Shown in pieces: positions 1 to 21,568 of a DNA stretch of 21,568 nucleotides. Position numbers and translations under genes: made by a program. The notes below the pieces were generated by a model. That model worked only from the letters and a program-made list of their open reading frames with translations, was not told the DNA's origin and did no database searches. Position 1 is the first letter of the stretch. Every line of letters begins with the position of its first letter. The DNA lies in IMG/VR virus record IMGVR_UViG_3300021371_000119, positions 1 to 21,568 of that record; one strand, given 5' to 3'. The DNA is from a virus.

Positions 1-3000
1 GGACCAAGTGAGTTAATTTGGCCAGCAATAAAACGATTAGCTGCAAATTCATTACCACTTAAAGTTTCTACAAGAGGACGTAAAGCAGAGATACCAGCTT
101 GATCTGTTAATGCTGATGCAAGAATAAAAGCAGACTTTTCAAATAGGTGTTCAGTAGCAGCTTCACCTAGCATGTCAAAGTTATCAGCAATGTTAGCAAC
201 CATTGCAACCCAGTTACTTAAACCAGGACCAAGTAGTTCATTGTATTCAAACCTAGTGCCATCAGGACCAACAACAGAACGTGTTTTAAAGTTACTATTT
301 TTTTGACGTGCACGATTCAGTTGACGGTCAATAGAACCATCACCTGTTGTACTAAATAAACCGTCACCAAATAGCTTATCTTTAATAACACTACCAATAA
401 CTATTGTAGTAACAAAACTACCAATACCTTTTCTACCAAGAGTTTTATTCTTTAGATCAATAAGAGTATTTAATTTAGCAGTTTCATCCATCTGATTAAT
501 TTTATGACCACGTTTAAGTAGAATCTTATCTACTAACTCAGGTGATTCCATAAAAGTTTGTACAGGTGTATATGCTAAATCATTAACATCTGCTTGAAAT
601 GAACGTAATGGAAAAGGTACATAATCATCAGCTACTCTTACCATATTCATCATCGTTGTTGGAAACGTAAGGAATGGTGTAAGACCAGGTAATGTTCTAA
701 GCAAACCATTTACTTGTTCTGTTAAACCTGTATCTAAGTTAAGAGCAATATCAGCATTGTTATACTTAACAGCTTGATCTACAATAATACCGTTCTTATC
801 AAACATACTATTGTATTCAGTTTCAGCAAGTTCTTTAATTCTAGCTGGTGTTGCTGCTTCTCCTAAACGATCAAGTTCATCCATTGCACGGAAACGTGCT
901 TGTGCATTAGCTAATGTAGCACCAGTCCAACCATCAAAACCTGTAAACAAGTTAGGTGTCAACCTAAATACAGGATCAGCTGCCATTGCTTGTTGGTCTT
1001 CAAATAGTTTAACTAAATATTTAAAACCATGGTTACCACGTACAGACTCTTGTTCTGCAATATAACGATATTGTTCTAGTTTCTCTTCTTGTTTAATAAC
1101 AAGATCAAGACGTGTTTGACCTTTTACAGAGTTAGGGTTCTGTGATGCTTTAGTAAACAACTTACCAGCATATGGTAATGCTTTCTTTTGTGTATCAAAG
1201 AGCGCACTGTAAGCCATCCAACCACGTTGAAGTGACTTAAGATCACCACGCATCATTGCTCCAGCAAAATAAGCAACAGGTTCAGCCACTAAACCACTTA
1301 GGTTACCATACAATGCCTTAGCTGCAGTTGCAGGAGCAGACAATAGTGAGTTATAGTAATTACCCCTTACAGCTTGTGCAAGAATATTAGGTGATTCTGG
1401 TGTACCATCATAGATAGGACGCCACCTAACAAAAGTATTTAGAATATCGTCATTCATTTTAGCAATAGTATTAATCTTACCATCACTAAGTTCGTATAAC
1501 TCAAGAAATGAATCTAAGATCTCAGGGCGATTAGCTTGTAAATACTCCCAGCTTTCAGTAAACTTCTCACTATCTGACTGAATACTCCTCAAAGCTTGAG
1601 GATAAGACTCACGAATTGATTGTGAAATCTGTTCAGGTGATTTACCAAAGTTTTTAATACGCTCACCAAGGGCTAATAGACCACGTTTTTTAGTTGCATA
1701 GTATTTAGTAGAACCTACAAGTTGCTGTAAAAAAGCAAGGTTATCACGGATCTTTTCTTTAGCAGTATCAACAGCAATAGAACCTCTGTTAATACGGACA
1801 CCTTCAGCTAAATCAGCAATCTGTCCTGCCATAGATGTAGCAGTATAAGCTTGTGCTCTAGCTATATCCATATCAGTATAGTCACTGACCATGTTACTAA
1901 TAGAACGCAGTGCTCCACTGTAACCTTCTTCAGTTAATACATCAACACCAAACTCATTAGTCTGGATTGATGGACCAAGTAAACGTTTAATGTCATCTAC
2001 ACTAGCAGAAGGATCAAACAGTTCTACAACTAGATTATCACCTTGTGCTATAACTTCATCAAAACTAATAGCCCAATCAGCTGCATCCATCCTATAACGG
2101 TCTGCATCTTTAAGCTGTTTAGCAAGACCTACAGTAATCTCTTCTACACCACCAGGTGTTTCAAGACCATACTTAAGAGCAGGTTCACTAATGAAGTTAC
2201 CTAGACGACCATATACTGTATCTTTATTGGCAGCAATACGTGCTGCATCAATACTAGCACCAACAATACCAAAGTCATCAACTGAGCGCATACCTGTTTC
2301 TCTGAAGTCATACAAGTCATGTACACCCTTCATAGGAATGTTAGTATCAGAATTCTTAGACATATTATAATATCCAAGTTCATCAAGATCAGCTTCTTGT
2401 TTAGCAATGTATTGTGCTAATGCTTCTTCAGCATCTGCACTCTTAGGAGCAGGTGCATTATCTGCTAGGTACTTAACAGCTTGTTCAGACTCACCTACAA
2501 TTACAGGTGGTGTTTTATATAGGTTACCAACTTCATCAATAGCTGAACCAAAGCGTTTAGCAAAGCCAACAAAAGGAATAAGAAAACCTAATGCTAGATC
2601 TTCATTAATACTCTTTTGACGCTTAATATCAGGACTATCAGTATCAAGTGTTGCCCAGCTATCAGGAATAAAATCCCATTGAGGTGGTAGTGCTTTCTTA
2701 ACCATTCCAGAAAGGTTATCACCTTCTTCGTAGGGTGAAGCCACTGAGCCGACAGCTAACGCTGAGGCAGCTTCTACGCCCCTAGCGCCAACAAACTTCA
2801 TGAAAGCCGTCTCACCTAGCTTAGAGCCAACTCTAGCTTGTGCAGCCTGTCCTGCTGCCATACCACGACCCTGCAATAGAGCAGTAGGTAATACAACAGC
2901 AGAAATATCTCTTGTTACTTGTGCTACTTGATCTTCATATTTAGTAGCAGTAGGAATTTGTAAGTTATCTGGTAGGATCTTGTTTACTGCATTTGTAACA

Positions 3001-3332
3001 GTATCAATAATACCTTGACCTGGTGCACTTAATCGTTCTTTAACTTGTGTATTAGTTTCTTCAAGGGGTTGACCAAAGTAGCTAAGACCTTGTAAAAAAC
3101 CTGGTTCTTGTGTGTCCTCACCCGTGGGTTGAGGTTCTGGTTGCATTGGTTCGGGTTGCTCTGCCGTAGCAGGTTGTACTTGTTCTTGTTCACCAGCAGC
3201 TTTTTGCTCTTCTCGGGCAGCTAGCCTTTGTTGAATTTCTTCAATCTGTTCATTAGAAAGCTCACGTTCAAGCTCTTTATCTTCAAGTACATAACCCTCA
3301 CCTAAATTTGCATTTGCTGCAGGATCATTCAT
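1..3332 (-). CDS. Internal virion (core) protein, T7 gp16-like, 3'-truncated by the window
   Basis: Long open frame of about 1,110 codons from an ATG at 3332 that runs off the window, so the C-terminus is missing. The frame begins MNDPAANANLGEGY. The first 80 residues are acidic and Gln/Pro-rich, followed by alternating Ala/Gly-rich and helical segments. Assignment as the gp16-type ejection protein rests on great length, position as the last of three core genes after gp14 and gp15 equivalents, and lack of enzymatic motifs. T7 gp16 (1,318 aa) forms the trans-envelope channel and carries an N-terminal lytic transglycosylase; I see no such domain in the visible part. A 17-base gap separates it from the upstream gene. 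There is no clear Shine-Dalgarno; the leader is A/T-only. The sequence itself is not diagnostic; context carries the call. Confidence 0.8.
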   Translation of the reverse strand, partial: MNDPAANANLGEGYVLEDKELERELSNEQIEEIQQRLAAREEQKAAGEQEQVQPATAEQPEPMQPEPQPTGEDTQEPGFLQGLSYFGQPLEETNTQVKERLSAPGQGIIDTVTNAVNKILPDNLQIPTATKYEDQVAQVTRDISAVVLPTALLQGRGMAAGQAAQARVGSKLGETAFMKFVGARGVEAASALAVGSVASPYEEGDNLSGMVKKALPPQWDFIPDSWATLDTDSPDIKRQKSINEDLALGFLIPFVGFAKRFGSAIDEVGNLYKTPPVIVGESEQAVKYLADNAPAPKSADAEEALAQYIAKQEADLDELGYYNMSKNSDTNIPMKGVHDLYDFRETGMRSVDDFGIVGASIDAARIAANKDTVYGRLGNFISEPALKYGLETPGGVEEITVGLAKQLKDADRYRMDAADWAISFDEVIAQGDNLVVELFDPSASVDDIKRLLGPSIQTNEFGVDVLTEEGYSGALRSISNMVSDYTDMDIARAQAYTATSMAGQIADLAEGVRINRGSIAVDTAKEKIRDNLAFLQQLVGSTKYYATKKRGLLALGERIKNFGKSPEQISQSIRESYPQALRSIQSDSEKFTESWEYLQANRPEILDSFLELYELSDGKINTIAKMNDDILNTFVRWRPIYDGTPESPNILAQAVRGNYYNSLLSAPATAAKALYGNLSGLVAEPVAYFAGAMMRGDLKSLQRGWMAYSALFDTQKKALPYAGKLFTKASQNPNSVKGQTRLDLVIKQEEKLEQYRYIAEQESVRGNHGFKYLVKLFEDQQAMAADPVFRLTPNLFTGFDGWTGATLANAQARFRAMDELDRLGEAATPARIKELAETEYNSMFDKNGIIVDQAVKYNNADIALNLDTGLTEQVNGLLRTLPGLTPFLTFPTTMMNMVRVADDYVPFPLRSFQADVNDLAYTPVQTFMESPELVDKILLKRGHKINQMDETAKLNTLIDLKNKTLGRKGIGSFVTTIVIGSVIKDKLFGDGLFSTTGDGSIDRQLNRARQKNSNFKTRSVVGPDGTRFEYNELLGPGLSNWVAMVANIADNFDMLGEAATEHLFEKSAFILASALTDQAGISALRPLVETLSGNEFAANRFIAGQINSLG

Positions 3333-3349
3333 TTGTATATTTTAAAAAA

Positions 3350-5902
3350 TTAATTAATGGAATTAATCAAGTTTAGCTCTTCTTGAGTAATTGGTCTTAT
3401 TAAACCACCAAGATGTAAATGTGTTGCATGGTCAGGGTCGCCATCACCAGGACCAATAACTTCTTTAAAAATATTCATAGATCGAATAATTTCTTTAAGT
3501 TGTCTAGTTTTTTCAATAGACGTATTGTAATTACCAGTCTGGTGTGTTACATCAAAAGCTTCATCATAATTGTGATAACTATTTCCTGCATGAACTGGAT
3601 CTACTTGATCAAATGCACTTTGCTCTGAAATTTGAAAACCAGCTGATTGCATTGCATTACCTATATTTAAATAAGCTTGTTGGTTTGCTTCATAAGTCAA
3701 AGCACCTGTAGGTCCAATCATATTTTTTCGGATATTACCAGGAAATATTGATGTACCATCGTGTTGAGATGCACCTCGAATTGATTGTGTTTTATTATTA
3801 TGCTTATTAAAAATAAGGTTAGATATATCAGGAGCTTTAACTTGCTCTAATACAGGGTTTTTAATAAGTGGTTTGTTTTCACCCATGGCAGCATTGCTTG
3901 CTGTTCTATGTCTATTAAATACTTCAATAAATGAAAAACCATACTTAAGTGCATACTCACGGATACCAGCACTAAACTCAGGCACCTGTCCAGGTATTGT
4001 AGAACTTTTGTATGTTCTATCCATACCTTGTGGTGTATCTAAAATAAATGGCTGGTCTACAACACTTGTCCCATCTGACAACATTTTTTTTTGTGCCAAA
4101 TCAAACATTTCAGCATCTCCTTTATCAGGCGTTTCAATATTAGGAAGAGATATTCGACCATTTTGTTCTGTTTTTTTAAAATATTTACCTTGTAAATTTT
4201 CTTTATCGGCAGCAACTTTTCTGTTAACCTCTTCCAATGCAGCTAGTGGATTTTCAAAACCAGCACTTTGTTTTGTTGTTAAAAAATCACGTTTTAATTG
4301 AGCATGTACTAAAAGAGTTTGGATACTATTAGGACCATCACCAACAATTCCTGTTATGTCTCTGGCTGTGGCAATCAAACCATCCATAATAGCTTTTTCA
4401 TTCTCCCCATAAATTGAACTCTGTTGACCAATATAAAGTTCACCAGCAGCTTTGCGGTTTGAATAAGATGAAGCATTAACATCAGACTTTGAAAGCTCAC
4501 CTTTGTTAGCTTTCCTTTCTAATTCTAAAAGTTCATCCTCATTTGCTTTTAACTGATCAGCTTCAATCGAAACAATTATAGAGTGAACCGTACCATTACC
4601 AATCTCTCTAGCTTGCTGCCTTGAAAGCAAAGCAGCTTGAGCAGGGTTTTGTCTATAAGCTTCTATAAGGTTATCTTGATTATTAATAATTAATTGATTA
4701 TAATCAACTTGACGTTGTCTTTGTGCTTCTGCTATTCTGTTCTTTTCAGCATCTTCTGCTTTTACTCCAGCCTCCGCAAATTGATTAGGAAACATTCCTT
4801 TCCAAGTTGTGGATTTACCATTATTATCAACAACAACAATTGCTCCAAGTTTTTCGCGTTTAGCTAGATCAGGTTGAGCAGCTAACTTTTCTCTAAATTT
4901 TTTATTAGCTAACGAAAACCCACCAGCTTGTCTATATCTTTCATATGCTGTTTGAGGTCTATCAAAAATTATTTCATCACCTAGATCTATAAGTCCTTGT
5001 CGCTGAATCTGTTGAGCTTTTGTTGCAGCTTGGCTTTCTCTAACACTGTTTTGTTCTTCAATGTTACCGTAAGCATCAGTAAAATAATGACGTTCAGTAA
5101 TTCCATACTGAGTCCTCATCATAGAATCTACTTGTGACCTAGTGCTACTTTGAATAACTCTAAGCATTTCAGGTGCATATGGTGAATTTTCAACCTCTGC
5201 ACCAGAAAACTTTCTACCATTAGGTAGTTGATGTCTTTGTTCAGTATCTTGTAAATTTTTATTTAATTGAATGTTATAGTCTGATTCGTAAATCCTATTG
5301 TAAAGTACCTCTTGACCTACTGTACCTAAACCTTTTTCACCAAAAAATTTATTTAATGTTTGATGTGGTGGTACTCCTGCTTGAGCATCTTCTCTTTCTA
5401 TTAATGAACTAGCGTGAATACCAGTTCTTTCTGCTAAATTAATACCTTCTTTATGAGCTAATGATCTAACTTCATTAAGATCCAAACCCATTGCTAGCTC
5501 AGTCTGATCTACTAATTGCTTAGCAGTATTTTGGGCGGATGTTTTAGCTGCAGTAGCACTTAAATCAACAATACTATTTATAATAGTTTCAGTAGCTTGT
5601 TGATCATATTGAGCTTGCTGTCGATCACGTTCAGCAATTTGACTAAGAGATGTTTGTTCACGTTGTAAATTATCTAACTCAATCTGTCTGTTTTGTGCAT
5701 TCGCTCGTTCTGTGTATTCAGCGTTTTCCCGCATTGCTTGTAGGTTAGTCTCACGCTGTTTTATTTCAGCAGCATGTTTACTTTCTAAAGCTTTCAATAA
5801 TTTAGCATCACGCTTCTCCATTTCAGACAAGCTAGCTTTTGATAATTGAATTGGGGCAAACCCTTTTGATTTTGTAGCTGATCTAAATTGAAGACGTGCC
5901 AT
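3350..5902 (-). CDS. Internal virion (core) protein, T7 gp15-like, with C-terminal LAS-type metallopeptidase domain
   Basis: 850 aa (T7 gp15 is 747). Residues about 25-110 are rich in Glu, Gln, Lys and Arg and look like a long coiled coil; the middle is helical and featureless. The C-terminus carries HNYDEAFD (His777, Asp784) followed about 45 residues later by HLH (His828, His830). HxxxxxxD plus HxH is the zinc-binding signature of the LAS superfamily (M15/VanX D-Ala-D-Ala peptidases, lysostaphin-type enzymes, hedgehog N-domain). The domain probably spans residues 740-840. Position between gp14- and gp16-like genes makes it the gp15 equivalent, a core protein ejected into the cell envelope. 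Inference: it cuts peptidoglycan peptide cross-links during genome entry, replacing the transglycosylase that T7 carries on gp16. Core-protein role is likely; the peptidase fold is well supported by residues; substrate is unknown. Confidence 0.85.
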   Translation of the reverse strand: MARLQFRSATKSKGFAPIQLSKASLSEMEKRDAKLLKALESKHAAEIKQRETNLQAMRENAEYTERANAQNRQIELDNLQREQTSLSQIAERDRQQAQYDQQATETIINSIVDLSATAAKTSAQNTAKQLVDQTELAMGLDLNEVRSLAHKEGINLAERTGIHASSLIEREDAQAGVPPHQTLNKFFGEKGLGTVGQEVLYNRIYESDYNIQLNKNLQDTEQRHQLPNGRKFSGAEVENSPYAPEMLRVIQSSTRSQVDSMMRTQYGITERHYFTDAYGNIEEQNSVRESQAATKAQQIQRQGLIDLGDEIIFDRPQTAYERYRQAGGFSLANKKFREKLAAQPDLAKREKLGAIVVVDNNGKSTTWKGMFPNQFAEAGVKAEDAEKNRIAEAQRQRQVDYNQLIINNQDNLIEAYRQNPAQAALLSRQQAREIGNGTVHSIIVSIEADQLKANEDELLELERKANKGELSKSDVNASSYSNRKAAGELYIGQQSSIYGENEKAIMDGLIATARDITGIVGDGPNSIQTLLVHAQLKRDFLTTKQSAGFENPLAALEEVNRKVAADKENLQGKYFKKTEQNGRISLPNIETPDKGDAEMFDLAQKKMLSDGTSVVDQPFILDTPQGMDRTYKSSTIPGQVPEFSAGIREYALKYGFSFIEVFNRHRTASNAAMGENKPLIKNPVLEQVKAPDISNLIFNKHNNKTQSIRGASQHDGTSIFPGNIRKNMIGPTGALTYEANQQAYLNIGNAMQSAGFQISEQSAFDQVDPVHAGNSYHNYDEAFDVTHQTGNYNTSIEKTRQLKEIIRSMNIFKEVIGPGDGDPDHATHLHLGGLIRPITQEELNLINSIN

Positions 5903-5921
5903 AAGTTATTAGTTAGTTGAA

Positions 5922-7070
5922 TTAATCGTAAAGTTTAGGGTTTGCCATGCCAGAGGCGGCATTACCAATACCACTGATAAGTGGTGCCCATACATTTTGT
6001 TGAGCTGGGGCTGGTACAAAACCAGGTACTGCTTTCATGGGTTCAATAAATTTTTGTTTTGGTGGTGGTTCAGGTTTAGGATCATAACCTGAATGTTCTG
6101 GTTCTAGCATCATTGATGCTTGAGTATTAATATCAGCATACTTTTTCTGTTGAATAAGTTCATCAATGTTACGTCCAGTTTGATCAATAAAACTTTTCAT
6201 ATTAGCAGACATAATTTTATTGTTATACTCAGCTTCACCTTCTGCACTTTCAATAGCACTATTAATCTTTTCTAAATTAAGCCCGACACCTGTAATAGCT
6301 AGGCTTGTTTCAGCATTTAACTGTGCTAACTCAATACCAGCTTGCTTACGTTTACCAGTTAATTCAGATTCTAATCCAATCATACCACGCTGTAATGCAG
6401 CAGCTGTTGACTGCTTACGTTTAATCCTTGATTTACCAGCTTGTCCTAAAGAAGCTTTACCTTCTTCTAACAAACCTTCTACTAAGGTAGCTTGTTTTTG
6501 AAGAGAACCAGCAGTCATTAAAGAATCTATTTGATTTGTAATAGATGCTGTTCCTAAATTTTGTTTACTTTTAATACCAAGTAGTTTAGTGTGCTCTTCC
6601 CTTATATTAAAACCTTGCTCAGTATAAACATCTTGTAGAGCACCTAACGAACTTTCAGCTTGAAACTGATTCGCAAGAAACATATCTTCAACTGAAGCTA
6701 GCTCACCTTTAAAAGCTTGTTCAGCTGCCTCTTGATTTAAACCAAATTGACCAGCAGCAATTTCATTACTTTTTGCAAATTGTCTTAGCTGTTGTGAAAA
6801 TGCAAAGTCTACAAGTTCTACATGACGACGATGATTTCTCTTTGATGTTCTAACACCATAAGCATACATCTCATCATAATTGGCTTGATCAATTTTAAAT
6901 TTTTTAGTATTAAATTCGTTAGTTGTATTTGCTATTTCTTTCTGTAACTTTCTCTGTTTTTTTGCGTTAGCTCTTGCTGTAGCATTATTTTTAGATGCTT
7001 GGCTAGAACCCATGATGCCACCAATAATAGATGCACCGGCGGATATTCCTGCAGCCCAAAGTGCTGGCAT
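5922..7070 (-). CDS. Internal virion (core) protein, T7 gp14-like
   Basis: 382 aa, about twice T7 gp14 (196 aa). It opens with a hydrophobic Gly/Ala-rich stretch (residues about 4-22, AAGISAGASIIGGIMG), then a basic, helix-forming region (ARANAKKQRK) and a long Gln/Ala/Glu-rich helical body. The C-terminal 50 residues are Pro-rich and end NPKLYD. A hydrophobic N-terminus followed by long helices fits an ejection protein that inserts in the outer membrane, the role shown for T7 gp14. It lies between tail-tube gene gp12 and the gp15-like gene, exactly as in T7. The start at 7070 is supported by an AGGAGG eight bases upstream that lies inside the last codons of gp12. The family is divergent, so the assignment leans on context and size. 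Confidence 0.82.
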   Translation of the reverse strand: MPALWAAGISAGASIIGGIMGSSQASKNNATARANAKKQRKLQKEIANTTNEFNTKKFKIDQANYDEMYAYGVRTSKRNHRRHVELVDFAFSQQLRQFAKSNEIAAGQFGLNQEAAEQAFKGELASVEDMFLANQFQAESSLGALQDVYTEQGFNIREEHTKLLGIKSKQNLGTASITNQIDSLMTAGSLQKQATLVEGLLEEGKASLGQAGKSRIKRKQSTAAALQRGMIGLESELTGKRKQAGIELAQLNAETSLAITGVGLNLEKINSAIESAEGEAEYNNKIMSANMKSFIDQTGRNIDELIQQKKYADINTQASMMLEPEHSGYDPKPEPPPKQKFIEPMKAVPGFVPAPAQQNVWAPLISGIGNAASGMANPKLYD

Positions 7071-7072
7071 AT

Positions 7073-9607
7073 TTAAGCCCTCCTATAGAAACGTGGTGAA
7101 TAGTTGCCTTCCCACGTCATTGATACTAATGACACAGGGTATGGAAAATTACTTGTCACTTTTAATTCAAAATTAGTATTACGTTGATGGATTGGTATAG
7201 TGAAAAGATGTTCGGATGTAATAGGACTACTATCTGCTCTATAGCTATTAGCATCTGTTACATATTCTACGTTCTTCCACTCATCAGATCCATCTGCTTT
7301 TACTTTAAATAGCACTGGACCTGTCCTACCTACAGAGAATGTTACTCTAGAGATAGTTAATGTAGCTGTATAATCAGAGGTATTAGGGTCTTGTTTATAG
7401 TATAACTTAGGTAGTGTTGTTTCAAAGTCATAGTTATAACCTACAACAATACCATCAGCATAACTAGAGTAGTCACCTTTAACTTCAAAGTAACGGTAAC
7501 CTGTACCAATCTCTGTACGCTCTGTTGCCTCTAGATAGAAACCAGCATCAGCATCCACTGCTGCATCTGTACCTACATCTGCTGTTGGAACAGTAAGAAG
7601 CATCACACCTTTAGTGTTTTGGAATGGTGTGTAAGGTACATAGATTTTAGTTACATCATTCGTTGAATCATACACCACCGCATTGACACCTACAGCAGGC
7701 TGTACGGGTCTTGTAGCCATGTCTAGGCATGTATTACCAGTAATGGTAGTAGCGCCTGCTACAGAGCTTCCTGTGGGGATCTCATCAAGTACGATCTTAC
7801 CCAGTGTGTATTCATCTTCTTGTTGAGATACAATGAATACAGAGTCATTAATGATGTCTGCTGTTTGGATAGTACCAGGTAGTTGCCACTTTGTCCATGC
7901 TTGAAATAGATCTTTCTCTCCATTATTAAAATATCTAAATAGATAAAGATACGATGTACCACTATCTATTAGCATGATAACAGAGTTTTGTGGACTAACT
8001 GTTAAACCATCAATACCTTCTGGAATCCATTCAAGTACAACTTTACTAATGTCTACCACAAGTGGACCTTGATCCACATCACGTAGTTGCATAGTAAATA
8101 GTTTACTATACCCAGGAACCTTAGTAACAAACGCTGCTGTAGTACCTACATCAACAGGTGCTATATCAGGATCTACCTCATAGTTTGATAAGTCTTTAAT
8201 GACTGATGTGGTAGGTGTTAGGATGTTAGAGTCAGAAGCATATACTTGGAACTGTTGACGTGCACTAAATAATAGTAAACCTTGTGGAGAAGGTAGAACA
8301 TCAGACAGTGTAACAGGACGTACACTAGCTACGTTTAAATCAATAGGATCTGATGAAACTTGTACTGTAGCAGATTTAACAAAGAAGTTAAATGAATCAT
8401 TTGCTGTACCAAAGAATACATTATCTTCAGACAACACACCAAATCTATTACTGTAGAAGAAAGTAGATTGGATAGGAAATCCAATGAAAGATGGGATAGG
8501 ACTTGTTACATCATCACCAGTCTGTCTAGCTGTATATGTAAGAGGACCAAATGTAAATGTAGTAGGACCAGTATTTGCTAACTGGTGTGGCATGGTAGAT
8601 GCATTAAGACCAGGTGAAGCATTACGTGCTACAGTCTCTTGCCAATAACCCCTACCTTTTACACCATCAAAAGCTATAAATTTTACATAGTAATCATCTT
8701 CAGCAGATGCACTGTTTAAAATTTGTACATTGTGATCATGAAAAGATTCAACAGGTAGTTTAGATATATCTGTAACTGAATCTTCAAATGCTTCAAGTGC
8801 TGAGTTATTAGGACCACCTTTAGCATCAATAGTAAATGCTACTGGTGTACCAGATGGTGTACTATAATCTGTTACAACTTGGTTAGGACCATTAGTACGT
8901 TTAATAACAAGACTAGTAGTGTAACCTTCTAGGTACCAAGAACCTGCAAAGTCTGCATTACCTGCTGTGTGCTGTGCTTCAATACCTACTTTAATTGCAT
9001 CAACAAGATGATGTGGAACATTAATATTACCATTAAACAACAACATGTCATCATATGTTGTAGAATTCTGAGCCGTAGATGCAAATGTTACACCTTGAAT
9101 AATTGCTGAATAAACATAAGTAGCAATAAGTGATGTTAGATGTAACGTAGCCACTGAACCTGAGACAAACGTACCAGCAGGTTGCATAGCAGTTGTAACA
9201 GTCTTGTTTGTAATAACTGTAACGTCCTGTACACTACGGAAGTGGTAGTCTTTCTGTGTTGTACCAGTCAGATACGAAGTTGCATTGTTAGTTACAGTAC
9301 AGAAGGTACCATCAGTTGTAGTCCATACATAAATGTTAGAACCTTTAATAGCACCAACATAAGAACCAGTTGCATCACGTTCAATAAAGAACCAAATAGC
9401 ACCATCTAATTCAGCCTTAGTAAATGCAGTACCATTAGCTTTCTTTAATACATTTGTATGTAGCATCCCTGGTCTTTTAAGTAGACCAAAGGTAGGATCA
9501 GGGTAACCGTTAATGCATTCAGTTACTTGTCCTAATAATTTTTTGTCATCATTTTGGCGAGACACACCACCAAGAAAGTTTGGTACTAGTTGTGTTACTG
9601 CTGGCAT
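7073..9607 (-). CDS. Tail tubular protein B (T7 gp12-like nozzle)
   Basis: 844 aa (T7 gp12 is 794). The N-terminus MPAVTQLVPNFLGGVSRQ, followed by LLGQVTECINGYPDP and LKRPG, is the typical opening of the gp12 family (a first segment reading N-GVS-Q then K-RPG). The rest is beta-rich with many Thr, Val and Tyr residues, as expected for the propeller-like nozzle. In T7 six copies form the distal tail tube below the gp11 adaptor and carry the tail fibres. The ATG at 9607 overlaps the stop of the gp11-like gene (TAATG), implying coupled translation and roughly matched supply of the two tail-tube parts. There are no frameshifts or interruptions. Recognition is strong. Confidence 0.95.
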   Translation of the reverse strand: MPAVTQLVPNFLGGVSRQNDDKKLLGQVTECINGYPDPTFGLLKRPGMLHTNVLKKANGTAFTKAELDGAIWFFIERDATGSYVGAIKGSNIYVWTTTDGTFCTVTNNATSYLTGTTQKDYHFRSVQDVTVITNKTVTTAMQPAGTFVSGSVATLHLTSLIATYVYSAIIQGVTFASTAQNSTTYDDMLLFNGNINVPHHLVDAIKVGIEAQHTAGNADFAGSWYLEGYTTSLVIKRTNGPNQVVTDYSTPSGTPVAFTIDAKGGPNNSALEAFEDSVTDISKLPVESFHDHNVQILNSASAEDDYYVKFIAFDGVKGRGYWQETVARNASPGLNASTMPHQLANTGPTTFTFGPLTYTARQTGDDVTSPIPSFIGFPIQSTFFYSNRFGVLSEDNVFFGTANDSFNFFVKSATVQVSSDPIDLNVASVRPVTLSDVLPSPQGLLLFSARQQFQVYASDSNILTPTTSVIKDLSNYEVDPDIAPVDVGTTAAFVTKVPGYSKLFTMQLRDVDQGPLVVDISKVVLEWIPEGIDGLTVSPQNSVIMLIDSGTSYLYLFRYFNNGEKDLFQAWTKWQLPGTIQTADIINDSVFIVSQQEDEYTLGKIVLDEIPTGSSVAGATTITGNTCLDMATRPVQPAVGVNAVVYDSTNDVTKIYVPYTPFQNTKGVMLLTVPTADVGTDAAVDADAGFYLEATERTEIGTGYRYFEVKGDYSSYADGIVVGYNYDFETTLPKLYYKQDPNTSDYTATLTISRVTFSVGRTGPVLFKVKADGSDEWKNVEYVTDANSYRADSSPITSEHLFTIPIHQRNTNFELKVTSNFPYPVSLVSMTWEGNYSPRFYRRA
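7079..7084 (-). promoter_or_regulatory. Ribosome binding site of the gp14-like gene
   Basis: AGGAGG on the minus strand, eight bases before the ATG at 7070. It encodes the two Arg codons at the end of the tail-tube gp12 gene, so the site doubles as coding sequence. It is one of only two strong Shine-Dalgarno sites in the window. Confidence 0.8.
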
Positions 9608-10491
9608 TAGCGTATCAAAGTATGGAACGGCTGGTAGCTTTGATAGAAGTTCTTACCTTTAGGAGTACCAAAGAATGTATAGTCTCCTTGGTTACACTCA
9701 TATTCTAAAGCTGTAGAACGTGCAAGAGCTTCCTTCTGTTGTAGCATTTGGAACTGATTAGGATCACCAATGATTCTACTAGATACAATCGTAGCAGCTT
9801 TAGCAATAATAAATGATTGGATAGGAGTAGGGATACTCGGCCAATCAAAGTACCAAATAATATCAACGTATAATGTTTCGTCTGTCCAAACAAATGAATG
9901 AGCAGTCTTATCGTAAAGTTTGCCTTCACGATTAATACTGTCTCTATCCATGTTTTGTGTATAGGTAGAGTTTAAATCTATCTGAAGTATATTGTTAGCA
10001 ATAACTACTTCGTTGTTTGAATCTGGTGTAATAGGGTAATCGTATTCTTTATTGAAAGACCATCCTTCTGATTGTATTTCACGAGACACTTCTCTTAGGG
10101 TGTTGAGTGCAATCGCAACGTCCGGGTTGGTTTGTGATTCAACTGTAGTTTTAACAATTGATTGTGTTAAAGTTTGACTACTAACAGTTTGTGAGATATT
10201 GATAGTATAGTTATATGTAACAGGGTCTGTAGCTGGGGATACCTCTACACCTGCGACGGCAATAGATGTACCAACAGTTACATTGGGACCACCAATATAG
10301 GTACCGACTGGAATGTCAGCTGTTGTAGTAGTTAGAGTAGTACCGGAAATAGAACCAGTAAATTTAGAAACTTCATTTAAGATAAAAGTTTCATCAGTTG
10401 TAATGGTTGTAACAGGAGCCTGACCAACTGACGCCAGGATCTGATTAACAGCTTGTAGCTCAGTGTTGGAGCCAGTAGTAGGGAAGGCCAT
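9607..10491 (-). CDS. Tail tubular protein A (T7 gp11-like adaptor), with an extra Thr-rich insertion
   Basis: 294 aa from the ATG at 10491 (MAFPTTGSNTELQAVNQ). The same frame is open for 37 more codons into the capsid gene but only from a TTG and across the terminator, so that extension is rejected. Residues 11-30 (ELQAVNQILASVGQAPVTTI) match the T7 gp11 opening, and residues 131-150 (TLREVSREIQSEGWSFN) match the conserved helix ending in Q-S-x-GW-FN. Between them lies about 70 residues rich in Thr, Ser, Val and Gly (about 43-110), absent from T7 gp11 (196 aa). The protein forms the dodecameric ring joining portal to nozzle. It is preceded by the terminator after the capsid gene and has no clear Shine-Dalgarno. 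Family call is firm. Confidence 0.93.
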   Translation of the reverse strand: MAFPTTGSNTELQAVNQILASVGQAPVTTITTDETFILNEVSKFTGSISGTTLTTTTADIPVGTYIGGPNVTVGTSIAVAGVEVSPATDPVTYNYTINISQTVSSQTLTQSIVKTTVESQTNPDVAIALNTLREVSREIQSEGWSFNKEYDYPITPDSNNEVVIANNILQIDLNSTYTQNMDRDSINREGKLYDKTAHSFVWTDETLYVDIIWYFDWPSIPTPIQSFIIAKAATIVSSRIIGDPNQFQMLQQKEALARSTALEYECNQGDYTFFGTPKGKNFYQSYQPFHTLIR

Positions 10492-10518
10492 AATGAGTAT
10501 TATTCTCAATAAAGAATT

Positions 10519-10547
10519 AAAAAAAAGGAGCCCCCGAAAGGACTCCC
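10519..10547 (-). terminator. Intrinsic terminator after the capsid gene (T-phi-like position)
   Basis: On the minus strand, GGAGTCC pairs with GGGCTCC (7 bp, one G-T) around a short TTTCGG loop, and the stem is followed directly by eight T residues. It begins 15 bases after the major capsid stop codon and lies before gp11. T7 has its main terminator T-phi in the same place, where partial read-through sets a high capsid-to-tail ratio. The same function here is inference; the hairpin plus T-tract is seen directly. Confidence 0.9.
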
Positions 10548-10561
10548 ATGTATATAAAAAA

Positions 10562-11686
10562 TCAGAATGCAGAAGGAGCAGTAGCACCAACATACAGTTC
10601 AACGCTAGCAGCAGGGTTCAGGTAATCTGCACCGCAGGCTAAGCGCCCGAGCATCACATCGCCCTGATAAACCACACTTACATCTCCACTGGTGACTTGC
10701 ACCTGTGGACCAATTGCTTCGACCATACCGGCTGCTTCCTTCTGGAAGATCAAACCGCAGGACTTAGCGCCGACTTCAGCAGCAGTACCATAATCATTGT
10801 TGATACCGGTAGAAGCACCAGAGGCATCTTCCATGGTTTCAGCAACGAAAGAACCAGTATTACCGGGATCGGTTACACCAGTGGTTCCGCCGTAAGCAGT
10901 ACCGTACTTGCCCAAGAAAGGAATATTCATGGACTTGTAGATCTTGATACCAGCAATCTCGATGATGCCGTTACCGGACTGCAGAGCAGAGCCCTGAACG
11001 TCACGGTTCACAAGACCATTAGATCCAACTGCTTGGATCAATTCATAGTATTGACGTGGGTTCAATACGGCCACACGTCCGTCGCTAGAGACACCCTTCT
11101 CGTCAAGAGCAGCAGCTGCATCATAGAATGCTGACACCAGGTTAGCAGCAACATATGCATCAGAGTCATTGGTGGTAGAACCTACACGGATCTGTGTACC
11201 ACCTGGCTCAACATAACCAGTTGCAGTGATAGGTGATGCCTGACGTGCACCACGTGCAACAGCACGGAATGCAAGACGGTCATACTTCTCTGCCAATGCA
11301 TAACCGATCTTACGTGAGATCTCGCTACGCAGGTCATAATGAGAAAGTACCTCGTCCAATTCATAGACGAAAGCAGAACTGATCAACAGGTCATCAATGG
11401 TGATCGTCTTCTCAGCCACTGGAGGTGCACCATTGGTATCACCCAGGATGCTGTTACCAGGAGTATGGAACTCAGACTTGGTACGACCAGTGAAGATGAA
11501 CTGCAATGATTTGCCGTTCTTAAGTGTACGCTTCATGATCAAGTCACGAGCGATTGTGTTATTCTGGAAGCCTTTGAACATTTCGCCACTGAACAACTTA
11601 AGGTACAGTGCGCGCTTATCGCCAGCTAGATTAGCCTGACCCAGCTGAGTTAGCTGAGCAGGGTTTACAGTAGATTGAAAAGCCAT
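10562..11686 (-). CDS. Major capsid protein (T7 gp10-like, HK97 fold)
   Basis: 374 aa, close to T7 gp10A (345) and other cyanopodovirus capsid proteins. The N-terminus has AQLTQLGQANLAGDKRALYL then LFSGEM and a Phe/Thr/Asn segment, typical of this family. SLQFIFTGRT and IDDLLISSAFVYELDE follow, as in the gp10 group. It sits between the scaffold/photosynthesis cassette and gp11, with a strong terminator 15 bases after the stop. The start at 11686 is clear from homology, but the leader lacks a Shine-Dalgarno: the bases before ATG are a T/A-run preceded by two overlapping hairpins (separate entry). GC content is visibly higher than in the core-protein genes, as often seen for very highly expressed genes adapted to the host. 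I found no convincing equivalent of the T7 10A/10B frameshift. Confidence 0.96.
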   Translation of the reverse strand: MAFQSTVNPAQLTQLGQANLAGDKRALYLKLFSGEMFKGFQNNTIARDLIMKRTLKNGKSLQFIFTGRTKSEFHTPGNSILGDTNGAPPVAEKTITIDDLLISSAFVYELDEVLSHYDLRSEISRKIGYALAEKYDRLAFRAVARGARQASPITATGYVEPGGTQIRVGSTTNDSDAYVAANLVSAFYDAAAALDEKGVSSDGRVAVLNPRQYYELIQAVGSNGLVNRDVQGSALQSGNGIIEIAGIKIYKSMNIPFLGKYGTAYGGTTGVTDPGNTGSFVAETMEDASGASTGINNDYGTAAEVGAKSCGLIFQKEAAGMVEAIGPQVQVTSGDVSVVYQGDVMLGRLACGADYLNPAASVELYVGATAPSAF

Positions 11687-11695
11687 TTTTTTAAA

Positions 11696-11728
11696 GAGAG
11701 TTATTTTCGACTCTCTGAACGTTCAGAG
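11696..11728 (-). promoter_or_regulatory. Two overlapping hairpins in the leader of the capsid gene
   Basis: On the minus strand a perfect 16-base palindrome, CTCTGAACGTTCAGAG (11728-11713), is followed by GAGAGT...ACTCTC (11715-11696), a 6 bp stem with an eight-base A-rich loop. They share bases 11713-11715, so they compete if both are fully formed. The second stem ends nine bases before the capsid ATG. No Shine-Dalgarno is present. Possible roles are mRNA stabilisation, a ribosome standby site, or a protein-binding operator. Structure is seen; role is inferred. Confidence 0.55.
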
Positions 11729-11801
11729 TTATTTAATTTTATTGTGGTCTGTCCCACCGTCTAGACGGCAAAGGGTATCCGCGTACGGGCCAATGCCAAT
11801 A

Positions 11802-11847
11802 GTGAAGCCGGGACTTGAACCCGGCAGTAAGCCTATTTCTTATTCAC
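11802..11847 (-). other. tRNA T-arm-like minihelix downstream of the short peptide ORF
   Basis: GCCGGG-TTCAAGT-CCCGGC (11825-11807) is a 6 bp stem with a 7-base loop that fits the tRNA T-loop consensus (TTCRANN). Flanking GTGAA (11847-11843) and TTCAC (11806-11802) can pair and stack on it like an acceptor stem. D and anticodon arms are absent, so this is not a complete tRNA. The 5' strand overlaps the end of the 19-codon ORF. It could be a tRNA relic, an attachment-site core, or an RNase P/RNase Z processing signal. Confidence 0.5.
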
Positions 11848-11892
11848 AGTTTTGTTGTACTTGTTGCCGCGATAAGTGAGAGTAACAGTCAT
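11833..11892 (-). CDS. 19-residue peptide ORF controlled by the upstream glutamine-riboswitch-like RNA (DUF4278-like)
   Basis: ATG at 11892, stop TAG at 11833, encoding a 19 aa basic peptide that begins MTVTLTYRGNKY. The LTYRG-x-Y core resembles the start of DUF4278, a small family common in cyanobacteria and their phages. It lies 15 bases after the pseudoknot strand of the RNA motif at 11908-11957, the position in which short ORFs are found next to Downstream-peptide RNAs. A weak GGA lies eight bases before the ATG. Its function is not known. Short length alone would be poor evidence; the riboswitch context and the familiar motif make it credible. The coding end forms part of a T-arm-like minihelix. 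Confidence 0.6.
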   Translation of the reverse strand: MTVTLTYRGNKYNKTVNKK

Positions 11893-11907
11893 TGTTAATT
11901 CCAATTA

Positions 11908-11957
11908 CCTAGCCCCCGTTCCATGACTAGGCGGCCTGCGTCCTAATGGATGAACGT
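11908..11957 (-). ncRNA. Downstream-peptide-type RNA (glutamine riboswitch class)
   Basis: Minus-strand elements in order: CGTTC(A), TCC-ATTA-GGA hairpin, CGCAGG, a loop with CCTAG, CATGGAACG closing on the first CGTTC, then GGGGCTAGG. CGTTC/GAACG gives the closing stem of a three-way junction, and CCTAG in the loop pairs with the downstream CTAGG (5 bp plus a possible G-U) as a pseudoknot. This order and spacing are those of the Downstream-peptide motif, which with glnA RNA forms the glutamine riboswitch family of cyanobacteria and cyanophages. A short peptide ORF follows, as expected. The third stem has one non-Watson-Crick position (CAGG against CATG). Expected action is control of translation of the downstream peptide by intracellular glutamine. 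Assignment is from recalled consensus, not a covariance search. Confidence 0.75.
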
Positions 11958-11964
11958 AAGTACG

Positions 11965-12075
11965 TTATTTGTTGTTGTATCCACGTAGGAATTCGATTTG
12001 TTCGTTACGTTTCTTGATGTTTTTTACAATTTCTGTAAGTGGATGTTTTGTTTCCTTTTTCTTTTTATCAGGCAT
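11965..12075 (-). CDS. Small basic hypothetical protein (36 aa)
   Basis: ATG at 12075, five bases after the psbA stop codon, ending TAA at 11965. The 36 residues begin MPDKKKKETKHPLTEIV and end in GYNNK. The N-terminus is Lys-rich, the rest is an amphipathic helix-like stretch (LTEIVKNIKKRNEQIEFLR). There is no recognised family. Tight placement after psbA suggests co-transcription. The stop lies just before the riboswitch-like RNA, so translation of this ORF brings ribosomes close to that fold. There is a weak GGAT 10 bases before the ATG and no strong ribosome site. Moderate confidence that it is translated. Confidence 0.55.
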   Translation of the reverse strand: MPDKKKKETKHPLTEIVKNIKKRNEQIEFLRGYNNK

Positions 12076-12080
12076 AATTA

Positions 12081-13160
12081 TTATCCAATAGATGGTGCAG
12101 TCAGTGCTACCTCAGTGGTAGACGCTGCTGCTAGATCAAGTGGGAAGTTGTGAGCATTACGCTCATGCATTACTTCCATTCCAAGTCCCGCACGGTTAAG
12201 AATATCAGCCCAAGTAGGGACAATGTGGTTCCCGTTATCGACAATGGATTGATTAAAGTTGAATCCGTTAAGGTTGAAAGCCATAGTGCTAACACCCAGG
12301 CTAGTGAACCAAATGCCAAGCACAGGCCATGCAGCCAAGAAAAAGTGGAGACTACGTGAGTTATTAAATGATGCATATTGAAAGATCAATCGTCCGAAGT
12401 AACCGTGTGCGGCTACGATGTTGTACGTCTCTTCTTCTTGTCCAAACTTATACCCATAGTTCTGAGATACCGTTTCGGTCGTCTCCCTAACCAAGGAACT
12501 GGTGACAAGAGAGCCATGCATAGCACTGAACAAAGCCCCACCAAATACGCCGGCAACGCCAAGCATATGAAAAGGGTGCATAAGGATATTATGCTCAGCT
12601 TGGAAGACGAGCATGTAATTAAAGGTCCCTGAAATGCCAAGAGGCATTGCATCTGAAAAAGAACCTTGTCCAAATGGATAGACAAGGAAGACTGCCGACG
12701 CTGCGGCAACTGGTGCGGAGTATGCGACAAAGATCCAGGGCCTCATTCCAAGGCGATAACTAAGTTCCCACTCTCTTCCCATATATGAGTACACACCAAT
12801 GAGGAAGTGGAAGATGACAAGTTGGAAAGGTCCACCGTTATAGAGCCACTCATCAAGAGTTGCCGCTTCCCAGATGGGGTAGAAATGTAGACCAATGGCG
12901 TTTGAAGATGGGACGACTGCTCCGGAGATGATGTTATTTCCATAGAGTAATGATCCTGCGACAGGTTCTCTGATTCCATCGATATCTACTGGTGGTGCGC
13001 CAACGAAGGCAATAATGAAACAAGTGGTAGCTGCTAGCAGCGTGGGAATCATTAGGATTCCAAACCAACCGACATAGAGACGGTTGTTAGTAGAGGTAAC
13101 CCAATTACAAAAGGCTTCCCAGTTATTTAGTTTTTGTGGTCTTGAAAGTACAGCGGTCAT
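12081..13160 (-). CDS. psbA: Photosystem II D1 protein
   Basis: 359 aa, full length, colinear with cyanobacterial D1. Key residues are in place: TyrZ Tyr161, Asp170, Glu189, His190, His198 (P680), His215 and, at the C-terminus, His332, Glu333, His337, Asp342 and Ala344, after which the precursor is cut. All five membrane segments are present. Residue 130 is Glu, as in the high-light D1:2 form. The protein replaces photodamaged host D1 in the thylakoid membrane so that light-driven energy lasts through infection. It lies with hli in a host-derived cassette between scaffold and capsid genes, so it should be expressed with late structural genes. It is flanked by two T-arm-like minihelices. No Shine-Dalgarno precedes the ATG at 13160. 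Identity is certain. Confidence 0.99.
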
Positions 13161-13227
13161 TAAAGTAATAGTTCATGGTTGGGTAAGTAAGATTAAGTAA
13201 GACCAGTTTTAAGCCTTGGCTGGCTAG

Positions 13228-13269
13228 AGCTAGGGGAGGAATTGCACCTCCCGTTAAATCTATTTAGCT
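13228..13269 (-). other. Second T-arm-like minihelix, between the small-protein genes and psbA
   Basis: GGGAGG-TGCAATT-CCTCCC (13252-13234) is a 6 bp stem with a 7-base loop. AGCTA (13269-13265) and TAGCT (13232-13228) can pair outside it, with 12 bases between the 5' strand and the hairpin. No T-tract follows, so it is a poor intrinsic terminator. It overlaps the stop codon of the upstream 49-codon gene. The architecture echoes the element at 11802-11847 on the other side of psbA. The rest of the 107-base gap before psbA shows a duplicated CTTACTTA but no promoter I can defend. Confidence 0.45.
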
Positions 13270-13417
13270 ATTTTTTCTTAGCAGTTTTAGCTGAGCGTTT
13301 AAAGTTTGCTTTTGTAGGAGCACCTGCAGATCCAGGCTTCCTCATCTTTTCTCCACTGCCTGCAGCAATACGTTTGCGCTTGGCGTGGATGTTTGTATAG
13401 AGACCGGGTTTAGCCAT
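13268..13417 (-). CDS. Small basic conserved phage protein (DUF5872-like)
   Basis: 49 aa from the ATG at 13417, ending TAG at 13268. The sequence starts MAKPGLYTNIHAKRKRI, continues AAGSGEKMRKPGS, and ends in a Lys/Ala tail (KTAKKK). The NIHAKRKRI...GSGE-MRKPG pattern is one I recognise from small basic proteins that recur in phages and bacteria (DUF5872-type, from memory). It contains about 14 Lys/Arg residues, so nucleic-acid binding is possible, but the function is unknown. Its start overlaps the stop of the 21-codon gene by eight bases. It is the last gene before the psbA leader. Confidence 0.78.
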   Translation of the reverse strand: MAKPGLYTNIHAKRKRIAAGSGEKMRKPGSAGAPTKANFKRSAKTAKKK

Positions 13418-13475
13418 TACTTTTTTTAGGGGGACGACCTTTCTTTGTACCGTATGTTCCTTTGCCTTGTGGCAT
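13410..13475 (-). CDS. Very small basic protein (21 aa)
   Basis: ATG at 13475 overlaps the stop of hli (TAATG), and its own end overlaps the next gene by eight bases. The 21 residues run MPQGKGTYGTKKGRPPKK and end SNG. GRPPKK is an AT-hook-like core, which could bind AT-rich DNA minor grooves, although such short segments also occur by chance. I recall similar tiny proteins in other cyanophages. Tight stop/start coupling on both sides is the main evidence that it is translated. There is no recognised function. Confidence 0.62.
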   Translation of the reverse strand: MPQGKGTYGTKKGRPPKKSNG

Positions 13476-13645
13476 TACCAAACTCCAGGGATAATTTGAC
13501 CAGTCAGTGCATAAGCACCTAGTGCTGCCATGACACCTAGCATTGCAAGGCGACCATTAAGCAGCTCAGCTTTTTCGTTGTGAGTCACAGTGATTTCTTC
13601 CATATACATGCGGGGTTCAGTTGGCCAGATCTGTGTATCGTTCAT
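13475..13645 (-). CDS. hli: High light-inducible protein (Hli/Scp)
   Basis: 56 aa with one membrane helix (residues about 34-54) carrying the chlorophyll-binding signature: EKAELLNGRLAMLGV, in which the E-x-x-N-GR-AM-G pattern supplies the Glu and Asn/Arg ligands found in the Lhc/ELIP family. Hli proteins bind chlorophyll and carotenoid in thylakoids, quench excess energy and help photosystem II repair, so the gene partners psbA. The ATG at 13645 shares its A with the last base of the preceding porin-like gene's TGA (TGATG), and its own stop overlaps the start of the 21-codon gene. The N-terminal 20 residues (DTQIWPTEPRMY) are phage-like and soluble. Identity is very strong from the motif. 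Confidence 0.95.
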   Translation of the reverse strand: MNDTQIWPTEPRMYMEEITVTHNEKAELLNGRLAMLGVMAALGAYALTGQIIPGVW

Positions 13646-13986
13646 CAGAAGTTGTACTTCAAACCTGCTTTAGTTCCATAGCCATTGGTGTCACCAGTGA
13701 GAAATGAGAACTCACCGTAGACTGAAAGTGCTTCGTTAATTCCATATGAACCACCTGCTTTACCTGAGAGTTCTACGTCACCATCTTCACCATCGGGTGC
13801 CAACAGTGCAGGACCACCTTGGACATACCAGTTAGCACCTTCGTAACCAACGTGTACATCTGTCACTGAGCCAGAGTAATCAGAGCCAACAAAACCAGAG
13901 TTGGTTTCTACATTGGCGTAAGGTCCAGCCAGTACTGGGTTTGCAGCCAACAAAGTGGCAGGGAGGAGTGCAATAATTTTTTTCAT
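13645..13986 (-). CDS. Secreted small beta-barrel (porin/OmpX-like) protein
   Basis: 113 aa. Residues 1-20 form a signal peptide: Lys-Lys, a hydrophobic core (IIALLPATLLA) and an Ala-x-Ala site (VLA before GPYANVE). The mature part of about 93 residues alternates polar and hydrophobic positions in about six strands (for example VTDVHVGYEG, WYVQGGPALL, LSVYGEFSF, GTKAGLKYNF) and ends in aromatic-rich YNF, the C-terminal phenylalanine signal recognised by the BAM outer-membrane machinery. It is shorter than eight-stranded OmpX/OmpA barrels, so it may be six-stranded or oligomeric. It sits between scaffold and hli and is translationally coupled to hli. A role in the infected cell's outer membrane (permeability, adsorption block or lysis) is inference; the function is unknown. 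Confidence 0.72.
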   Translation of the reverse strand: MKKIIALLPATLLAANPVLAGPYANVETNSGFVGSDYSGSVTDVHVGYEGANWYVQGGPALLAPDGEDGDVELSGKAGGSYGINEALSVYGEFSFLTGDTNGYGTKAGLKYNF

Positions 13987-14008
13987 TGTAATAGTTAAGG
14001 TTAATAAT

Positions 14009-14764
14009 TTAGAAATTTACGTTTGAACTTTCAAGCTTGGCCATGATCTCTTGGCGGTAAGCAGGATCGCGGTCATAACGTGGGTCTTGCATGGCTGCAA
14101 CAACTTCAGCTTGACTTTTGAATCCTTTTGCAGTTTCGGTTGGAGCCTTACCTTGAACAAGCTTGCCCTCTACTCCAACCGATTCACCATACTTATATGA
14201 TAGTGCTTGCATTGCAAAAAATGCAGCATTCCTATTACCAGATTCCATAACAGAATCATACATATCAATCTCTGCATCGGCAATATTATCAATTGCCCAC
14301 TTCATCATGTCACTGTATCTCTCTTCACCACCAATTGAATCTACCAGAGTGGCTGCATCCTTTTCTGAGATTTCATCTTGTGGTTTAGAATTTCTATAAT
14401 CTAAATACATCTTCGCAAGATCAGTCGGATTTGATTCCGATAGTTCTTTTAAAATATCTTCAGAAAATTCTTCTCCTTTAGATTCATCCCAAAGTCTGTC
14501 GAACAGTGAACTGTCAGTTGATTCTTCTTCTTCTGTTTCTTCTGTTTCTTTTTCGGCAACTTCACTTGATTCAGAGTTGTCACCTAGTTTTTTTTGTAGT
14601 TCAATATATGCTGCTTCTAATTCTTCAGCATTCTTGTACTTACCAGCCAGCATAGTCTCCTGGTCATTGGCCATTTCCTCGCCAATAGCTAGTGACTCTT
14701 GCTCGTCTGCATTTAATTCTCCCTGAGCATTTTCTTCAGGAAGCATTGACATTACTTCTGCCAT
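14009..14764 (-). CDS. Capsid assembly scaffold protein (T7 gp9-like)
   Basis: 251 aa (T7 gp9 is 307), very acidic. Residues 1-90 are dominated by Glu and Asp with a nearly pure Glu/Thr tract (about 67-80). The middle is helical with SDMMKWAIDNIADAEIDMYD, and the C-terminal 40 residues are more basic with SQAEVVAAMQDPRYD and DPAYRQEIMAKL, the conserved tail that in gp9 scaffolds contacts the capsid protein. FKSQAEvv-AM-DPRYd-DpaYr is characteristic of this family. The gene follows portal by a six-base gap, as in T7, but is separated from the capsid gene by the photosynthesis cassette. The protein directs procapsid assembly and is lost before packaging. Confidence 0.92.
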   Translation of the reverse strand: MAEVMSMLPEENAQGELNADEQESLAIGEEMANDQETMLAGKYKNAEELEAAYIELQKKLGDNSESSEVAEKETEETEEEESTDSSLFDRLWDESKGEEFSEDILKELSESNPTDLAKMYLDYRNSKPQDEISEKDAATLVDSIGGEERYSDMMKWAIDNIADAEIDMYDSVMESGNRNAAFFAMQALSYKYGESVGVEGKLVQGKAPTETAKGFKSQAEVVAAMQDPRYDRDPAYRQEIMAKLESSNVNF

Positions 14765-14770
14765 TTATAA

Positions 14771-16339
14771 TTATTGGAGTGGTGGTTCTACCTTTTGTTG
14801 AGGTGTTAATTCAGGATTCTTTGATGGATCCATCATTGGTGTTTTCATTGCATCAACACTTAGTTGCTGCTGTTGCATTGCCATCTCTTGTTGTTGAGCC
14901 ATCGCTCGTTCTTGCTGTACTTCTTGCATTGAACGTACAAGATTCAGTACATCAATACCTTGTGCTGCAGCAAGTCGTTTGATTACCTCATCAGTGTTGA
15001 TGAAGTTTGCAATAGACTCTGGACCTAATGTTTGAGCAAGGATAGTAAGGAACTGTGCCAAACTTTCTCGATCTTGTCCACGTCCTAATGCATTGATGCC
15101 TGCAACAATGGTTGGCTTGACAATATCTTTTGGAATCTTTGGGATCTCTCCTTTACGTTGAGCATCACTTAGTTTCTTATTCAGGTATGGCACTAAGAAG
15201 TCAACTGTCAGTAGGCTGAATAGTCCACCTAATTGTTGTTCCAGTTCCATCTGTGTCATCCGCACTTCTTCTGCAGTAGTACGTTCACTTTGCCTAATGT
15301 TCAATACAAGAAATGCATCACTGATTCGTTGAGATAATGTACCAACCATTTCATATGCAGTGCGGAAGTCAGCTGTCTTACCAACTTGGATCACACCGAT
15401 GTCATCAGGTCTGCCCTGAATGATTGCTCCGTTGCCTGCTGCTGCCAATGTAGAAGGCTTAGTTGTACTTGAAGGACTGACAGTAAAGACAACCTTAGCT
15501 GCCGCTGCTGACCCTTCTACTAATGCCTGAGACAGTCCCTCAAGGGATTTAAGATCGCCAATAAATTGACCGACCCTGCCTCGCCCGTAGGCTTCTCCAT
15601 CAACTGTGTTGAACCTCAATGGAATCCAGGGGTTTAAATCAAGAGGTGCTTTACCTTGTGATCCTTTAACCAGTTTGTCATTCACCTCTTGGTGCCATAC
15701 AAACCGATTGTTATCACGTCTGACATGTGTATACACATCAACGTCATCTCCATAACCCCCGTCATCATCTACGCGATTGGGTTCTAGTACCTCTTTAGGT
15801 ACTTGTGTCTCAATTAGATCTTTAGCGATCCTTTCCTTGGTGACTATTTCAATCACTTGACCGTTCCCATCTCGATCCACTACGTAGCGGTTCAGAGGAT
15901 ATACCTTGAGTCCTTGCTTACCCATAAAGACAAGAGCATTACCTGCTACTACTAAGTGCAGCAGTGCTTGGTGTACAGACACTCGGTCATCAGATGCAGA
16001 GATAGATTCAAGAATGATTCTCTCTACTTTGGCAAAGGACAAGTCAAGTTCTGACTTCATCTCAGGTGCCATATTCTCACCAAGTTGACTCTCGTCTAGT
16101 TGTAGTTTAAAGAAACTTGTTTGAACAGGTAGCAAAGCAAGCATTAACTTACTTGCTAAAGTGACACACCCCTTGGCTCCCACCGATTGGTAGGGAGTCT
16201 TGAGTTGTTTCATACCTGTCATGTGTTCTTCATGACCACGGATTAAATAAGGAAGGGTAAGCTCTGATGCTTGCCTAGCTTCTTCTAAAAATTGAGAACG
16301 ATCGCTTGCTAAATAATCATACCTAGTACGTGCGTTCAT
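14771..16339 (-). CDS. Portal protein (T7 gp8-like head-tail connector)
   Basis: 522 aa (T7 gp8 is 536). It has the family opening NARTRYDYLASDRSQFLEEA followed by ASELTLPYLI, then LKTPYQSVGAKGCVTLASKL, all conserved in gp8-type portals. A later block, GRGRVGQFIGDLKSLEGLSQ, and ERTTAEEVRMTQMELEQQLG match the stem/wing helices. The C-terminal 60 residues are Gln- and Met-rich and low in complexity. Twelve copies form the DNA entry ring at one capsid vertex and bind gp11. The ATG at 16339 follows directly on the stop of the upstream gene (TAA then ATG), implying coupled translation. Assignment is secure. Confidence 0.97.
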   Translation of the reverse strand: MNARTRYDYLASDRSQFLEEARQASELTLPYLIRGHEEHMTGMKQLKTPYQSVGAKGCVTLASKLMLALLPVQTSFFKLQLDESQLGENMAPEMKSELDLSFAKVERIILESISASDDRVSVHQALLHLVVAGNALVFMGKQGLKVYPLNRYVVDRDGNGQVIEIVTKERIAKDLIETQVPKEVLEPNRVDDDGGYGDDVDVYTHVRRDNNRFVWHQEVNDKLVKGSQGKAPLDLNPWIPLRFNTVDGEAYGRGRVGQFIGDLKSLEGLSQALVEGSAAAAKVVFTVSPSSTTKPSTLAAAGNGAIIQGRPDDIGVIQVGKTADFRTAYEMVGTLSQRISDAFLVLNIRQSERTTAEEVRMTQMELEQQLGGLFSLLTVDFLVPYLNKKLSDAQRKGEIPKIPKDIVKPTIVAGINALGRGQDRESLAQFLTILAQTLGPESIANFINTDEVIKRLAAAQGIDVLNLVRSMQEVQQERAMAQQQEMAMQQQQLSVDAMKTPMMDPSKNPELTPQQKVEPPLQ

Positions 16340-17320
16340 TTAAGATAAATTCAATGTTGTGTTTCTAATGCCACCGATGCGGCTTCCGCCTCTACCAAAA
16401 CTGTTTCTTATATTCCTTGCTACACCACCCATTCCTGGTGTTCTTACACCAAAGATTGGATTCCTTCTTTGAGGATTCATTTGTGCTGACAAAGTATTTC
16501 GCATGTCAAGCATTTTTTGATCGTAATTAGCTTGTTGATCAAGAAACTGCTGCTGGTATCCTGACATGGAATCCATTAATCCGCTAATTTGTTCTTTGAA
16601 ACTATCTTGGAGTTCTTGTATACGATTGTCAGGAGCAGGTTCTACTGTTTCGGCATCTGATGGTTCATTATCTCTCCTATTGTTTTTGTTTTTTTTGTTT
16701 TTATTATTGTTGTTGTTAGGTGTATTGATCTGTGGTAATGCAGCGATTTGTGGATTACGAATCTGACTAAGAATTCGATCAACTTCTTTCTTGCTATTTA
16801 CATTGCCAATGCCTAGTGCACTTGCAGCATCACTAATCCTGCCCTCTGAATATTGATACAAAGGATTAGTGTATTCATATGCATTGCTGTTGGCACCGTC
16901 AAAAGGTCCGGATCTATTATCTAATTTTCTTGAACTGCTGTATGTATTTAAGTTCTTTGGATCTCTATAGCTAAAGTCCTTGCCGTCAATAGTTAGGCTT
17001 GCGTTGAAATTATTTGCTTCTTTGTTTTTATTTCCTGCTTTGTTTTGTTCACGTATCTCTGCATTTTCTTTTTTCTTGGAGCGAATCGTTAGTTTTTCTT
17101 GACGCTCTCGGCGGTCACGACCTGCTTGACGCTGTTCTTTTGTACGTGTAGGTGTTGCTGTAGCTTCCGGTGTCGTAGATGTAGGTGTTGCTGTAGCTTC
17201 CGGTGTCGTAGATGTAGGTGTTGCTGCTTTAGGTGCTACAGCCTTACGCTTCTCTACACGTCGGGCTTTATTTGCTTGTGCTGCTGCCCTTTCTTTATTT
17301 TTCTTACTTCCTTTAGCCAT
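16340..17320 (-). CDS. Low-complexity basic protein upstream of portal, possible minor virion protein (T7 gp7.3-like position)
   Basis: 326 aa from the ATG at 17320, chosen over an in-frame ATG at 17350 because GGAGGAG lies five bases upstream and the stop of the preceding gene overlaps it (TAATG). N-terminus MAKGSKKNKERAAAQ is basic and Lys-rich. Next is a Thr/Pro/Ala repeat (11-residue unit, two copies plus part), a Lys/Arg/Glu stretch, an Asn-rich tract with Lys (NNNNNKNKKNKNN), a Gln-rich helix, and a Gly/Arg tail (NSFGRGGSRIGGIRN) ending TLNLS. T7 gp7.3, a small tail-assembly virion protein at the same locus, likewise has a Lys-rich start and a basic Gly/Ser tail. Homology by position and composition only; a function is not proven. 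Confidence 0.7.
   Translation of the reverse strand: MAKGSKKNKERAAAQANKARRVEKRKAVAPKAATPTSTTPEATATPTSTTPEATATPTRTKEQRQAGRDRRERQEKLTIRSKKKENAEIREQNKAGNKNKEANNFNASLTIDGKDFSYRDPKNLNTYSSSRKLDNRSGPFDGANSNAYEYTNPLYQYSEGRISDAASALGIGNVNSKKEVDRILSQIRNPQIAALPQINTPNNNNNKNKKNKNNRRDNEPSDAETVEPAPDNRIQELQDSFKEQISGLMDSMSGYQQQFLDQQANYDQKMLDMRNTLSAQMNPQRRNPIFGVRTPGMGGVARNIRNSFGRGGSRIGGIRNTTLNLS
17148..17226. repeat. 33-base in-frame tandem repeat
   Basis: Two identical 33-base units (17148-17180 and 17181-17213) and 13 bases of a third. The unit is in frame and gives an 11-residue Thr/Pro/Ala/Glu/Ser repeat in the protein upstream of portal. Identity at every base, including silent positions, shows recent duplication, so copy number may vary between related phages. 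Confidence 0.95.
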
Positions 17321-17502
17321 TAGTTCTCCTCCATATAACGGATAATCCATTCAACGACACTACGTTGACCGGATCGATACATGATTTTCTCCATTGAATC
17401 GTCAGGTGTAGGTGTAATGGGTGGGAAAGTTTCTTCTAATTGATGCGTTAAACCACGGGCTTGCATACCCATGGTCTCAAGCATACTGAGGGAGGTTGAC
17501 AT
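17320..17502 (-). CDS. Small hypothetical protein after the RNR beta gene
   Basis: 60 aa from the first in-frame ATG (17502); another ATG at 17484 would overlap the nrdB stop by eight bases and give 54 aa. Neither has a clear Shine-Dalgarno. The N-terminal half is variable, with a Pro/Thr run (FPPITPTPDDS). The C-terminal part, KIMYRSGQRSVVEWIIRYME, looks like a conserved amphipathic helix. I recall similar short proteins in cyanophages but no function. Its end carries the ribosome site for, and overlaps the start of, the next gene. Tight packing on both sides supports a real gene. Confidence 0.72.
   Translation of the reverse strand: MSTSLSMLETMGMQARGLTHQLEETFPPITPTPDDSMEKIMYRSGQRSVVEWIIRYMEEN
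17326..17332 (-). promoter_or_regulatory. Ribosome binding site that fixes the start at 17320
   Basis: GGAGGAG on the minus strand, five bases before the ATG at 17320 and inside the last codons of the preceding small gene. It favours this start over the in-frame ATG at 17350, which has no such site. Confidence 0.8.
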
Positions 17503-18196
17503 TACTATGTTCAAAGAATGCTGGCATCCGTGCAGACTTAGTGAAGGAAAGCTCAGGAGCTTTGCCTTGATACATCAAGTTGTCACTGGAATCCAGCCAA
17601 AATTTTTTGTCCAAATATTTATCGGTGTTACTACCCAATGGTTGCATCACCCAATTGATTGTTGCCTTACGTAGTTTGTCTAAGCTCGGTGAAATTTCAA
17701 GCCCAAGTTCTCTACAAACAAGAGAATTTACCCCGACATGAATCTGTTCATCTCGTGAGATATCGGCACTTACGGTGCGCATTCCACCGTCACCATTAGC
17801 GCGAAAGAATGGTAAAAGAACGAAGAAAATTGCACGCTCGGCAACCATCGCTTTGAGGATCGTATGATCCGGATGCGCTGTCCAAGCATCACGTAACCGT
17901 AACGCTTCAGCCTCAGCTTTTTCATCAACCCCGTAAGCATTGGCAATGTAACCAAGTGCCAGGTCATGGTTCTCTTCATCTTTAATGTTGGATTCGAGCA
18001 CCTGTCTTGATAGCTGTGGTACGTCGGAAGCCAATCCATCACGGATAAAATCTCCCACAGGCAGTTCCATGTGTCGCAAAGCAAGGGCACGTAATAGCGT
18101 TTCGTGTGCTCCCTCCTTGCATGTACCAGCAGTTGTCTGAACTGGTGTCCATTTTCGTTTTCGGTTTAGTAGTTTTTGATAAGGATCTAATCTCAT
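17477..18196 (-). CDS. nrdB: Ribonucleotide reductase beta subunit (class I, ferritin-like), tyrosyl position not Tyr
   Basis: 239 aa from the ATG at 18196, which overlaps the nrdA stop as ATGA; an upstream TTG would add three residues and is less likely. This is shorter than bacterial NrdB (about 320-375). The metal-binding pattern of the ferritin-like fold is present: a probable first carboxylate Glu44, Glu74-x-x-His77 (DEENH), Glu120 (VAER) and Glu150-x-x-His153 (DEQIH). The residue four after His77, where E. coli NrdB has radical Tyr122, is Leu81. The protein should make or store the oxidant that starts the radical in NrdA, but not on a Tyr at this place. From memory, such short beta subunits next to cyanopodovirus RNR were long overlooked. 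The assignment to class I is good; the cofactor is unknown. Confidence 0.9.
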   Translation of the reverse strand: MRLDPYQKLLNRKRKWTPVQTTAGTCKEGAHETLLRALALRHMELPVGDFIRDGLASDVPQLSRQVLESNIKDEENHDLALGYIANAYGVDEKAEAEALRLRDAWTAHPDHTILKAMVAERAIFFVLLPFFRANGDGGMRTVSADISRDEQIHVGVNSLVCRELGLEISPSLDKLRKATINWVMQPLGSNTDKYLDKKFWLDSSDNLMYQGKAPELSFTKSARMPAFFEHSNVNLPQYA

Positions 18197-19563
18197 TCTT
18201 GGCAATCACATTGTGGTTCTTCATTTAAAATGTTCCCTAAATACTGTTCAATATCCTCATCTTCTAATGCTGCATAAGCATCAGTTTTATCTTGAGTGTC
18301 AGGCATTACCTGTAAACTGTAATAGAGGCTAGTTTGCGGGGACCGTAGCCACTCTTCCACGAATTCATTGTCGTAGGTTACAACGTCACTCCAAGAGTTA
18401 AAGCTATATCCATGAAGAAGCCCTGTGTTATCGAGCAATGTCATCAGTCCGTCAGCGACTGCCTTGTAAGCATCCCAACCAACTTCTGATGCAATCTCAA
18501 CATCACCATAATTATATGTTTGTACACCGAACGTGCCGCTATCACGGTCCACAGTACGGCTAATAGGTGGTGCAATTTCAGGGGTAGATGTGAAGCCATC
18601 GAGATCTTTTGATCTGTAGCTACACGATGCAGTAGGGGCAATTGCAAACGCCCTATCCATATTGTTTGTTTTAGCAATACGTGCTGCAAGGCTAATGCCT
18701 AGCTTCAGTTGTACTGCTAGTTCGTATGCTGGTGTACGTACTACCTCTCCAGTGTTGAGGCAACGTAGTGCGTCACCGAACTGTTCATACGTTACGCCGT
18801 ACCGCCGTAGGAGATTTGCGAGGCCGAGTACTCCCAGTCCGACTTGTCTGTCTGTTTCACTGGGGAGATATTCTCCTGAATCGCTAACGCCAGTTCGACC
18901 ATGGAGTTCGCACAGTTCTGACATCCCTTCAGAGAAAGCTCTTGGAATGTCGTCAAATTCACAGGCACCGAGATTGATATGCTGCAAGAGACAGGTGCCT
19001 CGGCTTGGCAAGTACACCTCAAGACATACATTCCCTCTGATTCGTTCTCCATTTTTGTCATACTTAATTTTATTCAGCCAGATGTCACCTGATTTGATGC
19101 CATGTAGGACCTGTTCCTTAAACGTACAATCCTGCCACCATTCATCTGTGATGTTGATGCATCGTTTGATCCATGGCAACTCTGAGCGTGGTGTAGTAAT
19201 AAACTCAAGAGCATCATTGTGCCGGAGGTCAAGGTGACACACCACAGCGCCGTTTTTATAAACACCACCCCTCCTTAATACTTCATTTAGCGTTGAGTAG
19301 ATTCTCGCGAAAGATACTGGTCCAGATGCAACCAATCCTTTTCCATTCTCTTGACCTCGGGGTCGCAGTTCCGACAAGTGGACCGCAACTCCTGCTCCAT
19401 GACGTAGACCAAATGATACATAGCGCCACGATTTTTCCAATCCATCAGGACCCTCCATCGAGTCTTGTACTACAAATACTGTGCAGCTAACTGGAAGCCT
19501 TGACTCAGGATTATCGAGCCAAGATTGTACACGTCCAGTACGTGAGATAAGTGAGGTGGTCAT
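18193..19563 (-). CDS. nrdA: Ribonucleotide reductase alpha subunit (short, no ATP cone)
   Basis: 456 aa, much shorter than cellular class I alpha subunits (about 700-850); there is no N-terminal ATP-cone, so no dATP brake at that site. Catalytic features: Cys27 (PVSCTV), the radical Cys180 in N-x-C-x-E (NVCLE, Asn178 and Glu182), Cys191 (RGTCLL) as the partner thiol, the P-T-A-S phosphate loop (APTASCSY) and a C-terminal Cys-x-Cys (CDC, residues 452 and 454) that would pass electrons from thioredoxin or glutaredoxin. It reduces ribonucleotides to deoxyribonucleotides for phage DNA synthesis. Earlier annotations often call this cyanopodovirus form class II; the overlapping beta gene argues for class I. 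It follows the MazG-like gene by three bases. Confidence 0.93.
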   Translation of the reverse strand: MTTSLISRTGRVQSWLDNPESRLPVSCTVFVVQDSMEGPDGLEKSWRYVSFGLRHGAGVAVHLSELRPRGQENGKGLVASGPVSFARIYSTLNEVLRRGGVYKNGAVVCHLDLRHNDALEFITTPRSELPWIKRCINITDEWWQDCTFKEQVLHGIKSGDIWLNKIKYDKNGERIRGNVCLEVYLPSRGTCLLQHINLGACEFDDIPRAFSEGMSELCELHGRTGVSDSGEYLPSETDRQVGLGVLGLANLLRRYGVTYEQFGDALRCLNTGEVVRTPAYELAVQLKLGISLAARIAKTNNMDRAFAIAPTASCSYRSKDLDGFTSTPEIAPPISRTVDRDSGTFGVQTYNYGDVEIASEVGWDAYKAVADGLMTLLDNTGLLHGYSFNSWSDVVTYDNEFVEEWLRSPQTSLYYSLQVMPDTQDKTDAYAALEDEDIEQYLGNILNEEPQCDCQE

Positions 19564-19566
19564 TAA

Positions 19567-19947
19567 TTAAATAAGATCAGTAAGTGTTGGTGTTTTATAG
19601 TTAGGTCCCTTTAGGACCTTCCCGTCCGCTCTGTAGATAGGCTTACCGTCTTCTCCGAGCTTCGACATATTTGATTTATGGACCCTACGCATTGCTTCGT
19701 CTAGATCCCATTCCTGACTAGCTGCCATTTGAAAACAGACATACACAAGGTCAGCTAGTTCCTTCAGTTGTTCTTCTTCTTCTTTGAAGTGGTATGCCTC
19801 ATGAAATTCACTCCACTCCTCATCACTTAGTGCTTTCTGTACACCTTTAACTTCAGGTCCACTCGTCGTCAAAGAGTAGGCTTGACGGAATTGCTCCGCT
19901 TGATCCATTAGGGTTAGATGATTCAAGTAAGGTGTTGTCGAGTTCAT
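19567..19947 (-). CDS. mazG: MazG-like nucleotide pyrophosphohydrolase
   Basis: 126 aa as the longest ATG frame; an ATG at 19908 (MDQAEQFRQAYSL) may be the real start because homology begins there. Metal-binding signature of all-alpha NTP pyrophosphatases: SDEEWSEFHEAY (E-E-x-x-E, residues about 43-47), then KELADLVYV (Glu63-x-x-Asp66) and KSNMSK (Asn93, Lys96). The tail, DGKVLKGPNYKTP, is shared with many phage MazG-like / phosphoribosyl-ATP pyrophosphohydrolase-like proteins. Likely role: hydrolysing non-canonical or excess NTPs, or in cyanophages altering (p)ppGpp-like signals; substrate is not readable from sequence. It overlaps the DUF3310 gene by up to 95 bases out of frame. Family call is good. 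Confidence 0.87.
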   Translation of the reverse strand: MNSTTPYLNHLTLMDQAEQFRQAYSLTTSGPEVKGVQKALSDEEWSEFHEAYHFKEEEEQLKELADLVYVCFQMAASQEWDLDEAMRRVHKSNMSKLGEDGKPIYRADGKVLKGPNYKTPTLTDLI

Positions 19948-20149
19948 TTTGTAAGTAGTGGATTGCTTTCTTTAAGTCCTGCTCTTTGCTGTCTTTATGG
20001 CCAGCACGGACGATATATTTAAGAGCACAACCAAGGTGATAGTTTAGTCCTTGGTCTCGTATAAAGTCCCACGTTTCCATGGAACCTCTTGTGTAATATG
20101 CGGGTGAGAAGTGGGCCATTGTTTTACTAAGTTGCTGACGGTATTGCAT
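19853..20149 (-). CDS. DUF3310-family protein
   Basis: 98 aa from the ATG at 20149; an ATG at 20119 (MAHFSPAYY) is an alternative. The central part, METWDFIRDQGLNYHLGCALKYIVRAGHKD followed by DLKKAIHYLQNEL, matches the DUF3310 pattern (E-W-D-I...G...G...KYI-RAG-K...DLKKA--YL), a small all-helical family spread through phages and labelled 'nucleotide kinase-like' in some databases without proof. The C-terminal 27 residues (Ser/Asn/Pro-rich) lie outside the domain and overlap the MazG-like gene in another frame, while the N-terminal 36 codons overlap the nblA-like gene. Position with RNR and MazG suggests a nucleotide-related job, but this is inference. Confidence 0.85.
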   Translation of the reverse strand: MQYRQQLSKTMAHFSPAYYTRGSMETWDFIRDQGLNYHLGCALKYIVRAGHKDSKEQDLKKAIHYLQNELDNTLLESSNPNGSSGAIPSSLLFDDEWT

Positions 20150-20307
20150 AGGCAGAAGTTCTGATGTTGTAATGCCATCAGTAATGTGATGATGTCTGCT
20201 TTGTCTGCCTCAGGTAGCAGATCATCCATTCGTCGGAGCTTAAACTCTTGCTCCATTGTCAGTTCAGTTACTGGCGGTGGTGGGATGCCAGGGAATGACT
20301 TGTCCAT
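20044..20307 (-). CDS. nblA: NblA-like phycobilisome degradation adaptor
   Basis: 87 aa. Residues 15-64 read ELTMEQEFKLR...LVKQW and align with cellular NblA (EL-LEQ-F-IR...LLKHQW) over a 50-51 residue core with a one-residue length difference. The core is two helices; the LVKQW end corresponds to the Leu/Lys region that in Anabaena NblA contacts phycobiliprotein alpha subunits, and the N-terminal helix to the part bound by ClpC. NblA tethers phycobilisome subunits to the Clp protease, so the phage would dismantle the antenna. Odd points: a 14-residue Pro-rich N-terminal extension and a 23-residue C-terminal tail, both where the gene overlaps exonuclease (44 bases) and DUF3310 (106 bases) out of frame. 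ATG at 20307; no clear Shine-Dalgarno. nblA is known in Microcystis phage Ma-LMM01 and, as I recall, an uncultured marine cyanophage. Confidence 0.82.
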   Translation of the reverse strand: MDKSFPGIPPPPVTELTMEQEFKLRRMDDLLPEADKADIITLLMALQHQNFCLCNTVSNLVKQWPTSHPHITQEVPWKRGTLYETKD

Positions 20308-20986
20308 CGTAGTTATCTTTAGTAAGGATCCTTGCTAGTTGTGCATTCATTAGAGCTACGTCTTCACCAAGATCTTTGTCAGCAAATGCTTTGACTACTA
20401 CATCCCAGCTGTAACCACCCTCTTCAAAGAGAGTGACTGCACGTTTTACTCCAATTCCAGGGCAACCACCATATCCATCAGTCTGGTCACCTGCTAATGA
20501 CTGAATGAGATGCCATCGTCTACCTTCTTCAGGCATGATTGTGACTGTCTCTTTCATATCGTATAACTTGCCAGGGATTTGGCGCATGTCTTTGTCTGGC
20601 GAGACAATGATGTTGCCTGGATGTTCTGTTGCATAGATACCCATTGCATCGTCAGCTTCCAGTTCAGGTAAGCGGATAAGTTCATATCGTTTACCTAATT
20701 CTGTGATAACTCTTCGATAGCCACAGGGCTTCTTTCTATTTCGATGACCCTTGTATTCTGGGTAAATTTTTTTCCTGAAATTTTTAGAGTCACTGAAGAA
20801 TAAGATCATTTCAGGTACATCCCACAAAAACTCCCCCTTAATCTTCGTTAGATCACGTTCGACGTTCTTCATGGCTTCTGAAAACTTACTTACTACAGTG
20901 ATTACGTCATCACCCCAGTCAATCTCATCTTCTGCACCTGCACAGGCTTTATAGACTATGTAGTCAGCATCAATGAGTAGTTTCAT
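20264..20986 (-). CDS. 5'-3' exonuclease / flap endonuclease (T7 gp6-like)
   Basis: 240 aa (T7 gp6 is about 300). The PIN-like/FEN fold acidic set is visible: Asp6 and Asp8 (LIDADYI), Asp66 with FSDSKNFRKKIYPEYKGHR, Glu110/Asp112/Asp113 (EADDAMG), Asp131/Asp133 (SPDKDM) and Asp167/Asp170 (AGDQTDGYGG), followed by the helix-two-turn-helix DNA-binding motif (GCPGIGVKRA, residues 174-183). It removes RNA primers and degrades host DNA from 5' ends, feeding nucleotides to RNR and polymerase. The ATG at 20986 shares its A with the last base of the polymerase stop codon (TGATG), so the two replication genes are coupled. Assignment is strong. Confidence 0.95.
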   Translation of the reverse strand: MKLLIDADYIVYKACAGAEDEIDWGDDVITVVSKFSEAMKNVERDLTKIKGEFLWDVPEMILFFSDSKNFRKKIYPEYKGHRNRKKPCGYRRVITELGKRYELIRLPELEADDAMGIYATEHPGNIIVSPDKDMRQIPGKLYDMKETVTIMPEEGRRWHLIQSLAGDQTDGYGGCPGIGVKRAVTLFEEGGYSWDVVVKAFADKDLGEDVALMNAQLARILTKDNYDGQVIPWHPTTASN

Positions 20987-21568
20987 CAGTGCACCTCTGC
21001 CCAGTTGGCTCCGATCTTTGCTTCTGCTGTGATTGGGACTCTAAGTTTGTAGTATTCACCAGCTTCTGCACTGCTAAGTACCAGGGATGCTGATAAATCT
21101 TGTGCGTGATCTGGGTGACACTCGAATTGTAATTCGTCATGTATAAATGCGAGTTGTGATGCACACAACCCTAGTTCTTGAATGTGATTGTGATTAATAG
21201 TTAGCCAACGCTTCGCGATTACACCTGCTCCACTTTGAAGGAGGTAGTTCAATGATTTATGAGGACTATCTACTTTGATGTGTCGTCCATCAATAGACCG
21301 GATATAACCCTCTTTGCTTTTCTCTTTGATTGCTTCCAGAAGTTCCGCAAGTCCATCAATAGCAGAAACGAATGCTTCTCTAATTTCCTTACCTTTCTTC
21401 TTAGCGTTGGCACTACTTAGAAGGGGGTCGTAGGAATAACCGATTTTTTCATTACCTGCCCCATAGATGAAGGCATAGCTAATGGTTTTGATTTGTCGCC
21501 TACTAACTCCAACTCGATCGGCATTGACTTGATGGATGTCTCCGGTAAGGAGGGTATCTCCAAACTCG
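20986..21568 (-). CDS. DNA polymerase, family A, T7-like (5' part missing at the window edge)
   Basis: The last 193 codons are in the window. Motif B is clear: RRQIKTISYAFIYGAG, with Arg, Lys and Tyr spaced as in T7 (Arg518, Lys522, Tyr526). Motif C is IHDELQFE with the catalytic Asp-Glu. DGRHIKVDSPHKSLNYLLQS and the tail ending KIGANWAEVH match the end of T7 gp5. The Tyr at the position equal to E. coli Pol I Phe762 is the form seen in many lytic T7-like phages. The protein replicates the phage genome, in T7 with host thioredoxin as clamp; the thioredoxin-binding loop would lie upstream and is not visible. Stop overlaps the exonuclease start. The frame is open to base 21568. Confidence 0.97.
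   Translation of the reverse strand, partial: EFGDTLLTGDIHQVNADRVGVSRRQIKTISYAFIYGAGNEKIGYSYDPLLSSANAKKKGKEIREAFVSAIDGLAELLEAIKEKSKEGYIRSIDGRHIKVDSPHKSLNYLLQSGAGVIAKRWLTINHNHIQELGLCASQLAFIHDELQFECHPDHAQDLSASLVLSSAEAGEYYKLRVPITAEAKIGANWAEVH

Follow-up and report, generated by a model that had tools for sequence, protein, structure and literature searches.

The window, a viral record of 21.6 kb (21,568 nucleotides) that we analysed over its whole length, is a stretch of a T7-like cyanopodovirus genome in which the minus strand carries the late genes. Along that strand, the portal and scaffold genes are followed by an ORF at 13986–13645, an hli-like ORF, a short ORF and psbA. The order 3' of psbA is a 36-codon ORF, the riboswitch with its peptide ORF, the capsid gene and the tail genes. 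A preliminary description of this DNA had placed a glutamine-riboswitch-class RNA between psbA and the capsid gene. The placement is correct, with the addition that the 36-codon ORF at 12075–11965 separates psbA from the RNA, its stop lying 5 nt from the start of the aptamer. Counterparts of this ORF are confined to close relatives, and a PHROG comparison of 11965–12075 gave no match. The features around the riboswitch are:

12081–13160, minus strand: psbA (context), an ORF with a DNA match to annotated phage psbA
11965–12075, minus strand: 36-codon ORF MPDKKKKETKHPLTEIVKNIKKRNEQIEFLRGYNNK between psbA and the riboswitch, from the sequence
11907–11959, minus strand: Glutamine-II (type 2 glutamine) riboswitch aptamer, from the RF01704 match, P2 covariation and conserved PK and linker residues
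11956–11952 / 11921–11917, minus strand: pseudoknot (PK) helix of the aptamer, CGTTC with GAACG
11950–11948 / 11943–11941, minus strand: P1 of the aptamer, in the TCC-ATTA-GGA hairpin 11950–11941
11931–11927 / 11912–11908, minus strand: P2 of the aptamer, CCTAG with CTAGG
11893–11906, minus strand: short linker in which a GGA about 7 nt 5' of the ATG resembles a weak Shine-Dalgarno site, from the sequence
11833–11892, minus strand: 19-codon YRG peptide ORF MTVTLTYRGNKYNKTVNKK, half-DUF4278-like, from the translation and from the YRG peptide after the aptamer in 15 carriers
10562–11686, minus strand: major capsid protein gene (context), an ORF matched by tblastn to annotated cyanopodovirus capsid proteins at up to 87% identity

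The aptamer and its spread among cyanopodoviruses

Searching the whole window with cmscan at gathering thresholds returned a single Rfam match, one copy of RF01704 (Glutamine-II, formerly Downstream-peptide). It lies at 11959–11907 on the minus strand and scores 51.2 bits (E 5.7e-10), above the gathering score of 33 bits. The Infernal comparison proposed in the preliminary description is thus significant for RF01704, whereas the second family it named, RF01739 (glnA, glutamine-I), reaches 15.7 bits on the window RNA, below the gathering cut-off of 35. The pairings that had been read from the letters are all present on the minus strand: CGTTC at 11956–11952 with GAACG at 11921–11917, the TCC-ATTA-GGA hairpin at 11950–11941, and the CCTAG loop with CTAGG at 11931–11927 / 11912–11908. 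One of them changes its name, as the CGTTC/GAACG pairing, first described as a closing stem, is the PK helix in the solved glutamine-II structure (PMC6698751). The PK, the helices and the CGC linker correspond to crystal structure 6QN3, for which residue roles are given (PMC6698751), and the window aptamer has the core segments CGUUC, CGC and AUGGAACGGG (PK, linker C17-G18-C19 and A33-G42 in 6QN3 numbering).

For the analysis of covariation, 42 distinct phage aptamers were anchored on the invariant core, whose segments CGUUC, CGC and AUGGAACGGG are kept in 41, 42 and 41 of them. The P2 helix occurs as 27 distinct arm pairs, with 90% of cells paired; shuffling the arms among the sequences lowered this to 62%, and in 10,000 shuffles pairing never reached the observed level. 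Each of P2 positions 1–4 shows several standard pair types, and P1 likewise varies with changes on both sides. The PK strands are CGUUC/GAACG in 41 of the 42 aptamers; in the remaining one, SS120-1, changes in both strands replace a C-G pair by U-A.

We scanned 22 cyanopodovirus genomes, picked by capsid similarity, with RF01704. Fifteen score over the cut-off with exactly one copy apiece: P-SSP7, P-SSP10, 9515-10a, NATL2A-133, NATL1A-7, P-GSP1, P-SSP2, S-RIP2, S-TIP37, S-TIP28, SS120-1, S-CBP1, S-CBP4 and the fosmids MedDCM-S45-C4 and S28-C3. In all 15 the riboswitch is found between the scaffold gene (or psbA) and the major capsid gene. The scan found none in 7B11-B, S-B28, DSL-LC07, S-CBP2, P60 and Syn5, none in roseophage CRP-114 and none in 14 control genomes. 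In IMG/VR, a scan with an exact consensus pattern, hence biased toward consensus-like copies, gave at least 80 matching stretches, nearly all sharing one order of podovirus structural genes. On nearly every contig that is long enough, this order is RNR, portal, scaffold, (psbA), riboswitch, capsid and tail tube, and it is unchanged around the riboswitch where psbA is missing. Because the element keeps its place across many phages and carries compensatory changes, it stands well beyond chance. The covariance model, the covariation and the conserved peptide described below all support a glutamine-II riboswitch, the class first proposed under the name Downstream-peptide. Two contigs of the viral collection, L026 and L006, lack podovirus markers and are possibly host DNA or another virus; L026 has a host-like aptamer after which no YRG ORF was found, and L006 has a two-motif peptide.

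On a capsid tree the riboswitch trait needs at least six changes, and its clustering is not significant. Since 7 of the 22 genomes are without an over-cut-off riboswitch and the tree needs this many changes, the cassette is dispensable. Its fixed position suggests an old cassette that was repeatedly lost, for which the capsid tree falls short of proof. In S-SBP1 (L088, about 2680–2860) just the 3' part of the aptamer is left, scoring 19.6 bits, and the YRG peptide is retained; this phage is a possible natural loss-of-switch variant. Such a remnant, together with the frequent losses or gains, could be read as the sign of a functionless, decaying relic captured from a host. We consider this highly improbable, as P2 covaries strongly, the pseudoknot residues are near-invariant, the peptide is under coding constraint and the element keeps its gene position across diverse phages.

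The YRG peptide

The aptamer sits in the 5' leader of a short ORF. As the preliminary description had stated, this ORF begins 15 nt beyond P2: its ATG is at 11892, 15 nt after the last P2 base, and 19 codons lead to a TAG ending at 11833. A YRG ORF starts shortly 3' of the aptamer in 15 of 15 riboswitch-bearing isolates and fosmids, and the spacing from P2 to the start codon is short and similar across phages. The window peptide contains LTYRGNKY, which fits the L-x-YRG-x-x-Y motif of DUF4278. Exactly one YRG is present in 94 of 95 phage ORFs, and YRG together with the Y three residues on is invariant in all 60 distinct aligned phage peptide segments. Between 39 nearest ORF pairs, the differences at codon positions 1, 2 and 3 number 63, 25 and 162, with a pN/pS of 0.185, an indicative value since nearest-neighbour pairs are not independent. 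Given the invariant YRG..Y and this ratio, the phage YRG ORF is very probably translated into a peptide whose sequence matters. Phage ORFs of 14–19 codons are common, and many are longer, at 27–51 codons. In several records YRG ORFs of about 33 codons or more are annotated. Those of 16–21 codons are absent from the annotations examined, and peptides of this size are therefore easily missed.

The preliminary description had called the peptide DUF4278-like. The motif agrees with this; the match of the phage peptides to the profile is partial and falls below the Pfam cut-off. Longer phage relatives score 14–18 bits against PF14105 (DUF4278), whose cut-off is 25.3, and the 19-residue window peptide is too short to scan. 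The phage peptides align to the last third of the profile alone. Two multi-motif host peptides that we tested score 33.1 and 42.9 bits, over the same cut-off. The host set comprised 80 loci, mostly from Prochlorococcus and Synechococcus, with one clear chance match in Lysobacter; 71 of the 77 host peptides scored after a same-class aptamer contain two or three YRG motifs.

The capsid leader and tRNA-like minihelices

The region between the peptide ORF and the capsid gene, and the leader of psbA, contain further RNA features:

11802–11847, minus strand: tRNA-like minihelix in the capsid leader, acceptor GUGAA 11847–11843 / UUCAC 11806–11802
11744–11799, minus strand: conserved structured block of the capsid leader, UUGGC..UNCG hairpin..GCCGUCUAGACGGUGGGACAGACCAC, from both-sided hairpin changes
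13228–13269, minus strand: second tRNA-like minihelix, in the psbA leader, AGCTA 13269–13265 / TAGCT 13232–13228 with T-arm GGGAGG-TGCAATT-CCTCCC

The structured block, with the form UUGGC..UNCG hairpin..GCCGUCUAGACGGUGGGAUAGACCAC, occurs in 71 of the roughly 100 loci inspected, and in 9 of 20 sequences both partners of inner pairs in its UNCG-type hairpin are changed. An Rfam search of 11799–11744 gave no match. The Syn5 RNA-polymerase promoter, which we take to be ATTGGGCACCCGTAA, occurs in exactly two copies in Syn5, none of them near the capsid gene, and is absent from the window with up to three mismatches allowed. Because the promoter lies away from the Syn5 capsid gene and is missing from the window, the leader block is ruled out as a Syn5-type phage promoter.

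Capsid leaders of other phages contain additional candidate structures. In the capsid leader of L002, L008, L084, L090 and about 70 other loci, a hairpin GGAGG-CACCUCAGAGUCGGA-CCUCC with a near-invariant loop takes the position that the T-arm minihelix has elsewhere, and the conserved hairpin GGAGGCACCTCAGAGTCGGACCTCC occupies this place in many phages. A second candidate structured RNA, pseudoknot-like and of the form GCUUUCC .. ACGGUUUAAGGAGUGG .. ACCGGAAAGC .. CCAC, lies between scaffold or peptide and capsid in L003, L004, L012, L018, L030, L101 and L103; it is also present in Syn5, which is riboswitch-less.

These leaders bear on the proposal, made in the preliminary description as its new angle, that the riboswitch acts on the capsid gene. 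The riboswitch is upstream of the capsid gene and on the same strand in nearly all loci, an arrangement in favour of its governing the capsid gene and the late operon and so coupling virion production to host nitrogen state. However, the ORF that starts right after the aptamer is the peptide, with its own start codon; the distance from aptamer core to capsid gene varies from 229 to 956 nt; other genes intervene in P-SSP10, 9515-10a, NATL2A-133 and NATL1A-7; and in the window the aptamer is not followed by a run of T. Furthermore, S-B28, 7B11-B, P60 and Syn5, which are without the riboswitch, still have the leader element or a T-arm at this place. Direct control is unsupported because the capsid gene has a separate conserved structured leader of its own. 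The capsid gene is probably not glutamine-switched, and we regard control of the late operon by the riboswitch as very unlikely. A riboswitch terminator was also considered and rejected: T6 follows P2 in some relatives, neither in the window nor in general.

The capsid-leader minihelix consists of the acceptor arms, an inner hairpin UAAG/CUUA and the T-arm GCCGGG-UUCAAGU-CCCGGC. The capsid and psbA leaders each start with their minihelix, whose 5' arm shares bases with the end of the ORF before it; that of the capsid leader lies within the last codons of the peptide. Many cyanopodoviruses have minihelices at these positions with different but matching arms (before the capsid gene GAGUA/UACUC in P-SSP7, AGGUAA/UUACCU in L049, GGUAG/CUACC in Syn5 and AGCAG/CUGCU in L073), and in NATL1A-7 a complete tRNA-Gly takes this place. 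The psbA-leader minihelix is found in relatives too. In 1.64 Mb of phage sequence, counted on both strands and with a canonical closing pair required, there are 24 T-arms in 41 kb of capsid and psbA leaders versus 7 elsewhere, and 3 of these 7 (L031, L073 and L035) stand directly after the YRG peptide. Acceptor-like arms accompany 19 of 20 distinct leader T-arms, compared with 6.6 expected when the upstream bases were shuffled. The folding energy of the leader (11850–11745) is ordinary, with a z of -0.68, and the minimum-energy fold differs from the minihelix. The case for the minihelix lies in its position and its matching arms. In L073 (540–1190) a gene is inserted after the first minihelix, and immediately 5' of the capsid gene there is another, different minihelix.

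Two other identities for these elements were discarded. ARAGORN detected no complete tRNA at 11847–11802, and 11600–12120 has no RF00005 match up to E 5; in place of a tRNA gene between peptide and capsid we see the acceptor/T-arm part alone, a partial tRNA-like fold. The T-arm as an attachment site was dropped because different sequences with complementary arms share the same place. Our best guess, from sequence, is that the minihelices may be processing sites for RNase P or another tRNA enzyme. It is conceivable, and in our judgement rather unlikely, that late mRNA of T7-like cyanophages is cut at the minihelices ahead of psbA and the capsid gene, with RNase P the most likely enzyme, and that in phages like that of the window the cut at the capsid leader competes with translation of the peptide, which would link host nitrogen to maturation of the capsid mRNA.

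The proximity of peptide ORF and minihelix raises the question whether the ORF has a peptide function of its own, or whether its glutamine-gated translation changes how the adjoining tRNA-like element folds or is cleaved and thereby affects the fate of the downstream mRNA. The last codons of the window ORF double as the 5' arm of this fold, the element overlaps or abuts the ORF end also in P-SSP7, L049 and S45-C4, and very short ORFs (14–19 codons) are common, all of which would suit a leader ORF of this kind. It is nevertheless unlikely, since YRG..Y does not vary and substitutions that alter the amino acid are avoided, many of the peptides are 27–51 codons long, and hundreds of bases or whole genes part the ORF from the capsid leader in many phages.

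Proposed function and relation to known systems

Taken as a whole, we think it likely that a genuine glutamine-II riboswitch and a one-motif YRG peptide form a position-conserved cassette, in which the RNA would be an ON-switch, the peptide possibly a mimic of host peptides, and the capsid gene probably not switched. In type 2 switches, as tested in Prochlorococcus, glutamine binding is reported to activate expression (PMC6316151), and the ligand has been proposed to stabilise the PK and free the ribosome binding site (PMC6698751). By extension from the tested host version, high glutamine in the infected cell would stabilise the PK helix of the phage RNA, and this would increase translation of the peptide. 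Given its homology to the host type 2 switches, the phage element is most likely an ON-switch for peptide translation. When 42 phage leaders were folded by partition function, with the PK strands either free or blocked, no fold that masks the start site emerged, and predicted accessibility of the ribosome site did not change systematically (means 0.36 and 0.37). Because this folding test showed no alternative state, the step from the PK to the ribosome site is one that we infer. An OFF-switch, in which glutamine binding reduces peptide translation, would fit the position of the start site near P2 and the lack of any predicted opening of the site upon PK formation, but the tested Prochlorococcus type 2 switch is reported to activate (PMC6316151) and the phage aptamer and spacing are alike; we consider it quite unlikely.

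If the element is an ON-switch, the question becomes what the peptide does. More weakly than for the switch itself, host homology suggests that the phage peptide could be a trimmed mimic of the host DUF4278 peptides with two to three motifs, and that it could act on the same host partner, tuning nitrogen assimilation during infection. The DUF4278 domain is similar to the N-terminal part of IF17, an inactivating factor of glutamine synthetase (PMC6316151). A role for the one-motif peptide as mimic or competitor at the host partner is a tentative suggestion; that the peptide responds to host nitrogen state is plausible.

The RNA class, its ligand, its structure and the association with DUF4278 are already published, and glutamine riboswitches of phages have been noted before, in myoviruses. 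According to a 2018 review the type 2 aptamer is apparently restricted to marine picocyanobacteria (PMC6316151). A literature search that covered few subscription journals found no report of RF01704 in cyanopodoviruses or of its fixed site, and the fixed place of the riboswitch just before the capsid gene appears to be unreported. Many T7-like cyanophages carry, at a conserved position, a host nitrogen-sensing riboswitch with a cut-down version of its peptide. Should this peptide act on the nitrogen control of the host, very common ocean viruses would own a metabolite-gated nitrogen tool, which would complement the known phage photosynthesis genes. The tRNA-like leaders before the capsid and psbA genes offer a separate lead on the processing of cyanophage late mRNA.

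Other phage-borne glutamine riboswitches are known from myoviruses, in the Melnitz phage beside tmRNA (PMC9004378) and in T4-like cyanophages (PMC9964418, PMC9602691); they are glnA-type or of unspecified type and stand beside tmRNA or other genes. With the glnA glutamine-I family (RF01739) the window RNA shares the ligand class and a related core, but it is without the three-way junction. Longer YRG peptides of related phages weakly match PHROG 5049, of unknown function (E 0.0016–0.0043). The closest counterparts are in the hosts. In marine picocyanobacteria type 2 aptamers precede DUF4278 genes, as exemplified by PMM1846 of MED4 (PMC6316151), and the host DUF4278 (PF14105) peptides of Prochlorococcus and Synechococcus share with the phage peptides the L-x-YRG-x-x-Y motif and a start soon after the aptamer. 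The host peptides mostly have two to three motifs, whereas those of the phages have one and stay under the Pfam cut-off. The phage aptamers differ from those of the hosts in a P1 that mostly begins U-CC and in a GGC/UGA linker where the host has UUCGA. With RF01704 itself, the window shares the P1/PK/P2 layout, the near-invariant CGUUC, CGC and AUGGAACGGG, and the short downstream ORF; the phage form is set apart by its late-operon site beside the capsid gene and by a peptide with a single YRG.
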